From contig NZ_JABTCG010000001.1 of the NCBI RefSeq assembly GCF_014610845.1, positions 372,001-436,000 on the forward strand: 64,000 nt of DNA, read 5' to 3'. Shown in pieces: positions 1 through 64,000 of this stretch. Source of the stretch: Maribacter arenosus. GTDB taxonomy: Bacteria > Bacteroidota > Bacteroidia > Flavobacteriales > Flavobacteriaceae. Position 1 is the stretch's first letter, and every line of letters starts with the position of its first letter. Under the pieces are notes generated by a model. It was not told the origin of the DNA and searched no databases. It saw only the letters and a list, made by a program, of their open reading frames with translations. The position numbers and the translations under genes are program-made.

Positions 1-603
1 ACAAAATATATGGGAGGACACTCTGATATTTGCGCTGGGGCAGTGGCTTCTACCCAAGAAAATATGGAACGAATTTTTCAATTGGCGAAAAATCTAGGAG
101 GTAGTTTAAGCGATTATACGGTATGGCTATTAGAACGAAGTATTAAGACTATGGGAATCCGCGTAAAGGCCCAGAATACCAATGCCCAACATATGGCAGA
201 GTATCTTGCAGCCCATTCCGACATAAATAAAGTCTACTATCCCGGATTACCCGACCATCCTGGTCATGAATTGGCCAAAACACAAATGTCAGGATTTGGT
301 GGAATGTTATCTTTTGAATTGGATCAAGCGTATGATGCATCCCAATTTCAAAAAGCCTTGAAATTAATAAAACCATCGATGAGTTTGGCCGGGGTTGAAA
401 GTACGGTACTGTCACCTACACAGACTTCACATGCCCTTATTGGACCCGAAGAACGCAAAAATCAGGGAATAGCGGACGGACTTATTCGGTTTTCAGTAGG
501 CATTGAAGAACCGGAAGATTTGATTTTTGATATTGAACAGGCTTTAAAAGAGATAAAGAAAGGGAATAAAGCTGGTCTCTTTAAAGAGCAGTTGACTAAA
601 TAG
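1..603 (+). CDS. Cys/Met metabolism PLP-dependent lyase, C-terminal part (5' truncated by window edge)
   Basis: This is the C-terminal half of a trans-sulfuration enzyme (cystathionine gamma-synthase / beta- or gamma-lyase / methionine gamma-lyase family), which makes or breaks C-S bonds in cystathionine, homocysteine or methionine in the cytoplasm. Translation from base 1 reads T-K-Y-M-G-G-H-S-D, the family's PLP-binding segment, so the Schiff-base lysine is at bases 4-6. The gene therefore begins before the window and the ATG at base 10 is internal. About 200 residues follow, including the usual LAGVEST...P..(S/T)H region (SLAGVESTVLSPTQTSHA) and the C-terminal R(F/L)SVG(I/V)E motif. The family member cannot be settled because the substrate-specific N-terminal half is missing. 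Confidence 0.93.
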   Translation, partial: TKYMGGHSDICAGAVASTQENMERIFQLAKNLGGSLSDYTVWLLERSIKTMGIRVKAQNTNAQHMAEYLAAHSDINKVYYPGLPDHPGHELAKTQMSGFGGMLSFELDQAYDASQFQKALKLIKPSMSLAGVESTVLSPTQTSHALIGPEERKNQGIADGLIRFSVGIEEPEDLIFDIEQALKEIKKGNKAGLFKEQLTK

Positions 604-682
604 CCTTACTTTGTAGAGATTCAAATAAGTGCGCATTGCTACCTTATATTCGAAATGATTACACTTTAAATACTATTAATAG

Positions 683-1405
683 ATGAAATTAGACATCTTG
701 GTTTTCGGTTCGCATCCCGATGATGCTGAACTTGGTGCAGGAGCCACTATAGCAAAGGAAATTGCCAACGGCAAAAAAGTGGGTATCATTGATTTGACCC
801 GTGGTGAATTGGGAACAAGAGGTTCTGCCGAAATCAGGGAAAAGGAGGCAGCAGCATCGGCCGAAATCTTGGGGGTTGCCGTTCGGGAAAATCTGGAATT
901 TGCAGACGGCTTTTTTATAAATGACAAAAAGCATAGAATGGGCGTGATACGCATGTTGAGGAAATATTGCCCTGATATCGTCCTGTGCAATGCTATTGAA
1001 GATCGGCATATAGATCACGGTATGGGTAGCAAATTGGTTAGCGATGCCTGTTTTTTAAGTGGATTGGTGAAGATAGACTCGAAAATGGAGGGTGATGATC
1101 ATTGGCAAGAACCATGGCGTCCCAAGCACGTCTACCACTATATTCAATGGAAGAATATAAAGCCGGATTTTGTTGTAGATGTTTCTGGTTATATCGATAA
1201 AAAAATCGAGGCTATCTTAGCGTATTCTTCACAATTTCATGACCCCAATAGTGATGAGCCAGAGACACCCATCAGTAGTAAGAATTTTTTGGATAGTGTA
1301 AATTATCGGGCAAGGGACTTAGGCCGTTTGATAGGGGTAGACCACGGAGAAGGATTCACTACGGAGCGTTTCCCTGGCATAAATAGATTGGAAGATTTGA
1401 TTTAA
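683..1405 (+). CDS. bshB1: Bacillithiol biosynthesis deacetylase BshB1
   Basis: Zinc-dependent LmbE-family deacetylase that removes the acetyl group from GlcNAc-malate, the second step of bacillithiol synthesis in the cytoplasm. The 240-residue protein has the family's N-terminal metal motif GSHPDDAEL (residues 9-17), the D-L-T-R-G-E-L-G-T-R-G segment near residue 40, the D-R-H-x-D-H metal/catalytic segment near residue 110 and a C-terminal GVDHGEGF. Length and motif order match BshB1 of Bacteroidota closely. Its stop codon overlaps that of the convergent histidine kinase. The other bacillithiol genes (bshA, bshC) are not in this window. Confidence 0.95.
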   Translation: MKLDILVFGSHPDDAELGAGATIAKEIANGKKVGIIDLTRGELGTRGSAEIREKEAAASAEILGVAVRENLEFADGFFINDKKHRMGVIRMLRKYCPDIVLCNAIEDRHIDHGMGSKLVSDACFLSGLVKIDSKMEGDDHWQEPWRPKHVYHYIQWKNIKPDFVVDVSGYIDKKIEAILAYSSQFHDPNSDEPETPISSKNFLDSVNYRARDLGRLIGVDHGEGFTTERFPGINRLEDLI

Positions 1406-3459
1406 CCTGCTTTCTTTAATTTGTTCCTGACTTTAGGCAAAGTAAAATAAAAGCAAGAACCATTGGGCGCAGCGCTTTCGACCCATATTTTACCATTGTT
1501 CTTTTCTACCATTTCCTTACAGAGCGACAATCCTAAACCTGTGCCTTTTTCGTCGTTCGTACCATAAGTAGTCACATTCGAATTTTTTTCAAAAATTTTC
1601 TTTTGGGTGGCCTCATCAATACCAACCCCGGTATCACGAACCGAAATTTCCCATGCGGTGCTCCGTTCAACGGCATCAAAGGTTATATACCCCCTCTCAG
1701 GAGTGAATTTTATGGCATTGCTCATAAGATTGCGTATGACAATATCGATTTGGTCACTATCTACCCACGTATGGATATTCGTGCTCATTTTATTAACAAT
1801 AGTGAGGGATTTCGCTTTGGCGGTTTCAGAAAGTAGATTTATATTTTCATTTACCAGATTATCAATTGAAACAATACTAGGTTTGGTTACGGATCCATTC
1901 ATTTGCGTTCGGCCCCACGATAATAAATTATTAAGTGTAAATGATATATGGTCTATATCCGAACTAAGTTTGGGGATAAACTGCAAGAACTCCTTACTAT
2001 CTATTTCCCCATCCTTGTAAAGTTTCAATAGTCCTTGGAAAGCAGCGATCGGACCTCTTAAATCATGACCGATTATAGAGAATAATTTGTCTTTGGTTTC
2101 ATTGATATCGCGAAGCTCCTTCTCATTTTCAACCAATTTTGCGGTTTTATGGTAAAGCTCTACATTCAGTCTTTTCTGGATTTTTTCATTTCTTCTTACA
2201 ATCAGGGTCACAATCAAGAATATGGTGAGAATGAGTAAGGCGGCATAGATATACCTTTTTTGACTGGCGAGCGCTTTTTCATTTTCGACAATGAGATCTT
2301 CTTTCTGTTTTTCAAAATCAAGCTTTGTGACCAACATGGTAAGATTTTTTTCATTTTTATTGGCCATGATCGTATCATGAAGGGTATGATATAGTTCATG
2401 GAATTTTAAAGCTGATACATAATCTTCTTTGTTCTTATTTATTTGATATAAGATTTTCGCACTTCTTTGAGTTTCTTCATAAAACTTTATTTTCTTTGAA
2501 ATAGAGAAGGCCTTTAAGGCATACAGTTCGGATAAGCTATCTTTTTGTTGGCCTAAATAAGTTTCAGATATACCATTTAACATCGTGGTTTCCCCTCGAT
2601 TATCTTCCACATTTTTATGGATCATTTCACTTTGCTTGTACCAATATAGGGCCCATTTATAATCCCCTCCCTTCAGGTAGGTCTTACCTTTGACCTCATA
2701 GGCATAGGCTAACCAGTCCATTATATTATGCTTTTCAAAAACAGTTAGACTACTGTTTATATTGAACATGGCATACTCCAATTCGCCCATATCCGCATAG
2801 ACCGAAGCCAAATTACTCAATGTTTCTGCCGTATAGATTTCATTGCCTATTCTTTCATTGATTTTTTTAACGATTTTATAAAAATGAATAGCTTGGTCGT
2901 AATCGTACTGCGAAGCATAAAGATTGGCGATATTTTCATTGATGATAGATAACATTTCATCATCAGCGATATGGGTAGCAAGTTCTATACCCTGTAAATA
3001 ACGACTTAACGCCTCTGCATAATCCCCTTTATAATAATAAACACTAGCTATATTGTTTTCTATGTTGAGGATTAATTTTTCATCATTGATATCTTTGGCC
3101 AAAAGCAGCGCTTTTTGATAGTAGGCTATCGATTGGTCATATTTACCTTGATCCTCATAGTAGGTGCCTAATCCGAATAAGGACTTACTTTGGCCGAGTT
3201 CATCATTGGCATCTGAAGCATTGGTATAAGCCTCTTTTGAAAGTAAATAAAGACTATCGGATTTATAATAGCGCATCTCTTCGCCTAAATCATTGAGCAA
3301 AGTGATATGTAGGCTGTCTTTAGGGCTAAAATCCCTTTTTTTGCGCAAATGGTTGATTTGGTCTAGAAGACTATCCCTACGTGGTATTTGGGAATGTACT
3401 TCGGCATATCCAAGAGATAGAAAAACCAGTAGCAAAGCTAACTTTTTCAGTTGGGACAT
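1402..3459 (-). CDS. TPR-repeat sensor histidine kinase
   Basis: A membrane sensor kinase of about 685 residues. I place the start at 3459 (MSQLKK...), which gives a clean signal peptide (LALLLVFLSLGYAEVHSQ); an ATG at 3486 adds nine residues. The N-terminal 350 residues are periplasmic-type tetratricopeptide repeats (repeated A-x3-Y..A patterns). One transmembrane helix follows (YIYAALLILTIFLIVTLIV), then a coiled coil and a HisKA/HATPase core: H-box IGHDLRGP, N-box NLMSNAIKFTP, G1 DTGVGI and G2 GTGLGLSL. No response regulator gene is adjacent, so it is an orphan kinase. TATCGA-type direct repeats lie about 125-150 bases upstream. The ligand is unknown. Confidence 0.92.
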   Translation of the reverse strand: MSQLKKLALLLVFLSLGYAEVHSQIPRRDSLLDQINHLRKKRDFSPKDSLHITLLNDLGEEMRYYKSDSLYLLSKEAYTNASDANDELGQSKSLFGLGTYYEDQGKYDQSIAYYQKALLLAKDINDEKLILNIENNIASVYYYKGDYAEALSRYLQGIELATHIADDEMLSIINENIANLYASQYDYDQAIHFYKIVKKINERIGNEIYTAETLSNLASVYADMGELEYAMFNINSSLTVFEKHNIMDWLAYAYEVKGKTYLKGGDYKWALYWYKQSEMIHKNVEDNRGETTMLNGISETYLGQQKDSLSELYALKAFSISKKIKFYEETQRSAKILYQINKNKEDYVSALKFHELYHTLHDTIMANKNEKNLTMLVTKLDFEKQKEDLIVENEKALASQKRYIYAALLILTIFLIVTLIVRRNEKIQKRLNVELYHKTAKLVENEKELRDINETKDKLFSIIGHDLRGPIAAFQGLLKLYKDGEIDSKEFLQFIPKLSSDIDHISFTLNNLLSWGRTQMNGSVTKPSIVSIDNLVNENINLLSETAKAKSLTIVNKMSTNIHTWVDSDQIDIVIRNLMSNAIKFTPERGYITFDAVERSTAWEISVRDTGVGIDEATQKKIFEKNSNVTTYGTNDEKGTGLGLSLCKEMVEKNNGKIWVESAAPNGSCFYFTLPKVRNKLKKAG

Positions 3460-3584
3460 TAGATTTTTTTTCTGTTTCAACGGCATACTATTGAAAACAC
3501 CTATTGGATTAAGGGAATAAAAGTAAATCCCATTCCTATGGTTTGATAATAAATGTTGTGAAAGCCCAATTTTTGTGTGTTTTG

Positions 3585-3611
3585 TCTATAAAAAAGTGCA
3601 TTTAGTCGATA
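3585..3611 (-). promoter_or_regulatory. TATCGA/TATAGA direct repeat upstream of the TPR kinase
   Basis: Read on the minus strand this stretch holds TATCGA (3611-3606) and TATAGA (3590-3585) with a pitch of exactly 21 bp, two helical turns. That spacing fits a dimeric regulator binding one face of the DNA, as LytTR-type regulators do. A similar set of repeats occurs at 56576-56642. Binding is inferred, not shown. Confidence 0.4.
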
Positions 3612-3703
3612 AACCAGCGTGATTTTAACAATAGGGATTCACCAATCATAGATTTTCTTAAATATAGTTTTTAGCAATCTTTTAAAATTATACCCTGTTT
3701 AGT

Positions 3704-3734
3704 TGGAAAGATCAAGGAAAAAAAATTAACTTTG
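3704..3734 (+). promoter_or_regulatory. Promoter of tRNA-His (TTG-N20-TAACTTTG)
   Basis: The -33 element TTG (3704-3706), a 20-bp spacer and the -7 element TAACTTTG (3727-3734) match the Bacteroidota housekeeping promoter consensus. Transcription would begin a few bases before the tRNA 5' end at 3749. Confidence 0.75.
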
Positions 3735-3748
3735 CCACCGCTTTAAAT

Positions 3749-3823
3749 GGTGGTTGTAGCTCAGCTGGTTAGAGCGCTGGATTGTGGTTCCAGAGGTCGC
3801 CGGTTCGAACCCGGTCTTCCACC
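3749..3823 (+). tRNA. tRNA-His(GTG)
   Basis: Cloverleaf: D-arm GCTC...GAGC, anticodon stem CTGGA/TCCAG (3777-3781 and 3789-3793) around loop TTGTGGT with anticodon GTG (3784-3786), T-arm GCCGG-TTCGAAC-CCGGT. The extra 5' G at 3749 (G-1) opposite C at 3823 is the hallmark of tRNA-His. The acceptor strands GTGGTTG (3750-3756) and CTTCCAC (3816-3822) pair at five of seven positions, leaving two adjacent U:U oppositions (positions 5:68 and 6:67). CCA is not fully encoded. A promoter precedes it and a terminator follows, so it is a single-gene transcript. Confidence 0.96.
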
Positions 3824-3832
3824 CTATAATAC

Positions 3833-3865
3833 AAAAACCCTGACGAGAATCGTCAGGGTTTTTTT
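3833..3865 (+). terminator. Rho-independent terminator after tRNA-His (bidirectional form)
   Basis: Perfect 13-bp stem AAAAACCCTGACG (3833-3845) / CGTCAGGGTTTTT (3851-3863) with a 5-base loop, followed by more T. The A-rich 5' flank means it can also end the converging peptidase transcript that stops at 3879. Confidence 0.9.
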
Positions 3866-3878
3866 ATACTGAGGCTTC

Positions 3879-5435
3879 TTATTTTGAAACTTTATCCACG
3901 ACAATTTTTTGATCTCGATTGGCTATCTCCCATGCCGTAAGGAAAATCAATCGGGTTCTGTTCTCCAAGAGATCATAATTTATTTTATCAGGGGTGTCTG
4001 TAGGTCTGTGATAATCATCATGGGTTCCATTAAAATAAAAAATGATAGGAATGTTATTTTTGGCAAAGTTATAGTGATCACTCCTATAATAGAAGCGATT
4101 GGGATCGTTCTCATTATTATAGGTATAATCGAATTCAATGTTCATGTGTTTTTTATTTACTTCCTCTGAAAGGTTGTGTAAATCCGTGCTTAATTTATCG
4201 GAACCGATCAAATAAATATAATTACGGTTCCCGTCACGTTTGGGATCTATTCTACCGATCATATCAATATTCAAATTGGCCACCGTTTGTTCTAAAGGAA
4301 ATATTGGATCTATATCTGTATAATATTGGGAACCTAAAAGCCCTTTTTCCTCACCTGTTACATGAAGAAAAACAAGGGATCGCTTTGGGGCATAACCGGC
4401 ATCAGCCGCTTTTTTAAAGGCCTCCGCAATTTCCAAGAGGGCAACGGTTCCGGAACCATCATCATCTGCACCATTGTTGATTTCCCCGTTTTTGGTTATT
4501 CCAATATGATCTAAATGCGATGAGATTACTACATATTCATCAGGTTTGGAAGCTCCTTTTACCACTGCCACGACATTTTCCGAATATATGGCATCACTCT
4601 GGGAGATAATATCCAGGTTGAGGTCCGTGGGTAAAATTTTCGTCGTAGAAGACTTTAAGATGTCAGGGTATAATGCTGTTGCGGCCTTTTGGTCCAAAAC
4701 AATATTCAAGAAATCGGAATCTTGGGTGATAAGGGTTGGATCACTAGAGGGGCGCTCTTTCATTTTGTTGAAATAATTTTGATATCCTCTAAAGTTGGTT
4801 TCATCAAAATATAACATCCCAAGTCCACCGTGGTCCTTAATGGCTTTTGAACGTAGCCCATAAGCATCTGACACTTTACTCCATATAGAGTTTTTATGGG
4901 TACCTGTTATCTTGAAAGTACCATCATCGTTCATAGGTTCGCCAAATTTTACCAAGACCAACTTACCTCGAACATCTAGACCTGAATAATCATTATAATT
5001 ATCATCATGAATGCCATATCCTGCATATACGATATCCGTAAAATGTCCTTTAGCCCCCTCAAAAGCCAGAAAATCTTCCCCAAGAACATAGTCGGTACCA
5101 TTGATTTGAATAACGCCTATAGGCATTTTGTCAATTTCCAAAGGAACCTCCTGATAATAGTCGCCATTTCCATTTGCTGCGGGAATACCCAAAGAAATAT
5201 ATTCATCCTTTATATATGCTGCCGCTTTATGTTGTCCTGGTGTCCCTGTTTCCCGACCTTCAAATTCATCCGAAGCATAAATAAATAGATGTTCTTTTAA
5301 TTCTTCGGCAGTTATGGTCGCCGCAAACTTGATTTCGGCCGATAGATGAGGGTTTCCCGATTTTTCAGGAACTGTGGTTTGTGATGAATTACAGGCCATT
5401 ACCAAACCGACGGCCATTAAAATCAATTTATTCAT
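3879..5435 (-). CDS. M28-family zinc aminopeptidase lipoprotein with PA domain
   Basis: Secreted metallopeptidase of 518 residues. The N-terminus MNKLILMAVGLVMAC is a lipoprotein signal with Cys15 as the lipidation site (-2 Met is a little unusual). A protease-associated (PA) domain lies about residues 130-240, and the M28 domain about 285-500. The di-zinc ligands are visible in order: SSHLDHIG (His), NGADDDGSGT (Asp), TGEEKG (Glu-Glu), NIDMIGR (Asp) and GTHDDYHRPTDTP (His). Members cleave N-terminal residues from peptides outside the cytoplasm. It is monocistronic and convergent with the tRNA-His terminator. A TATTTTTG -7 box candidate lies on the minus strand at 5475-5468. Confidence 0.92.
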   Translation of the reverse strand: MNKLILMAVGLVMACNSSQTTVPEKSGNPHLSAEIKFAATITAEELKEHLFIYASDEFEGRETGTPGQHKAAAYIKDEYISLGIPAANGNGDYYQEVPLEIDKMPIGVIQINGTDYVLGEDFLAFEGAKGHFTDIVYAGYGIHDDNYNDYSGLDVRGKLVLVKFGEPMNDDGTFKITGTHKNSIWSKVSDAYGLRSKAIKDHGGLGMLYFDETNFRGYQNYFNKMKERPSSDPTLITQDSDFLNIVLDQKAATALYPDILKSSTTKILPTDLNLDIISQSDAIYSENVVAVVKGASKPDEYVVISSHLDHIGITKNGEINNGADDDGSGTVALLEIAEAFKKAADAGYAPKRSLVFLHVTGEEKGLLGSQYYTDIDPIFPLEQTVANLNIDMIGRIDPKRDGNRNYIYLIGSDKLSTDLHNLSEEVNKKHMNIEFDYTYNNENDPNRFYYRSDHYNFAKNNIPIIFYFNGTHDDYHRPTDTPDKINYDLLENRTRLIFLTAWEIANRDQKIVVDKVSK

Positions 5436-5537
5436 GAATATTTAATTAGGAATTACCTACGGAATATCAAAAATAATGAAAACCTTATAATATGTGCTTT
5501 TTAAATGAACTATAACATCATTACCGATTTTCATTTT

Positions 5538-6377
5538 TTAGGATTTGGCCTGCAGGTATTGCGTAGGGGAGATTCCTTTTTGTGCCTTGAATTGACGATT
5601 GAAATTTGAAATGGAATTAAAACCGGATCGGTCGGCTATTTGTGCTATGGAAAGGTTAGAGCTATGGAGCAACTGGCTCGCATGTTCCAGTCTCAATTCA
5701 ATTAAAAATTGAAAAAACGTTTTGTTTGTCTGTTTTTTGAAAAAACGACAGAACGCATTTGGGGTCATATATGCAAGTTCTGCTACCGTTGCGAGACTTA
5801 TATCGTTTTGAAAGGAATTGACAACAAAATCAAATACCGACTGCAAACGTTGCCCATCCCGACTCCCAATTTGTTTAGGATACATAAAGCCCGTAAGTAC
5901 TTCCCGTTTTGCCTGACAAAGTATTTTAATCAATCGAAGAAGATTGATAAAGCGGGTTAGCTTATCCTGATCCGGAATCTGACATAATAACTTATGAACC
6001 TCCTCTTTATGGGATAACAGTTTAAAACCATTCTTTGCATTCGTGAAAAATGGACGGATTTCCTCCAAATCAGCTAATTCGAATAGATATTCCCCAAAGG
6101 AATCCCTGGTAAAAAATAAGGAAATCATTTTTACCTTCCGTACGGTTCTATCGCTTTGGAAAAGATGTGGACAATTTGGGCCGATGACAAAAAATTCCCC
6201 ATTTTGGAAATGGTGGATGCTATCCCCAGTAATTAATTTTCCTTGCCCTTTTAGTATCAGACTCAATTGCAACTCTTTATGTTGGTGCAATTGGTTGTAG
6301 AATGCTTCCGATTCATCAACCTGGACAATCAGATTTTGGTTCAAGGGCTTTGCTATCTTAAATGGTAGGACTTTCAT
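5538..6377 (-). CDS. AraC-family transcriptional regulator, probable regulator of hydroxyproline catabolism
   Basis: 279-residue regulator: an N-terminal cupin ligand domain (residues about 10-110, with HQHKELQLSLILKGQG and FFVIGPNCPHLF) and a C-terminal double helix-turn-helix (about 180-279, with SLATVAELAYMTPNAFCRFFKKQ and SIAQIADRSGFNSISNFNRQFK). It is divergent from the hydroxyproline genes starting at 6523, with a shared 145-bp control region. Regulation of that operon is inferred from position. A pair of TTATGCAA direct repeats sits just before its start codon and could be its own operator. Confidence 0.9.
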   Translation of the reverse strand: MKVLPFKIAKPLNQNLIVQVDESEAFYNQLHQHKELQLSLILKGQGKLITGDSIHHFQNGEFFVIGPNCPHLFQSDRTVRKVKMISLFFTRDSFGEYLFELADLEEIRPFFTNAKNGFKLLSHKEEVHKLLCQIPDQDKLTRFINLLRLIKILCQAKREVLTGFMYPKQIGSRDGQRLQSVFDFVVNSFQNDISLATVAELAYMTPNAFCRFFKKQTNKTFFQFLIELRLEHASQLLHSSNLSIAQIADRSGFNSISNFNRQFKAQKGISPTQYLQAKS

Positions 6378-6386
6378 TTTATGAAA

Positions 6387-6405
6387 TTATGCAAATATTA
6401 TGCAA
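6387..6405. promoter_or_regulatory. TTATGCAA direct repeats, 11-bp pitch
   Basis: Two identical octamers TTATGCAA at 6387-6394 and 6398-6405, one helical turn apart, 10-28 bases upstream of the AraC-type gene. Same-face tandem half-sites are how AraC-family proteins often bind. The site is a candidate operator; binding is inferred. Confidence 0.4.
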
Positions 6406-6489
6406 TAATTATAATCAAGTGAATAAAATAGGTTAATAAACGCATAGTATAAGATAATATTGATATAACATCTTGGCTTAGTTGGTCAG

Positions 6490-6497
6490 TATTTTTG
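6490..6497 (+). promoter_or_regulatory. -7 element of the hydroxyproline operon promoter
   Basis: TATTTTTG fits the Bacteroidota -7 consensus TAnnTTTG, 25 bases before the first start codon (6523). No TTG sits at the ideal -33 spacing (the nearest, 6473-6475, is 14 bases away), which fits a promoter that needs an activator. Confidence 0.45.
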
Positions 6498-6522
6498 TAT
6501 CATACCAATTAAAAACAAAACT

Positions 6523-7452
6523 ATGCAGGTACAATGGCAAGGCGTAATGCCAGCGGTAACGACAAAATTCAATGCAGACGACACCCTTGATTTAAAAATG
6601 TTCCGTGTGAATATAGAAGCACAGCTGAATGCCGGGGTAAGTGGGATTATCCTAGGAGGAACCTTAGGGGAAGCAAGTACTTTGACCGATGATGAAAAGC
6701 GTATCCTTATTCAGGAAACCGTTAAAATCGTCGACGGGAAAGTCCCAGTGATCATAAACATTGCCGAACAGAGCACGAAAGATGCTATTCTGGCTGCCCA
6801 AAGGGCAAAGAAATATGGTGCCAGTGGCTTAATGATATTGCCACCCATGAGGTATAAGGCTACCGACTATGAAACCGTGGTATATTTTAAGGCCGTGGCC
6901 AAAAGTACCGATTTACCGATTATGATTTATAACAACCCAGTTGATTACAAGATAGAAGTGACCTTGGCTATGTTCGAGGAATTGTTAAAGGAATGCGATA
7001 ATATTAAAGCCGTCAAAGAATCGACCCGCGACATTACCAATATTACAAGAATCAGAAATAGATTTGGGAATCGATTGGCAGTACTCTGTGGAGTCGATAC
7101 CCTTGCATTGGAAAGTATACTTATGGGTGCCGATGGATGGGTGGCCGGACTAGTGTGTGCCTTTCCAGCCGAAACTGTGGCCATCCACGAATTGGTTAAA
7201 GCCGGAAGAGTAGCCGAGGCTATAGAAATATACCGATGGTTCTTACCTTTGTTAGAGTTGGATATTAGTCCACAATTGGTCCAGAACATCAAATTGGCCG
7301 AAGTTGGTACAGGAATCGGTACGGAAATAGTCAGGGCTCCGAGATTGCCATTGCAGGGCGAGGAAAGGACTAAAGTGCTAAAGTTAATCGAAGAAGGGTT
7401 GCGCACTAGGCCTAGTTTACCCGATTATAAATCCATGGCCCATAGTGTATAA
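6523..7452 (+). CDS. DHDPS-family lyase, probable 1-pyrroline-4-hydroxy-2-carboxylate deaminase
   Basis: 309-residue (beta/alpha)8 class I aldolase of the DapA/NAL family. Visible family features: GGTLGEASTLT (phosphate/carboxylate loop), MIYNNPVDY (catalytic Tyr) and NIKAVKESTRDI, whose Lys forms the Schiff base. The family covers several reactions. Here it is first in a four-gene set with 2,5-dioxovalerate dehydrogenase, hydroxyproline epimerase and a D-amino-acid oxidase-like enzyme, so the fitting activity is conversion of 1-pyrroline-4-hydroxy-2-carboxylate to 2,5-dioxopentanoate plus ammonia (LhpC role). True lysine-pathway DapA is less likely in this setting. Confidence 0.85.
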   Translation: MQVQWQGVMPAVTTKFNADDTLDLKMFRVNIEAQLNAGVSGIILGGTLGEASTLTDDEKRILIQETVKIVDGKVPVIINIAEQSTKDAILAAQRAKKYGASGLMILPPMRYKATDYETVVYFKAVAKSTDLPIMIYNNPVDYKIEVTLAMFEELLKECDNIKAVKESTRDITNITRIRNRFGNRLAVLCGVDTLALESILMGADGWVAGLVCAFPAETVAIHELVKAGRVAEAIEIYRWFLPLLELDISPQLVQNIKLAEVGTGIGTEIVRAPRLPLQGEERTKVLKLIEEGLRTRPSLPDYKSMAHSV

Positions 7453-7548
7453 TTATATCGATATATTCATAGAATTCTGTCGTCATTAAGGAAGAATTCG
7501 ATACATTGGTATGCGAATATTAATGGGACGTCTAGATAAACGATTAAA

Positions 7549-9132
7549 ATGATTACAGGTAAAAATTATATTGGGAATAATCTTTCTGCAAAAGGAATTA
7601 AAACGTACACCACTTTCAATCCACAACTGAACAAGGAAAACGAATTCAATTTTGTGGAGGCGACAACTGAAGAGATCGATCAGGCCGTACATTTGGCTAC
7701 AAATGCCTATGAACAATTCAGCGAACTTTCAGGAATAAGAAAAGCTGAATTTTTAAATGCCATTGCCGATGAAATTCTGGCTTTGGATGCGTTGCTGATC
7801 ACAACCTATTGTTCTGAGTCTGGTTTGCCCGAAGGTAGGGCGAAAGGAGAGCGGGGTAGGACCATTGGACAATTGCGTTCATTTGCCGAGATGGTAAAAG
7901 AGGGTTCATGGGTCGAGGCATCCCTTGATACGGCTATTCCGGATAGAACGCCGATTCCTAAAGCAGATTTGCGTAAAATGCTGATTCCCTTGGGACCCGT
8001 GGTAGTTTTTGGGGCAAGTAATTTTCCATTGGCCTATTCCACTGCGGGTGGTGATACTGCCGCCGCATTTGCCGCAGGTTGTCCCGTTATCGTGAAATCC
8101 CATCCTATGCATGCAGGTACGGGAGAATTGGTGGCATTGGCCATAATAAAAGCGGCTGTTAAGACCAAGATGCCCAACGGTGTTTTTTCCAATTTAAATA
8201 GCAGTGGTCATGAGGTTGGTGTGGCATTGGTGAAGCATGCTGGGGTAAAAGCAGTTGGCTTTACAGGAAGTATTGATGGGGGTAGGGCTTTGTTCGATTT
8301 GGCTTCACAACGCGAGGAACCTATTCCGGTATTTGCGGAAATGGGAAGTATTAACCCTGTGGTTATATTGCCAAAAGCTGTCGAAAAAAGGGGAGAGAGC
8401 CTGGCAAATACCTATGCAAGTTCAATAACCTTGGGTTCGGGACAGTTCTGTACCAATCCGGGTTTGTTGCTCGGCATCAAAGGAGAAGCATTAACGGTAT
8501 TTATCAAGCATCTTTCGGACGCCATTGTCAAGATAGAACCTTCGTGTATGCTGCATCCGAATATTATAGGGGCCTATGAAAGCAACAAACAAAAAGCGGT
8601 TTCCCAAAGTGGGTTACAAGTGATGGCAGATTACGATTCGGATATTAAAAGCAATTATGCCCGCCAAACCATTACGACGGTAGAAGGGAAGACTTTTTTA
8701 GAAAACCCCACCTTGCACCAAGAGGTGTTTGGGCCCTATTCCATTGTCGTTCAATGTGAGGATAAGGATCAATTAGAACGCATCATCACCCACCTTGAAG
8801 GCCAGTTGACAGGTACTATCATTGCCGAGGAATCGGAATTAAATGAACATAAGGAAATAGTCAGTGCCCTTCTGGGTAGGGTAGGCCGGTTAATATACAA
8901 TGGGGTACCCACTGGGGTGGAGGTATGTCCGAGTATGCATCATGGCGGCCCATACCCTGCATCAACCGACAGTCGTTTTACGGCAGTGGGCATACATTCC
9001 GTAAAGCGATGGGTTAGACCCATAAGCTATCAAGATTGGCCAGACAGCCAGTTGCCAGATGCCTTGAAAAACTCTAATCCGCTAGGGATTTCCCGACTTG
9101 TAAATGGGAAGATGACAAGTAGCAAAATATAA
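7549..9132 (+). CDS. NADP-type aldehyde dehydrogenase, probable 2,5-dioxovalerate (2-ketoglutarate semialdehyde) dehydrogenase
   Basis: 527-residue aldehyde dehydrogenase of the long NADP-dependent subgroup. Visible: cofactor region GPVVVFGASNFPLAYSTAGGD, general base in FAEMGSINPVVILP (Glu) and nucleophile Cys in GSGQFCTNPG. It oxidises 2,5-dioxopentanoate to 2-oxoglutarate, the last step of hydroxyproline breakdown; the same enzyme type also closes sugar-acid pathways. A 96-bp gap separates it from the lyase gene, containing an AT-rich palindrome (ATATCGATAT) but no obvious terminator. Eleven bases separate it from the epimerase, so these are co-transcribed. Confidence 0.88.
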   Translation: MITGKNYIGNNLSAKGIKTYTTFNPQLNKENEFNFVEATTEEIDQAVHLATNAYEQFSELSGIRKAEFLNAIADEILALDALLITTYCSESGLPEGRAKGERGRTIGQLRSFAEMVKEGSWVEASLDTAIPDRTPIPKADLRKMLIPLGPVVVFGASNFPLAYSTAGGDTAAAFAAGCPVIVKSHPMHAGTGELVALAIIKAAVKTKMPNGVFSNLNSSGHEVGVALVKHAGVKAVGFTGSIDGGRALFDLASQREEPIPVFAEMGSINPVVILPKAVEKRGESLANTYASSITLGSGQFCTNPGLLLGIKGEALTVFIKHLSDAIVKIEPSCMLHPNIIGAYESNKQKAVSQSGLQVMADYDSDIKSNYARQTITTVEGKTFLENPTLHQEVFGPYSIVVQCEDKDQLERIITHLEGQLTGTIIAEESELNEHKEIVSALLGRVGRLIYNGVPTGVEVCPSMHHGGPYPASTDSRFTAVGIHSVKRWVRPISYQDWPDSQLPDALKNSNPLGISRLVNGKMTSSKI

Positions 9133-9143
9133 TCTTTCCAAAG

Positions 9144-10151
9144 ATGGCATGTAGTACGTTTACTTGTATAGATGGTCATACCTGCGGAAATCCGGTAAGG
9201 GTAGTAGTCCAGGGCGGACCTGAACTTCATGGAAGGAATATGAGTGAGAAACGTCAACATTTTCTAAAGGAGTTCGATTGGATCCGTAAAGGATTGATGT
9301 TCGAACCACGAGGCCATGATATGATGAGTGGCAGTATCTTTTACCCCCCTTCAAATCCAGAAAATGATTTTGGTATACTCTTTATAGAAACCAGCGGTTG
9401 TTTGCCTATGTGTGGTCATGGTACTATCGGGTCGATTACTATAGGAATAGAAGAAGGTTTTTTAGTACCCAAATCCCCGGGTAAGGTTCGGATGGAAACC
9501 CCGGCCGGACTGGTACACGTAGAATATCAGCAAATAGGGAATAAGGTTGATTGGGTTAAATTGACCAATGTAAAATCCTATGTGGCCGCCACTGATTTAA
9601 CGATCGATTGCAGTTTTTTGGGGGAGTTGATGTTCGATGTTTCCTACGGAGGAAATTTTTATGCCATTTTCGACCCACAACATCATTATAGTGGGATCCA
9701 GGATTTTACGGCAAGTAAGTTGATACAATTTAGCCAAGACATCCGGGAAAAGATCAATAAGAAATACCCAGGGTTGTTTAGTCACCCCGAGGATCAAACT
9801 ATTAACGGTGTAAGTCATATTATGTGGACAGGCGATACCATTTCGTCGGAGGCTACGGCGCGGAATGCCGTGTTTTATGGGGATAAGGCCATAGACAGAT
9901 CACCTTGCGGTACAGGAACCTCTGCTAGAATGGCACAATGGTACGCCAAGGGGAAATTAAAAATAGGACAGGATTTCATTCATGAAAGTTATATCGGATC
10001 CCAATTTAAAGGAAGGGTAGAAGCCGAAACAACCTTGGAAGGTATACCTGCCATTATTCCTAGCATTCAGGGATGGGCGAGGGTCTATGGCCATAATACC
10101 ATCACAATAGATGATGATGACCCATATGCACATGGGTTTCAAGTTCTTTAA
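9144..10151 (+). CDS. 4-hydroxyproline epimerase (proline racemase family)
   Basis: 335 residues. Cofactor-independent epimerase converting trans-4-hydroxy-L-proline to cis-4-hydroxy-D-proline through two cysteines acting as acid and base. Both are present: Cys90 in PMCGHGT and Cys255 in SPCGTGTSA. This separates it from the trans-3-hydroxyproline dehydratases, which carry Thr at the second site. The N-terminus FTCIDGHTCGNPVRVV is typical of the epimerases. Proline racemase itself has the same cysteine pair, but the operon context favours hydroxyproline. Confidence 0.92.
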   Translation: MACSTFTCIDGHTCGNPVRVVVQGGPELHGRNMSEKRQHFLKEFDWIRKGLMFEPRGHDMMSGSIFYPPSNPENDFGILFIETSGCLPMCGHGTIGSITIGIEEGFLVPKSPGKVRMETPAGLVHVEYQQIGNKVDWVKLTNVKSYVAATDLTIDCSFLGELMFDVSYGGNFYAIFDPQHHYSGIQDFTASKLIQFSQDIREKINKKYPGLFSHPEDQTINGVSHIMWTGDTISSEATARNAVFYGDKAIDRSPCGTGTSARMAQWYAKGKLKIGQDFIHESYIGSQFKGRVEAETTLEGIPAIIPSIQGWARVYGHNTITIDDDDPYAHGFQVL

Positions 10152-10152
10152 T

Positions 10153-11403
10153 ATGGGAAAAAAGACTATTGTAATTGGAGGGGGAATTATTGGACTCTGT
10201 TCGGCCTATTACTTGCTTAAAGAAGGCCATGAAGTTACGGTAATCGATAAATCCAATATTTCGGATGGGGCCTCCTTCATCAATGCCGGTTATCTAACCC
10301 CAAGTCACATTATACCATTGGCTTCACCAGGGATGATTGCCAAAGGGATAAAATGGATGTTCAATTCCGCAAGTCCCTTTTATATGAAACCGCGTTTAGA
10401 TTCCGAATTCCTTAGTTGGGCTTGGTATTTCCATAGATCTTCGACTTATGGGAAAGTTGAAAGGGCGATTCCAGTAATCAAGGATATAAATATTTTAAGT
10501 AGGGAGTTGTTCAAAAGTATGAAGACTTCAGGGGATTTAGGCGATTTTCACCTGGAGCGCGAAGGTTTACTTATGTTATATAAGACGGATGCAGCTGGCG
10601 AGGAAGAAATAAAAATTTCCGAGAAAGCAAAGCTTTTGGGCCTTGAAGTTGATTTACTGGACAAAAACCAATTGGATGCTCTTCAACCCCAGTTAAATAT
10701 TGATGCCAGAGGGGCCATCCATTATGGGTGCGATGGGCATATGACCCCGACTGAATTTATGCCCAAGATGATTGCATTTTTACAAAGTTCGGGAGTTACC
10801 ATAAAGACAAACGAAGAAGTTTTGGATATGGTGGTCTCCAATCGAGGTATAGAACAACTAATAACTACAAAGGATACTTATGTCCCAGATGAGGTGGTTT
10901 TAGCGGCGGGATCTTGGAGTGGACAACTTGCGACAAAATTGAAAATAAAACTTCCGATACAGGCAGGAAAGGGGTATGCCATAAATATGGAAAGACCAAC
11001 AGGAATAACAATTCCAGCAATTTTAATGGAAGCTAAAGTAGCGGTTACCCCGATGAAAGGATTTACCCGTTTTGCGGGTACTATGGAATTCTCAGGTATA
11101 AATACGATCATTAGAAAAGAACGTGTCCAGGCGATTGCCAATGCAGTGAATAAATTCTATCCCGAAATAGCCATTAATAAGGAGGAACTGGCGAGCGCAC
11201 AAAGTGGAATGCGTCCGGTGTCGCCCGATGGCCTGCCCTATATAGGAAGAAGTTCCGCCATAAAGAACCTGACTTTTGCCACTGGCCATGCGATGATGGG
11301 GTGGAGTTTGGGTCCGGCTACGGGTAAACTGGTTTCCGAAATCGTTGGCGGAAAGAGAACCTCTTTGGATGTTGGTCCTTTTTCCCCTTCTAGGAAGTTT
11401 TAA
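10153..11403 (+). CDS. FAD-dependent D-amino-acid dehydrogenase, probable D-hydroxyproline dehydrogenase
   Basis: 416-residue DAO-family flavoprotein. The start is set at the ATG at 10153, one base after the epimerase stop; this begins MGKKTIVIGGGIIGLCSAYY, with the FAD-binding GxGxxG right at the N-terminus. An ATG at 10111 would prepend 14 unlikely residues and overlap the epimerase. The C-terminal FAD segment (GMRPVSPDGLPYIGRS, then TGHAMMGWSLGPATGKL) matches DadA-like enzymes. In this operon it oxidises cis-4-hydroxy-D-proline to 1-pyrroline-4-hydroxy-2-carboxylate, passing electrons to the respiratory chain. No separate transporter gene is in the operon. Confidence 0.9.
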   Translation: MGKKTIVIGGGIIGLCSAYYLLKEGHEVTVIDKSNISDGASFINAGYLTPSHIIPLASPGMIAKGIKWMFNSASPFYMKPRLDSEFLSWAWYFHRSSTYGKVERAIPVIKDINILSRELFKSMKTSGDLGDFHLEREGLLMLYKTDAAGEEEIKISEKAKLLGLEVDLLDKNQLDALQPQLNIDARGAIHYGCDGHMTPTEFMPKMIAFLQSSGVTIKTNEEVLDMVVSNRGIEQLITTKDTYVPDEVVLAAGSWSGQLATKLKIKLPIQAGKGYAINMERPTGITIPAILMEAKVAVTPMKGFTRFAGTMEFSGINTIIRKERVQAIANAVNKFYPEIAINKEELASAQSGMRPVSPDGLPYIGRSSAIKNLTFATGHAMMGWSLGPATGKLVSEIVGGKRTSLDVGPFSPSRKF

Positions 11404-11417
11404 ATCACCCGAAAAAT

Positions 11418-12566
11418 CTATTCATCGCTACGGATAAGATTGAAAGCCCCTTTGACCATGAACAAATCATTTTCACTAAAATCGCCAGCGTTTTTGATTA
11501 TTGTGAATCCATTATAACTGGCACCTACGGTTACTTCCTTTCGCAAAAAACTATAGGATTCATCTTTAGAGGTATTCAGGAGTACGAAATGGGAATCATC
11601 TACGGAAATTATGGCATCATCGGGCAATGCAGGTTCCTTACTGGTGTCCGTTATTATTTGTGCATCTACGAACATGCCAACAGCAAAACCATGATTTTCG
11701 TCATCGAGCAGATGACCATGGACCATAACGGTCCTATTTACCAAATCGATCGAGGTGCCCACAAGATGTACTTCGGCCTCATAGACTTCTTCACCTGTTT
11801 CAGGGATCTTGAATACGATTTTTTGTCCCTCTTTAACCTTAAGGATATCTTTTTCAAATACGGCAAGCTCCAAATGAATATGGTCTGTATTTATAATTTC
11901 CAATATCACATCAGCAGGTGATACATAGGAGCCTTTGCTAATATTCATTTTTGTAATACTTCCGCTTATAGGAGCGTATAAAGCAATTTCTGAAGTAATA
12001 TTGCCTACTTCAACAGCATCGATATTGATATTCAGCATTTGTAATTTCTTTTTTAGTCCATTATAAAGGGCCAAGGCGCTTTTATATTCGCTCTCCGCTT
12101 TTAAGAAATTCTTTTGAGAACTGATTTGTTCATCGAATAATGCCTTTTGGCGATCAAATTCAGATTTCAAAAACGTGAGTTGCTCTGCGGTTTCAAGGTA
12201 GGTTTGTTGCATTTCTACAAACTCTGGGTTTTCCAAGGTTGCCAACATCTGGCCTTTTCGTACAAGGTTACCGACCAAAAGCGGGGTTTTTTGAACGTAC
12301 CCTCCAGCAAAGGAACTAATGATCGCCCTGTTTTGTGGGGGCACATCGATCATTCCCGTGGTTTGAACCATTGATTGAAATGATTGCTCCGATAGCTTTC
12401 CCAATTGCATTTGGTCACCGTCGAACTGTGCTTTACTAATTTCGATGGTTTGATCTTCCAAAGATCCAGTCGATGCCTCAGTATCGGTACTGCTATTGGT
12501 CGAATCCCCACAGGTAGAAACTAGGAGAATCGATAAAAAGAATATGATATATTGAAAAGATTTCAT
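11418..12566 (-). CDS. Periplasmic adaptor lipoprotein of a heavy-metal RND efflux system (CusB/CzcB-like)
   Basis: Membrane-fusion protein linking the RND pump to the outer-membrane channel. The start at 12566 gives the lipoprotein signal MKSFQYIIFFLSILLVSTC; an ATG at 12632 overlaps the pump gene's stop by four bases but places 22 polar residues ahead of the signal. The body shows a split lipoyl/barrel-sandwich domain (VQKTPLLVGNLVRKGQMLATLENPEF and APISGSITKMNISKGSYV) around an alpha-helical hairpin (about residues 120-180), then a beta-barrel (HLELAVFEKDILKVKEGQKIVF). It is the last gene of a three-gene operon transcribed leftward from about 17.4 kb. Confidence 0.9.
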   Translation of the reverse strand: MKSFQYIIFFLSILLVSTCGDSTNSSTDTEASTGSLEDQTIEISKAQFDGDQMQLGKLSEQSFQSMVQTTGMIDVPPQNRAIISSFAGGYVQKTPLLVGNLVRKGQMLATLENPEFVEMQQTYLETAEQLTFLKSEFDRQKALFDEQISSQKNFLKAESEYKSALALYNGLKKKLQMLNINIDAVEVGNITSEIALYAPISGSITKMNISKGSYVSPADVILEIINTDHIHLELAVFEKDILKVKEGQKIVFKIPETGEEVYEAEVHLVGTSIDLVNRTVMVHGHLLDDENHGFAVGMFVDAQIITDTSKEPALPDDAIISVDDSHFVLLNTSKDESYSFLRKEVTVGASYNGFTIIKNAGDFSENDLFMVKGAFNLIRSDE

Positions 12567-12628
12567 GGCGTATATTTTATGATTATTAAAGTTTAGATGG
12601 GTCTGATCCGTTTTTCGATGTCCCGTTT

Positions 12629-15600
12629 TCATAAAGTAAGATGATTTAACGCAATAACGGTTTGATTATAGTTGTTGAGGTTTTCTAAATAGGATAATGT
12701 AATGCGATAGGCATTTTCCAGACTTTGGATATATTGGAAAAAATCGATTTCCCCATTTCGAAAGCTGATTGAAGCGGTTTTTAATATTTCGTTCGAAAGC
12801 TTCTGTCCGTCGTCTTCATAATAGTTCAAGGTTTCTTCATATTTTCTAAGTTGGCCTTTTAGCCTTTCATATTTGAGGTACAATTGATTTTTGTAGTCTA
12901 AGGATTCCTCATAGGCCATGTCCTTGGCAATTTTAGACGCTTTGATTTTAGCGGTATTTCCACTAAAGAGCAAGGGTATTTTTAATCCTACTTGATAGCC
13001 ATAGAGGTGATCGCCCAAGCCTGAATTGGTTCCTTGAAAGTAGTTGAAGCTAATATCTGGCAGTAATTGCTGCAGTTCCAACCCGCTTTTGGCCGTATAC
13101 CATTCATTTCTTTGGTCATAAAGGGTTAATCCTATATTATTGGAAATCTCCTGTGATTGTAATTCCAACTTCCGTAGTGGTCTCATAGCCACATTTAAAG
13201 GTTCTTCCACCTGGATGGTTTTCTGTAACAGGGCGTAGGAAATGGCAACATCTTCACGGGCCTGATTAAGCAATGCTTGAAGTTCTTTCTGCTTGGCCTG
13301 GGCGGTAATTTTTTCAAGATAATTTGTTTCGCCCAATTCGAACCGACGTTGTGAGGCATATACGAATTTTTCATAAATACTGTCCAAATACGAATAAACC
13401 TGCTTCTTTTCTCGAGTATATAGCAATTGGTAATAGGCCGATGCAACATCTCGTTCAAGCATTTGTTTTTGCATTTCATAATGACTTTCCTCCATGCTCA
13501 AATTCGCTTTATTGATTCGTTTTCCTGCGAAATAGAGTGTAGGGAAGAGGATATTCTGTTGAATGCCATAAACCTCTAAGGGTTTATTGTTAAAAGCCAG
13601 ATTGTTTTGGTCATAGTGATAGTAAATTTCGGTCTTATCGAAATCAAATGCACTGCTTACCAAGGCCTTTGTTGTCTGGACTTTTAGTGAAGCAGCCTTT
13701 AAGCCGGCATTGTTCTCCATTGCCAAAGCCCTTATCTCTTCAAAATCCAATCCTTTTTCCTGTGCAATTGAGGATATGGTAAAGAACAAGAGTAAAACGG
13801 TCAAGCCAGTAGTTGTTTTCTTTTTCATGCTCTTATTAAGTTCAACCTTTGAATCGAAGATGGCATATAATACGGGCAATACTACTAAGGTAAGAAGCGT
13901 AGCCGTAATAAGTCCACCAATAACAACGGTTGCCAATGGCCTTTGCACTTCTGCACCTACATTGGTTGAGATAGCCATGGGCAAGAAGCCCAATGCCGCT
14001 GCCGATGCTGTCAGTAATACCGCTCTTAAGCGGTCTTTAGTCCCTTGTTTTATACGTGCTTCAATATCTATCATACCTTGATGCTTTAATTCCTTAAAAT
14101 GTTCTATTAAAACGATTCCATTTAACACAGCAATCCCAAAAAGAGCAATGAATCCTACCCCTGCCGAAATACTAAAAGGCATATCCCTTACCCATAATAA
14201 AAACACACCTCCAACCGCAGCCAAAGGAATGGCGGAATAAATCATTAATGCATCCTTGACCGATTCAAAGGCAAAAAAGAGCAAAAAGAAAATCAACACC
14301 AGAGCAATGGGAACCGCTATTTTTAGTCGGTCTTTGGCACTTTGAAGATTCTCGAACTGACCGCCATAGGTTATAGTATAACCCACGGGAAGTTTGATGT
14401 TCGATTCGATTCGCTTTTGAACGTCGGTCACCACGGATTGTAAATCGCGATTACGGACATTAATACCAACGACAATACGTCGTTTGGTATCGTCCCTTGA
14501 TATTTTGGCCGCTCCTTTGGTATAAGAAATCAACGCGAGTTCACTTAAGGGAATCTTTCCACCTGTAGGCAGATCAACATAGAGGTTTTTAATATTATCA
14601 ATATCCTTTCGGCTATCCTGGTCCAAGCGTAAGGTAAGGTCAAATCGTTTTTCCCCTTCGAACACATTACCCAAATTGGCCCCTGCGAAACCCATGGAAA
14701 TCACCTTATTTAAATCACTGATATTCAGTCCGTAACGAGCAACTTTGCTACGTTCGTATTTTATGTTCATTTGGGGCAATCCCGTAATTTTTTCCACGCT
14801 GATATCGGCTGCGCCTTCGACATCTTCAATTAAACTTCGGATTTCATTCCCTAATTTGTTCAGGATATTTAAATCCTCACCAAATATCTTAATGGCGATA
14901 TCTGCGCGTACCCCTGTAATAAGTTCATTAAATCGCATCTCAATAGGTTGGGTGAATTCAACTTCCATACCCGGAATAATACCAAGCGCTTCCTTGAATT
15001 TATCGGCAAGCTCGTCTTTGGAGCTGGCAGACACCCATTCTTTTTTTGGTTTAAGCGTAATGATAACATCGGTCTCTTCCATAGACATGGGATCGGTTGG
15101 GACTTCGGCTGCACCGATCCGGGTAACCACTTGATCTACTTCAGGGAATTCATTCAATAATATTTTTTCGATCCGTGTTGTTGTTTCAATGGTTTTGCTC
15201 AACGAAGTCCCTGTCTTTAGAATAGGTTGGATTACAAAATCACCTTCGTCCAAAGTCGGGACGAATTCCCCTCCCATTGTGGTAAAGAGATAAATTGAAA
15301 GTGCCAGTAAAACGGCAGCAATTCCAAGCACCAATTTTTTGCTTTGTAGCGCCCAGTGAATGGTAGGTTCATAAATCAGATTTAAAAAACGCATTAACCG
15401 AACCGAGATATTCTTATCAGAAATCCTCGATGGTTTTAGTATCAAAGTTGAGATTACAGGCACATAGGTGAAACAAAGAAGCATGGCCCCGATCAGGGCA
15501 AAACTAAAGGTCAGTGCCATAGGTTTGAACATTTTTCCCTCCACGCCGCTTAATGATAAAATTGGAATGAATACAATAAGGATAATCAGCTGACCGAAGA

Positions 15601-16960
15601 TGGCGGAGTTCATCATTTTGGAGGCGCTGGTAAATGTAATTTCATCTTTTGCCAACATCAAATTCTTTGCCGACATGCCACTAAGCTCCAATCTTTTCGA
15701 AGTGATCTGGAAGGCGATAAACTCAACGATGATCACTGCCCCATCAATGATAATCCCAAAGTCTATGGCTCCAAGACTCATTAAATTCGCATCGACTCCA
15801 AATATATACATCAAGGAAAGTGCGAACAAAAGACAAAGTGGGATTACAGAAGCGACCACCAATCCTGACCTGAAATTCCCTAAGAGCAGCACTACAACAA
15901 AAATTACGATAAGGCACCCTAAAATTAGGTTCTCTGCTACTGTGAAAGTGGTTTTGGCGATTAATTCACTGCGTTCTAAAAACGGATTGATATAAACACC
16001 TTCCGGTAAGGTTTTGGAAATAGATGCAACGCGTTCCTTAACGGCATCTATTACCTTTTTTGAATTGGCGTCTTTGAGCATCATCACCTGTCCTAGTACC
16101 TTTTCCCCTTCACCATTACCCGTTATGGCGCCAAAACGAGTAGAACTACCAAATCCTACTTTGGCTATATTCTTAATAAAAATCGGGATGCCGTCCACGT
16201 TTTTAACCACGATATTCTCAATATCGTTCAAGGAGGTAATCAAACCTTCGCCACGGATAAAGTAAGCCTGGTTCGATTTTTCAATATAGCCCCCCCCTGC
16301 AACACCATTATTGTTCTCCAAGGCTTTGAAAACTTCAGCAATGGTTATATTCATCGCATTCAGTTTTTCGGTATTAATGGCTATTTCGTACTGTTTTAAA
16401 TACCCACCCCAAGTATTAACCTCTACCACACCTGGGATACCTGAAAGCTGTCGTTTTACGATCCAATCCTGAATGGTACGCAAATCCATCGCGGAATATT
16501 GATCCTTATATCCTGGTTTAGTATCCAAGATGTATTGGTATATCTCACCCAAACCGGTAGTTATGGGTCCCATTTCGGGCGTACCAAATCCGTCTGGGAT
16601 TTTTTCAGAGGCAGATTTTATTTTTTCCGCGATGAGCTGTCTTGGCAGATAGGTGCCCATGTTGTCCTCAAAAACAATAGTAACCACCGAAAGACCGAAT
16701 TTAGAAATCGAACGAATCTCAAGGACCCCGGGCAAGTTGGCCATTTCCAATTCGACAGGATAGGTGATGAACTGTTCAATGTCCTGGGTTGAAAGGTTTT
16801 GGGAGGTAGTAATAACCTGTACTTGATTATTGGTGACATCGGGAACAGCACCAATCGAAATCTGTGTGAGGGAGTAAATTCCGAAAAAGATAATAAAGCA
16901 TGTTAGTAAAAGAACGATCAGTTTATTCTTTATACTAAAACGTATGATTTTTGATAACAT
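12629..16960 (-). CDS. CusA/CzcA-type heavy-metal RND pump fused to a TolC-family outer-membrane factor
   Basis: A single reading frame encodes a 1044-residue inner-membrane RND pump followed without a stop by about 399 residues of a TolC-like outer-membrane channel. I place the start at 16960 (MLSKIIRFSIKNK). The pump part has the heavy-metal signature AIDFGIIIDGAVIIVE in TM4 (proton-relay acidic residues) and the duplicated 12-helix plan. At the joint, from the ATG at 13828, the sequence MKKKTTTGLTVLLLFFTISS followed by IAQE looks like an intact signal peptide, so the channel is probably cut free after export or made from an internal start. The C-terminal part shows paired heptad-rich OMF repeats. 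Metal specificity (Cu/Ag versus Zn/Co/Cd) cannot be read with confidence. Confidence 0.93.
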   Translation of the reverse strand: MLSKIIRFSIKNKLIVLLLTCFIIFFGIYSLTQISIGAVPDVTNNQVQVITTSQNLSTQDIEQFITYPVELEMANLPGVLEIRSISKFGLSVVTIVFEDNMGTYLPRQLIAEKIKSASEKIPDGFGTPEMGPITTGLGEIYQYILDTKPGYKDQYSAMDLRTIQDWIVKRQLSGIPGVVEVNTWGGYLKQYEIAINTEKLNAMNITIAEVFKALENNNGVAGGGYIEKSNQAYFIRGEGLITSLNDIENIVVKNVDGIPIFIKNIAKVGFGSSTRFGAITGNGEGEKVLGQVMMLKDANSKKVIDAVKERVASISKTLPEGVYINPFLERSELIAKTTFTVAENLILGCLIVIFVVVLLLGNFRSGLVVASVIPLCLLFALSLMYIFGVDANLMSLGAIDFGIIIDGAVIIVEFIAFQITSKRLELSGMSAKNLMLAKDEITFTSASKMMNSAIFGQLIILIVFIPILSLSGVEGKMFKPMALTFSFALIGAMLLCFTYVPVISTLILKPSRISDKNISVRLMRFLNLIYEPTIHWALQSKKLVLGIAAVLLALSIYLFTTMGGEFVPTLDEGDFVIQPILKTGTSLSKTIETTTRIEKILLNEFPEVDQVVTRIGAAEVPTDPMSMEETDVIITLKPKKEWVSASSKDELADKFKEALGIIPGMEVEFTQPIEMRFNELITGVRADIAIKIFGEDLNILNKLGNEIRSLIEDVEGAADISVEKITGLPQMNIKYERSKVARYGLNISDLNKVISMGFAGANLGNVFEGEKRFDLTLRLDQDSRKDIDNIKNLYVDLPTGGKIPLSELALISYTKGAAKISRDDTKRRIVVGINVRNRDLQSVVTDVQKRIESNIKLPVGYTITYGGQFENLQSAKDRLKIAVPIALVLIFFLLFFAFESVKDALMIYSAIPLAAVGGVFLLWVRDMPFSISAGVGFIALFGIAVLNGIVLIEHFKELKHQGMIDIEARIKQGTKDRLRAVLLTASAAALGFLPMAISTNVGAEVQRPLATVVIGGLITATLLTLVVLPVLYAIFDSKVELNKSMKKKTTTGLTVLLLFFTISSIAQEKGLDFEEIRALAMENNAGLKAASLKVQTTKALVSSAFDFDKTEIYYHYDQNNLAFNNKPLEVYGIQQNILFPTLYFAGKRINKANLSMEESHYEMQKQMLERDVASAYYQLLYTREKKQVYSYLDSIYEKFVYASQRRFELGETNYLEKITAQAKQKELQALLNQAREDVAISYALLQKTIQVEEPLNVAMRPLRKLELQSQEISNNIGLTLYDQRNEWYTAKSGLELQQLLPDISFNYFQGTNSGLGDHLYGYQVGLKIPLLFSGNTAKIKASKIAKDMAYEESLDYKNQLYLKYERLKGQLRKYEETLNYYEDDGQKLSNEILKTASISFRNGEIDFFQYIQSLENAYRITLSYLENLNNYNQTVIALNHLTL

Positions 16961-17027
16961 AATCCTAGTTAAAAAGTGATACAAACATCCGTGGAGTTTT
17001 ATCGGGGATGTACTAAATCAATTTGGA

Positions 17028-17426
17028 CTATGATCGCTTGGGAGGCTGAAATATATCCGATTTTTCCAAAAAGGAATAATTGTCCGAATAATAGAAATTG
17101 GCGGAATAATCGACTAGGGGAGTTGCCATAATAGCCGGAATCTGGTATTTGTTGACAATATAAACCGTAAGGATATGCGAACAGCAAGGATTGTTAAAGG
17201 GAAGTTCTTCGTGCTTGTTTTGTTCTTCATGATGATCTTGAGCATGCTCGTCTTGCAAATCGCCATAATGTTTGGATAAAAACACAAAAAAATTATCCCC
17301 ATATTTTTCGGCGTGGAATTGGGCATGCTCCATGAGGTCGTCTATATGCGCTAAGTCATCCAAATCCAAATTCAAACTTTGGAGAAGGACCAAGCACGAT
17401 AACCCTATGGAAAAAAATTTCAACAT
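17028..17426 (-). CDS. Small secreted His/Cys-rich protein of the metal-efflux operon
   Basis: 132 residues, first gene of the RND efflux operon (67 bases before the pump start). An N-terminal hydrophobic segment (MLKFFSIGLSCLVLLQSLNL) acts as signal or anchor. The middle is rich in His and acidic residues (HYGDLQDEHAQDHHEEQNKH), followed by a Cys-Cys pair (NPCCSH) and a Pro-Pro near the C-terminus (FQPPKRS). Small proteins with HY, CC and PP landmarks beside Bacteroidota metal transporters are known from HYC_CC_PP-type annotations; assignment here is by appearance. The composition suggests periplasmic metal binding, but this is inference. Confidence 0.8.
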   Translation of the reverse strand: MLKFFSIGLSCLVLLQSLNLDLDDLAHIDDLMEHAQFHAEKYGDNFFVFLSKHYGDLQDEHAQDHHEEQNKHEELPFNNPCCSHILTVYIVNKYQIPAIMATPLVDYSANFYYSDNYSFLEKSDIFQPPKRS

Positions 17427-17535
17427 ATAGACCCAAAGATACTTAATATTTCAATTTTTCGGGAATCCGTAGATAGATAAACACAATACCATTATTCTTT
17501 TTATCTTGTTGGTCGAATTGTAAACCTGAGAAAGA

Positions 17536-19116
17536 ATGGTTCTAGTAATCGAACGGTATGTATATTGTTTTCTACTTCTCATCCTTGTAAGCGGGTGTAC
17601 CTCTAAGGTAAACCAAAAGCAAGATAAAAAGGAACCGCCGAACATTCTATTTATCCTTTCTGATGACCACACTTCCCAAGCATGGGGCATTTATGGTGGT
17701 ATTCTTGCCGATTACGTACAGAACAAAAACATTGACCGATTGGCTAATGAGGGGATGGTTTTAAACAATGCTTTTTGCACGAATAGTATTTGCACCCCAA
17801 GTCGGGGGAGCATATTGACTGGTCAGTATAGCCATATTAACCAAGTGTATACGCTCAGTGAACCCTTACCAAGGGACCATCCCAATATTGCCCGTACTTT
17901 ATCCAATAGCGGATATCAGACCGCTGTTATAGGAAAATGGCATTTGGTGGGGAAACCTGAGGGTTTCGATTATTACAATGTGCTACCGGGACAGGGCAGG
18001 TATTGGAACCCTATTTTAAAAACGGAAGAAAATTGGATCGATGGCCATGATAGTTCAACAGGACAGGAATACAAGGGATTTTCCACAGATGTAATCACGG
18101 ATTTAACCATAGACCATTTAAATAAGCGCGATAAGAACAAACCCTTTTTAATGTTCTGTAATTTTAAAGCTACGCATGAACCTTTTGATTACCCGGAAAG
18201 ATTCAAAAACCTTTACATGGATGTTGAAATACCGGAACCTGAATCATTGCTGGATTTTGACCAAAAGAACACTGGACGTACCTTTCATGGCCAAACCTTG
18301 GAACGACTAGGAATGCGATGGGACGAGGCCACACAGCACCCTGATAAATTTTGGACGGATTACCCAGGCCTACCTTATCCACTGGACGGATTGGATAGTA
18401 TACAAAAGCGAAAAAAAATCTATCAAAAACTGGTCAAGGATTTTATGCGTTGCGGTGCTGCCATTGACGACAATATCGGAAGGCTCCTGGATTATTTACA
18501 GGAACAGGGAATTGCCGAGAATACCGTTGTGGTTTATACGGCTGATCAAGGTTATTTTTTAGGTGAACATGGTTTTTTCGATAAGCGTTTGATTTATGAG
18601 GAATCCTTAAGAATGCCTTTTGTAATTCGCTATCCCAAAGAAATAAAGGGGGGTCAGCGATTGGATGATTTCATTTTGAATATTGATTTTGCAGCCCTTT
18701 TGGCCGATTATGCCGAAATTGATAAACCCGTATATATTCAAGGGGAAAGTTTTCGTGAAAATTTAATGGGGGCAACTCCAAAAAACTGGCGTAAACAGAT
18801 GTACTATAGGTATTGGTTACATCATCCCGATAGACCCGCCCATTTTGGCATTCGCAATGAAAGATACAAATTGGCATTATTCTATGGGCAGGATTTGGCC
18901 ATGAAGGGAACCTCCAAAGAAACTACGCAACCCGCTTGGGAGTTTTATGACCTAGAGAAAGACCCAAAGGAAATGCATAATGCTTATAACGATCAAGCGT
19001 ATACCTCTATTATCAACGAAATGAAATTGGAAATTCTTAAAGAGCGTGAAAAATATGGTGATACAGACGAGGAATATGAGGTAATGCAGACTATTCTGGC
19101 CAAAGAATTCAAATAA
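17536..19116 (+). CDS. Type I sulfatase lipoprotein
   Basis: 526-residue formylglycine sulfatase that removes sulfate esters from carbohydrates outside the cytoplasm. Signal MVLVIERYVYCFLLLILVSG then Cys21 makes it a lipoprotein. The maturation motif C86-T-P-S-R90 supplies the formylglycine residue; LSDDH (43-45) provides calcium ligands and GKWHLVGKP supplies the Lys/His of the active site. YTADQGYFLGEHGFFDKR is the C-terminal metal segment. It is followed by an oxidoreductase gene on the same strand and, on the other strand, a hexosaminidase-like gene, suggesting a sulfated aminosugar glycan as substrate. An anaerobic or FGE maturase is not in the window. Confidence 0.93.
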   Translation: MVLVIERYVYCFLLLILVSGCTSKVNQKQDKKEPPNILFILSDDHTSQAWGIYGGILADYVQNKNIDRLANEGMVLNNAFCTNSICTPSRGSILTGQYSHINQVYTLSEPLPRDHPNIARTLSNSGYQTAVIGKWHLVGKPEGFDYYNVLPGQGRYWNPILKTEENWIDGHDSSTGQEYKGFSTDVITDLTIDHLNKRDKNKPFLMFCNFKATHEPFDYPERFKNLYMDVEIPEPESLLDFDQKNTGRTFHGQTLERLGMRWDEATQHPDKFWTDYPGLPYPLDGLDSIQKRKKIYQKLVKDFMRCGAAIDDNIGRLLDYLQEQGIAENTVVVYTADQGYFLGEHGFFDKRLIYEESLRMPFVIRYPKEIKGGQRLDDFILNIDFAALLADYAEIDKPVYIQGESFRENLMGATPKNWRKQMYYRYWLHHPDRPAHFGIRNERYKLALFYGQDLAMKGTSKETTQPAWEFYDLEKDPKEMHNAYNDQAYTSIINEMKLEILKEREKYGDTDEEYEVMQTILAKEFK

Positions 19117-19133
19117 TGTTGATTGTAACGATA

Positions 19134-19152
19134 TGTTCTATATTATAGGACA
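19134..19152. repeat. Near-perfect 19-bp palindrome between sulfatase and oxidoreductase genes
   Basis: TGTTCTATA and TATAGGACA flank one central T; the arms are complementary except for a single T:G pair. It lies 18 bases after the sulfatase stop and 173 before the next start. It has no T-run, so it looks more like a protein-binding site than a terminator. The rest of the 208-bp gap (19117-19324) is AT-rich without further clear signals. Confidence 0.4.
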
Positions 19153-19324
19153 TTTGGTGCATCAAAGAACATTAAAAAGATGTTATTTTAAAAGGTGGAT
19201 TTTTAAAACACAACATTCTGATCAATAGCTGAATTATTAAATGGGATTAACTCCCAAATCAGTGTTTATGTTGTAAATTTAAAGTTCATTTCAGACTAAA
19301 GTGACACTTCGAAAACTATTCAAT

Positions 19325-20659
19325 ATGGAAGAATCCAATTCAAAAAAAAAGAAATCAAATCAAATTCCCACTCCACTTTCACGTAGAAAATTCATTTCGA
19401 ATACGGCATTGACCGTCGGGGCAATCAGCATTATTCCGAGACATGTCCTGGGCAAAGGTTTTACCGCACCGAGTGATAAGATCAATTTAGGTTTTATCGG
19501 TCTTGGTAAGCAGACCAATGGATTGGCAAATAGCTTTATAAATAATACACAATCGCAGATTGTGGCAGGTTGTGATGTATGGACAACCAAAACGGAGGCT
19601 TTTGTGGATCACGTTGGTAAACTTTATGCCAAAGAAAGAAAGGTAAAGAACTATAATGGCATAACCAGTTATGCCGATTATAAGGAATTGCTTTCCCGTT
19701 CGGATATCGATGCAGTGGTTATTGCCACGCCTGATCATTGGCATGCCATTCAAGCTATGGATGCCATGCTTGCAGGCAAGGATGTGTATTGCGAAAAACC
19801 CTTGACCCATAGGATTACCGAGGGAATGGAGTTGGTGAGAACCACTAAGGAAACAGGCAAAATTTTGCAAACAGGCAGTATGCAACGTTCATGGGAAAAT
19901 TTCAGGAAAGCTTGCGAATTGGTCCGAAATGGCTATTTAGGGGAAATCAGCAAAATACTTGTTAACGTTGGTGATCCGGCCGTACCCTATAATCTGGAGG
20001 AAGAAAGCATTCCCAAAGAACTCGATTGGAACAGCTGGTGCGGACCCGCCCCACTTTTGCCGTATAATCATAGATTGGCACCTTCAAGTAACGATGTGGA
20101 TTTTTGGCCAGACTTTAGATTATTCCGGGAAGTAGGAGGTGGTATCCTTTGTGATTGGGGAGCACATATGTTCGATATTGCACAATGGGCTTTGGATATG
20201 GATAATTCAGGTCCGGTCCGGTATATTCCCCCAGCAGATCCTACATCGGTTCGTGGTCTTCGTATGTTCTATGCCAATGGTATTGAAATGGTACATGAGG
20301 ACTTTGGTAGGGGATGGGGCGTTCGTTTCGTGGGCTCGGAGGGCACGATGGATATCAGCAGAAGTTATTTCGAAACCACTCCTGAGAATATCATTACAGC
20401 ACAATTGAAAGATGCGGATATTAGATTGTACAATTCAAACGACAACCATTATCAAGATTGGCTTGATGCCATTAAAAACAGAACGCAGCCTATTTGTGAT
20501 GTGGAGACCGGACATCGATCTGCGACCATATGTAATATTGCGAATATCGCCTATCAATTGGGACGACCTTTGGAATGGGATCCCGAGCTCGAACAATTCA
20601 AAGGGGATGCAGAAGCCAATGCCTTGAGAAGTAGGAAGAATAGGGCATATGTCGAATAA
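19325..20659 (+). CDS. Tat-exported Gfo/Idh/MocA-family oxidoreductase
   Basis: NAD(P)-dependent sugar oxidoreductase-fold protein of about 444 residues. The start at 19325 (MEESNSKKKKS) is an ATG; a GTG at 19301 would add eight residues. A twin-arginine signal is clear (SRRKFISNTALTVGAISIIP). The Rossmann domain follows (INLGFIGLGKQTNGL) with the family EKP motif (DVYCEKPLTH) and the C-terminal alpha/beta domain (GGGILCDWGAHMFDIAQWAL). Such exported members often act in periplasmic glycan breakdown with a tightly held cofactor. The substrate is unknown; neighbours point to a sulfated glycan. Confidence 0.9.
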   Translation: MEESNSKKKKSNQIPTPLSRRKFISNTALTVGAISIIPRHVLGKGFTAPSDKINLGFIGLGKQTNGLANSFINNTQSQIVAGCDVWTTKTEAFVDHVGKLYAKERKVKNYNGITSYADYKELLSRSDIDAVVIATPDHWHAIQAMDAMLAGKDVYCEKPLTHRITEGMELVRTTKETGKILQTGSMQRSWENFRKACELVRNGYLGEISKILVNVGDPAVPYNLEEESIPKELDWNSWCGPAPLLPYNHRLAPSSNDVDFWPDFRLFREVGGGILCDWGAHMFDIAQWALDMDNSGPVRYIPPADPTSVRGLRMFYANGIEMVHEDFGRGWGVRFVGSEGTMDISRSYFETTPENIITAQLKDADIRLYNSNDNHYQDWLDAIKNRTQPICDVETGHRSATICNIANIAYQLGRPLEWDPELEQFKGDAEANALRSRKNRAYVE

Positions 20660-20694
20660 AACGGATTAGCTTAAAATTACATCGTTAAAACTGC

Positions 20695-21780
20695 TTAATT
20701 TTTTAGGGATTCCAAAGTTTTCATGGTGTTCAGCATAGCTTTAAAACATTCCGCTGAGTTTGTCTGATTCTCGGCGGATTTTTTTTGCTCTTCAATAAAA
20801 TTAGTGGTGGAAGACCAATAAGTCTGCATCATTCCAAGATAATGTTTCGCCATTTCCGGGGTAGAGTTCATTTTAAAGTTGTGCATCATCTTAACTTGGG
20901 CGATAGCGACTTCAGGTTTGCGCCATGGGCAGGTGATTACATCAAAACCTTTTATAGCAAAATATGCCGCTGTAGGGTACGCTTTTTCGTAGTGCCAGTC
21001 GCAAATGACTACAGATTTTGGAATCATGTCAATAGCCCTGGCGGTATTGTTCATCGATGCTTCCCACATCCCGATCCCCGTAACGGCCCCATCGATCAAA
21101 CGATCACCCCAAATCCATAATCGGGCATCCCTACTGGCCAGATGGTTGTTGATTTTGACCAATTCACCCGCAAATAAAGCGGCTGGATCTAGTCCTTTGC
21201 ATCGTGGACAATTGTCATCGGCCAAGTAGAATACCTCATCCATACCGGCATGAAAGGCATTGGCTTCGAAAACATCAAGAATCTCATCCATCAGATCAAA
21301 GACAACTTCATGTACGTTTGGGTGCAATGGGCAGTAACTCTTACAATATAAACCATCATCATTCGGCCAAACATAATTTTCAGGTAATGCAATGTGGGGT
21401 GTCTCATCAAATTCCGGGTATACCTGTAACAATTTGGTATGCTCTGAATGCCAACTTTGGTGACCCAATAAATTTACCTGTGGTATTATATTGATATTTA
21501 ATTCCTTACACACGTTTACCATTTGCTTTACTTGAATCTTGCTTAAGGGGTTTTCTCCACGCAGTTCGGGTCGCGATTCATAGGCGTAATTATAATCTAC
21601 CCTTAAAACAAGTGTATTGATTCCATTTGGTGCAAGTTCATTTTTTATGAAATCGACAAACTCTTCTACCTTATCCGAAGAAGGTGCAGAAATACAAAAT
21701 CCTTTGATTTCAAATGCATCTTGTGCATTAATAAACATAAAGGATAGGAGTAGCAGGATGGATAAACTATTTCGTTTCAT
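20695..21780 (-). CDS. GH20-like beta-N-acetylhexosaminidase, compact form
   Basis: 361 residues with a signal peptide (MKRNSLSILLLLSFMFINAQ). The rest is a single (beta/alpha)8 barrel in which AFHAGMDEV (His177, Asp181-Glu182) is the GH20 Asp-Glu catalytic pair, and INIIPQVNLLGHQSW is the preceding barrel strand. Classical GH20 enzymes have an extra N-terminal domain and are longer; this one lacks it. Members remove terminal GlcNAc or GalNAc. It is last in a leftward group SGNH hydrolase, DUF5009 protein, GH20, with 86 bases between it and the DUF5009 gene. Confidence 0.85.
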   Translation of the reverse strand: MKRNSLSILLLLSFMFINAQDAFEIKGFCISAPSSDKVEEFVDFIKNELAPNGINTLVLRVDYNYAYESRPELRGENPLSKIQVKQMVNVCKELNINIIPQVNLLGHQSWHSEHTKLLQVYPEFDETPHIALPENYVWPNDDGLYCKSYCPLHPNVHEVVFDLMDEILDVFEANAFHAGMDEVFYLADDNCPRCKGLDPAALFAGELVKINNHLASRDARLWIWGDRLIDGAVTGIGMWEASMNNTARAIDMIPKSVVICDWHYEKAYPTAAYFAIKGFDVITCPWRKPEVAIAQVKMMHNFKMNSTPEMAKHYLGMMQTYWSSTTNFIEEQKKSAENQTNSAECFKAMLNTMKTLESLKN

Positions 21781-21867
21781 AGGGTACGGGATTTATTCTA
21801 AAATTACCAAAAAGAAATCTATTTTACTTGAAATTGAAAAGTTGTTACCTGTATTAGGCTTATTTAT

Positions 21868-23061
21868 TTACAATTTTAAAGAGAACCCCCTTTTTTGCAA
21901 CCAACCGGTAAAAATTACTACCAGCAATGCGAAACAAAATGAACTAAACAGGCCAACAATACCAGTGTTGAGGATTTCCGGTAATTCAATGCCCGTTAGA
22001 TTTCGAATAGGGTAGGTAAAATAGGGGACCAGATAACAAGTCAATGTAGCCGTGCCCGCAGGAACTATTACTTTTGCCCAAGAGCGTTGTTTTTTTATAT
22101 CGACGATGAAATAGAAAATGATAAAAGATAAAAATCCTATTCCTGTACAAACCATTAACCAAGAAGGCGTTCCGGGCACTTTCGATATTCCCCAAAGATG
22201 ACGTGTCATTAAACCAGCGGCAATATTTAAACAACCCAATACACCTAAGACCGATAATGCTTTTGTTCTGTTCGGTTTGGAAAGCTTTTGAAATAGAAGT
22301 GAAGCTACGACCCCTGCTGCCGTAAATGCAGGTATCGTACCCCCGACCCATGTCGAAAAATAAGATAGTGATTTTGGGAATTGGCCCAATAATCCTTTGG
22401 CATCAGCAATAGATAGTACATTGAATAACAACCATAAAACGACCATTACCGACAGCTTACCTTTACTCAATAGAAACACCAGAGCATTTATCGAATAGGC
22501 CCAACCTATAAGGCCTAAAATTCCCCACCAATGTACAGCCATTGTCTCATTCCCTGAACTTCCTCCCCGATAAAGGAAGGCCAAACCGACTAACAGCACC
22601 CAGCCTAACGCTTTTAAATAGCTATGCCATTTACGGCTGATAGGACTTTTTTCCCATTGCATCCATACCAAGGATACCGCCAAAGCCATAAGAAAACACC
22701 AAAGGGCCTTGCCTAAGCCGAATGTTGCATGATGCATCTCATAATTTACCATGAATACACCTATGATCAGAAGGGAAATCGACCGAATTATAATGTGCTT
22801 CGCTACGATCATTCGTGGTTCTAGCTTCGCTATCCTGTTTTGAATGGCGAAGGGAATGCTCAGTCCAACAATAAAAAGGAATAGTGGAAAAATGATATCT
22901 GAAAACCCTAGGTAGTCTTCATTGGGTTTAGCGTGCGCTAACCATTTTGGAACATCGGTGAGTGTCCAAAAGTCATTCACCCAAATCATAAGTAACATGG
23001 TCATAGCCCTTAAAACATCAATAGAGGCTATTCGTATCGCTTTTTTATGTGTCGGGGTCAA
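21868..23061 (-). CDS. DUF5009 / HGSNAT-like membrane acyltransferase
   Basis: 397 residues, about ten transmembrane helices. The N-terminal RIASIDVLRAMTMLLMIWVN followed by GFSDIIFPLFLFIVGLSIPF is characteristic of DUF5009 proteins, relatives of the lysosomal heparan-alpha-glucosaminide N-acetyltransferase, which acetylates terminal glucosamine across the membrane. The only start that fits the family N-terminus is TTG at 23061; its bases overlap the SGNH stop as TTGA, pointing to translational coupling. Function as an aminosugar acetyltransferase is inferred from family and neighbours. Confidence 0.87.
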   Translation of the reverse strand: MTPTHKKAIRIASIDVLRAMTMLLMIWVNDFWTLTDVPKWLAHAKPNEDYLGFSDIIFPLFLFIVGLSIPFAIQNRIAKLEPRMIVAKHIIIRSISLLIIGVFMVNYEMHHATFGLGKALWCFLMALAVSLVWMQWEKSPISRKWHSYLKALGWVLLVGLAFLYRGGSSGNETMAVHWWGILGLIGWAYSINALVFLLSKGKLSVMVVLWLLFNVLSIADAKGLLGQFPKSLSYFSTWVGGTIPAFTAAGVVASLLFQKLSKPNRTKALSVLGVLGCLNIAAGLMTRHLWGISKVPGTPSWLMVCTGIGFLSFIIFYFIVDIKKQRSWAKVIVPAGTATLTCYLVPYFTYPIRNLTGIELPEILNTGIVGLFSSFCFALLVVIFTGWLQKRGFSLKL

Positions 23062-23741
23062 TTGGACAAGGCTTTTACTATAGCAGCTTCTGCCAATGGT
23101 GCCATAACTTGATAACCCAACTTGGTTGGGTGTACTTCGTCATGGGCATATTTTTTTGGCAATCCGTTTCGTTCATCGGCCATTTCAGAAAAGTAATCCA
23201 AATAAACATGTCCGTTTACCTCGGCATAAGCTTTTAACATTTTGTTCAGGATCACGATTTTTTTTGAGGGTTCCAGCCCTGGTTTCCATGGATAGTCAAA
23301 GGCAGGGAGCACCGAAGAAATGACCACTTTTATCCCATGGGCGACGGCCAAATCGGACATCGATTTTATATTGTCGGCAATCATTTCCAAGGTCGATGGA
23401 CCTGTATTTCCCGCAATATCGTTCGTGCCCGCAAGTATGACCACTACTTTGGGTTGCAAGGCGATGACATCTTGTCTAAACCTTAACAGCATTTGGGGTG
23501 TGGTTTGGCCACTAATACCCCTGTTTATATATGGTTTTCCCTCAAAAAATTCGGGCATGGTATTCAGCCAACCGATGGTAATGGAGTTGCCCATAAAAAC
23601 AACCCTATCTTCGTTGGGTCCAGGTAACCCTACTTTAGCGTTTTCGCCCTTAAATTGTTCCATGTTGGCCCAATCCTGTGCGTGGGAAATGCCCACCAAA
23701 AGAAAGATAAGTAGCATTACGGTTGATTTCATAACTTTCAT
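23058..23741 (-). CDS. SGNH/GDSL-family hydrolase (secreted esterase)
   Basis: 227 residues with a signal peptide (MLLIFLLVGISHAQ). SGNH landmarks: block I FMGNSIT (Ser nucleophile; GNS rather than GDS, a common variant in this group), block II Gly in NRGISGQTT, block III GTND and block V DEVHPTKLGY with the catalytic Asp and His. Such enzymes deacetylate sugars or cleave acyl esters in glycan-use loci. It is the first gene of the leftward SGNH-DUF5009-GH20 operon and overlaps the second by four bases. Confidence 0.9.
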   Translation of the reverse strand: MKVMKSTVMLLIFLLVGISHAQDWANMEQFKGENAKVGLPGPNEDRVVFMGNSITIGWLNTMPEFFEGKPYINRGISGQTTPQMLLRFRQDVIALQPKVVVILAGTNDIAGNTGPSTLEMIADNIKSMSDLAVAHGIKVVISSVLPAFDYPWKPGLEPSKKIVILNKMLKAYAEVNGHVYLDYFSEMADERNGLPKKYAHDEVHPTKLGYQVMAPLAEAAIVKALSN

Positions 23742-23800
23742 TTAAATCCATTGTCGATTTAAATATAATGATTTCAATAGTATGCATTTCATTAGAAGCA

Positions 23801-23832
23801 AAAAACCTTGGCAAATTTCTTCGCCAAGGTTT
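23801..23832 (-). terminator. Terminator downstream of the 23.9-kb lipoprotein gene
   Basis: Stem AAACCTTGGC (23803-23812) / GCCAAGGTTT (23823-23832), 10-base loop. On the minus strand the stem is followed by a T-run (A at 23801-23805 on the plus strand), so it ends transcription of the gene stopping at 23856. Confidence 0.85.
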
Positions 23833-23855
23833 CTATCTATTATGTTGTTGTTTTT

Positions 23856-24710
23856 TTATTCGCAGGCTACATCTTCACCTGTGCTGTCCCAGCAATGCCA
23901 AAGTTCATCCTCAAAGTGGGTATACGCCATCACACGACCATAAAAGTCAGTGCTATTCCATTCAATGTTCACATCTACAAATTCTTCATACTGGGCGTCA
24001 TATACATGAACATTATAAAATACATCATAATCACCATCCTGTAATCCGTATTCCAAATAACTGCCCATGAACAGGTCATCACTATCCTCATCATTCATTT
24101 CACGTACCCAGGTGTATTTGATACTTCCAATTTCGTCATTTTCACGACTCCATTCAATGTCGATCATTCGATGTGGCCGCTCGGGACTTTGGTAAAGTGT
24201 CCATTCCCCGCTATTTCCATCTAAATCCGAGACGCCCGAGAACCATAGAAACTCATCAAAAGCACCGGTTCCAATTTTTGTGACATACATTTTCCATATC
24301 ACTTCCTCGCTTGTCAATTCCCCGGTAAGTCTTGCTGTATATTCGCTTGCAAAACCATCAACGGTATATGACCATTGCCATGTATTTTCACCGATCAATT
24401 CAGCCTTATGGGCAAAGGCACCTTTAAACGAAATTACAGGAACCGCTAAATTTGTGAACAATGCGGTGTTCCAGAAACCTACCACTATTCTTGGATAGAG
24501 CCAATTTTCACCTACTTTGGCCGCTGAAGCACTCTGTTTGCCTGAATCAGACGAATCATCTAAAAAATCACTGAAGTCCATCGCCATTGATTCATAGGGT
24601 GGCAATTCCAGAGCATTTGTATCAACATTGTCCTCTGACTTGTCACAAGAAACATTGAATACCAAAATAAAAGCCAAAAGGGCCATTCCGATACTAGTTT
24701 TTATTTTCAT
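23856..24710 (-). CDS. Unrecognised secreted lipoprotein, Trp-rich
   Basis: I do not recognise this gene. The start at 24710 gives the signal MKIKTSIGMALLAFILVFNVSC with lipobox Cys; an ATG at 24728 adds six residues. The mature part (about 260 residues) is acidic and rich in Trp and Tyr, with alternating polar and hydrophobic patterns that suggest an all-beta fold, and two Cys near the end (HCWDSTGEDVACE). It is a single-gene unit with its own terminator at 23801-23832. A cell-surface role is inferred from the lipoprotein signal only. Confidence 0.8.
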   Translation of the reverse strand: MKIKTSIGMALLAFILVFNVSCDKSEDNVDTNALELPPYESMAMDFSDFLDDSSDSGKQSASAAKVGENWLYPRIVVGFWNTALFTNLAVPVISFKGAFAHKAELIGENTWQWSYTVDGFASEYTARLTGELTSEEVIWKMYVTKIGTGAFDEFLWFSGVSDLDGNSGEWTLYQSPERPHRMIDIEWSRENDEIGSIKYTWVREMNDEDSDDLFMGSYLEYGLQDGDYDVFYNVHVYDAQYEEFVDVNIEWNSTDFYGRVMAYTHFEDELWHCWDSTGEDVACE

Positions 24711-25124
24711 AACATTTGGGTTTTTCATACTATTATTTTTTACAATCCTATAAACGAAAAAAATAGGTCAAAATTGTTTGGCACCTTTTTTTTTGGTATT
24801 GAGTTTTATTTCCAACTCTACATACGCTGTCCCTTTACCTCTCAAAAAAATAAATTTGATGGCACAAAATCCCAACTGCGAATTGAGATGAGTATTAACA
24901 ATCCATACAATTAATAAGTGGGAATCGGGGCAAATCTTCACAGCAAAAAGACAAAACGGTTTGATTACCAGCAAGATGTGTCATAAATGGATATTTTTTC
25001 GTAACTTCTTACAAAGTTTTGTTCCGCTACCTATAAGGCTAAAACTACGGCCTTGTACGCGATTTTTTTACCCCGAATAGTATTCCAATAGTGTGGAATA
25101 TCAGGATAACAAAATTAATAGCAA
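24711..25124. other. 414-bp divergent intergenic region with a 7-bp inverted repeat
   Basis: Lies between two divergent lipoprotein genes. Short open frames here have no start context or composition of real genes. The one clear element is TATTCCA (25081-25087) / TGGAATA (25094-25100), a perfect inverted repeat with 6-bp spacer, 25 bases upstream of the gene at 25125; it may be an operator. No consensus TAnnTTTG box was found close to either start. Confidence 0.4.
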
Positions 25125-26036
25125 ATGAAAATTTCAAGAATCATAGCGCTACTCGTTCTTTTCTGCACCGCATTTATGATTTCTTGTGATCTCGATTTAT
25201 TTGATGGTGAAGACGATGACATCAATTTAGTTGCTAAGTTTAATGATAGAATCGGACCTTTAGAGATTGAGGAAATTGTATATGGTAATTGGAAAGGCAC
25301 AAATCACATTCAAGGGATTTGTTTTGACCAAAATACTTTATTCATATCGAACACCAAGCAACTAATAACTTACAGCAAGGACAAGGAGAAAGTTATTGCG
25401 GAACAAAGATGCCATGAATTATCAGGTGAGGAATGTAAAGCGTTCCATTATGGGGACCCTGCTTTTTATAAAAGTGATTTATGGGTACCCTTAAGCACTT
25501 CTAAAAAATGGAAAGAGGATTATTATTGTCATCAAAACAAACTCTTAAAATTTGAGGAGGGTATTATCCAGGGAGTTCATATGCCTAAGATTTATTTATT
25601 GGATTTTCCGGGTCATGTTGGTGCTGTCGAGATTTTAAATGATAAAGTATATGTGGCAGGCAAGGATATTAATACTGACTGGCCACATGATGATAATTGC
25701 CATGAAGAACAGATTATTTATGTCTATAATTTGGAAAACCTTGTTGAAAATACCTGCAATTTGCATAATGACGTGTTGAGTTTTACGGCTCACGGCAAAA
25801 ATGGGATTCAGAATTTAGCGGAATTCGGTTCGAATAGTTTGCTTGTCACCGCTTATAAATGTGAGGATGACCCAAGTGATTATGTTTACTTATTAGACCT
25901 CGAAACAGGAGTGCATACCTTATATCGCCCAGATAATTGGGCATATGGTGTAGCTATGAATGATAATGGAATGCTCTATTTCTGCGAAGACAACAGGAAT
26001 ACTTCGGCAATAACAATAAATGCAATTGTTCCATAA
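25125..26036 (+). CDS. Unrecognised Cys-rich lipoprotein, possibly a beta-propeller
   Basis: 303 residues, not recognised. Signal MKISRIIALLVLFCTAFMISC with lipobox Cys. The mature protein has eight further cysteines (for example QGICF, EQRCHE, GEECKA, DYYCHQ, DDNCHEE, NTCNLH, AYKCED, LYFCED), many beside His or acidic residues, enough for several disulfides. Repeated segments of the type TLFISNTKQLITYSK, KVYVAGKDI and VYLLDLETGVHTLY look like propeller blades. Function unknown. Confidence 0.8.
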   Translation: MKISRIIALLVLFCTAFMISCDLDLFDGEDDDINLVAKFNDRIGPLEIEEIVYGNWKGTNHIQGICFDQNTLFISNTKQLITYSKDKEKVIAEQRCHELSGEECKAFHYGDPAFYKSDLWVPLSTSKKWKEDYYCHQNKLLKFEEGIIQGVHMPKIYLLDFPGHVGAVEILNDKVYVAGKDINTDWPHDDNCHEEQIIYVYNLENLVENTCNLHNDVLSFTAHGKNGIQNLAEFGSNSLLVTAYKCEDDPSDYVYLLDLETGVHTLYRPDNWAYGVAMNDNGMLYFCEDNRNTSAITINAIVP

Positions 26037-26089
26037 GTCAATGGGCTCATACCATACTGACCAAGATTGATAAAAGTCTTTGCTGTGCT

Positions 26090-27577
26090 TTAATATTTTG
26101 CACTTTCATTGGTCACGGAAGTTCGCTTGATGAATGCACGTAAATCATTATTGGCCTTTTGCAGGTCTTCACGACGCAAGTACATCATATGTCCGCTCCG
26201 ATAGCCCCTGAACTCAAAACGGTCTTTCATACGGCCGCTAGGATCTACTTGCCACATGGTGTATTTGGCATTGAAATAGGTCGTAGCACCATCGTAGTAG
26301 CCAGATTGTACCAAAACATTCAAATAAGGATTCTGTGCCATGGCTTGGCGAAGATTTTCACGGGTTTCATCATCCTCATTGTTCCATGGACGCACTGGTC
26401 CGAACATATTGTATTTGATGTCGGTTTTGAAATTCAATTCTTCTTGTAGATAGTAGTTTATTGCCGGGGTAAAACTGTGTAGCCACGAAGTTAATTCGGC
26501 ACTATAATCAGGACGGGTACCCATTAATTCACGATCTATACCCAAATACCGTGAATCTAAACGACCTGTAGTAAATCCGCCCTGCTCTTTTAATAGGTTT
26601 TTCCAAAAATACCCAGTAGGGACCACTAAATTTAGGTCTAAAATCTCTTTTTCAGATAAACCCGAATAATAGGCGATTTTTTCGGCCACGGCAATTCTCT
26701 CGGCCTCACCAATAAATCCACCTTTGGCTAGTGCTGGTATGAGGGTATTAAGGGTATAATTTTCAGATTCTGGTAAAATCTCCAATAAATCTTTGTTTTG
26801 TAATTCTGGAGGTAATGCTTTATGGTGCCAAGCTGCGGCTGTATAATACGGAAGGTTCAAGGCATCCGAAACAGGACCTCCTGTTCGAATGACCTTATAA
26901 TCGGCCGGGGACACCATGATCACCCCGTTTAAATACATCCATTGTTGGTTTTGCAACGCCAATGAAAGCCCCATAACCCGCGTGCCCCCATAACTTTCAC
27001 CAATAATGTATTTCGGGGAACGCCATCTATTGTTCCTGGTCACAAACGTGTTTAACCATTCTGCCAAATACTTGATATCGGCATTTATTCCAAAAAACGT
27101 ATCCCGATCCACCTCTTTCCCTGTTTCTGGTATGGTGCGCGAGTAGCCTGTATTGGCAGGGTTAACATATACAATATCGGTAACATCCAAAACGGAATAT
27201 GGGTTGTGGTCTACACCGTAGGGTTGTACCGGATATCCTTCATCGTCGATTTTTAGAATTCTAGGGCCGGTATAGGCCAGATGCATCCAAACCGAACCTG
27301 AGCCCGGACCTCCATTAAAGGAAATCAATAGGGGTCTGGAGGCTTGGTCTTTTACATTGTTCCTCGTATAGTAGGTAAAATGCAAAGCGGCTATAGGTTT
27401 ACCTTCTGCATCCCAAACAGGTTGCGTACCCGTTTTTGCCGTATAATTAATGGGAGTGCCATTAATAGTCACATTGTGTTGCGTGGTTATCACAGTATCT
27501 ACAGGCAATTTTCGTTCTTGGGCATTCGCAAGGGAAAGGCCTATAACAAGGCAAAATGATAGGATGGTATTTTTCAT
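26090..27577 (-). CDS. S10-family serine carboxypeptidase (secreted)
   Basis: 495 residues with a signal peptide (MKNTILSFCLVIGLSLANAQ). S10 landmarks: oxyanion region FNGGPGSGSVWMH, nucleophile Ser in IGESYGGTRV, Asp in VQSGYYDGATTYF and His in RSGHMMYL. These alpha/beta hydrolases remove C-terminal residues from peptides at acid pH in eukaryotes; bacterial members are periplasmic or secreted and probably digest peptides for nutrition. It ends 53 bases from the convergent lipoprotein gene. Confidence 0.93.
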   Translation of the reverse strand: MKNTILSFCLVIGLSLANAQERKLPVDTVITTQHNVTINGTPINYTAKTGTQPVWDAEGKPIAALHFTYYTRNNVKDQASRPLLISFNGGPGSGSVWMHLAYTGPRILKIDDEGYPVQPYGVDHNPYSVLDVTDIVYVNPANTGYSRTIPETGKEVDRDTFFGINADIKYLAEWLNTFVTRNNRWRSPKYIIGESYGGTRVMGLSLALQNQQWMYLNGVIMVSPADYKVIRTGGPVSDALNLPYYTAAAWHHKALPPELQNKDLLEILPESENYTLNTLIPALAKGGFIGEAERIAVAEKIAYYSGLSEKEILDLNLVVPTGYFWKNLLKEQGGFTTGRLDSRYLGIDRELMGTRPDYSAELTSWLHSFTPAINYYLQEELNFKTDIKYNMFGPVRPWNNEDDETRENLRQAMAQNPYLNVLVQSGYYDGATTYFNAKYTMWQVDPSGRMKDRFEFRGYRSGHMMYLRREDLQKANNDLRAFIKRTSVTNESAKY

Positions 27578-27648
27578 TTATATTAGCTTTTAGTCTTGAT
27601 CTTAAAAGTAGGTATTTTGGGCTAAGCCGTAAAATTTCAACTTTTAAA

Positions 27649-28413
27649 TTAGAATTTTTCAAAGACTCCAAGTCCAAATAAGGCAAAATCATACTTCACG
27701 GGATCATTCGGATCGAATATTCGTAGTGCGGAATCCAGTTCATTCAAGGCTTTTGCATCATTCTGTTTACGTTTTAATAATCCGAGTTTTCGAGCCACAT
27801 TACCAGAATGCACGTCCAAGGGGCATGAGAGTTGGCTGGGGTCGATTTTTTTCCAAAGCCCGAAATCGACGCCTGTCGACGCGTCCCTGACCATCCAACG
27901 AAGAAACATATTCAAACGTTTGGCTGCAGATCCCTTTAAGGGATCGGAAACATGTTTTGTGGTTCTATGTTGGTGGGGCAATTCAAAGAAAACCTTTTTG
28001 AATTCAGAAATTGATTTTTGTACGGAATTATTCTCGATATGTGAGGAAAACAAACCTTCAAGTCCCCTATGATTCATATAAATATTTTTTAGGGCCTTTA
28101 CAAAATAGACTAGATCGGTATGATTGAAGGTTCGATGAACAAATCCCTTAAATTTTGCCAAATCACCCGGAGAATGGTTTAGGATAAAATTATAAGGTTC
28201 ATTATCCAACAAATGCATCATTTCGGAGGCATTTTTGATAATACTTTTTCGGTTACCCCATGCAATTGTTGCCGTAAGGAAGGCACTGATTTCAATATCC
28301 TCTTTTGTGCTGTACTTATGTGGTATTTGAATGGGATCACTCTCCAAGAAGCGTGGATGATTATATTTTGAGACTTTAATATCTAAAAACTCTTTGAGCT
28401 CTATTTGGGTCAT
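27649..28413 (-). CDS. TIGR02757 family protein (function unknown)
   Basis: 254 residues, recognised as the conserved Bacteroidota/Spirochaete family TIGR02757 from its pattern [17 protein letters not shown] and the C-terminal [19 protein letters not shown]. That second segment resembles the helix-hairpin/Asp region of HhH base-excision glycosylases, so a nucleic-acid role is possible. Start taken at 28413, where ATGA overlaps the stop of the upstream ABC-ATPase gene; the 28443 alternative lies inside that gene. Confidence 0.85.
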
Positions 28414-29117
28414 AATAAGGGCCTGTCTGTATAATCGACCCATTCAATACCTGTTGCATCGGTAATAAGCCCATCGACCATGGTCAGTTTTCTATCGGCA
28501 AGGTCGGCCAATTCCCGGTTATGGGTGACGATAACAAAGGTTTGTCCAAATTTGTCGCGTAATTCAAAAAAAAGTTTGTGAAGATTGTCTGCACTCTCGG
28601 AGTCTAGATTTCCACTAGGTTCATCAGCAAAAATCACGGATGGATTGTTGATCAACGCCCTTGCAACTGCAACCCGTTGTTGTTCACCCCCTGAAAGCTC
28701 GCTGGGTTTATGGTGTAGACGATGGGATAGCCCTAAAAAATCCAGTAGTTCCTTCGCCCTTTGTTCAACCTCATTTCGAGGTGTTTTTTTTATAAATCCC
28801 GGTATACAAACATTTTCCAAAGCTGTGAATTCGGGTAAAAGCTGATGGAATTGGAAAATGAATCCAATATTTTCATTTCTGAACCTTGCTATTTCCCTAT
28901 CTGAAAGATCCGTTACTTCCACATTTTTTATCAACAGCCTACTATCCACTTTATTACTTTGAACATCCAATGTTCCCAAGATTTGCAGTAAAGTTGTCTT
29001 GCCGGCCCCTGAAGGTCCTACAATCGATACGATTTCCCCTTCCTTTATATGAAGGTCGACCCCTTTCAACACTTGTAAATCCCCGTAATACTTTTGAATA
29101 TTGGTGGCCTGGATCAT
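28410..29117 (-). CDS. ABC transporter ATP-binding protein, LolD-like
   Basis: 235 residues from the ATG at 29117 ([20 protein letters not shown]); the upstream frame to 29162 adds a non-conserved tail. Walker [16 protein letters not shown]-loop [16 protein letters not shown], signature [15 protein letters not shown], Walker [10 protein letters not shown] and H-loop [10 protein letters not shown] are all intact. The pattern matches the LolD/MacB class, which drives lipoprotein release from the inner membrane or related extraction. The membrane partner is elsewhere. It overlaps the TIGR02757 gene by four bases. Confidence 0.92.
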
Positions 29118-29227
29118 TATAATTTGGTTTGTGGTTCGAAAATTAAACAATAGTGCAGACATACCAAAAGAAGGTTATCAATAACAATCGCGTTTTCTTG
29201 TTTTGTTTTAATGATTTTAGTACTAAA

Positions 29228-29259
29228 TTGTCAAAAAGAATTTTTTACGACTAACTTTG
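29228..29259 (+). promoter_or_regulatory. folE promoter (TTG-N21-TAACTTTG)
   Basis: TTG at 29228-29230, 21-bp spacer, TAACTTTG at 29252-29259: a full Bacteroidota consensus promoter. It lies downstream of the first in-frame ATG (29211), so transcripts from it can only use the later start at 29319. Confidence 0.7.
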
Positions 29260-29318
29260 AACTTGGTCGTAAGGTATCACTTCAAGTTGATACTTACTCA
29301 TTATTAGAAAATATCAAA

Positions 29319-29918
29319 ATGGCACCATATAAAAATTTAGAAGAATATAATCTGGAAATAACAAACGATGTCAAAGAACGATATTCGAAGATTATAGAAG
29401 AAATAGGGGAGGATGTATTACGGGAAGGTTTGGTAAAAACCCCGGAACGTGCTGCAAAGGCGATGCTTTTCCTGACGCAAGGCTATCTGCAGGATGCTGC
29501 AACCATATTAAAGAGTGCCATGTTCAAGGAATCGTATAACGAAATGGTCATCGTTAAGGATATTGAACTTTATTCGTTATGCGAACATCATATGCTACCT
29601 TTTTTCGGAAAGGCCCATATCGCATATATCCCTAACGGACATATTGTGGGTCTTAGTAAGTTGCCACGTATTGTCGATGTTTTTGCAAGAAGATTACAGG
29701 TCCAGGAAAGGTTGACAGAACAAATACTCGATTGTATTAACGACACCTTGAAACCACAAGGGGTGGCCGTGGTCATTGAAGCTTCCCATATGTGCATGAT
29801 GATGCGTGGGGTACAAAAACAGAATTCGGTAACCACAACCTCTGGTTTTAGGGGGAGTTTTGTAAAAGAGGAAACCCGAAACGAATTTTTAAAATTGATC
29901 AGTTCAAAGCTGTCTTAG
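29319..29918 (+). CDS. folE: GTP cyclohydrolase I
   Basis: 199 residues. Converts GTP to 7,8-dihydroneopterin triphosphate, the first step of tetrahydrofolate (or pterin) synthesis. Zinc and substrate motifs are clear: [25 protein letters not shown] with Cys-His-His, [23 protein letters not shown] and the C-terminal [12 protein letters not shown] with the second zinc Cys. The start at 29319 ([10 protein letters not shown]) is preferred because the consensus promoter at 29228-29259 lies inside the 36-residue extension that a start at 29211 would give, and that extension is not typical of FolE. Confidence 0.95.
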
Positions 29919-29987
29919 GCTTAAAAAGTATATACATTTTAATATGGCATCCTTGTTGCCCTGCATATAGCATTTATAAATTTAGAA

Positions 29988-30296
29988 ATGTCAACTACTA
30001 AAGATAAAAAATACCAAACCCTATTGTTGGGATTATTGTTCGATGGTATTGGGATGTTATCATTTGCCGTTCCTTTTATAGGTGATTTCTCGGACATCAT
30101 TTGGGCCCCCTTGGCAGGCTGGTTAATGACCAGAATGTATAAGGGCAAAATTGGTCAAGCAGCTGGGGTTTTCACTTTTATAGAGGAAATTATACCCGGA
30201 TTGGATGTGGTTCCCTCCTTTACCATAATGTGGATATACACCTATTTGATAAAAGGTTCTAAAAAAGGAAAGTTAATCGATAGCAAAACGGGTTGA
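29988..30296 (+). CDS. Small membrane protein, unrecognised
   Basis: 102 residues with two or three hydrophobic segments (TLLLGLLFDGIGMLSFAVPFI, IIWAPLAGWLMTRMY, FTIMWIYTYLI). No family recognised with certainty; proteins of this type are common in Flavobacteriaceae. The last codons form one arm of the 15-bp terminator stem shared with the convergent TonB receptor gene. Confidence 0.8.
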   Translation: MSTTKDKKYQTLLLGLLFDGIGMLSFAVPFIGDFSDIIWAPLAGWLMTRMYKGKIGQAAGVFTFIEEIIPGLDVVPSFTIMWIYTYLIKGSKKGKLIDSKTG

Positions 30297-30309
30297 TTAA
30301 CTTTCCTTT
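30264..30309. terminator. Bidirectional terminator with a 15-bp perfect stem
   Basis: AAAGGAAAGTTAATC (30264-30278) and GATTAACTTTCCTTT (30295-30309) are perfectly complementary with a 16-base loop. The left arm lies inside the coding end of the small membrane protein and the right arm just beyond the TonB receptor stop (30315). A-rich and T-rich flanks suit termination in both directions. Confidence 0.75.
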
Positions 30310-30314
30310 CTAAT

Positions 30315-32534
30315 TTAAAAAGGGATACTTAGAGCCAATGAGATATTTCGTCCTATATTGGGTATTCCATCCGATTTTAATCGGGATAGGTGGGCAATGT
30401 AGCTTGTATCAAAAATATTTTGGGCACTCACCCTAACTTCTACCTTAGTATTGAAAGCCATAACATCGCCTCCAGCACCCAAATCCACCAGGTTATAACC
30501 TGCGGAAGGGTCTTCGAAATTTCCGACCTTATCTTGTCGGAACACCGATTTTAGGCTAACAAATGCATAGTTATTTGTAACCCATTTTTTTGGGTTTATA
30601 AATTCGACCCTTATTGTATTGGTAAGGCTGTTTGCGGGAATTAAAGGCAGATAGTCGCTATTATCCTGTTTGCCCACCACGGTTTCAAAACTACTCTCTA
30701 AATGCAGCCAATCCAAGGGGTGTGGATGTAAATGAAAACCCAATTCACCTCCATATAATTTGGCATTTTCTTGCTGGTACACAAAAACCTGGTTCTCCCC
30801 AACCATTTCACCAGTAGGGCCTATATAAATAAAGTCTTCTACGGCATTGTAGAACCCGTTGACATAAAATTCAAAATGTTTGTTGTTGTATTCCCATGAA
30901 ATATCCGCCTGTATATTTTGTTCATTATCTAGGTTTGGATCCCCAATTTCATATCGATTAGTACCTTCATGCACCCCATCGGAAGTCAGTTCAGCCAAGT
31001 TAGGGGCACGGAACCCCGTAGCCAGATTCAATCTAGCGATACTTTTGGGTGTAAGGTTGAATTTATAACCTATAGCTGCATTGAAACTATTGAAATCACG
31101 ATCCAGCGCATCATAGATACCACTTAAAGGGGGACTGCTATTGACGTCGCTACGAATATTTCGCCTATCGAAGCGTAATCCCAGTTGCATTCCACTTTCA
31201 TCCTTGAAATGAATATGGGATGTTGCCAATATCCCGATATCATTGGTCGTTGCATCAGGAATAAATTCCTCCTCCCCAAAATTTTCGTTGGTTTGGTGCA
31301 TTCCCTGTAATCCTATGATGGTCTCAAGATTTCCCCATTTGGGCAAATCATATTGCAAATTGTAATTGAACGTGGATAGATGCATTTCCAAAGCCGCATT
31401 CTCTTTGCTGTCCTCAAATTCCTTGCGATTGTTAAATATATATCCCAATATAGCTTCGATGGTAGAATTCCTAAGGAAAAACTTGGATTTTGAGCTTAAG
31501 ATATGGTTGGCTATTTCTTGATAGGGCAATTCAGGTGATCGCTCTGTAGATTGTTCACCGATTTCTTCGGGTATTCCAAAATCCGAATTCGTATAATTAT
31601 ATCGCAGTTCCGTTTTAAATTGGGTAGATTGATACCCCAAACCTGTCTTTAGATCATATTCCTTAAATCGGGAATTGGTTACCCTAGAACCATTGCCCGT
31701 CTTATAATCTATATGCGAGGCATAACTTCCCCTTAAAAGAAACTTCATTCTCCCCTGTGAAGTCCGTATACCTGCATCAGTACTTAAACCTTGGGTATTC
31801 GAAAAATAATTCATATTTACATCGCCCTCAGTGGTATTTACATTGGCAAATTTTTCAGGATTGAAATAAAGGACACCTCCCATGGCATCCGAACCATACA
31901 ACAAGGAGGCTGGGCCTTTTATAACTTCTACACTTTCTAGTCCGGCACCATTGATGCCCAGTCCGTGTTCGGCCCCAAATTGTTGATTTTCCATACGTAT
32001 CCCTTGAGTATAAACAAGAACCCTATTGGCACTCAACCCTCGGATAACGGGCTTTCCGATTCCCATTCCGGTTGAAACGTTCTCAACGCCCGCAATGTGG
32101 GTTATGCCATCGGTCAGGGTAAGGGCACCTGAAGTTTTGAGCCCTTTCATATTGGCACGTTCCACTTTCATCACATTCTCGCTTTGGAGTTTATGAAATG
32201 GGGTGGAGACGATAACTTCTTGCATTTCAATGACACTTGGGGTCAGGGCAACGTTCAAAGTGTTTACCCCTTTATTTATCGGTACTGATTTCGAAAAAGT
32301 TTCAAACCCGATGTATGAAATAACAAGGATATACTCACCTTTGGGTAAATCACCGATTTCAAATTCACCCTGGTCATTGGTCGAAGTGCCTTTCTCCAAC
32401 TCAGGTAAGTATATAGAAACTTGATCTAATGGAACCATATCTTCTTTGTTTGTAATGGTCCCGGATAACGTATTTTGGGCATATCCCCATTGGAGGGAAA
32501 AGGCCACAAGTAGCAATAGCATAAGATGCTTCAT
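30315..32534 (-). CDS. TonB-dependent outer-membrane receptor with carboxypeptidase-like regulatory domain
   Basis: 739 residues. Order: signal peptide (to about residue 19), carboxypeptidase-D-like beta-sandwich (about 20-100: GTITNKEDMVPLDQVSIYLP), plug (about 110-225: GKPVIRGLSANRVLVYTQGI and EVIKGPASLLYGSDAMGGVL) and beta-barrel to the C-terminal Phe (ISLALSIPF). Imports a chelated metal or other large nutrient across the outer membrane with TonB energy. No SusD partner is present. The small secreted His-containing protein encoded 44 bases upstream suggests a metal substrate, for example zinc or copper; this is inference. Confidence 0.92.
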   Translation of the reverse strand: MKHLMLLLLVAFSLQWGYAQNTLSGTITNKEDMVPLDQVSIYLPELEKGTSTNDQGEFEIGDLPKGEYILVISYIGFETFSKSVPINKGVNTLNVALTPSVIEMQEVIVSTPFHKLQSENVMKVERANMKGLKTSGALTLTDGITHIAGVENVSTGMGIGKPVIRGLSANRVLVYTQGIRMENQQFGAEHGLGINGAGLESVEVIKGPASLLYGSDAMGGVLYFNPEKFANVNTTEGDVNMNYFSNTQGLSTDAGIRTSQGRMKFLLRGSYASHIDYKTGNGSRVTNSRFKEYDLKTGLGYQSTQFKTELRYNYTNSDFGIPEEIGEQSTERSPELPYQEIANHILSSKSKFFLRNSTIEAILGYIFNNRKEFEDSKENAALEMHLSTFNYNLQYDLPKWGNLETIIGLQGMHQTNENFGEEEFIPDATTNDIGILATSHIHFKDESGMQLGLRFDRRNIRSDVNSSPPLSGIYDALDRDFNSFNAAIGYKFNLTPKSIARLNLATGFRAPNLAELTSDGVHEGTNRYEIGDPNLDNEQNIQADISWEYNNKHFEFYVNGFYNAVEDFIYIGPTGEMVGENQVFVYQQENAKLYGGELGFHLHPHPLDWLHLESSFETVVGKQDNSDYLPLIPANSLTNTIRVEFINPKKWVTNNYAFVSLKSVFRQDKVGNFEDPSAGYNLVDLGAGGDVMAFNTKVEVRVSAQNIFDTSYIAHLSRLKSDGIPNIGRNISLALSIPF

Positions 32535-32578
32535 AATAGAATTGAATTTAGTAGTGAAAAAATAGTTAACCTAAAATT

Positions 32579-32911
32579 CTATGAAGCCATCGGTGGGCCC
32601 CTAAGGGCAAAATGTAGTTTTTGGAATTTGCTTAAAAAAGTATAGTGGAATGTAATCTTGCTGGAGTTCCGTACATCTATAGGTATTGGTATAAACACCA
32701 ACGGGGATGTATACACGGGCGATAGATTAAAATCTTGAAAGTCACAGTCTAATTCGACTTCATGCATATGTAATTCCCCTACTATTGCACATTCGATGTT
32801 TTTATGTTCATAAAGTGCATGGGAAATCTTAACTATAGAAGGGCTACTCAAAAACACCACTAATAGTATGGACAGGAGGGACATGAAATTTTTGTGTTCG
32901 GTGAATTTCAT
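32579..32911 (-). CDS. Small secreted His/Cys protein paired with the TonB receptor
   Basis: 110 residues. A hydrophobic N-terminal segment (MSLLSILLVVFLSSPSIV) is followed by HALYEHKNIECAIVGELHMH and ELDCDF, which place His and Cys residues in a possible metal-binding arrangement; the C-terminus ends in RGPPMAS. It resembles in layout the small protein in front of the RND efflux operon (17028-17426): signal, His/Cys centre, Pro-Pro tail. It lies directly upstream of the TonB receptor and is probably co-transcribed. Function is inferred. Confidence 0.75.
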   Translation of the reverse strand: MKFTEHKNFMSLLSILLVVFLSSPSIVKISHALYEHKNIECAIVGELHMHEVELDCDFQDFNLSPVYTSPLVFIPIPIDVRNSSKITFHYTFLSKFQKLHFALRGPPMAS

Positions 32912-32963
32912 TTTCCAAATTTAACCATTAAACCGACCATGATACTGTTAAGAAAAATTTAAT

Positions 32964-33266
32964 TTATTTGAGGAGAAAACCAAGTCCAAGCCTGCGGATC
33001 ATTTTCTTTTCAAAATTCCAGAAAAATTTGAATTGACCAAAAAGCCATCCAAAAGCAACCAATAAGATTTGATAGGTAGGAAAGATGAGTAGAATTCGAA
33101 TGATCCAGTATAGCCATGCATTGGTGGTTTCCCGATCAAGCCCGATAAATCCGGTAATAGGCGCAACAAGCTTAACGGCCGTAGTTCCTGTAACGGCGAA
33201 CACTATAAAAATAACAAGTATCTGAAAATTGGAATCAATGCCCCAACGTTTCTTTAGTTTTTCCAT
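32964..33266 (-). CDS. DUF6787-type small membrane protein
   Basis: 100 residues from the ATG at 33266 (MEKLKKRWGIDSNFQ). Two transmembrane helices (FQILVIFIVFAVTGTTAVKL and YWIIRILLIFPTYQILLVAFGWL) and a basic, aromatic C-terminal tail (GQFKFFWNFEKKMIRR). The pattern matches the Bacteroidota family DUF6787, whose role is unknown. It lies 32 bases after the DUF6146-type gene on the same strand. Confidence 0.82.
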   Translation of the reverse strand: MEKLKKRWGIDSNFQILVIFIVFAVTGTTAVKLVAPITGFIGLDRETTNAWLYWIIRILLIFPTYQILLVAFGWLFGQFKFFWNFEKKMIRRLGLGFLLK

Positions 33267-33298
33267 AGGAGATTTTCTCAAAGTTTCAAATATACCCC

Positions 33299-33757
33299 TT
33301 AAATTCGAGGTAGAAAAGGACCTAGTCGTTGGTTGTATTTTCGTTGAAAGTAGATGAAATAATTGAACAGTTTATAATTTACCTCATAACCATAATCTAT
33401 ATTTGGGCTATAATCGATTTGTAGTTCATATAGACTAGGGTCATACCGGAAGGGTTGTAAAACCCTTTGATTCCATTCAGTGACGTAAATTTTATTTCGG
33501 TTCTCCAAGTAGGATTGTGTATAATACCCTTCGGGTTTCGCAATACTCTGCAACCAAAAGTTAAAACCTGGTTCAATTATGATAATCTCATATTCAATAT
33601 CGTTGCTGGCAATTTTAATGGTATCCCCTTCTTGTTTGGCAAAGGCCAATTTTTCCTCATCCGAAACTGTTATGGCTTCCTTAGTACTTCCACAACTACT
33701 CCCAATGACGACCATTACCAACAAAAATCCAAAAATCTGAAAAAAACGATGTTTCAT
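33299..33757 (-). CDS. DUF6146-type lipoprotein
   Basis: 152 residues from the ATG at 33757 (MKHRFFQIFGFLLVMVVIGSSC), a lipoprotein signal with lipobox GSSC. The body includes IEYEIIIIEPGFNFWLQS and PEGYYTQSYLENRNKIYVTEWNQR, which match the DUF6146 family of Bacteroidota. Function unknown. It sits with DUF6787 and DUF937 genes downstream of serC-serA. Confidence 0.85.
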   Translation of the reverse strand: MKHRFFQIFGFLLVMVVIGSSCGSTKEAITVSDEEKLAFAKQEGDTIKIASNDIEYEIIIIEPGFNFWLQSIAKPEGYYTQSYLENRNKIYVTEWNQRVLQPFRYDPSLYELQIDYSPNIDYGYEVNYKLFNYFIYFQRKYNQRLGPFLPRI

Positions 33758-33831
33758 AGCGATGTACATTCCCAATAGTAATTTAGTCCAAATAGTTTGG
33801 AGAACCTTACCCTGGGTTGCTTTTAAGATAC

Positions 33832-33860
33832 AAAAAAAGCCGCTTATTGTTTAAGCGGCT
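33832..33860 (-). terminator. Terminator of the DUF937 gene
   Basis: Stem AGCCGCTTA (33838-33846) / TAAGCGGCT (33852-33860), 5-base loop; on the minus strand it is followed by seven T. It ends the transcript of the gene stopping at 33887. Confidence 0.88.
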
Positions 33861-33886
33861 ATGTCAATTTAAGTTATTGTGCAGAT

Positions 33887-34522
33887 TTATTTTCCGAAAA
33901 GACCACCGAGCAATCCGCCCAATCCACTTTTCTTTTTGCCACCACCCATTACCATTCCGGCAACATCATCTAGAATACTGCCGTCACCGTCAGCATCTAG
34001 CAAAGTAGTAATAAGACTTTGGTTTTGTTGTGGTTGACCACCTAACATACTGCCCAATAAGGCATTCATACCACTAGCATCACTTACATTGCTTTGCGAT
34101 TTTTGTCTTCCAAGGAAGCCCATGACAATCGGGGCCGCGATTTTTAAGATATTAGCAACAGAACCGGCATCCAGTCCAGATTTTTGACTTAATGCATTTT
34201 CTACCTGCGGTTGCTTGTTGCCGAAAACATGACCTAAAATTCCCGCGCCATCATTCATGACATTTTCATCAACACCTCCACCGAATAATCCACCAAGGTT
34301 GTCCAAGATACTACCATCGTGTTTCGAGGAAAGTGCACTCATTAATCCCTCTGCTCCTTGGGGTGAGGATACATTTTTTTTCATTGCCCCTAAAAGTAAG
34401 GGCATCGCCATGCTCAACACATCAGCAGTTTTGTTTTCAGGTTGACCGGTTTGTCCAGCTACACCACTAATAAGTTGTTTGCCCATAGGGCTGTTAAGTA
34501 AATCTAATAATCCAGATGACAT
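33887..34522 (-). CDS. DUF937 domain protein
   Basis: 211 residues, with repeated helical segments of the form L-x-x-A-x-P-x-x-(M/L)-G-(A/F)-(L/M) (AMPLLLGAMKK, AAPIVMGFLGRQ) and Gly-rich stretches, ending in GLGGLLGGLFGK. This fits the DUF937/YidB-like family, cytoplasmic proteins of unknown function. It follows serA with 75 bases between and has its own terminator at 33832-33860. Confidence 0.87.
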   Translation of the reverse strand: MSSGLLDLLNSPMGKQLISGVAGQTGQPENKTADVLSMAMPLLLGAMKKNVSSPQGAEGLMSALSSKHDGSILDNLGGLFGGGVDENVMNDGAGILGHVFGNKQPQVENALSQKSGLDAGSVANILKIAAPIVMGFLGRQKSQSNVSDASGMNALLGSMLGGQPQQNQSLITTLLDADGDGSILDDVAGMVMGGGKKKSGLGGLLGGLFGK

Positions 34523-34597
34523 TTTATAGTTAATTTAAAATTAGTCCTGTAATGTACAAAAAAGAGTTAACGTAATTCCTCTAACCAATTGGGAATA

Positions 34598-35548
34598 TTA
34601 TTTCAATAGGGAAATAATCTGAGAGGCCAATTCACTTCCAATACGGTCTTGGGCTTCTCCCGTAGCTGCCCCGATATGTGGGGTTAGCGATATTTTGGGG
34701 TGCATAAGGATTTTGATTTCCGGTTTGGGTTCTGACTCGAATACATCCAACCCTGCAAAGGAAACTTTTCCCTCTTCAATGGCTTCGAGAAGGGCTACTT
34801 CGTCAATTACCCCGCCACGTGCCGCATTTACGATGCCGACACCTTCTTTCATGATATTGAATTCACTTTTGCCTATGATGTATTCTTTCTGGGCAGGGAC
34901 GTGCAGCGAAATGAAGTCCGCTTGTTGTAAGAGTTCTGATTTGGGCACACTTTTAAAATCAAAAGAAACCGTTTGCCCATCAAAAAAGTTGATTGTTATT
35001 GACGCTTTATCAATAAATGGATCCGTGTAGACAACCTTCATACCGATGCCTAATGCAATTTTTGCCGTTGCTTGACCAATTCGTCCAAAACCTATAACTC
35101 CCAGTGTCTTTCCTCTTAGCTCCGAACCACCTGCGTACGCTTTTTTTAGCTGTTTGAATTTGCTATCACCTTCTAAGGGCATATTTCTATTGGCGTCGTA
35201 TAAAAAACGTACCCCTCCGAACAAATGGGCAAAAACCAATTCTGCAACGGATTCGGAGGAAGCGGCAGGTGTATTGATCACATGTAATCCTTTTTCTTTG
35301 GCATAGGCCACATCAATATTATCCATACCGACCCCACCACGTCCTATGAGTCGTAAAGACGGACAATTGTCGATAATATCTTTCCGGACCTGAGTGGCAC
35401 TTCGCACCAATAATCCGACGATGTCATTTTGATTGATATAATGTATAAGTTGTTCTTGGGCCACTGTTGTCGTGAGGACTTCAAAGCCTGCAGCTTCAAG
35501 TTCTGCTATTCCAATTTGTGAGATACCGTCGTTTGCTAAAATTTTCAT
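34598..35548 (-). CDS. serA: D-2-hydroxyacid dehydrogenase, probable D-3-phosphoglycerate dehydrogenase
   Basis: 316 residues. NAD-binding domain GKTLGVIGFGRIGQATAK, catalytic Arg in VNAARGGVIDE, Glu in FESEPKPE and His in LTPHIGAATGEAQ. It lacks the C-terminal ACT regulatory domain of longer SerA enzymes. Twelve bases downstream of serC, so the pair supplies the first two steps of serine synthesis from 3-phosphoglycerate. Confidence 0.9.
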   Translation of the reverse strand: MKILANDGISQIGIAELEAAGFEVLTTTVAQEQLIHYINQNDIVGLLVRSATQVRKDIIDNCPSLRLIGRGGVGMDNIDVAYAKEKGLHVINTPAASSESVAELVFAHLFGGVRFLYDANRNMPLEGDSKFKQLKKAYAGGSELRGKTLGVIGFGRIGQATAKIALGIGMKVVYTDPFIDKASITINFFDGQTVSFDFKSVPKSELLQQADFISLHVPAQKEYIIGKSEFNIMKEGVGIVNAARGGVIDEVALLEAIEEGKVSFAGLDVFESEPKPEIKILMHPKISLTPHIGAATGEAQDRIGSELASQIISLLK

Positions 35549-35560
35549 TTTGAATATTGA

Positions 35561-36625
35561 TTAACCTTTTCGTTCCATTTCACTCATAACATCAACAAGA
35601 ACACCAACACTTTCAAGGGGCATTGCATTGTACATAGAAGCCCTGTACCCACCAACGGAACGATGCCCGTTGATTCCATTGATTCCTGCTTCCTTCCACA
35701 TCGTGTCGAAAGTATCCTTTAATTTGTCCTCCGTTAAATTGAAGGTAGCGTTCATATTAGAACGATCTTCTTTATTGGCATAGCCATCAAAAAGTGGATT
35801 TAAATCAATTTCTGAATACAACAACTGCGCTTTTTTTTCATTGATTTCTTCAATGGCGGAAATGCCGCCCAAGTTCTTCAGCCACTCCAATGTCAACATT
35901 GAAGTATAAACGGCAAATACAGCAGGCGTATTGAACATACTATCCTTACTGATATGTACGCTATAATCCAACATGGAAGGAATTTCCCTTGTCACTTTCC
36001 CAAGTATATCTTCCTTGACCACGACCAAAGTAGTACCAGCTGGGCCCATATTTTTTTGTGCCCCGGCATAAATCAAATCGAACTGTGAAAAATCCAATTG
36101 TCTAGAAAAGATATCCGAACTCATATCACAGACCAAAGGGATTTCGACCTTAGGGAATTTTTTCAGTTGGGTGCCGAAAATGGTGTTGTTAGAGGTTAAA
36201 TGCAGATAATCCAATCCTTTAGGGATGGTATAGCCTTTAGGTATATAGTTGAAATTTTCATCCTTGGAAGAACCAACTTCGACCACTTCCCCGAAAAGAC
36301 GAGCCTCTTTTAACGCTTTGCTACTCCATGTTCCCGTATTCAAGTACCCCGCTTTTGTTTCGAGCAGGTTATAAGCCACCATGAGAAACTGTAGGCTTGC
36401 ACCGCCCTGAAGGAACAAGGCCTGATAGCCTTTACCCTCTAGACCGAGCAGTTCAAGAGAAAGTGCGCGGGCTTTATCCATAACCTCGACAAAATCCTTG
36501 CTTCTATGTGAAACTTCGATAAGGGAGAGACCTGATCCATTAAAATCCATTATAGCCTCAGAGGCTTTTAGAAACACCTCTTGCGGTAAAATACAAGGGC
36601 CGGCACTAAAATTATGTTTTTTCAT
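35561..36625 (-). CDS. serC: Phosphoserine aminotransferase
   Basis: 354 residues from the ATG at 36625 (MKKHNFSAGPCILPQEVF), the usual SerC N-terminus; 36649 would add eight residues. PLP-enzyme of class V: YAGAQKNMGPAGTTLVVV contains the Schiff-base Lys, and NGHRSVGGYRASMYNAMP is the C-terminal signature. Converts 3-phosphohydroxypyruvate to phosphoserine, and can serve pyridoxal synthesis. Operon order is acyl-CoA reductase, serC, serA. Confidence 0.95.
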   Translation of the reverse strand: MKKHNFSAGPCILPQEVFLKASEAIMDFNGSGLSLIEVSHRSKDFVEVMDKARALSLELLGLEGKGYQALFLQGGASLQFLMVAYNLLETKAGYLNTGTWSSKALKEARLFGEVVEVGSSKDENFNYIPKGYTIPKGLDYLHLTSNNTIFGTQLKKFPKVEIPLVCDMSSDIFSRQLDFSQFDLIYAGAQKNMGPAGTTLVVVKEDILGKVTREIPSMLDYSVHISKDSMFNTPAVFAVYTSMLTLEWLKNLGGISAIEEINEKKAQLLYSEIDLNPLFDGYANKEDRSNMNATFNLTEDKLKDTFDTMWKEAGINGINGHRSVGGYRASMYNAMPLESVGVLVDVMSEMERKG

Positions 36626-36698
36626 TTGTACTATAAATTTAGAATTCAAAGGTCATGAATTATATGGGAACTACCAGTATGTTTTTAATTTTATTGGA

Positions 36699-37757
36699 CT
36701 ATGTTTTTAACAGGAATTCAACAGTATCGACACCATCGGCATAATCATACAATCCTGGTTTTTGAGTAAAGCCAAACTCCACTTCATCGTCAAAAAGGCC
36801 ATTGGATACGACGCATTGGATTTTTTCCTTTTCCAATTCAATACGTTTTTTAAGTTGGTCCAATGATTGGTATTCCTCATAGAACAAGGTTGCAATGGGT
36901 GATGCGTAATTATTATCCTCCTTAAGCATTAAGAATCCGTTATCCAAAAGTTTAAATTCACTCATTAAATAAACTGCCTTGTTATAATCGTAGTTGTTCG
37001 CGTATTTAGCTTGGTTTATAATGGGGTTATAATCGAATATGGCTTCAAAAAAAGCATCAAAATTATAGGTTTTGGGAACAAATACCTTGGATACACTTCT
37101 GCATCCCAAACCGTAGTATCGAAAAATATCCTCCCCCAATCCTTTTAGCTGCTCTTTGGTTTCATTTCCGGTGAGTACCGCCACAGAATTGCGATTCTTA
37201 CGTATAATATGGGGTTTGTTGCCAAAATAATATTCAAAATAACGGGCTGTATTGTCACTTCCAGTCGCTATTACTGCATCATAGTTTTCCAATTTAGTTT
37301 CACAAAATTCGATTTCCTCTCTAAGGGACGGTTCCTCTGATATCAAATATTTGGAGATGAAAGGTAACAATACGTTATCGTTGGAAGATAGTTTAATGAC
37401 TGCCCTGTTCCCTGTTAGGATCACCGAAAGAAAATCATGGAAACCAACTAAAGGAATATTACCGGCCATGATCAAGGCCACCGATTTGGATATGTTTTTT
37501 TTAACGTCATAACGTGATATCCAATTCGTAAGATTATCTTCCGTAAGAATGTTTCCCCAGCTTTCCAATGCGAAGAGGATATTCTCCTTGGTGAACCATC
37601 CATTCTTATGTCCGGCTAACAAAATCACTTCTTCCAATTTGGAATGCCAATGGTTTTCCAAGGGTGCAATGTTTCCAATTTTTTGGGAATCAGAAAACTC
37701 TCGAAAGAATTCCCCAAGTTTTGCAAATGATTTTATTCTTTTTGTCTGGTCGACCAT
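36699..37757 (-). CDS. Acyl-CoA reductase (LuxC-like)
   Basis: 352 residues. LuxC-type fold with the Rossmann segment SVALIMAGNIPLVGFHDFLSVILTG, NRAVIKLSSND, and the candidate catalytic Cys in RYYGLGCRSVSKVFVP. Family members reduce acyl-CoA or activated acyl groups to aldehydes with NADPH. No luciferase, LuxD or LuxE partner is present. It is the first gene of the serC-serA unit and divergent from a ferredoxin, an arrangement common in this group of bacteria; physiological substrate unknown. Confidence 0.88.
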   Translation of the reverse strand: MVDQTKRIKSFAKLGEFFREFSDSQKIGNIAPLENHWHSKLEEVILLAGHKNGWFTKENILFALESWGNILTEDNLTNWISRYDVKKNISKSVALIMAGNIPLVGFHDFLSVILTGNRAVIKLSSNDNVLLPFISKYLISEEPSLREEIEFCETKLENYDAVIATGSDNTARYFEYYFGNKPHIIRKNRNSVAVLTGNETKEQLKGLGEDIFRYYGLGCRSVSKVFVPKTYNFDAFFEAIFDYNPIINQAKYANNYDYNKAVYLMSEFKLLDNGFLMLKEDNNYASPIATLFYEEYQSLDQLKKRIELEKEKIQCVVSNGLFDDEVEFGFTQKPGLYDYADGVDTVEFLLKT

Positions 37758-37761
37758 ACTA

Positions 37762-37793
37762 TTTGTAAAGAAATGAATAAGGGTTTACCTTTG
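37762..37793 (+). promoter_or_regulatory. Ferredoxin promoter (TTTG-N20-TACCTTTG)
   Basis: TTTG at 37762-37765, 20-bp spacer, TACCTTTG at 37786-37793. A full match to the Bacteroidota consensus, about 50 bases before the ferredoxin start. Confidence 0.75.
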
Positions 37794-37844
37794 GGCAAAA
37801 ATAAGCATGCTATTGTTAATTCAGTTTAAAAGAAAAAGAAAATT

Positions 37845-38198
37845 ATGGCTATTATTATTACAGACGAGTGTATAAACTGTGGGGCTTGTGAACCAGAGTG
37901 CCCAAATACGGCAATTTATGAAGCTGCTGATGATTGGCGTTATAGTGATGGCACATCATTAAAAGGAGATGTTGTGTTGCCCAATGGTAGTGCTGTCAAT
38001 GCAGAAGATGTTCAAGAACCTGTTAGCGATGAATATTATTATATTGTCCCTGATAAATGTACGGAATGTAAAGGGTTTCATGATGAGCCCCAGTGTGCGG
38101 CGGTGTGCCCCGTGGATTGTTGTGTGCCCGATGAAGATCATGTGGAAACCGAAACCCAATTGTTAGCCAAGCAAAAGTTCATGCACCCAGATGGATAG
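37845..38198 (+). CDS. 4Fe-4S dicluster ferredoxin
   Basis: 117 residues. Two cluster motifs: C10-x2-C-x2-C-x3-CP ([12 protein letters not shown]) and a second with an 8-residue insertion ([18 protein letters not shown]). About 50 residues between the two motifs are longer than in short clostridial ferredoxins, as in the Allochromatium/FdxN-like type. Electron carrier in the cytoplasm. Divergent from acyl-CoA reductase with a strong promoter between them. Confidence 0.93.
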
Positions 38199-38366
38199 AC
38201 CTTTATGACCACTTCGCTTTTCGAATCGAAAGCTAAGACTAAAAATACAAACTTTGCTTAAACGCATATTTTCCCGTATGTACTTGTTTTAGCGAGAATA
38301 TGAGATTTATACCATGCTGGTTGGTTAATTATTCGAAGCAAATTTCCCTAGTGTACTCCGAACGAT

Positions 38367-38374
38367 TATATTTG
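38367..38374 (+). promoter_or_regulatory. -7 element upstream of ychF
   Basis: TATATTTG fits TAnnTTTG, 63 bases before the ychF start. The -33 position shows only TTTC, so the match is partial. The remaining bases of this 238-bp gap (38199-38436) include an imperfect hairpin just after the ferredoxin gene but no T-run. Confidence 0.4.
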
Positions 38375-38436
38375 CAGCCGAATTAAGAAAATGAGTAGTC
38401 TAGGCTTTTGTTTCTTGGCTCTAACAACTAAAAAAT

Positions 38437-39531
38437 ATGAAAGCAGGTATTGTAGGATTACCAAACGTGGGGAAGTCCACCTTATTCAATTGTTTGTCTA
38501 ATGCAAAGGCGCAAAGTGCGAACTTTCCATTTTGTACCATAGAGCCTAATATCGGAGTGGTCAATGTTCCTGATTCAAGATTAGAGAAATTAGAGGCTAT
38601 AGTTCATCCTGAACGTGTATTGCCAGCAACCGTTGAAATCGTTGATATTGCCGGACTGGTAAAAGGGGCAAGCAAAGGGGAGGGACTCGGGAACCAATTT
38701 TTGGGAAATATTCGAGAAACCGACGCTATTCTTCATGTACTCCGTTGTTTTGACAACGACAATATTGTCCATGTTGATGGTTCGGTGGACCCTATTCGGG
38801 ATAAGGAAACCATTGATATGGAGTTACAGTTGAAAGACCTTGAAACTGTAGATAAAAAATTGGATAAGGTTAAAAGAGCCGCAAAAACAGGGAATAAGGA
38901 AGCCCAAAAAGAGGAAGCCGCTTTAATGAAAGTCAAAAAAGGCTTAGAGGCAGGTGTCTCAGTTCGTGCAATAACGCTTTCAAAGGATGAACGAAAGGAG
39001 TATGTAACCCCTTTACAGTTTATCACCGACAAACCCGTGATGTATGTCTGCAATGTAGATGAAGAGGCTGCTGTATCGGGCAATGAATATGTAGAAAGGG
39101 TAAAAGCTGCGGTAGCGAATGAAAAGGCGGAAGTGGTCGTCCTTGCGGTAGGTACAGAGGCTGATATTACGGAATTGGAGACGTATGAAGAACGCCAAAT
39201 GTTTTTGGAAGATCTAGGGCTGTCCGAACCTGGTTCGGCCAAACTGATTCGCGGCGCCTATCGGTTATTGGACTTGGAAACCTATTTCACCGCAGGTGAA
39301 AAGGAAGTAAGGGCATGGACCATTCCCGTGGGTGCTACCGCACCCCAAGCAGCAGGAGTGATTCATACCGATTTTGAAAAAGGGTTTATTAGGGCCGAGG
39401 TAATCTCTTATGAGGACTATATTACCTATGGTAGTGAAGCCAAAGTAAAGGAAGCCGGTAAAATGCGTGTTGAAGGAAAGGAGTATATCGTTCAGGATGG
39501 GGACGTTATGCATTTTAGATTCAACGTTTAA
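38437..39531 (+). CDS. ychF: Redox-regulated ATPase YchF (Obg-family)
   Basis: 364 residues. P-loop [11 protein letters not shown], switch region [20 protein letters not shown], and a nucleotide-base motif NVDE in place of the NKxD of GTPases, which gives the family its ATP preference. A coiled-coil insertion lies near residues 130-170, and the C-terminal TGS domain ([20 protein letters not shown]...[12 protein letters not shown]) is complete. Ribosome-associated ATPase linked to stress and oxidant response. Confidence 0.97.
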
Positions 39532-39647
39532 ATTTCAATTCCTCGTATTCTAATGGAATGACCGTGATACGTAGATATCTACTTTGGGTATTGTATTTCG
39601 AATCGTTCGGTTTTCATCTTTAAAATCGAAAGTTATAGGTTGGCCGG

Positions 39648-40547
39648 ATGGTTATAAAAGCGTCGGCCTCAGGAAGTGGCATATTGTTCGCCATAACAGG
39701 AATTGTATTGTTTTCCGCCAAAGCGGTCATGGTGAAAATGGCCTATGCCTATGATATTGACCATTTAACACTTTTGTTGTTCCGAATGGGGTTCGCCTTT
39801 CCTTTTTATCTCCTTATTGCCTTTTGGAAAAAACCCTTACATCCAAAAGTAATTACCACGAAAGACTATTTGTGGATCTTGTTTTTTGGTTTTGTAGGGT
39901 ACTATCTGGCCAGTCTTTTCGATTTTATGGGCCTGCAGCATTTAAAAGCCGGCTTGGAACGTATTATCTTGTTTATTTACCCGACTATGGTAGTTCTGTT
40001 ATCATGGTTCTTCTTTAAAAAACGAATAACCAAGATTCAGACCCTGGCTATCATAATCACCTATATCGGTATATTTATTACGTTTTGGGATGAGGTTGCC
40101 ATGAATGATACTTCGGTACTGCTGGGAGGAACGTTAATTTTCTTAAGCGCGTTTACCTATGCTTCTTATTTGGTTGGCAGTGGTTGGCTAATCCCTAAAT
40201 TCGGGGTAATACAATTTACCTCTTATGCTATGATCGTTTCCACTTTATGCATAATGCTGCATTATCTCTTGGTAAACGGATTCCATCTTTCCAACTATCC
40301 TAATGAGGTATATATATTGGGTTTGGCCATGGCTATTTTCTCCACTTTGGTGCCATCATTTTTAGTTTCGGCGGCTATAGGCCGATTAGGGGCTTCGACC
40401 TTTTCCATATTTGGGAGTTTAGGCCCAGTATCAACTATAATACTGGCTTTTTTCTTTCTTGATGAGCGAATTTCACTGTTTCAGATTTTCGGAATGATTA
40501 TTGTCATTGCCGGGGTTTCCTTGGTTTCAGGAAAAAAAGGGTCCTAA
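39648..40547 (+). CDS. EamA/DMT-family transporter
   Basis: 299 residues, about ten transmembrane helices arranged as two EamA repeats (the first beginning ILFAITGIVLFSAKAVMVKMAY, the second VLLGGTLIFLSAFTYASYL). Drug/metabolite-type exporter in the inner membrane; substrate cannot be told from sequence. Stand-alone gene between ychF and parE. Confidence 0.9.
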   Translation: MVIKASASGSGILFAITGIVLFSAKAVMVKMAYAYDIDHLTLLLFRMGFAFPFYLLIAFWKKPLHPKVITTKDYLWILFFGFVGYYLASLFDFMGLQHLKAGLERIILFIYPTMVVLLSWFFFKKRITKIQTLAIIITYIGIFITFWDEVAMNDTSVLLGGTLIFLSAFTYASYLVGSGWLIPKFGVIQFTSYAMIVSTLCIMLHYLLVNGFHLSNYPNEVYILGLAMAIFSTLVPSFLVSAAIGRLGASTFSIFGSLGPVSTIILAFFFLDERISLFQIFGMIIVIAGVSLVSGKKGS

Positions 40548-40737
40548 CAACGAGCAAAAAGGGTCTTCGGTTTTATGTATTTGGTTTTTGAAGTACGCCG
40601 GATCCATAACATTTAGGATTACTTACATTGAATTATATGAACAAAATTGGTATTTTCGTTGTTGATTACTTTCCGAGCCAAAAGCTTTGAATTTTGCTTT
40701 GAAATTTTATATTAGCGGGGGTAATCCCCGATGAACT

Positions 40738-42597
40738 ATGGCTGAGTCCCAATATACAGAAGAAAATATTCGATCACTTGACTGGAAGGAGCATATTCGC
40801 TTACGACCAGGAATGTATATCGGAAAATTGGGAGATGGCTCATCGGCTGATGATGGCATCTATATTCTACTAAAAGAAACCATTGATAACTGTATCGATG
40901 AGTTTGTAATGGGGGCAGGCAAGACCATCGAAATCGCTATTAAGGATAATGTCGTAAAAGTCCGTGATTATGGCCGTGGAATTCCATTGGGAAAGGTTGT
41001 GGATGTAGTATCAAAGATGAATACAGGCGGAAAATACGATAGTCGTGCTTTTAAAAAATCGGTCGGACTAAATGGAGTTGGTACCAAAGCGGTCAATGCA
41101 CTATCAAGTTTTTTTGAAGTGCAATCCTCAAGGGATAACAAGATGAAGACCGCCCAATTCAGTCAAGGGAATCTGGTGTCGGAAGAAGGACCGATCGAAA
41201 CATCTAAACGAAAAGGCACGAAGGTATCCTTCACTCCAGACGAGGCCATTTTTAAGAAATACAAGTACAGAAACGAGTATATAGAGCGCATGCTCAAGAA
41301 CTATGTGTATCTGAATCCGGGTTTGACCATTGTTTTTAATGGGGAAAAATTCCATTCCGAAAACGGGCTGAAAGATTTATTGGAAGATAATAATAATGCC
41401 GAGGACCTTTTATATCCTATAATCCATTTAAGAGGGGAGGATATTGAGGTTGCAATTACCCATAGCAAAACCCAATATAATGAAGAATACCATTCGTTCG
41501 TCAATGGTCAGCATACCACACAAGGCGGGACGCACCAATCCGCCTTTCGAGAGGCTTTGGTGAAGACCATACGTGATTTTTATGGAAAGAACTATGATGC
41601 CAGTGATATTCGAAAATCCATCATTTCGGCTATTTCCATAAAGGTAATGGAGCCGGTATTCGAAAGCCAGACCAAGACCAAGCTGGGATCTACCGACATG
41701 GGAGGAGATTTTCCGACAGTACGGACTTATATCAATGATTTTGTAGGGAAGTACTTGGATAATTATCTGCACAAAAATCCCGAAACCGCTGAAAAATTGC
41801 AACGAAAGATTATGATGGCCGAGAAAGAGCGTAAAGAGCTTTCAGGTATTCGAAAATTAGCTCGGGATCGTGCAAAAAAGGCAAGCCTTCATAATAAAAA
41901 ATTAAGGGATTGTCGGGTTCATTTAGGCGATATGAAGAATGATCGTCGATTGGAAAGTACCCTGTTCATCACGGAAGGGGATTCAGCTTCTGGGTCCATT
42001 ACCAAATCACGTGACGTGAATACCCAAGCCGTATTCAGCTTAAGGGGTAAGCCTTTGAATTCGTACGGTATGTCGAAGAAAATCGTATACGAGAACGAGG
42101 AATTCAATCTATTACAGGCCGCCTTGAATATCGAGGAATCAATGGAAGAACTGCGATATAACAATGTTGTAATTGCCACCGATGCCGACGTTGATGGCAT
42201 GCATATTCGACTCTTGTTGATTACGTTTTTCCTTCAGTTTTTCCCAGAATTGATCAAAGAGAACCATCTCTATATTTTGCAAACCCCCTTGTTCAGGGTT
42301 CGCAATAAAAAGGAGACCATATATTGTTATAGCGAAGAGGAACGCCGGGAGGCAATCACAAAGTTGACTGGGAAACCTGAAATTACCCGTTTTAAAGGTC
42401 TGGGGGAAATCTCCCCGGATGAATTCAAATACTTTATAGGGGAAGATATTCGCTTAGAACCGGTAATGTTAGACAAGGCCATGTCTATTGAGAACTTATT
42501 GCAATTTTATATGGGTAAAAACACGCCCGACCGTCAGGAATTCATCATTAACAACCTTAAAGTTGAAATTGACTTAATAGAAGAAAACCAATTATAA
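40738..42597 (+). CDS. parE: DNA topoisomerase IV subunit B
   Basis: 619 residues. GHKL ATPase ([22 protein letters not shown]), transducer domain, and TOPRIM with [11 protein letters not shown] and [13 protein letters not shown], ending in the ParE/GyrB C-terminal tail. It is short and lacks the GyrB insertion, as expected for Bacteroidota ParE. Forms the ParC2E2 enzyme that separates daughter chromosomes. parC follows after 25 bases. The 190-bp gap upstream (40548-40737) shows no clear consensus promoter. Confidence 0.96.
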
Positions 42598-42622
42598 ATC
42601 AAGATAATACGATTCTTTCTTT

Positions 42623-45301
42623 ATGGAAGATAATGAAGAGCTAAACGAAGCACAAAACGATAATTCACCCACCGAAGACAGCACTGATATTGAGGATACC
42701 AACAATGCTCTGACCAAGGTTACGGGCATGTATAAGGATTGGTTTTTAGACTACGCTTCCTATGTTATTTTAGAACGTGCGGTACCTGCGATCGAGGATG
42801 GTTTTAAACCGGTTCAACGTAGAATTTTACACGCACTGAAAGAGCTCGATGATGGACGCTATAATAAAGTGGCCAATGTCGTTGGGCATACCATGCAGTA
42901 CCACCCTCATGGCGATGCGAGCATAGCGGATGCTATGGTCCAGATTGGTCAAAAAGACTTGCTTATCGATACCCAAGGGAACTGGGGTAATATACTCACA
43001 GGGGATAGGGCCGCTGCTTCGCGATATATAGAAGCACGTTTATCGAAGTTCGCTTTAGAGGTGGTTTTTAGCCCAAAAATTACAGAATGGCAGCTTTCCT
43101 ATGATGGACGTAAAAAAGAGCCGGTAAATTTACCTGTAAAGTTTCCCTTACTCTTGGCCCAAGGGGCAGAAGGTATTGCAGTAGGGCTATCGACCAAGGT
43201 GTTACCGCATAATTTCAATGAATTGATAGATGCTTCTATAAAGCATTTAAGGGGACAACGTTTTCAGTTGTATCCTGATTTTCCAACAGCAGGTATCATC
43301 GACATAAGTGCATATAATGATGGACTGCGTGGTGGCAAGATCCGTGTTCGAGCAAAAATATCTCAAAAAGATAAGAACACATTGATTATAAATGAAATAC
43401 CTTACGGTACTAATACCTCTTCTTTAATAGATTCTATCTTAAAAGCAAATGATAAAGGCAAAATAAAAATCAAGAAAATCGAGGATAATACCGCAGCCGA
43501 TGTCGAAATTCTTGTGCATTTACCCGGCGGTATATCCCCCGACAAAACCATAGATGCGCTTTATGCTTTTACGGCTTGCGAGTCTTCCATTTCGCCACTA
43601 GGTTGTATTATTGAGAATAATAAGCCGCTTTTTATTGGGGTTTCCGATATGTTGCGGCAATCTACTGACCTTACGGTCGAATTATTGAAGGCCGAATTAG
43701 AGGTTAAATTATCGGAACTTGAAGAACAATGGCATTTTGCTTCTTTAGAGCGTATTTTTATCGAAAACCGTATTTACCGGGATATTGAGGAAGAAGAGAC
43801 CTGGGAAGGTGTTATTTCTGCAATCGATAAAGGATTGAAACCGCATACCAAACATTTAAAACGGGCGGTTACGGAAGAGGATATTGTTCGATTGACCGAA
43901 ATCCGAATCAAAAGGATATCCAAATTTGATATCGATAAGGCGCAACAACATCTTGATAGTTTAGAGCAGAGTATTGCCGAGGTAAAGAATCACCTGGAAA
44001 ACCTCATTGATTATGCGATAGACTATTTCAAAAACCTTAAAGCAAAGTACGGTAAGGATCGTGGGCGTAAATCCGAGATTAGGATTTTTGATGATATCGA
44101 GGCTACCAAAGTGGTCATTCGGAATACCAAACTATATGTAAATCGGGAAGAAGGCTTTGTGGGTACTTCTTTGAGGCGCGATGAGTATGTTACCGATTGT
44201 AGCGATATTGACGATATCATTGTATTTACCAAGGATGGCAAGGCCATGGTGACCAAGGTAGACAGTAAGACTTTTATCGGCAAGAATATTATTCATGTAG
44301 CTGTTTTTAAGAAAAAAGACAAACGTACCACCTATAATATGATCTATAGGGATGGCAAGGGTGGCCCTACATACATTAAAAGATTCAATGTCACCAGTGT
44401 AACCCGTGATAGGTTGTACGACCTTACGCCGGGCAAGGCGAATTCATTGGTGTATTATTTTTCGGCCAATCCCAATGGAGAGGCAGAGGTGGTCACGGTA
44501 AACCTACGTCAGGCTGGAAGTATTAAAAAATTGAAATGGGATATAGATTTTGCCGATGTTCTTATAAAAGGAAGGGCTTCCAAAGGGAATATCGTCACAA
44601 AATATACTGTTAAACGGATTGAACTCAAGGAGAAAGGAGTTTCGACATTGAAACCCCGTAAAATTTGGTTCGATGATGTGGTACGTCGTCTTAATGTAGA
44701 CGGCAGGGGCGAGCTTCTCGGTGAATTTCGGGGAGATGACCTTTTGTTGATCGTCAATCAAAAAGGAATGGCGAAAACTGTTCAACCTACCTTGACCTCC
44801 CGATTTGAGGATGATATGATTATTCTTGAAAAATGGAACCCTCATAAACCCATTTCAGCCATTTATTGGGAAGGCGAAAAAGAGCGGTTTTATGTAAAAC
44901 GATTTCTTATAGACCAGGGAAATCGGGAAGATATGTTTATTTCAGAACATCCTAAATCCTATTTAGAGTTGGTTTCTACCGATTGGCGTCCTGTTGTTGA
45001 AATAGAATTCTCAAAACCTAGAGGCAAGGATGCTAAACCAAATTTAATCGTTGACTTAGAGGATTTTATATCGATTAAGGGAATTAAAGCTTTAGGAAAT
45101 CAATTGACAACGGAAAAGGTGAAGAACATAAATTTATTAGATCCTTTACCCTATGAGGAGCCCGAAGCGCCGGAGGCCAATGAAATTGAAGTGGTTGATG
45201 AAGAGGATATGAGTTTGGCATCGAATAAAACCCCAAAAGGTAAGACCGATGATGATCAAGATCCTGAAATTGATGGGGAAGGACAGACAGCCTTATTTTA
45301 A
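42623..45301 (+). CDS. parC: DNA topoisomerase IV subunit A
   Basis: 892 residues. Winged-helix breakage domain with the catalytic Tyr in AASRYIEARLSKFA and the quinolone-region HPHGDASIADAM, tower and coiled-coil domains, and a C-terminal beta-pinwheel (six repeats, roughly 500-820). The pinwheel lacks an obvious GyrA box (QRRGGKG), supporting ParC. An acidic tail of about 45 residues ends the protein. Partner of the parE product. Confidence 0.95.
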   Translation: MEDNEELNEAQNDNSPTEDSTDIEDTNNALTKVTGMYKDWFLDYASYVILERAVPAIEDGFKPVQRRILHALKELDDGRYNKVANVVGHTMQYHPHGDASIADAMVQIGQKDLLIDTQGNWGNILTGDRAAASRYIEARLSKFALEVVFSPKITEWQLSYDGRKKEPVNLPVKFPLLLAQGAEGIAVGLSTKVLPHNFNELIDASIKHLRGQRFQLYPDFPTAGIIDISAYNDGLRGGKIRVRAKISQKDKNTLIINEIPYGTNTSSLIDSILKANDKGKIKIKKIEDNTAADVEILVHLPGGISPDKTIDALYAFTACESSISPLGCIIENNKPLFIGVSDMLRQSTDLTVELLKAELEVKLSELEEQWHFASLERIFIENRIYRDIEEEETWEGVISAIDKGLKPHTKHLKRAVTEEDIVRLTEIRIKRISKFDIDKAQQHLDSLEQSIAEVKNHLENLIDYAIDYFKNLKAKYGKDRGRKSEIRIFDDIEATKVVIRNTKLYVNREEGFVGTSLRRDEYVTDCSDIDDIIVFTKDGKAMVTKVDSKTFIGKNIIHVAVFKKKDKRTTYNMIYRDGKGGPTYIKRFNVTSVTRDRLYDLTPGKANSLVYYFSANPNGEAEVVTVNLRQAGSIKKLKWDIDFADVLIKGRASKGNIVTKYTVKRIELKEKGVSTLKPRKIWFDDVVRRLNVDGRGELLGEFRGDDLLLIVNQKGMAKTVQPTLTSRFEDDMIILEKWNPHKPISAIYWEGEKERFYVKRFLIDQGNREDMFISEHPKSYLELVSTDWRPVVEIEFSKPRGKDAKPNLIVDLEDFISIKGIKALGNQLTTEKVKNINLLDPLPYEEPEAPEANEIEVVDEEDMSLASNKTPKGKTDDDQDPEIDGEGQTALF

Positions 45302-45313
45302 GAACAGATTTCT

Positions 45314-45745
45314 ATGAAAAGTTTTGTACAGGAATTCAAGGATTTTGCGATAAAGGGCAATATGATCGATATGGCCATAGGTATCATAATTGGCACTGCA
45401 TTCAATCAAGTGGTAAATGTCCTAGTTAAAAAAGTGATATTGCCCCCTTTTTCCTTGTTGACAGAGAATGTTCAACTGGGCGAAAAAAAGTATGTACTAC
45501 GGGAGGCAAGTGGCGATATAGGCGAGGTGGCCATTGGCTATGGGGAATTGATCGAGGTATTGGTTGATTTTGCGATTATTTCCTTTACTATTTTTGTAGT
45601 CATTAAATTCATGAACCGATTCCGAAGTAAAGCAGAGGATCCTTCCAATAAAGAAGAAACAACCCCGAAGAATATCGAATTATTGGCGAATTTGGAAAAA
45701 CTCATGAAAGAACAGAATGAGATTCTCACAAAAAATAAAGATTAA
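45314..45745 (+). CDS. mscL: Large-conductance mechanosensitive channel
   Basis: 143 residues. The N-terminus (VQEFKDFAIKGNMIDMAIGIIIGTAF) is the MscL S1/TM1 gate, followed by TM2 (VLVDFAIISFTIFVVIKFMNRF) and a cytoplasmic helix. Pentameric channel that releases osmolytes on hypo-osmotic shock. Twelve bases after parC, so probably read from the same transcript. Confidence 0.96.
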   Translation: MKSFVQEFKDFAIKGNMIDMAIGIIIGTAFNQVVNVLVKKVILPPFSLLTENVQLGEKKYVLREASGDIGEVAIGYGELIEVLVDFAIISFTIFVVIKFMNRFRSKAEDPSNKEETTPKNIELLANLEKLMKEQNEILTKNKD

Positions 45746-45753
45746 TAAGGCGA

Positions 45754-45786
45754 TTTGCAGGAGTATAACTTTATACCGTACCTTTG
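45754..45786 (+). promoter_or_regulatory. Promoter of the sterol-desaturase-like gene (TTTG-N21-TACCTTTG)
   Basis: TTTG at 45754-45757, 21-bp spacer, TACCTTTG at 45779-45786; start codon at 45803, giving a leader of only about 10 bases. Fits the Bacteroidota consensus completely. Confidence 0.75.
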
Positions 45787-45802
45787 AACTAATTTAAGAA
45801 AT

Positions 45803-46759
45803 ATGGATTTTACCAACCCCCTGGTATACGGAGTACCCTGTTTTATTGCATTTATCCTATTGGAATTGACTTATAGTAAAACCCATGGAGATGACGAGCT
45901 CTATGAATGGAAAGACCTATTCGCAAGTGGTTTTATGGGTGTAGGCTCTGCTATTATCGCCCCCTTGATCAAAGTGATTTCAGCAATTGTCATTTTCGAG
46001 TATACTTATGAATTGTTCAACCCTTTGGTCGATGGCATCAGAACCAATATCATGGGTTACGAATCATTCGGGTATGCATGGTATATTTGGCTACTGTGTC
46101 AATTGGCCGATGATTTCACCTACTATTGGTTCCATAGGGCCAATCATGAAATTCGGATTTTATGGGCGGCGCATATTGTACACCACTCATCGGACAACTT
46201 TAATCTGGGAACTGCGGTAAGAAACGGATGGTTTACCATATTATATAAACCTCTGTTTTATATGTGGTTGCCGGCCTTGGGCTTTCCTCCTGAAATGGTA
46301 GTAGTGTGTCTAGGAATAGAGGCCTTGTGGCAATTTCAATTGCATACGGTATATGTGCCCAAATTAGGAATTTTAGAAAAAATATTCAACACCCATACCA
46401 TGCATCAAGTGCATCATGCCCAGAATGTGGAATATTTGGATAAAAACCATGGTGGGTTCTTAAATATTTTTGATAAAATATTCGGTACTTGGAAAGCATT
46501 AGATGATAATATCGATGTTAAATATGGGGTAATTCATGCGCCTCAGTCCTATAACCCAATAGTTATCCTTACCCATGAATTCAAGGATATCTGGAACGAT
46601 GTTAAAAAATCCAAGAAGCTTTCCCATGCTTTCATGTACATTTTCGGCCCTCCAGGCTGGAGTCCCGATGGCAGTACCTTGACCGTAAAACAGCAACAGC
46701 GTTTATTCAGAAAAGAGAAAGATAGAAACCCCAATATCGTATATTCAAGACCTAATTAA
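45803..46759 (+). CDS. Sterol desaturase / fatty-acid hydroxylase family membrane enzyme
   Basis: 318 residues with several transmembrane helices and the di-iron histidine boxes FHRANHE, HIVHHSSDNFN and HTMHQVHHAQN. Members hydroxylate or desaturate lipids or carotenoids with O2 in the inner membrane. The substrate is unknown; bacteria of this type do not usually make sterols, so a fatty acid or isoprenoid is more likely. Own promoter at 45754-45786; ends nine bases from the convergent terC-like gene. Confidence 0.92.
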   Translation: MDFTNPLVYGVPCFIAFILLELTYSKTHGDDELYEWKDLFASGFMGVGSAIIAPLIKVISAIVIFEYTYELFNPLVDGIRTNIMGYESFGYAWYIWLLCQLADDFTYYWFHRANHEIRILWAAHIVHHSSDNFNLGTAVRNGWFTILYKPLFYMWLPALGFPPEMVVVCLGIEALWQFQLHTVYVPKLGILEKIFNTHTMHQVHHAQNVEYLDKNHGGFLNIFDKIFGTWKALDDNIDVKYGVIHAPQSYNPIVILTHEFKDIWNDVKKSKKLSHAFMYIFGPPGWSPDGSTLTVKQQQRLFRKEKDRNPNIVYSRPN

Positions 46760-46768
46760 TCATAGGTT

Positions 46769-47572
46769 TTAACCTTGTTCTTTTAGAGTCTCTTTTTTCC
46801 GCATTTTTATATTCAAAAACTCCACGAGTAATGAAAATGCAATGGCAAAGTACAAATACCCTTTTGGTATAGCCCCGATTTCCTGACCAAAGAATTTCGT
46901 ATGGCTTAAATGGGCCGCTTCTGCTATCAGCATAAAACCGATCAGGATTAAAAATGAAAGTGCCAGTAATTGCATCGATGGATGTTTGTTGATAAATACC
47001 CTGATAGGGTTTGCGAATGCCATCATGATGATTATGGATATTACTACGGCAATGACCATTAATATTAATGCATCGGCTGGTTTATTGCCAATGCCGTTGG
47101 TCATTCCGACCGCAGTTAAAATCGAATCGATGGAAAAAATAAAATCGATGATAACAATTTGTACAATAGCCTTTGAAAAGCTGGTTATATTCTTTGATTT
47201 AACAGCATCCTCATCGTGTTCCGGAAGTTCAACTTTTTCATGAATTTCCGACGTACTTTTATATAATAGGAATAGGCCTCCGACAAAAAGGATAATGGCC
47301 TGCCCACTTATACCCGCCGTAAACCAGGAAGTCTGTACAAAGTAAAACGGATTATTCAGCCCGATCAAAAAAGATATCGCGAATAAGAGAATAATGCGTT
47401 GTACCATGGCCAGAAGCAAACCTATGTTAGTGGCTTTTCGCTGGTCTTTTTGTGGCAGTTTATTGGCTACAATGGATATAAAGACAATGTTGTCGATTCC
47501 TAATACAATTTCTAAAAATGTTAGTGTCAGTAATGCCACCCAGGCATCAGGACTTGTCAATATTTCGAACAT
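46769..47572 (-). CDS. TerC-family integral membrane protein
   Basis: 267 residues, about seven transmembrane helices, with the TerC landmarks EIVLGIDNIVFISI near residue 25 and DFIFSIDSILTAVGM near residue 145, whose acidic residues in membrane helices are thought to bind metal. The family has been linked to Mn2+ export and loading of secreted metalloenzymes and to tellurite resistance; here no ter genes are adjacent, so a metal-exporter role is more likely. Confidence 0.92.
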   Translation of the reverse strand: MFEILTSPDAWVALLTLTFLEIVLGIDNIVFISIVANKLPQKDQRKATNIGLLLAMVQRIILLFAISFLIGLNNPFYFVQTSWFTAGISGQAIILFVGGLFLLYKSTSEIHEKVELPEHDEDAVKSKNITSFSKAIVQIVIIDFIFSIDSILTAVGMTNGIGNKPADALILMVIAVVISIIIMMAFANPIRVFINKHPSMQLLALSFLILIGFMLIAEAAHLSHTKFFGQEIGAIPKGYLYFAIAFSLLVEFLNIKMRKKETLKEQG

Positions 47573-47574
47573 GG

Positions 47575-47952
47575 TTAGTTGGTTTTTATAGCTATTCCTC
47601 TTGATTTATTGCTGTCTCCAACAATATTATAATCAAATGTATATGAATTATCCGTGGTTGACAATATTTTCATGTGAACCGATTTTTCCTCAAACTTGTT
47701 TCTGGGGCGCAATTTTTTTACGATATATTCACAATCATTGATCCAGCGAACAGAGGAGCTATCTGCTTTTCCTTCAAAATAGTCGATTTCCAAATTGCCT
47801 TTTCGTATAAACGTAGTGCTTACCTCCTTGTCGTTTATAATCGAAGTGAACGTGAATTTCCCATCTTTATAGGCCTTACAGTCCCTCTGGGGTTGGTAAC
47901 AGGCGCTGAAAATCAGTAAAGGGACCAATAATATTTTAATTCTTTTTAGCAT
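47575..47952 (-). CDS. Small lipoprotein of a conserved Bacteroidota family
   Basis: 125 residues from the ATG at 47952 (a GTG at 47958 is the alternative). Signal MLKRIKILLVPLLIFSAC with lipobox FSAC, then CYQPQRDCKAYKDGKF and a beta-rich body with IDYFEGKADSSSVRWINDCEYI. From memory, members of this family are sometimes named DNA topoisomerase IV in databases, a label this sequence does not support: it is far too short and is exported. Function unknown. It lies two bases upstream of the TerC gene. Confidence 0.82.
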   Translation of the reverse strand: MLKRIKILLVPLLIFSACYQPQRDCKAYKDGKFTFTSIINDKEVSTTFIRKGNLEIDYFEGKADSSSVRWINDCEYIVKKLRPRNKFEEKSVHMKILSTTDNSYTFDYNIVGDSNKSRGIAIKTN

Positions 47953-48025
47953 AGGCACAAAATAAAGAATTTAGTGGCATATAGCATATTAGCTTTTCAA
48001 ATAAAATCGTTTTTGGGAAATCTTC

Positions 48026-48403
48026 TTAACCATTATATGATCGAAAGGTGCCATCATCGTAGAAAATGACTATTTTCTCAATGGTTTTTTCGGATGTGGA
48101 TTTTGGCAGTGGACCATCGTCTTTTGTCGAATAAGTACTAGGAGCAGGGTCTGATACTTTAGGCAAGCCTTCTTCAGTCTGGGGGAATTCACCCTTGCCA
48201 TTTAATAGCCAATATAGATTTACTTCAGGAAAAGTTTTGACCAACTTCAAAACAAATTCTAAGCTGGGCTTGTTTCTACCTGAAAGTAAATGGGAAATAC
48301 TTGATCGTTGCACATTGATCTTATCGGCAAAAACTGCGGCAGATAGATCATAATGCCTAAGTATGGTTTCCAACCGTTTTACAAAATCACTAGTGTTTAC
48401 CAT
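48026..48403 (-). CDS. XRE-family helix-turn-helix regulator
   Basis: 125 residues. N-terminal HTH of the phage-repressor type (SAAVFADKINVQRSSISHLLSGRNKPSLEFVLKLVKTFPEVNLYWLLNGKG) followed by a low-complexity linker and a short C-terminal strand segment. It is divergent from an M14 carboxypeptidase gene; the 291-bp region between carries two strong inverted repeats that are natural candidates for its operator. The ending LNxxWLLxGxGxF is shared with the XRE protein at 58385-58780. Confidence 0.9.
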   Translation of the reverse strand: MVNTSDFVKRLETILRHYDLSAAVFADKINVQRSSISHLLSGRNKPSLEFVLKLVKTFPEVNLYWLLNGKGEFPQTEEGLPKVSDPAPSTYSTKDDGPLPKSTSEKTIEKIVIFYDDGTFRSYNG

Positions 48404-48528
48404 TGTAATTCAATAGAATATAAAAATAACAAAAAGAGCGGAAAACCATCCCTTAAATTCCTATTATTAATCTAATATTATTAAATATTTAATTTATATA
48501 AAAACATATATAATATTGGAATAGAGTA

Positions 48529-48593
48529 TATTAATAACATTTTTACTAAATTAAAAATAGTTACTTCTTTTTTGTTTACACATGTTATTAATA
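48529..48593. repeat. 12-bp perfect inverted repeat in the XRE-carboxypeptidase intergenic region
   Basis: TATTAATAACAT (48529-48540) and ATGTTATTAATA (48582-48593) are perfectly complementary, 41 bp apart. Too widely spaced and T-poor for a terminator, but suited to two separate protein-binding sites. It lies about 125-190 bases upstream of the XRE start. Confidence 0.5.
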
Positions 48594-48637
48594 AGCTTCG
48601 GAAAATTGTTTTAAAGTTTACTTATGTAAATAGAATG

Positions 48638-48677
48638 GGTTACAAATGTAATTTATATTGATATTACATTTGTAACC
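48638..48677. promoter_or_regulatory. 15-bp perfect inverted repeat built from two TTACAWWTGTAA-type sites
   Basis: GGTTACAAATGTAAT (48638-48652) and ATTACATTTGTAACC (48663-48677), 10-bp spacer, 17 bases before the carboxypeptidase start. Each arm contains a dyad, TTACAAATGTAA (48640-48651) and TTACATTTGTAA (48664-48675), with centres 24 bp apart. The right arm also holds TACATTTG, a -7 consensus pointing right, and the left arm holds the same on the minus strand pointing at the XRE gene. A regulator bound here would control both directions. Confidence 0.6.
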
Positions 48678-48694
48678 AATGCAAAAAAACGAAC

Positions 48695-49801
48695 ATGGAA
48701 CTATCACATATTCACTATGAGTCGATTAAAGAAAATGCACTTCATGGAAGATACATTACCTACGAGCATATTTCCGTTCTTCTAGGGTATCTGTCAAATA
48801 GTTTTAAGGTAACCGAAATTGGACGTTCGGTAAATGGTCTCCCAATCCACTCCATTACTTTTGGTCATGGTATGAATAAAATCTTGATGTGGTCCCAAAT
48901 GCATGGTAATGAATCGACCACTACCAAGGCGATTTTTGATCTACTCAATGTATTCGGCACGGATTTAGAATTATTTCCTACCATTTTAAAAAATTGTACG
49001 ATTAAGATCATACCTATGCTCAATCCTGATGGGGCGAAAGCCTATACGCGCTTGAATGCGAATCTGGTCGATTTGAATAGGGATGCGCAGGATAGAAGCC
49101 AGCCTGAAAGTAAGATATTAAGAAACTGCTTTGAAGATTTTAATCCAGACTTTTGTTTTAATCTACATGGGCAGCGAACAATATTCAACGTAGGGAATAC
49201 TCCAAAACCTGCAACAATCTCATTTTTAGCCCCTGCCTTCGATGAAAATCGAAGTATTTCAGAATCCAGGGCGAAAAGTATGCGTTTGATCGTAGCTATG
49301 GACCAAGTACTCCAGAAATTAATACCTGGTCAAATTGGCCGATATGATGATGGATTTAATGCGAATTGTGTCGGAGACACATTTCAAATGCTAAATGTAC
49401 CAACCATACTGTTCGAAGCTGGTCATTATCCAAAAGACTATGACCGTGAAGAAACGCGAAGGTTTATATTTATGGCAATGGTTAGCGCATTACAGACAAT
49501 TTCAGAGAAAACCTTAAAATCGCTAGACGAGAAAGCCTATTTCAACATTCCCGATAACAATAAATTGTTTTACGATATTCTAATAAGAAACGCGCACCTC
49601 ATTGAGCCCAAAAAATATAAAAAGGGAGCTACTATAGCCTTGCTTTATAAGGAAGTCCTTCAGAACGGGAAGATTGCTTTTGATCCCGTTGTGGAAAAGG
49701 TTGGAAGTCTCAAGGATTGTTTTGGGCACAAAACCTTTGATTGTTCAAATGAAAGTGATTTTGCATCCTTGAAATCGGAGTCTTTTTGGAACGAATTATA
49801 A
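48695..49801 (+). CDS. M14-family zinc carboxypeptidase-like protein
   Basis: 368 residues without a clear signal peptide, so probably cytoplasmic. Zinc ligands His70 and Glu73 (MHGNE) and His158 (FNLHGQR) are present, as is a probable substrate Arg segment (LVDLNRDAQDRSQPES) and a candidate catalytic Glu in ILFEAGHYPKD. About 100 C-terminal residues lie beyond the peptidase domain. A peptide- or amide-cleaving function is likely; the substrate is unknown. The unusual operator region upstream and the Lrp-type regulator downstream suggest amino-acid or peptide-linked control. Confidence 0.88.
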   Translation: MELSHIHYESIKENALHGRYITYEHISVLLGYLSNSFKVTEIGRSVNGLPIHSITFGHGMNKILMWSQMHGNESTTTKAIFDLLNVFGTDLELFPTILKNCTIKIIPMLNPDGAKAYTRLNANLVDLNRDAQDRSQPESKILRNCFEDFNPDFCFNLHGQRTIFNVGNTPKPATISFLAPAFDENRSISESRAKSMRLIVAMDQVLQKLIPGQIGRYDDGFNANCVGDTFQMLNVPTILFEAGHYPKDYDREETRRFIFMAMVSALQTISEKTLKSLDEKAYFNIPDNNKLFYDILIRNAHLIEPKKYKKGATIALLYKEVLQNGKIAFDPVVEKVGSLKDCFGHKTFDCSNESDFASLKSESFWNEL

Positions 49802-49894
49802 ACCCATTATTGCATAAATAACCTCGAAAACAATAATAAATTACATTTTTGTTAAAAATAAGCATCTTTTATTATGTTTAATTTCTTAATTACT

Positions 49895-49902
49895 TATTTT
49901 TG
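49895..49902 (+). promoter_or_regulatory. -7 element upstream of the Lrp/AsnC gene
   Basis: TATTTTTG fits TAnnTTTG, 20 bases before the start codon at 49922. No TTG at the ideal -33 spacing. Confidence 0.45.
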
Positions 49903-49921
49903 CCCAAAATAATATGTGACC

Positions 49922-50401
49922 ATGACAAAAGTTAAATTAGACGAAATAGACCACCAGATTCTGGATATGTTAATCGAAAATACCAGAACCCCTTTTACCG
50001 ATATAGCCAAGAAACTATTAATATCAGCAGGTACGGTGCATGTGAGAGTTAAAAAAATGGAGGAGGCGGGAATCATTCGCGGTTCTTCCCTCACTTTGGA
50101 TTATGTAAAGCTGGGGTATGCCTTTATCGCCTATGTAGGCATATTTTTAGAAAAAACGCATCAGACAAAATTTGTATTGGAACGTTTAGAGCAAATTCCC
50201 AATGTTACTGTTGCCCATATTACAACCGGTAAATTCAATATCTTCTGTAAGATTAGGGCCAAGGATACGAACCATGCGAAGAACATCATTTTTAAAATTG
50301 ATGATATTGATGGGATTAGTAGAACAGAAACCATGATTTCACTGGAAGAGAGCATCAATGATAAAAAACGTTTGATGCATATGATTTTCAATGAAATGTG
50401 A
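49922..50401 (+). CDS. Lrp/AsnC-family transcriptional regulator
   Basis: 159 residues from the ATG at 49922; a GTG at 49916 is two codons upstream. HTH domain (residues 5-60: ILDMLIENTRTPFTDIAKKLLISAGTVHVRVKKMEEAGII) and a C-terminal RAM/ACT-like effector domain (VTVAHITTGKFNIFCKIRAKD). Ligand likely an amino acid. A strong terminator follows directly, so it is a single-gene unit. Confidence 0.93.
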   Translation: MTKVKLDEIDHQILDMLIENTRTPFTDIAKKLLISAGTVHVRVKKMEEAGIIRGSSLTLDYVKLGYAFIAYVGIFLEKTHQTKFVLERLEQIPNVTVAHITTGKFNIFCKIRAKDTNHAKNIIFKIDDIDGISRTETMISLEESINDKKRLMHMIFNEM

Positions 50402-50423
50402 TAAATATTTGTTTTAACAATAC

Positions 50424-50456
50424 AAATCCCAAAGACCTTTATTTTTGGGATTTTTT
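50424..50456 (+). terminator. Terminator between lrp and dinB-like genes
   Basis: Stem AAATCCCAAA (50424-50433) / TTTGGGATTT (50444-50453) with 10-base loop and T-run. It ends only three bases before the next start codon (50460), so the following gene can hardly be expressed from an lrp readthrough transcript without the hairpin in its leader. Confidence 0.85.
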
Positions 50457-50459
50457 AGT

Positions 50460-50990
50460 ATGTCTCTTATGAGGATCACCGAACTCGATGTTGTGGAATA
50501 TAGTCCTTTTTATCAACCCTACTTGGATGTTTTGGGGGATGTAGAATTGTTCGATATTCTAGTCAAGCAATTAGGCAACTTCCCTAAATTTTTAGACAGC
50601 CTTCCGGAAGAAAAATTCGGATATTCCTATGTGAAGGGTAAATGGACCCTTGCAGAAGTCTTGGTGCATGTCTTGGATACGGAACGGATTTTTCAATATA
50701 GGGCTTTACGGTTGATGCGAGGTGATAAGACACCTTTGCCTGGTTTTGACCAGGATTTATTTGTACCAAATTCAAATGCCGGTCAAAGGACCAAAAAAAG
50801 TATTATTGAGGAATATGTCATCGTGCGCAGATCAACGATTGCCTTGTTTTCCAATATGAACCCAAAGACTCTTCGTGAAATAGGGGAGGTCAGTGATGGC
50901 CCCATGAGCGTTGCCGCATTGGGTTTCATTATATGTGGCCACCAAAAACACCATAGGAATGTGATACGACTAAAGTACTTAGGTTTATAG
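50460..50990 (+). CDS. DinB-family protein
   Basis: 176 residues from the ATG at 50460 (MSLMRITELD); an ATG at 50469 is also possible. Four-helix bundle of the DinB/YfiT type with the three metal His positions suggested by AEVLVHVLDTE, and FIICGHQKHHRNVI near the C-terminus. Members are metal-dependent hydrolases or thiol transferases; some use bacillithiol, whose synthesis gene bshB1 is in this window. Substrate unknown. Confidence 0.88.
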   Translation: MSLMRITELDVVEYSPFYQPYLDVLGDVELFDILVKQLGNFPKFLDSLPEEKFGYSYVKGKWTLAEVLVHVLDTERIFQYRALRLMRGDKTPLPGFDQDLFVPNSNAGQRTKKSIIEEYVIVRRSTIALFSNMNPKTLREIGEVSDGPMSVAALGFIICGHQKHHRNVIRLKYLGL

Positions 50991-50991
50991 A

Positions 50992-51315
50992 CTAAGCATC
51001 CTCGTTATATTCTTCTTCAGAGTGCATATTCATTTCATCTATAGAAAGTTCATCCTCATAGGAGCTATCTTCCTTTGTTTCCAACTCTTTCTCCAGGTTT
51101 TCTTCAAAATTCGAGATGAAATTTGCGAGGCACTTGCTTATTTTGACCAAATAGATGGTATCATCGGTCTTTAGTTCAACGGTTTCAATAATTTCCCCTT
51201 GTACATTTTTAAAGGTGATAAGGTCCTCATCACCATAACCATCAGGATATGTTTCAATAAGTCGTGCCGCTAAATCATGGTCAAGTTTTTTGTAATCGAT
51301 AAGTTTACGAAGCAT
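50992..51315 (-). CDS. Small acidic protein, unrecognised
   Basis: 107 residues, no signal peptide. N-terminal half has a mixed helical/strand pattern (LRKLIDYKKLDHDLAARLIETYPDGYGDEDLITF) and the C-terminal half is strongly acidic (ENLEKELETKEDSSYEDELSIDEMNMHSEEEYNEDA). It is convergent with the DinB gene (one base between stops) and downstream of aroB on the same strand. Conserved-looking but of unknown function. Confidence 0.78.
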   Translation of the reverse strand: MLRKLIDYKKLDHDLAARLIETYPDGYGDEDLITFKNVQGEIIETVELKTDDTIYLVKISKCLANFISNFEENLEKELETKEDSSYEDELSIDEMNMHSEEEYNEDA

Positions 51316-51423
51316 GGTAGGTCGGTTTTATGGTTTCATTTAAATAACTACTTCTAAACTAGCCATAATTCCAATGTGGAAACCCAAAGAGTTGTAAACC
51401 GATCATTTTAGTATATGAAGCAC

Positions 51424-52485
51424 TTAATCTTTGTAGTATGCGAAAGCCTCCAAGTATAATTCGTTGGGTATTTTAACATCGATCACAGGATGACCTATTG
51501 CTTTCAGAAGCACAAAATTGATATTTCCATGGGTATTCTTCTTATCGAATTTCAGATTGGAAAGAATTGCTTCAATATCCTCATTCGTAAAATCAACTTT
51601 TTTATAGCGATTTAAAAATGTTGTTTTTATATCCTGAAGCTCGTCAAGAGGAAGCCCTGTCAGCTTGTTCGATAGGTAGGCCTCCAGAATCATGCCCACA
51701 ATTATGGCTTCACCATGTAATAAGGTATCCTTATCACTACTTTCAAGAAAATAGGATTCCACTGCATGACCTAGGGTATGACCAAAGTTCAAGATTTTTC
51801 TCAGATGCTGTTCCGTGGGGTCTTCGAGCACCACCTTATTCTTTATGGAAACCGAAGTGTATATATATTGGTGCACATGATCAAGGGTTTTCAAGGCTTT
51901 AAGTTCATTCCAATACCCAGCATCTTGAATAAGTCCATGTTTCAACATTTCCGCAAAACCACTATTCATTTGACGATCATCGAGTGTTTGTAAAAAGTCC
52001 GTGACAATAAGGACCATTTGGGGTTGGTTGATCACACCGATCTGATTCTTTAATGAACCAAGATCTACACCTGTCTTTCCCCCAACCGAGGCATCGACCA
52101 TAGATAAAAGGGTAGTGGGAATATTAATGAAATCAATGCCCCTTTTATAGGTAGACGCAACAAACCCACCTAAATCGGTAACCACTCCGCCACCTAGATT
52201 GATCAACAGGCTCTTCCGGTCTGCATCCATTTCTGACAAGGTCAGCCAAACTTGGTTGCACGACTCAATATTTTTATGGACTTCCCCTGATTTTATTTCA
52301 ATTAACCCAAAGGAAATATCATCTAACATTTCCTTCTTAAAAACAGGCAAGCAATCGGCTTTGGTATTTTCGTCTACAAGAACGAATACGTTTGAATAAG
52401 ACTTTACCACAAGTAATTCCTTTAATCGGGCAAAGGCCTTTTCATTAAAATGAACACTATAAGAGGAAGTTGTTATCGATTCCAT
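51424..52485 (-). CDS. aroB: 3-dehydroquinate synthase
   Basis: 353 residues. NAD-binding GGGVVTDLGGFVASTYKRGIDF and IPTTLLSMVDASVGGKTGVDL, and metal-site His residues in NFGHTLGHAVE and LLHGEAIIVGM. Converts DAHP to 3-dehydroquinate in the shikimate pathway. Divergent from proline dehydrogenase. Confidence 0.96.
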   Translation of the reverse strand: MESITTSSYSVHFNEKAFARLKELLVVKSYSNVFVLVDENTKADCLPVFKKEMLDDISFGLIEIKSGEVHKNIESCNQVWLTLSEMDADRKSLLINLGGGVVTDLGGFVASTYKRGIDFINIPTTLLSMVDASVGGKTGVDLGSLKNQIGVINQPQMVLIVTDFLQTLDDRQMNSGFAEMLKHGLIQDAGYWNELKALKTLDHVHQYIYTSVSIKNKVVLEDPTEQHLRKILNFGHTLGHAVESYFLESSDKDTLLHGEAIIVGMILEAYLSNKLTGLPLDELQDIKTTFLNRYKKVDFTNEDIEAILSNLKFDKKNTHGNINFVLLKAIGHPVIDVKIPNELYLEAFAYYKD

Positions 52486-52525
52486 ATTTGAATACTTCTA
52501 AAACACAAAATAAACGTTATTTTTA

Positions 52526-52558
52526 TTGATAGGAATACAAATTCTGTGATTATCTTTG
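52526..52558 (+). promoter_or_regulatory. Proline dehydrogenase promoter (TTG-N22-TATCTTTG)
   Basis: TTG at 52526-52528, 22-bp spacer, TATCTTTG at 52551-52558; start codon 22 bases later. Confidence 0.6.
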
Positions 52559-52580
52559 ATCTGTTAAACAATACCTAAAA

Positions 52581-53747
52581 ATGGAGCGAATTTTTGAGGA
52601 TACTTCAACCGCATTTGCTTTAAAATCAGATTCCGAATTAGAGCGAGCTTATTTCTTATTTAAAATGATTGCTAATGAACCGCTAGTCCGTATTGGTACG
52701 GCTATGACCAATTTCGCCTTAAAGGCCCATCTTCCGGTAGATGGTTTAATACGCGCTACGGTTTTTGATCATTTTTGTGGTGGGGTAAGTGAGGCCGATT
52801 GTATGCCTGTTGTCGATAAGATGTGGGGAAAAGGAGTGTGTTCGGTACTCGATTATTCGGTCGAAGGAAAAGAAGACGAGGATCCATTGGATAATGCCTT
52901 GGCCAAAACCTTGGAAATTTTGGATTTTGTAAAGAAGAAGGATGCGATTCCATTTGCCGTATTTAAACCCACCGGATTTGGTAGAATGGCACTATTTGTT
53001 AAAGTTACCGAGGGAAAGGCACTAAATGATAAGGAACAGGCGGAGTGGGACAGGGTGGTTAAGCGTTTTGATAAAACTTGTAAAAAAGCGCACGATTTAA
53101 ACGTTTCTTTATTGATCGATGCAGAGGAAAGTTGGATGCAAGGCGCAGCGGACCGCTTGGTCGAAGATATGATGCGTAAATACAATAAGGAAAGAACCAT
53201 AGTCTTCAATACGGTACAGATGTATCGCTGGGATAGGATGGATTATATGAAAAAATTATATGCATCTGCCCAGAAAGAGGGATTCAAAATAGGCATAAAG
53301 ACAGTTCGGGGTGCCTACTTGGAAAAGGAAAATGAACGGGCAGAGGAAAAAGGTTACAAAACACCTATGTGCCCTACCAAAAAGGCAAGCGATGAGAACT
53401 ATGATGCCTGTAACAAATATATTTTGGATAGGCTAGACACCATTTCACTATTCGCAGGAACCCATAATGAGGAAAGCAGCTATTACCTAATGGATTTAAT
53501 GAAAGAAAAAGGGCTTTCCAATTCGGATGAAAGAATATGGTTCGGTCAATTATATGGTATGAGTGACCATATTTCATTCAACCTTGCGGCCCAGGGTTAC
53601 AATGTCGCCAAATACCTTCCTTTTGGCCCAGTACGGGACGTTATGCCATATTTGATCCGAAGGGCCGAGGAAAATACTTCGGTAGCTGGGCAGACTAGTC
53701 GGGAACTTTCCTTATTGAAAAAGGAAAGAAAGCGTAGAAATATGTGA
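52581..53747 (+). CDS. Proline dehydrogenase
   Basis: 388-residue FAD-dependent (beta/alpha)8 enzyme that oxidises L-proline to pyrroline-5-carboxylate at the membrane. Signature segments: FAVFKPTGFGRMALF, LLIDAEESWMQGAAD, TVQMYRWDRMDYM, KTVRGAYLEKEN and the C-terminal PYLIRRAEENTSV with paired arginines that bind the substrate carboxylate. It is the single-domain form, not fused to P5C dehydrogenase. With the hydroxyproline operon at 6.5-11.4 kb the organism can take both proline and hydroxyproline toward glutamate/2-oxoglutarate. Confidence 0.94.
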   Translation: MERIFEDTSTAFALKSDSELERAYFLFKMIANEPLVRIGTAMTNFALKAHLPVDGLIRATVFDHFCGGVSEADCMPVVDKMWGKGVCSVLDYSVEGKEDEDPLDNALAKTLEILDFVKKKDAIPFAVFKPTGFGRMALFVKVTEGKALNDKEQAEWDRVVKRFDKTCKKAHDLNVSLLIDAEESWMQGAADRLVEDMMRKYNKERTIVFNTVQMYRWDRMDYMKKLYASAQKEGFKIGIKTVRGAYLEKENERAEEKGYKTPMCPTKKASDENYDACNKYILDRLDTISLFAGTHNEESSYYLMDLMKEKGLSNSDERIWFGQLYGMSDHISFNLAAQGYNVAKYLPFGPVRDVMPYLIRRAEENTSVAGQTSRELSLLKKERKRRNM

Positions 53748-53759
53748 TTTTTAGTTTAT

Positions 53760-54140
53760 TTAAAATTTCACCTTATCTATGAGCGAACTGTCCGGGCAAT
53801 TTCGGACCGTCATTACTGCCTTTTTTTTGTTTACATCAGCTTCAATGATATACGTTCTACAAGGTTTCGACTTTGTATCGCTGTTTTTAAAATCTACCTT
53901 CCCGTCGGTTAGGAAATAAGAGATCATGAGGGAATCCAATTGTTCGTTATCCATCATTGCACGTATATCCCCCGAATAGGTAAGGGGTTTGGAACGAATA
54001 TCCTTCAATGTTCTGCAATTTGGGAAGTAACAAAACTCGACCCCGGTAGCTTCAGATTTTTTTCTAAGGAAAATACTTAAAAAAATAAGTCCGATAGAAA
54101 GTCCGAAAAGGTAGAAACCCAAACGTTTTAAAAAGGCCAT
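53760..54140 (-). CDS. DUF4258-type membrane-anchored protein
   Basis: 126 residues. One N-terminal transmembrane helix (LGFYLFGLSIGLIFLSIFL), then a small domain with CYFPNCRTLKDIRSKPLTYS and a C-terminal VRNCPDSSLIDKV. It appears to match the DUF4258 family found next to ald in related genomes. Function unknown. Confidence 0.8.
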   Translation of the reverse strand: MAFLKRLGFYLFGLSIGLIFLSIFLRKKSEATGVEFCYFPNCRTLKDIRSKPLTYSGDIRAMMDNEQLDSLMISYFLTDGKVDFKNSDTKSKPCRTYIIEADVNKKKAVMTVRNCPDSSLIDKVKF

Positions 54141-54225
54141 AACAAAATAAAAAAGGTTAAAAAAAACGAAAGCGTAAGATAGGGTTTTGTTCCCAAATGA
54201 TTTGTTTTTTAACGATTGGAAGGGT

Positions 54226-55425
54226 TTAAAAAATCAAAAAATTAATGTCACTATATTGAAGGTCGAACCATTCACCTACGGCTTTGCTCGTGAGTATGCC
54301 ATGATATAAGTAGAGGCCATTCCGAAGCCCTTTGTCAAAACGAAGGGAATTTTCCAATCCGCCATCTTCCCCTAATTTCAAAAGGTAAGGGGTGAAAATA
54401 TTGCTGATTGAAATTGTAGCGGTTTTTGGATAGCGCGAGGGAATATTGGGAACACCATAATGTATAACCCCGTATTTCTCGATGGTGGGTTTATTGTGAT
54501 CAGTAACTTCACTGGTCTCAAAACAACCTCCCATATCAATACTTACATCAATAATAACCGCACCTTTCTTCATATGTTCTACCATGGTATTTGAAACTAC
54601 AACGGGTGCACGCTCCTTGCCCCGGACAGCACCAATGGCCACATCACATCTTTTTAATGATTTGATTAGGTTCTTTGGTTGAATGGTAGAAGTATAAACA
54701 GTTTGACCGAGGTTGGTCTGAATGGTTCTTAACTTTGTGATGGAGTTATCAAAAACCTTAACGTTAGCCCCTAAACCGATGGCCGATCGTGCTGCAAATT
54801 CACCCACCGTACCTGCGCCTATGATAACCACTTCGACCGGTGGTACGCCGCTAATGTTGCCGAACATAAGACCATTTCCTTTGTTGGTTGCCGCCATGAG
54901 TTCAGCCGCTATAAGCACCGAGGAAATCCCAGCAATTTCACTCAAGGAACGTACGGCTGGGTATTTACCATCCTCATCCATTATAAATTCAAAAGCAATG
55001 GCCGTTAAACGTTTCTTTGCCATTTTTTCGAAATACGCTTTCTGTTGTGTCTTGATCTGAAGGGCTGAAATAATCGTGGTCTGTGGATTCAGCATTTCAA
55101 TCTCTGAAAGGGTAGGGGGCTCTACTTTTAGTATTAAAGGGCATCCGAAGACTTTCTTTACATCATTGGTTACCTCGGCCCCGGCATTGGTATATTCAAT
55201 ATCGGTAAAATGTGCCCCTTCGCCAGCACCCGATTCTATGAGTACCCGGTGACCATGTGCGGTAATGGCATTGACCGCGTCCGGGGTAAGACATATTCGT
55301 TTTTCTTGATATTGGTTCTCTTTGGGTATGCCGATAAAAAGCTCCCCTTTTTGTTTTAACACTTCAAGGGTTTCTTCTTGTGGCAACAATTGTTGCTTGC
55401 TAAATGGCGAGGTGGGTTGCTTCAT
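54226..55425 (-). CDS. ald: Alanine dehydrogenase
   Basis: 399 residues. Alanine dehydrogenase / PNT N-terminal domain (IGIPKENQYQEKRICLTPDAV, with Lys and Arg substrate contacts) and NAD-binding domain (VEVVIIGAGTVGEFAARSAIGLGANVKVFDNS), then VIDVSIDMGGCFETSEVTDH and HYGVPNIPSRYP. Interconverts alanine and pyruvate plus ammonia with NAD. Slightly longer than the roughly 370-residue enzymes of Firmicutes, as usual in Bacteroidota. Single PNT transhydrogenase is excluded by the lack of membrane domains. Confidence 0.93.
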   Translation of the reverse strand: MKQPTSPFSKQQLLPQEETLEVLKQKGELFIGIPKENQYQEKRICLTPDAVNAITAHGHRVLIESGAGEGAHFTDIEYTNAGAEVTNDVKKVFGCPLILKVEPPTLSEIEMLNPQTTIISALQIKTQQKAYFEKMAKKRLTAIAFEFIMDEDGKYPAVRSLSEIAGISSVLIAAELMAATNKGNGLMFGNISGVPPVEVVIIGAGTVGEFAARSAIGLGANVKVFDNSITKLRTIQTNLGQTVYTSTIQPKNLIKSLKRCDVAIGAVRGKERAPVVVSNTMVEHMKKGAVIIDVSIDMGGCFETSEVTDHNKPTIEKYGVIHYGVPNIPSRYPKTATISISNIFTPYLLKLGEDGGLENSLRFDKGLRNGLYLYHGILTSKAVGEWFDLQYSDINFLIF

Positions 55426-55528
55426 AGAATCTACTTTCTATCGCAAAAAAAAGCGAAAAAAGTAAATTTACAACTTTAATATGAAATCCAAACCTATTTT
55501 TATGTACCTAGGATGTAATGGAATTGTA

Positions 55529-56224
55529 TTAGAATTTCAAGTGTAGCCAACCTTTTAGACTGTCCTGGAAGTTTTTTAACTTTCTTTCAATATTATTGGT
55601 AGAAAAGGTAGTATTGAGATAATCTGAGAGCGATTCGTAATTATATACGTTATCCTCAACTCTCGCCTCGGAATCTAGAGCCTCAATATCTATTGAGTCT
55701 ATGTTGTTGTGTTGACTTTTCTTTTCATTCTGTTTGTAGTTGTTCAACTCTTTTTCCATTTCTTCCAAATCGATTCCTAAAACATGTTTGTCAAACAATT
55801 TAACCCTTATGAAATAAACAAACGGAATAATAACCATCATAATAGGAAGTAACCAATAGATTTCCACCTCATCCAAATATCTATCTTCATACAATAGTGA
55901 AGCAATTTGGAAAGCATACATTGCAATGGGAATCAATATAACATGGTACCACCAATGTTTACAAGTAAAAAACCACAAGACAAGTAAAATCAAAGGCACG
56001 AATTTGGCCATAAAAAGCCACATAACAGTTGTGATACTTTCTTGGTATTTACTTTCATAAACCATGAATGAAAGATCTAGAGTATTACCTGTAGGAAAAG
56101 ATCTATATGTATAGAAAATATAAGGTGTAATCGCAATGAGAATCGCGACAATACTACCAATTAATATGCTTCTTGATTTTCTCTTTCGAGAATTTTGGTC
56201 CGGGTTTTTCGTTTTCTTCGACAT
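55529..56224 (-). CDS. Unrecognised membrane protein with one four-helix K-x9-WF-x5-WW module
   Basis: I do not recognise a family. 231 residues from the ATG at 56224 (GTG at 56230 is the alternative). A basic N-terminus (SRKRKSR) precedes four transmembrane helices (about 20-38, 68-88, 90-110, 125-145) and a cytoplasmic acidic coiled-coil tail. Helices 2-3 carry K-x9-W-F-x5-W-W-x6-P (AKFVPLILLVLWFFTCKHWW), which recurs twice in the protein at 57174-58388; hydrophobic positions and loop lengths also agree, so the two proteins are homologous. It lies downstream of the small repeat lipoprotein gene, separated by a terminator. Confidence 0.82.
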   Translation of the reverse strand: MSKKTKNPDQNSRKRKSRSILIGSIVAILIAITPYIFYTYRSFPTGNTLDLSFMVYESKYQESITTVMWLFMAKFVPLILLVLWFFTCKHWWYHVILIPIAMYAFQIASLLYEDRYLDEVEIYWLLPIMMVIIPFVYFIRVKLFDKHVLGIDLEEMEKELNNYKQNEKKSQHNNIDSIDIEALDSEARVEDNVYNYESLSDYLNTTFSTNNIERKLKNFQDSLKGWLHLKF

Positions 56225-56258
56225 CTTCACTATGCTAGGTCATTGCTGATTTTATAAC

Positions 56259-56291
56259 AAAAAAAAAGGGCTTCTAGTATGTAGAAACCCC
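56259..56291 (-). terminator. Terminator after the small repeat lipoprotein gene
   Basis: On the minus strand: AGGGGTTTCTA (56291-56281), 5-base loop, TAGAAGCCC (56276-56268) and nine T. One G:T pair in the stem. It separates the 56.3-kb gene from the membrane-protein gene downstream. Confidence 0.85.
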
Positions 56292-56314
56292 TATTAATCG
56301 ATAAAATGATTAAT

Positions 56315-56500
56315 TTATCCGGCGCTTGGCACTTTTATTTTAGTTCTATCTATACCATTGGTGGGCACCTTTATTTTAGTTCTATCAATTGTTTCCTGAT
56401 TATACAGTTGATCTTCTTCAGCTGTTGAATTAGGTTCACAAGAAACAGCCATTAATACACCACATGCCAAAAGGCCAAAAAGTAGTCTCTTCATTTTCAT
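56315..56500 (-). CDS. 61-residue lipoprotein with two 12-residue C-terminal repeats
   Basis: Not recognised. Signal MKMKRLLFGLLACGVLMAVS, then lipobox Cys21. After a short acidic linker (EPNSTAEEDQLYNQET) come two copies of IDRTKIKVP(T/S)(N/A)G, residues 38-49 and 50-61, ending exactly at the stop. The repeats are basic and hydrophilic. It has its own terminator, and TATCGA-type repeats lie 76-142 bases upstream. A surface or periplasmic peptide role is possible; because it has a Sec/lipoprotein signal it is not itself an obvious substrate of the nearby C39 transporter. Confidence 0.8.
   Translation of the reverse strand: MKMKRLLFGLLACGVLMAVSCEPNSTAEEDQLYNQETIDRTKIKVPTNGIDRTKIKVPSAG
56328..56386. 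repeat. 36-bp pitch direct repeat in the small lipoprotein gene
   Basis: GGCACTTTTATTTTAGTTCT and onward (56328-56350) recurs as 56364-56386 with one base difference in 23. The 36-bp period equals 12 codons, matching the protein repeat. Confidence 0.85.
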
Positions 56501-56575
56501 TCTGATAGGTTTTTAGTTAGAAATTGGACAATTATAGCCGCAATGTAGGAAAAATAATCGAAATAAATTACCGTT

Positions 56576-56642
56576 TATCGAAAAAAACACACATTTAAAC
56601 GTCAAAAAAGGACATTTTATCGATTAAAATGTCATTCATCGA
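56576..56642. promoter_or_regulatory. Cluster of TATCGA-type repeats about two helical turns apart
   Basis: TATCGA at 56576-56581 and 56618-56623, CATCGA at 56637-56642 and a weaker ACGTCA at 56599-56604; successive pitches are 23, 19 and 19 bp. The second TATCGA sits inside a 23-bp dyad GACATTTTA-TCGAT-TAAAATGTC (56611-56633). ACCGTTTAT at 56570-56578 fits the LytTR half-site pattern. The set lies between tsaE and the small lipoprotein gene and resembles the pair upstream of the TPR kinase (3585-3611). Confidence 0.45.
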
Positions 56643-56687
56643 AAAGTATACAATAAAAAATAAGTCGGTGTCGTTTGCCGCCCAAGT

Positions 56688-57104
56688 CTATTCCGGGAGG
56701 ATGAGCGTTCGTGTAGATTCATCCATTACCTTAATGATTATTTCCGTAGCATCCGGCGGTATGAGCGATTTGATTTTTTCAGCCCATTCCATAAAAATCC
56801 AAACATCCCGATACAAATAATCCTCAATGCCCAGGTCAAGGGCCTCATGCTCATCATTCAAGCGATAAAAATCGAAATGATAGGCCAAAACCTGACCATG
56901 TTGATCCTGATATTCGTTAACAATACCAAAAGTAGGGCTACTCGCTTCACCCGCGCTGCCCAATTGCCGTACAATCGCCTTTATCAAAGTGGTTTTACCC
57001 GCGCCCATTTCACCATGGAAACATAGGATTTTTGAAGGTACTTGTTGAATCAGTTTATCAGCCACCTTATGAATCTGGCTTTCTTTGAAGGTGATTTTCT
57101 TCAT
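56688..57104 (-). CDS. tsaE: tRNA threonylcarbamoyladenosine biosynthesis ATPase TsaE
   Basis: 138 residues. P-loop FHGEMGAGKTTLIKAI, SSPTFGIVNEY, HFDFYRL and the C-terminal WAEKIKSLIP are characteristic. ATPase that powers TsaB/TsaD in making the t6A modification on ANN-reading tRNAs, an essential function. It sits between accessory genes here. Confidence 0.95.
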   Translation of the reverse strand: MKKITFKESQIHKVADKLIQQVPSKILCFHGEMGAGKTTLIKAIVRQLGSAGEASSPTFGIVNEYQDQHGQVLAYHFDFYRLNDEHEALDLGIEDYLYRDVWIFMEWAEKIKSLIPPDATEIIIKVMDESTRTLILPE

Positions 57105-57173
57105 TTCATCAAATAAATACTTTCATTTCTAAAACAAAATTTAACTTTACAATTACCACAAAGATATATTAGA

Positions 57174-58388
57174 ATGGGTTCTTTTTGGAAAAGAAAGTTT
57201 ATTTGGGATATTGCAATGGCTGTTTTGGTCATATTTCTCCCATTTTTAATTTATTTGCATTTATTTTTTGATGATAATACAAATTCATTTGTCATCTTGG
57301 GCTATGAATTTCACCATGATTTTCAGAGCAATATTGTATACACATGGTTATTACTTAACAAGTTAATTCCAATATCATTATTGATGCTATGGTTTTTGAA
57401 CAATTATTTTTGGTGGCGCTTCTTCATTTTTGTTCCTTTAGCTCTTTGGATAGATACTTTCGTTGGATTATCATTGGAGCTGCGAAATGTTATTGTTGAG
57501 AACAGGTTTTTATATTCGGTTCTTGGTATGCTAGTGATTTTTCCCCTTCTTATTTTTATACAAGGTTATTTAGAAAAATATAACTTATCTAATCGACTTA
57601 ATGCTTCCTTTAGAAACTGGTCAACATCTGAATATAAAAACCTATTTAGACAATTTAGCAATAAAACTTCCTCATTTATAGATTATAACAAGGTGATTCC
57701 TATAGAGGAAAAGTTAAGAAGTTTTTATTTTATTAATTTGACAATTAAAGGAAAATTTGAAAGATATTTTATCACCAAAAAGAAGGGAATACAGGTAAGG
57801 AAGTTTGATTTTTTAATAATATTCGTATTGGTTTTGATACCTTTCATCTATTATTCTGCATGGTTTTTTCCAGAGAACACGAAGAAATTTGAATTATTTT
57901 GGTTCACTATTGATAGCTACGGCTTTCATGATGTTTCTTTATTTATTTGGTTTGTAGGATCCAAAATTTGCATTTTGATACCTACTATTATTTGGTTTAT
58001 CACATCCCACAACTGGTGGCGATTTGCCATATTATCCCCAATTATTTTAACTGTTTATCAATTATGGGAGGCTGTACAATCAACTCGAATAGATGAAATT
58101 TGGTTTTCTCAGGCACTCCCTTTGATTATAATAATTATTGCTTTTCTATTGCTGATATCTAAAACAATAAATTATCAGTCTAAAATTTTAGATATTTACA
58201 ATACAATAGAAGGAGAAATTGAACAACTCTTGCAGAAAGTGGGAAAGGATTCTGAAACGAAAAGAAACAAACAGGTTTTGGAATATTTAAAGAAAAAAGA
58301 TAATAAGGAAGAAAAAGGTAAAGAAAAAATAGCTGCCCTTTTTAAAATAAGGGAAGAACTTTTAACACAATTAAAAACAAAAAACTAA
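57174..58388 (+). CDS. Unrecognised membrane protein, tandem duplication of the four-helix WW module
   Basis: 404 residues, no family recognised. Two homologous halves, each with four transmembrane helices: first about residues 10-135, second about 211-335. Each half carries K-x9-W-F-x5-W-W-x6-P (WW at 80-81 and 281-282, pitch 201 residues) in the same place as the single-module protein at 55529-56224. A hydrophilic linker joins the halves, and a Lys/Glu-rich coiled coil ends the protein. The DNA is more AT-rich than neighbouring housekeeping genes (30 G/C among the 120 bases 57241-57360). Its stop overlaps that of the convergent XRE gene. A membrane sensor or immunity role is possible but not shown. 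Confidence 0.85.
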   Translation: MGSFWKRKFIWDIAMAVLVIFLPFLIYLHLFFDDNTNSFVILGYEFHHDFQSNIVYTWLLLNKLIPISLLMLWFLNNYFWWRFFIFVPLALWIDTFVGLSLELRNVIVENRFLYSVLGMLVIFPLLIFIQGYLEKYNLSNRLNASFRNWSTSEYKNLFRQFSNKTSSFIDYNKVIPIEEKLRSFYFINLTIKGKFERYFITKKKGIQVRKFDFLIIFVLVLIPFIYYSAWFFPENTKKFELFWFTIDSYGFHDVSLFIWFVGSKICILIPTIIWFITSHNWWRFAILSPIILTVYQLWEAVQSTRIDEIWFSQALPLIIIIIAFLLLISKTINYQSKILDIYNTIEGEIEQLLQKVGKDSETKRNKQVLEYLKKKDNKEEKGKEKIAALFKIREELLTQLKTKN

Positions 58389-58780
58389 CCCTTTTTTCCC
58401 AATTTCTTTTGTGTACGTTCAATCTCTTCAGTTACTTCTTTTAAAAGTCGTTTTAGCTCCTCTTCTTGTCTTTCCTTGATTTTAGCTTCGATTATTTGCT
58501 CAATCTCAGTTTGTTTTTCCTTGGGCAGCTCCTCAAAATCCAAAATCAACTCTTCTTCATTCTCTTTGAGCATTTTACCTTCGCCAGTAATCAACCAATT
58601 AACATTTAGGTGGGGATACGTTTTTAGAATATTTTCTATAACATCACTGCCGATAGAGGCATTGTTCTTTTGCATACGCAAGATATACCCATTACTCGCA
58701 CCTATAGAGAGGTCAAACTGCCGGGCACTCAAACCCGCATATTTGATAAACTGCATTAAACGGTCAATGGTTTTAAGCAT
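58385..58780 (-). CDS. XRE-type helix-turn-helix regulator with coiled-coil tail
   Basis: 131 residues. N-terminal HTH (LSARQFDLSIGASNGYILRMQKNNASIGSDVIENILKTYPHLNVNWLITGEGKM) with the same ending as the XRE protein at 48026-48403, and a long Glu/Lys-rich coiled coil (residues 75-131). It lies 52 bases downstream of the VKOR-thioredoxin gene, same strand, so it may be co-transcribed with the export cassette. Confidence 0.88.
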   Translation of the reverse strand: MLKTIDRLMQFIKYAGLSARQFDLSIGASNGYILRMQKNNASIGSDVIENILKTYPHLNVNWLITGEGKMLKENEEELILDFEELPKEKQTEIEQIIEAKIKERQEEELKRLLKEVTEEIERTQKKLGKKG

Positions 58781-58832
58781 AATGCCAAAAATTATAATAA
58801 AAGATATATTGGTCTGTTACAAAGATATGGCT

Positions 58833-60461
58833 TTAATTTATATTGTGATATAAGTTGTTTCTTACCTCTGTTGTATTCATGTCAAGCACATCGACGATTT
58901 GGTCAATGGAATAATTGATTAATTTTTTATTGTTCAAATAGGTAGTTGGGGTGGTTTGAATATCTAACTTTTCAGACCATACATAATGATGCTTGATCAT
59001 ATCTTCTGCCATTTTATTATGATTTATTGGATATGTTTTTACAAATGCGTTCAAGTTTCCAACTTCAAACCATTTCCCCAATATTTCCTGGAATCCCAAC
59101 GTATCCTTTAAATAGTGACTTATAAGCATTGCCGATGTTAATAATTTAACTTTATCATTTTCTCGAAAACTTCCAACAAACCTTATTACAATCTTTGCAT
59201 AATTAGGATGTTTATTGAGTAAATTTACGATCGATGCATATTCTCGACCACAGGCCGGACAATAGGGGTTTATGGCCACGACCAAAATGTTCTTGGCTGT
59301 ATCACTACCCAAAATGATTTCGTGGGACAGAAAATCCATGTCCACTTCTTTTTGCTTTTGTTGAACATGTTGAAAGACTTCCCAATTATTCTTTATCCTT
59401 AGATATGAAAAATATAGTGTATTAAAACCTGAAGATTTTAGCAATTCTTTTTTCAAAAACATCCAGATAATAGATGGAAGAAATAAACTAAAAGAGAACA
59501 GGAATATTGTTTTGAGTTCAAAGTTTGGAAGTAACGAGGATTCACTAAAGTAATAATAACCTACTGCCGCTTCTGCCCAAAGTGCGGCAATTGTTGCCAA
59601 ACAGAGCGTACACCACTTTTTGATTACAAATCCCTGATAGAACAATGAAAAAATGGTGTACGGTAGTGCTAAAAAACTAGTGATAACCAGAAGTTTAAGA
59701 AGATCAATAGAAGTCTGTAAGGGAACAATTATTGAAATAACAAATATTATGATCGTACCTGTGAAATATAAGAAACCCATATCGGTCATCGACAACCAAT
59801 CAAATAATTTAGCTGCCGGGGAATTCAGAACATCATCACAGCTTATTTTTTTACCTACTTTGCAAATGCTATAACTGGTGTTTCTATTAATTTCTTTGTT
59901 GACCAAGGCCAAGGCAACCACCAATCCGAATACCTTAATAAAGAAGTAAGCCAGTATACGACTTGAACCTAAAGCGAAAACAATACCCAAAATCAATAGC
60001 GTTGAAAAAATTACAACTATTGAAAAACGTAAATTATTCAATAATTCAGTGTTCTTTTTCTTCTTATAATGCTCTTCAGTAACGGCACTTTCTGTATCCA
60101 CTAAAATCACCATTTTGTTCCACATTTTTGTGAAATCGTCTAGGGGCGTGTTTTTCCATCCCATTGATGGTGAAAAAAAATGCACATAATCATTTTCACT
60201 TTTTTTCACCAAGATGGTCTCTCCGCTATGGGTCGAAGCCAAAAAAGGAGTTTCCAACTGATTCAATTGTTCCGTCTTCACCTTTACAGCTTTGTTGGAA
60301 ATTCCAAAATTGGTCAAAGTATTTGTAATGGAAAATAAGGTTTGAAAAGAGGGATGTTGCAATAATTTTGCTCTAATAGTAGTATAGGTGATTTTATTGT
60401 TCAATAATTTGAACAACTCGTGTAATACACTGACAACGGGTTCTTTTTTTGATTTGAACAT
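58833..60461 (-). CDS. Pseudo-C39 / VKOR / thioredoxin fusion protein of a peptide-export cassette
   Basis: 542 residues in three parts. Residues about 1-125 align in layout with the C39 domain of the next gene (strand pattern TPFLASTHSGETILVKKSENDYVHFFSPSMGW) but lack the catalytic Cys. Residues about 140-320 are a VKOR membrane domain: Cys200 and Cys208 (spacing of eight as in known VKORs) and C284-T-L-C287. Residues about 385-540 are a thioredoxin/DsbA-like domain with C401-P-A-C404 and a cis-Pro region IQTTPTTYLNNK. This would form disulfides in exported peptides. It starts two bases after the transporter stop. Confidence 0.92.
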   Translation of the reverse strand: MFKSKKEPVVSVLHELFKLLNNKITYTTIRAKLLQHPSFQTLFSITNTLTNFGISNKAVKVKTEQLNQLETPFLASTHSGETILVKKSENDYVHFFSPSMGWKNTPLDDFTKMWNKMVILVDTESAVTEEHYKKKKNTELLNNLRFSIVVIFSTLLILGIVFALGSSRILAYFFIKVFGLVVALALVNKEINRNTSYSICKVGKKISCDDVLNSPAAKLFDWLSMTDMGFLYFTGTIIIFVISIIVPLQTSIDLLKLLVITSFLALPYTIFSLFYQGFVIKKWCTLCLATIAALWAEAAVGYYYFSESSLLPNFELKTIFLFSFSLFLPSIIWMFLKKELLKSSGFNTLYFSYLRIKNNWEVFQHVQQKQKEVDMDFLSHEIILGSDTAKNILVVAINPYCPACGREYASIVNLLNKHPNYAKIVIRFVGSFRENDKVKLLTSAMLISHYLKDTLGFQEILGKWFEVGNLNAFVKTYPINHNKMAEDMIKHHYVWSEKLDIQTTPTTYLNNKKLINYSIDQIVDVLDMNTTEVRNNLYHNIN

Positions 60462-60463
60462 AA

Positions 60464-62620
60464 TTATGATAATTGACTATTTACGAGGGTGTAATAATGC
60501 TCTTTTCTTTGTAATAAGGCTTGGTGTGTACCCTCCTCTACGATTTTACCTTTTTTCAGGACAACGATTTTATCTGCATATTTCACCGTACTCAGCCTAT
60601 GTGCTATAACTACCACTGTCTTGTTTCTAGTGGCGGCAATGAGGTTTTTCAATATTACCGTCTCATTTTCAGAATCCAGAGCGTTGGTTGCTTCATCGAA
60701 AAATATAAAGGAAGGATCTTTGTACAGAGCTCGTGCTATCAAAACCCGTTGTTGTTGTCCTTGGCTTAAGCCGACCCCTTCGCTCCCTATTTTGGTTTGG
60801 TATTGTAGCGGTAAAGATTCTATCCATTCCTTTATATAGGCAGCCTGTACCGAATTCAACAAACGTTCCATATCAATTGTTTCATATGTTTTTAATACTA
60901 TATTGTTCGCTATGGTATCGGCAAAAATGTAATTGTCTTGCATGACAACCCCGCACTGCTCACGCCAGTGATAATCGGAAACGTAATTTAGGTTTAGATT
61001 CCCAATCAATATTGCGCCTTCCGTTGGTTGGTATAGTTTCAATAAAAGTTTTAATAATGTGGTTTTTCCGCTACCACTTGCGCCTACGATGGCCGTAGTT
61101 TTATTATGCGGAATTTTTAGATTAATGTTGTTCAACACTTTGGGGGAGTGGGGGCCTTCATATTGAAAGGAAACATTTTCAAGTATAATGTCGCTCTCTT
61201 TTGAAATTGAGGTCGAGGTGGCATTATCATCCTGCTTTTTATTGATAACCTCTCCTAGACGCTCCAAACTTATCTTTGCGTCTTGATAGGAATGGGTCAA
61301 ACCTAAAAAAGAACTAAGCGGTGCTTGTATCTGGCCCATTATAAATTGAACAGACATCATCATTCCCAAAGTCATATCTCCTTCGATTACAGAAAGTGCG
61401 ACGATAAGGCTGATAACAACACCAACGACGGAGTTAATGACAGTAGCACCTGAAGATTGAAACTGATTCCATAACAGCACCTTTTTACTTAGTTTATAAC
61501 TTTTTGATTGTACACGTTCCCATTCCCAACGTTTTTCCTTTTCGATGTTGTTAAGAATAATTTCCCTGGCACCGTAAAACAGTTGTAGCAGTTTGTTTTC
61601 ACTGTCAGCGGCAATCTTAAAGCCTTCGTGATCAAATTCCCTTCTTTTCCGTAGAAATAACAAGATCCATCCGATGTACAGACCATTGCCCAATAAAAAA
61701 ATGAGCAATATTTTGTAATTGTAATAGGCAAGGATTGCAGTATAAATAACGAAGTTAAAAACGGAAACAATGACAGAAAAAAGCGATTGGTTCAAAAAGG
61801 ATTCGATTCTTGAATTATCACTGATACGCTTGGTAACATCGCCAACAGTCTTTAATTCAAAAAACGTAAATGGCATTTTCATTAATTTGGCCACATAGCC
61901 AATGACAAAGGAGAGGCTGATGCGAATGCTTAAATGCAACGATATCCATGACTGAATGAACGATATGACGGTGCTGCCAATGGTAAGCATTAATTGTGCT
62001 ATCAAAACCAAATAGATAAAGTTCACATTTCTCCCCAAAATACCAATGTCTACAACAGATTGCGTAATAAAAGGGGTCAATAGACTCACTAGACTGGAAA
62101 AAACTATGGCAAAGAAAACTTGGATCAACAAGTTCTTATGGGGTAGAAAGTATTTTAAAAAATGGGAGAAAGAAGCTTTTTCCTCTTCTTCTTGGTCGTA
62201 GAACTTGGGAGTAGTTTCCAGAAGCAATGCAATACTTTCTTGACCATTGCCACTCCATTGCATCTTAAGGTCTTGGTGCGAAATTTTGACCTTTCCCTTT
62301 GCGGGATCGGCGATATAGGCATTCTTTTTATCCGTTTTATATAGCACCACGAAATGCCTTCCTTCCCACGGTATAATGCACGGCAGTGGCACCTTTTTTA
62401 AAAGCGTGAACAAATCCACTCGTGTGCCTAAGGACTTAAGACCTATACTTTCTGCCGCATGACTAATGCCCATTAATGATACACCTTCCCTAGTGATATA
62501 ACTGAGCTCACGTAACCGATCCAATGAAATATCTTTCCCGTAATGTTTGGCTACCATACGAAGACAAGTTGGCCCACAGTCCATTTTATCAAATTGTTTA
62601 TATGTAGTAAATCCTGCCAT
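60464..62620 (-). CDS. C39-peptidase-containing ABC transporter (PCAT)
   Basis: 718 residues. N-terminal C39 cysteine peptidase with catalytic Cys15 (KMDCGPTCL), His89 (WEGRHFVVLY) and Asp105 (ADPAKG); six-helix ABC exporter domain (about 165-450); nucleotide-binding domain with Walker A GASGSGKTTLLKLL, signature LSQGQQQRVLIARAL and Walker B FIFFDEATNALD. Such proteins cut a double-glycine leader from small peptides and export them. Sixty-seven bases downstream of the HlyD-type gene. The substrate peptide gene is not visible in the window. Confidence 0.95.
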   Translation of the reverse strand: MAGFTTYKQFDKMDCGPTCLRMVAKHYGKDISLDRLRELSYITREGVSLMGISHAAESIGLKSLGTRVDLFTLLKKVPLPCIIPWEGRHFVVLYKTDKKNAYIADPAKGKVKISHQDLKMQWSGNGQESIALLLETTPKFYDQEEEEKASFSHFLKYFLPHKNLLIQVFFAIVFSSLVSLLTPFITQSVVDIGILGRNVNFIYLVLIAQLMLTIGSTVISFIQSWISLHLSIRISLSFVIGYVAKLMKMPFTFFELKTVGDVTKRISDNSRIESFLNQSLFSVIVSVFNFVIYTAILAYYNYKILLIFLLGNGLYIGWILLFLRKRREFDHEGFKIAADSENKLLQLFYGAREIILNNIEKEKRWEWERVQSKSYKLSKKVLLWNQFQSSGATVINSVVGVVISLIVALSVIEGDMTLGMMMSVQFIMGQIQAPLSSFLGLTHSYQDAKISLERLGEVINKKQDDNATSTSISKESDIILENVSFQYEGPHSPKVLNNINLKIPHNKTTAIVGASGSGKTTLLKLLLKLYQPTEGAILIGNLNLNYVSDYHWREQCGVVMQDNYIFADTIANNIVLKTYETIDMERLLNSVQAAYIKEWIESLPLQYQTKIGSEGVGLSQGQQQRVLIARALYKDPSFIFFDEATNALDSENETVILKNLIAATRNKTVVVIAHRLSTVKYADKIVVLKKGKIVEEGTHQALLQRKEHYYTLVNSQLS

Positions 62621-62687
62621 TTTCGCGCTTATGATTTCTATTTTAATTTTTGGGTTTGGTTCTTGGATTTGGAAATATTATATATGC

Positions 62688-63968
62688 TTAATTTTTAAAG
62701 AGGCTCTCAAATTGATAAAAGATACGTCCCAAGACACTTTGGTCTTTTGTCACAATATCCGCTGTGGCAGTCAGGCGTTGTTTGAATACAATTTTGTTTT
62801 CATAATTGGTGGTAAGCCCATTGGGAAGTTCGATTATAATACTGTACAGATTTTCAATCGGGATTTCTGAAATCCTGGTCACCGTGCCCTCTACGGTACC
62901 ATATTCATGATAGGGGTAGGCATCCAGTTTTAGGATTACCTTATTGCCTTTTTTTACTTTCCCGGCATTTGCCACAGGAAACATGCCCACCGCCTGTAAT
63001 TTTTGCTCTTGAAAGGGGATAATGGTCAATACCCGCTCCCCAGCCGTGATAAAATCCCCTTCATTGATCTCGTTAAAAAAGGAAAGTCGACCTGTTATGG
63101 GAGCAGAGATCAAATACTGATTTTCCCATTCCTCCAATTGGCTTCTAAGCTCATTCAGTGATTTTAAATAATTGCCCTGTAATTGCTGTTCATATTCTTT
63201 TTTTTGAAGGTCCAATTCCATGATTTCGCGTTCCAGATTAGCAAGGGACATACGTTCGGCATTCAGGCTTTTATGGTCGTTGGCATAGCCCATTTCTTTT
63301 TGTAACAATGTTTGTTTGATCTGTTCGAATTCAGAGGCCGAAATGACCCCTTTTTTATAGAGTGTCTCGTAACGGTCGTGTTCTTTTTGTTTGAGTATGT
63401 AATCTTTTTCACTGCTCTTTAGGTAGTTTTTCGAATATGTTAGTCCTCGAGCGTTACCGGTTTTAATGTTTTGCAGACTTTTTATACGCTGATCATAGGG
63501 TAGTTCTATGTTGTAATTCTTCAAGTTGAGTGCTGCCAGGGCAAAGCTGTTATATACTGGTTGTAGCATACCCAAACTGTCGAGCCAGACATTCGTATAG
63601 TCTAAAAATGTGTCCGGAACCGTAGGTCCTAGATTTTTATATAGTTGTTGCACCTGCGCATAAGAAGTGGCACTTTCAAGCATTAAAATAGGTTCTCCCT
63701 TAAAAATAGTGTCGTTTTCAGCCAAGGGAAACCGCTTTACGATAGGGGCGTTTATCTTTGCCACCACATCAGAAGGGGGTCTTGGTGTGGTAATATTCAC
63801 CTGGCCGACTATAATATCAGGGTATTTCACCAACCAGGCCGCCAAAAGGAATAACATAAGAAAAAAAAGCATCGCCCCGATACCATAACGGATGAGCCAA
63901 TTAGGTTTTTTTTCTATAATTTCGTTGATATGGGGACTAAAGTGCTGTTGTATTGATTTAGTTTCCAA
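62688..63968 (-). CDS. HlyD-family periplasmic adaptor of the peptide-export cassette
   Basis: At least 426 residues. Cytoplasmic N-terminus, one transmembrane helix (YGIGAMLFFLMLFLLAAWLV), lipoyl halves (ATTRPPSDVVAKINAPIVKRF region and SAPITGRLSFFNEINEGDFITAGERVLTI), an alpha-helical hairpin (about 165-275) and a beta-barrel. The first codon at 63968 is TTG, and the same frame stays open to base 64000 without an ATG, so the true start may lie outside the window; the TTG start gives a length usual for the family. Links the ABC exporter to an outer-membrane channel encoded elsewhere. Confidence 0.9.
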   Translation of the reverse strand: METKSIQQHFSPHINEIIEKKPNWLIRYGIGAMLFFLMLFLLAAWLVKYPDIIVGQVNITTPRPPSDVVAKINAPIVKRFPLAENDTIFKGEPILMLESATSYAQVQQLYKNLGPTVPDTFLDYTNVWLDSLGMLQPVYNSFALAALNLKNYNIELPYDQRIKSLQNIKTGNARGLTYSKNYLKSSEKDYILKQKEHDRYETLYKKGVISASEFEQIKQTLLQKEMGYANDHKSLNAERMSLANLEREIMELDLQKKEYEQQLQGNYLKSLNELRSQLEEWENQYLISAPITGRLSFFNEINEGDFITAGERVLTIIPFQEQKLQAVGMFPVANAGKVKKGNKVILKLDAYPYHEYGTVEGTVTRISEIPIENLYSIIIELPNGLTTNYENKIVFKQRLTATADIVTKDQSVLGRIFYQFESLFKN

Positions 63969-64000
63969 TGCTGATTGTTTCGGAACAAGGATTGTAATTA

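Follow-up and report, generated by a model that had tools for sequence, protein, structure and literature searches.

In enterococci, sex pheromones are derived from lipoproteins, the signal peptide being the pheromone. Yeast alpha-factor-like precursors contain tandem near-identical peptide copies, sometimes with basic residues between them. Bacteriocin immunity proteins are small proteins with multiple transmembrane (TM) segments, encoded beside the peptide gene. Two-turn direct repeats are typical for regulators of the LytTR type. In agr, a hypervariable segment spans parts of neighboring genes and changes specificity (PMC12312760).

The locus considered here lies in the window, a stretch of 64,000 nucleotides from Maribacter arenosus (contig NZ_JABTCG010000001.1, positions 372,001 to 436,000), and is best read, by analogy, as a polymorphic peptide–receptor cassette that follows the logic of agr with unrelated parts. 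As in agr, a small gene for a candidate secreted peptide stands beside the gene of a multi-TM protein. The segment shared by the peptide and its partner is exchanged as a unit here too, which is an analogy and not homology, and there are possibly LytTR-type repeats upstream, AgrA being a LytTR protein. However, the cassette has neither the AgrB protease nor the histidine kinase AgrC nor a linked response regulator AgrA. The precursor appears to be a Sec lipoprotein rather than an AgrD-like one, the 4-TM partner is kinase-less, and the host is a Gram-negative member of Bacteroidota. No homology to the agr parts was found. Thus the locus is not a member of agr: the defining AgrC and AgrA genes are absent from it, and the likeness is in logic only.

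The enterococcal pheromones are similar in that a small lipoprotein may be the source of the peptide in a secreted-peptide system, but in the cassette it is the C-terminal tail that co-varies with the membrane partner. The alpha-factor-like precursors share the tandem near-identical copies, whereas here the precursor is a bacterial lipoprotein and the partner is not a GPCR. The databases covered here show no relationship between any part of the cassette and a known system; if this reading is true, there is nothing unfamiliar in the broad idea that a peptide and its membrane partner co-vary. Searches of the open literature yielded no description of the cassette or of similar dedicated peptide signalling in Bacteroidota, and nothing relevant on a Bacteroidota peptide pheromone.

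The membrane-protein family and the small gene upstream

The window contains the following features.

54226..55425, minus strand: ald, putative alanine dehydrogenase gene, named by eye from the sequence; conserved downstream landmark
55529..56230, minus strand: P1, 233 aa from the GTG at 56230; single predicted 4-TM module with a C-terminal cytoplasmic tail
55928-56005, minus strand: motif inside P1
55710..56385 (ends approximate), minus strand: replaced segment, in which the peptide tail and the P1 membrane domain are Arenibacter-like, within otherwise Maribacter-like DNA
56315..56500, minus strand: peptide precursor gene, 61 aa, between tsaE and P1
56318..56353, minus strand: peptide repeat 2, C-terminus, translation IDRTKIKVPSAG
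56354..56389, minus strand: peptide repeat 1, translation IDRTKIKVPTNG
56569..56644, minus strand: array of TTTCGATGAAATGCA-like direct repeats, site spacing 19 and 42 bp, preceding the peptide gene
56688..57104, minus strand: tsaE (TsaE, E=3e-35), conserved upstream neighbor, a landmark outside the cassette
57174..58388, plus strand: P2, 404 aa; two predicted 4-TM modules, followed by a charged tail at the C-terminus; lacks a peptide gene
57360-57437 and 57963-58040, plus strand: motifs of P2, one per module
58385..58780, minus strand: 131-aa gene, convergent with P2; product looks HTH-like by eye but matches nothing in Pfam

An earlier sequence-only reading, which let the P1 interval end at 56224, the position of an in-frame ATG, had proposed a new four-helix module with one motif copy in P1 and two in P2, all with the same spacing. 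Indeed, the strict pattern K.{9}WF.{5}WW.{6}P occurs exactly three times in the 506 window ORFs of at least 30 aa, starting at residue 76 of P1 and at residues 63 and 264 of P2, 201 positions apart; 20,000 shuffles of P1 never produced it. P1 matches the halves of P2 in BLASTP (E=1e-11 and 1e-9), and the halves match each other (E=2e-9). A profile built without the window sequences also recovers both halves, with E=2.5e-32 and 2.2e-19 (Z=1e6). Neither of the two outcomes that would have spoken against that reading, unrelated halves or a match to a known domain, came about. The common helix layout it had described is seen in AlphaFold models as well (pLDDT 80.5 for P1 and 66.8 for P2, the latter with only eight rows), where all three modules consist of a long helix, a short beta hairpin and three helices in this order.

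The module is thus real, but its helices are hydrophobic, and the conserved lysine K76 is situated in the middle of TM2. This rules out a soluble four-helix bundle, and the module is a candidate 4-TM domain. The distribution of charges suggests that both termini are inside, with the TM1-TM2 hairpin loop outside and the WF-x5-WW turn inside; the topology is predicted from the sequence. Both proteins had been thought to end in charged coiled-coil tails. The tail of P2 does look so, but that of P1 is acidic, with low model confidence in the middle and an amphipathic helix at the end.

Positions K76, W86, W93, W94 and P101 do not vary among 45 homologues, and thus the motif is a signature of the family; C90 and H92 are not conserved. 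The strict motif is present in 145/156 family genes, and the looser form K-x9-W-x6-WW-x6-P in 150/156. The supposition that no named family has this pattern was borne out by searches of Pfam, NCBIfam and PADLOC. In Pfam, neither P1 nor P2 matches a model significantly, and the 45 homologues of P1, compared one by one with Pfam and NCBIfam, yielded scattered weak matches only. P2, the peptide and P3, a divergent partner described below, have no family match above the curated cut-off (P3 also none in Pfam), and the PADLOC models gave no match. Foldseek gave no significant match for the P1 model, the best ones having E=2.3 in PDB and E=0.07 in the viral library.

P1 and P2 belong to an unnamed membrane-protein family that is spread throughout Flavobacteriaceae. 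Among 99 relatives of the window genome, 45 have a family member, and at least 577 loci in the species-representative collection encode one; the best 80 of these are nearly all from named Flavobacteriaceae, with one titled Cytophaga sp. FL35. Class-wide and phylum-wide samples produced convincing matches only in Flavobacteriaceae, and one double-module protein comes from another family of the same order (L070). In most of Flavobacteriaceae, a major group of marine bacteria, the cassette occupies one conserved locus, yet it has no family name.

The small gene between tsaE and P1 had been missed. Its product reads, in order, MKMKRLLFGLLACGVLMAVSC EPNSTAEEDQLYNQET IDRTKIKVPTNG IDRTKIKVPSAG and consists of a signal sequence with a lipobox (Cys21, ...MAVSC), an acidic spacer and two near-identical 12-residue repeats at the C-terminus; it is predicted to be a secreted lipoprotein. 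The ratio of dN 0.06 to dS 0.93 in 21 Arenibacter pairs indicates that the gene is real and under purifying selection. The counterparts in other genomes have one to several repeats (e.g. VDKTKIPSQAKKQSF repeated, VDRTKIINGDKKS three times, IDRTKIKKLPSNG repeated). The repeats are present in 20/132 precursors, and up to seven gene copies stand in a row. In this respect the precursors can be likened to other repeat-bearing peptide precursors. The lipobox, called by pattern as was the signal sequence, is present in 110/132 precursors. The other 22 retain the signal sequence and the tail, and thus secretion seems more important than lipidation.

The association of the peptide gene with P1 is nearly universal. 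In the loci selected by P1 rather than by the peptide, the peptide gene is directly upstream of 132 of the 144 single-module genes and of none of the 12 double-module genes. Twelve single-module genes are without a peptide: nine are P2-type, one is at a contig edge (L077), and two have weak-scoring peptides (L114, L135). Where no gene seemed to fit, the peptide gene overlaps the annotated start of P1 in another frame. Conversely, all 149 peptide matches in the fetched loci adjoin a family member; profile matches outside Flavobacteriaceae, mostly to the signal sequence only, were left uncounted. The duplicated module had been regarded as a functional unit. It is conserved, single in P1 and double in P2, but the unit is larger and includes the peptide gene.

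The usual gene order is tsaE, the peptide gene, P1, ald, a small conserved gene, proline dehydrogenase (PRODH) and aroB, and a porX-like gene (Response_reg and PglZ) lies beyond tsaE. The place between tsaE and ald is fixed for the single-module gene in nearly all members. At four off-locus copies (L042, L047, L055, L058) the peptide gene and P1 stay together. The genes next to off-locus copies (mutS, YceI, AbgT transporter, integrase) form no pattern that hints at a function. A housekeeping role in the envelope would likewise agree with a chromosomal place that is fixed in most of the family. In particular, the small lipoprotein might serve a membrane complex of P1 as a structural subunit or clamp and have no cell-to-cell function, as the conservation of the core locus and the frequent lipobox allow. 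We consider this quite unlikely, as tandem repeats and up to seven copies are unusual for such a subunit, and so are the loss of lipidation in several lineages and the specificity-like replacement described below.

The partners P2 and P3

P2 is a peptide-less, fused-duplicate paralogue. In L044 and L050 P2-type proteins are encoded by two tandem genes of about 197 aa, and therefore the double module encoded by one gene in the window is explained by fusion after duplication. The same 131-aa HTH-like gene stands beside the unfused pairs. It accompanies P2-type genes in most genomes, adjoining them in L032-L035, L044, L050, L094, L098, L099, L100, L108, L110 and L142. P2 could act as a co-receptor, modulator or decoy, and may modulate or sequester.

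Peptide-less paralogues next door, and the tandem cassettes seen in Kordia and Aequorivita, may also be looked at from the side of toxins. The secreted peptide would then inhibit competitors, the 4-TM protein would protect the producer, and P2-type genes would be orphan immunity genes. Such a system would share with bacteriocin immunity a small multi-TM protein and an adjacent peptide gene, and an adjacent, polymorphic and jointly exchanged pair would be natural for it. However, there is no sequence similarity to bacteriocin immunity proteins and no PADLOC or NCBIfam match to a toxin or immunity family; the tails are short and hydrophilic, with no known toxin features; and the cassette mostly occupies a single fixed locus of the core chromosome, unlike mobile toxin systems. 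This makes toxin–immunity rather unlikely. Even if it or another reading holds, this is a widespread, unnamed, co-varying secreted-peptide system.

For the candidate peptide–receptor cassette, a second partner was found by searching the genome of the window with the peptide. This revealed one more peptide gene, located on a different contig (E=2e-5; L169:6400-6549), overlapping the gene of a 170-aa 4-TM protein, P3, that had been missed by the P1/P2 search of the same genome. All six relatives of P3 examined in other genomes, plus three more, have a peptide gene. The families of P1 and P3 align by hhalign with probability 96.2% and E=2e-9 over 133 columns, the whole membrane domain. The P3-type tails (IDKDEITEDDT, IKKMEIKDSDV, IDTREVKNEDT, IDGKEIKNQDT) differ from the P1-type ones. 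The search was also reversed, on 50 loci that mostly came from the peptide profile. Of the 61 peptides there, 49 have a P1- or P3-type partner downstream, and 11 are in stretches that end before the partner. The remaining peptide (L258) precedes a predicted 4-TM protein matching neither the P1 nor the P3 profile. Thus the type of the tail follows the family of the partner.

Co-variation and joint replacement of peptide tails and P1 membrane domains

The distances between peptide tails correlate with those between P1 membrane domains at 100 loci (r=0.65), and the correlation persists after removal of the ald and tsaE distances (partial r 0.62). The tail correlates with ald at r=0.18, and with tsaE at 0.13 after ald and P1 are taken into account; the Mantel test used here separates function from linkage and shared ancestry in part. 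The correlation of the segment denoted 'sig' was not used as a control, because in double-repeat precursors it also takes in the first repeat. At the level of single columns, no clear enrichment of P1/tail coupling was found on the predicted outer side; the highest coupling is at Y40, which lies at the end of TM1 that is predicted to be outside.

In the window, tsaE, the intergenic region, the signal sequence and spacer of the peptide, the C-tail of P1 and ald are all Maribacter-like, and the Arenibacter-like segment listed above is embedded between them. A second, independent case is provided by L041 and L057. In the stretch that comprises the peptide tail and most of the P1 membrane domain, identity is 42-73%, as opposed to 83-95% in the near upstream region and the peptide signal sequence, 92-97% in the P1 C-tail and 90-100% in ald. 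In both cases the breakpoints are inside the two genes, at similar places, which is what the exchange of a specificity unit would leave.

Neighboring genes could be exchanged jointly with no functional pairing, and the peptide gene and P1 are indeed adjacent or overlapping. However, the equally close tsaE shows a much lower correlation. The breakpoints are inside both genes in two cases, and linkage alone does not explain why the native signal sequence and C-tail are retained. Moreover, a distinct type of tail goes with the P3-type partners, which are encoded at other loci, and the pair is kept at the off-locus copies. It is therefore very improbable that the co-variation reflects linkage only, and specific pairing of the peptide with P1 is well supported.

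The co-variation would also fit a dedicated processing protein. P1, which has no signalling domain, might be involved, similarly to AgrB, in maturation or transport of the peptide, with the receptor encoded elsewhere in the genome. However, the invariant residues do not include a usual nucleophile, C90 and H92 being variable, and thus P1 was rejected as a protease or processing enzyme. A dedicated exporter is not needed either, because the precursor has a standard signal sequence. We regard this role of P1 as unlikely.

Possible mechanism and upstream repeats

We give roughly even chances to the possibility that the peptide gene and P1 are the two genes of a recognition cassette, with the peptide as the ligand and P1 as a signalling receptor. 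The precursor would be secreted via Sec as a lipoprotein, or unlipidated in the lineages where the lipobox is absent. The ligand would be the short segment at the C-terminus, of which there are often several copies, in one gene or in successive genes. Its specific receptor would be P1, an inner-membrane protein with four TM segments whose beta hairpin points outward. Recognition would thus occur outside the membrane, and P1 would pass the signal through the cytoplasmic tail. Tails and membrane domains would diversify together into recognition groups. The tail and the membrane domain would be swapped jointly, with the native signal sequence and C-tail kept, as in a swap of pheromone specificity.

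From the pairing we infer the signalling role, and with it the mature peptide, its binding and a downstream partner. Sequence and profile searches revealed no recognizable kinase or other enzymatic domain in P1, and thus a further partner would have to take up the signal. The main weakness of the receptor reading is that the fetched loci show no consistent linkage of the cassette to a kinase, a regulator or any other signalling gene. If the ligand and receptor are assigned correctly, the C-terminal tails provide synthetic peptides for tests and predict recognition partners.

A broader proposal is a Flavobacteriaceae-wide system of peptide communication whose parts are unrelated to known quorum sensing. 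It would comprise a repeat-bearing lipoprotein pheromone precursor and a superfamily of kinase-less 4-TM receptors, among them P1, P3 and perhaps others. Their specificity modules would be exchangeable, and the promoter would be autoregulatory and under the control of a LytTR protein. We offer this proposal tentatively, as being on the doubtful side.

The promoter component derives from the array of direct repeats. Across the upstream regions the TTTCGATGAAATGCA repeats are spaced by 19-21 or 42 bp. Two or more sites occur in 42/132 upstream regions as compared to 1.3 expected from shuffles, although the motif was refined on the same sequences and close relatives are counted several times, so that this count is optimistic, the phasing being less affected. 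A genome-wide search with the pattern gave five sites against three for the reversed control, a weak difference. In some lineages the array is helically phased and resembles LytTR sites; as a sign that the peptide activates its own expression, such an array is only suggestive. The regulator YpdB binds a direct repeat of GGCATTTCAT (PMC4847170), and this sequence is close to TGCATTTCATCG, the reverse complement of the array motif.

Cassettes with the divergent 4-TM family P3

The genome of M. arenosus carries, on contig C12, a second cassette of a peptide gene and a 4-TM gene, which is of the P3 type (L169:6400-7284; positions given with an L handle are local to that locus). Beyond it come an ORF of 101 aa that is not assigned to a family and a sulfatase gene. 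At L182 (3236-4195), the P3-type gene encodes 319 aa with an internally duplicated module. This duplicated gene is accompanied by a peptide gene, whereas double genes of the P1 type, the family of the single-module partner in the window, lack one.

Multiplied P1-type loci and a candidate third partner

Tandems of three peptide+P1 cassettes were observed in Kordia (L136, L089, L093, L111, L112, L125), the tail differing from peptide to peptide. In Sinomicrobium weinanense (L114, 3042-6495), two consecutive double-module genes are followed by an ORF upstream of P1. This ORF contains repeats of SVGIVAVDKETMEKG and is a divergent repeat-bearing precursor.

At L258 (G596:C7, approximately 1632-2400), a peptide gene precedes a gene for a 214-aa predicted 4-TM protein. 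The latter matches neither the P1 profile nor the P3 profile, and possibly represents a third partner family.

Export operon and a further repeat array

In the window, a peptide-export operon adjoins P2, the two-module paralogue of P1:

58833-63968 (-), VKOR–thioredoxin–C39-like fusion, C39-peptidase ABC transporter and HlyD-type protein

It has no counterpart at any of the related loci compared.

A phased repeat array similar to that upstream of the window peptide gene was found on contig C18 of the same genome (L268:1544-2765). Two small secreted proteins nearby share the C-terminal motif KKALAFTTKxxxPKLS/A; they may represent a further secreted peptide, controlled by the regulator that acts on the cassette array.
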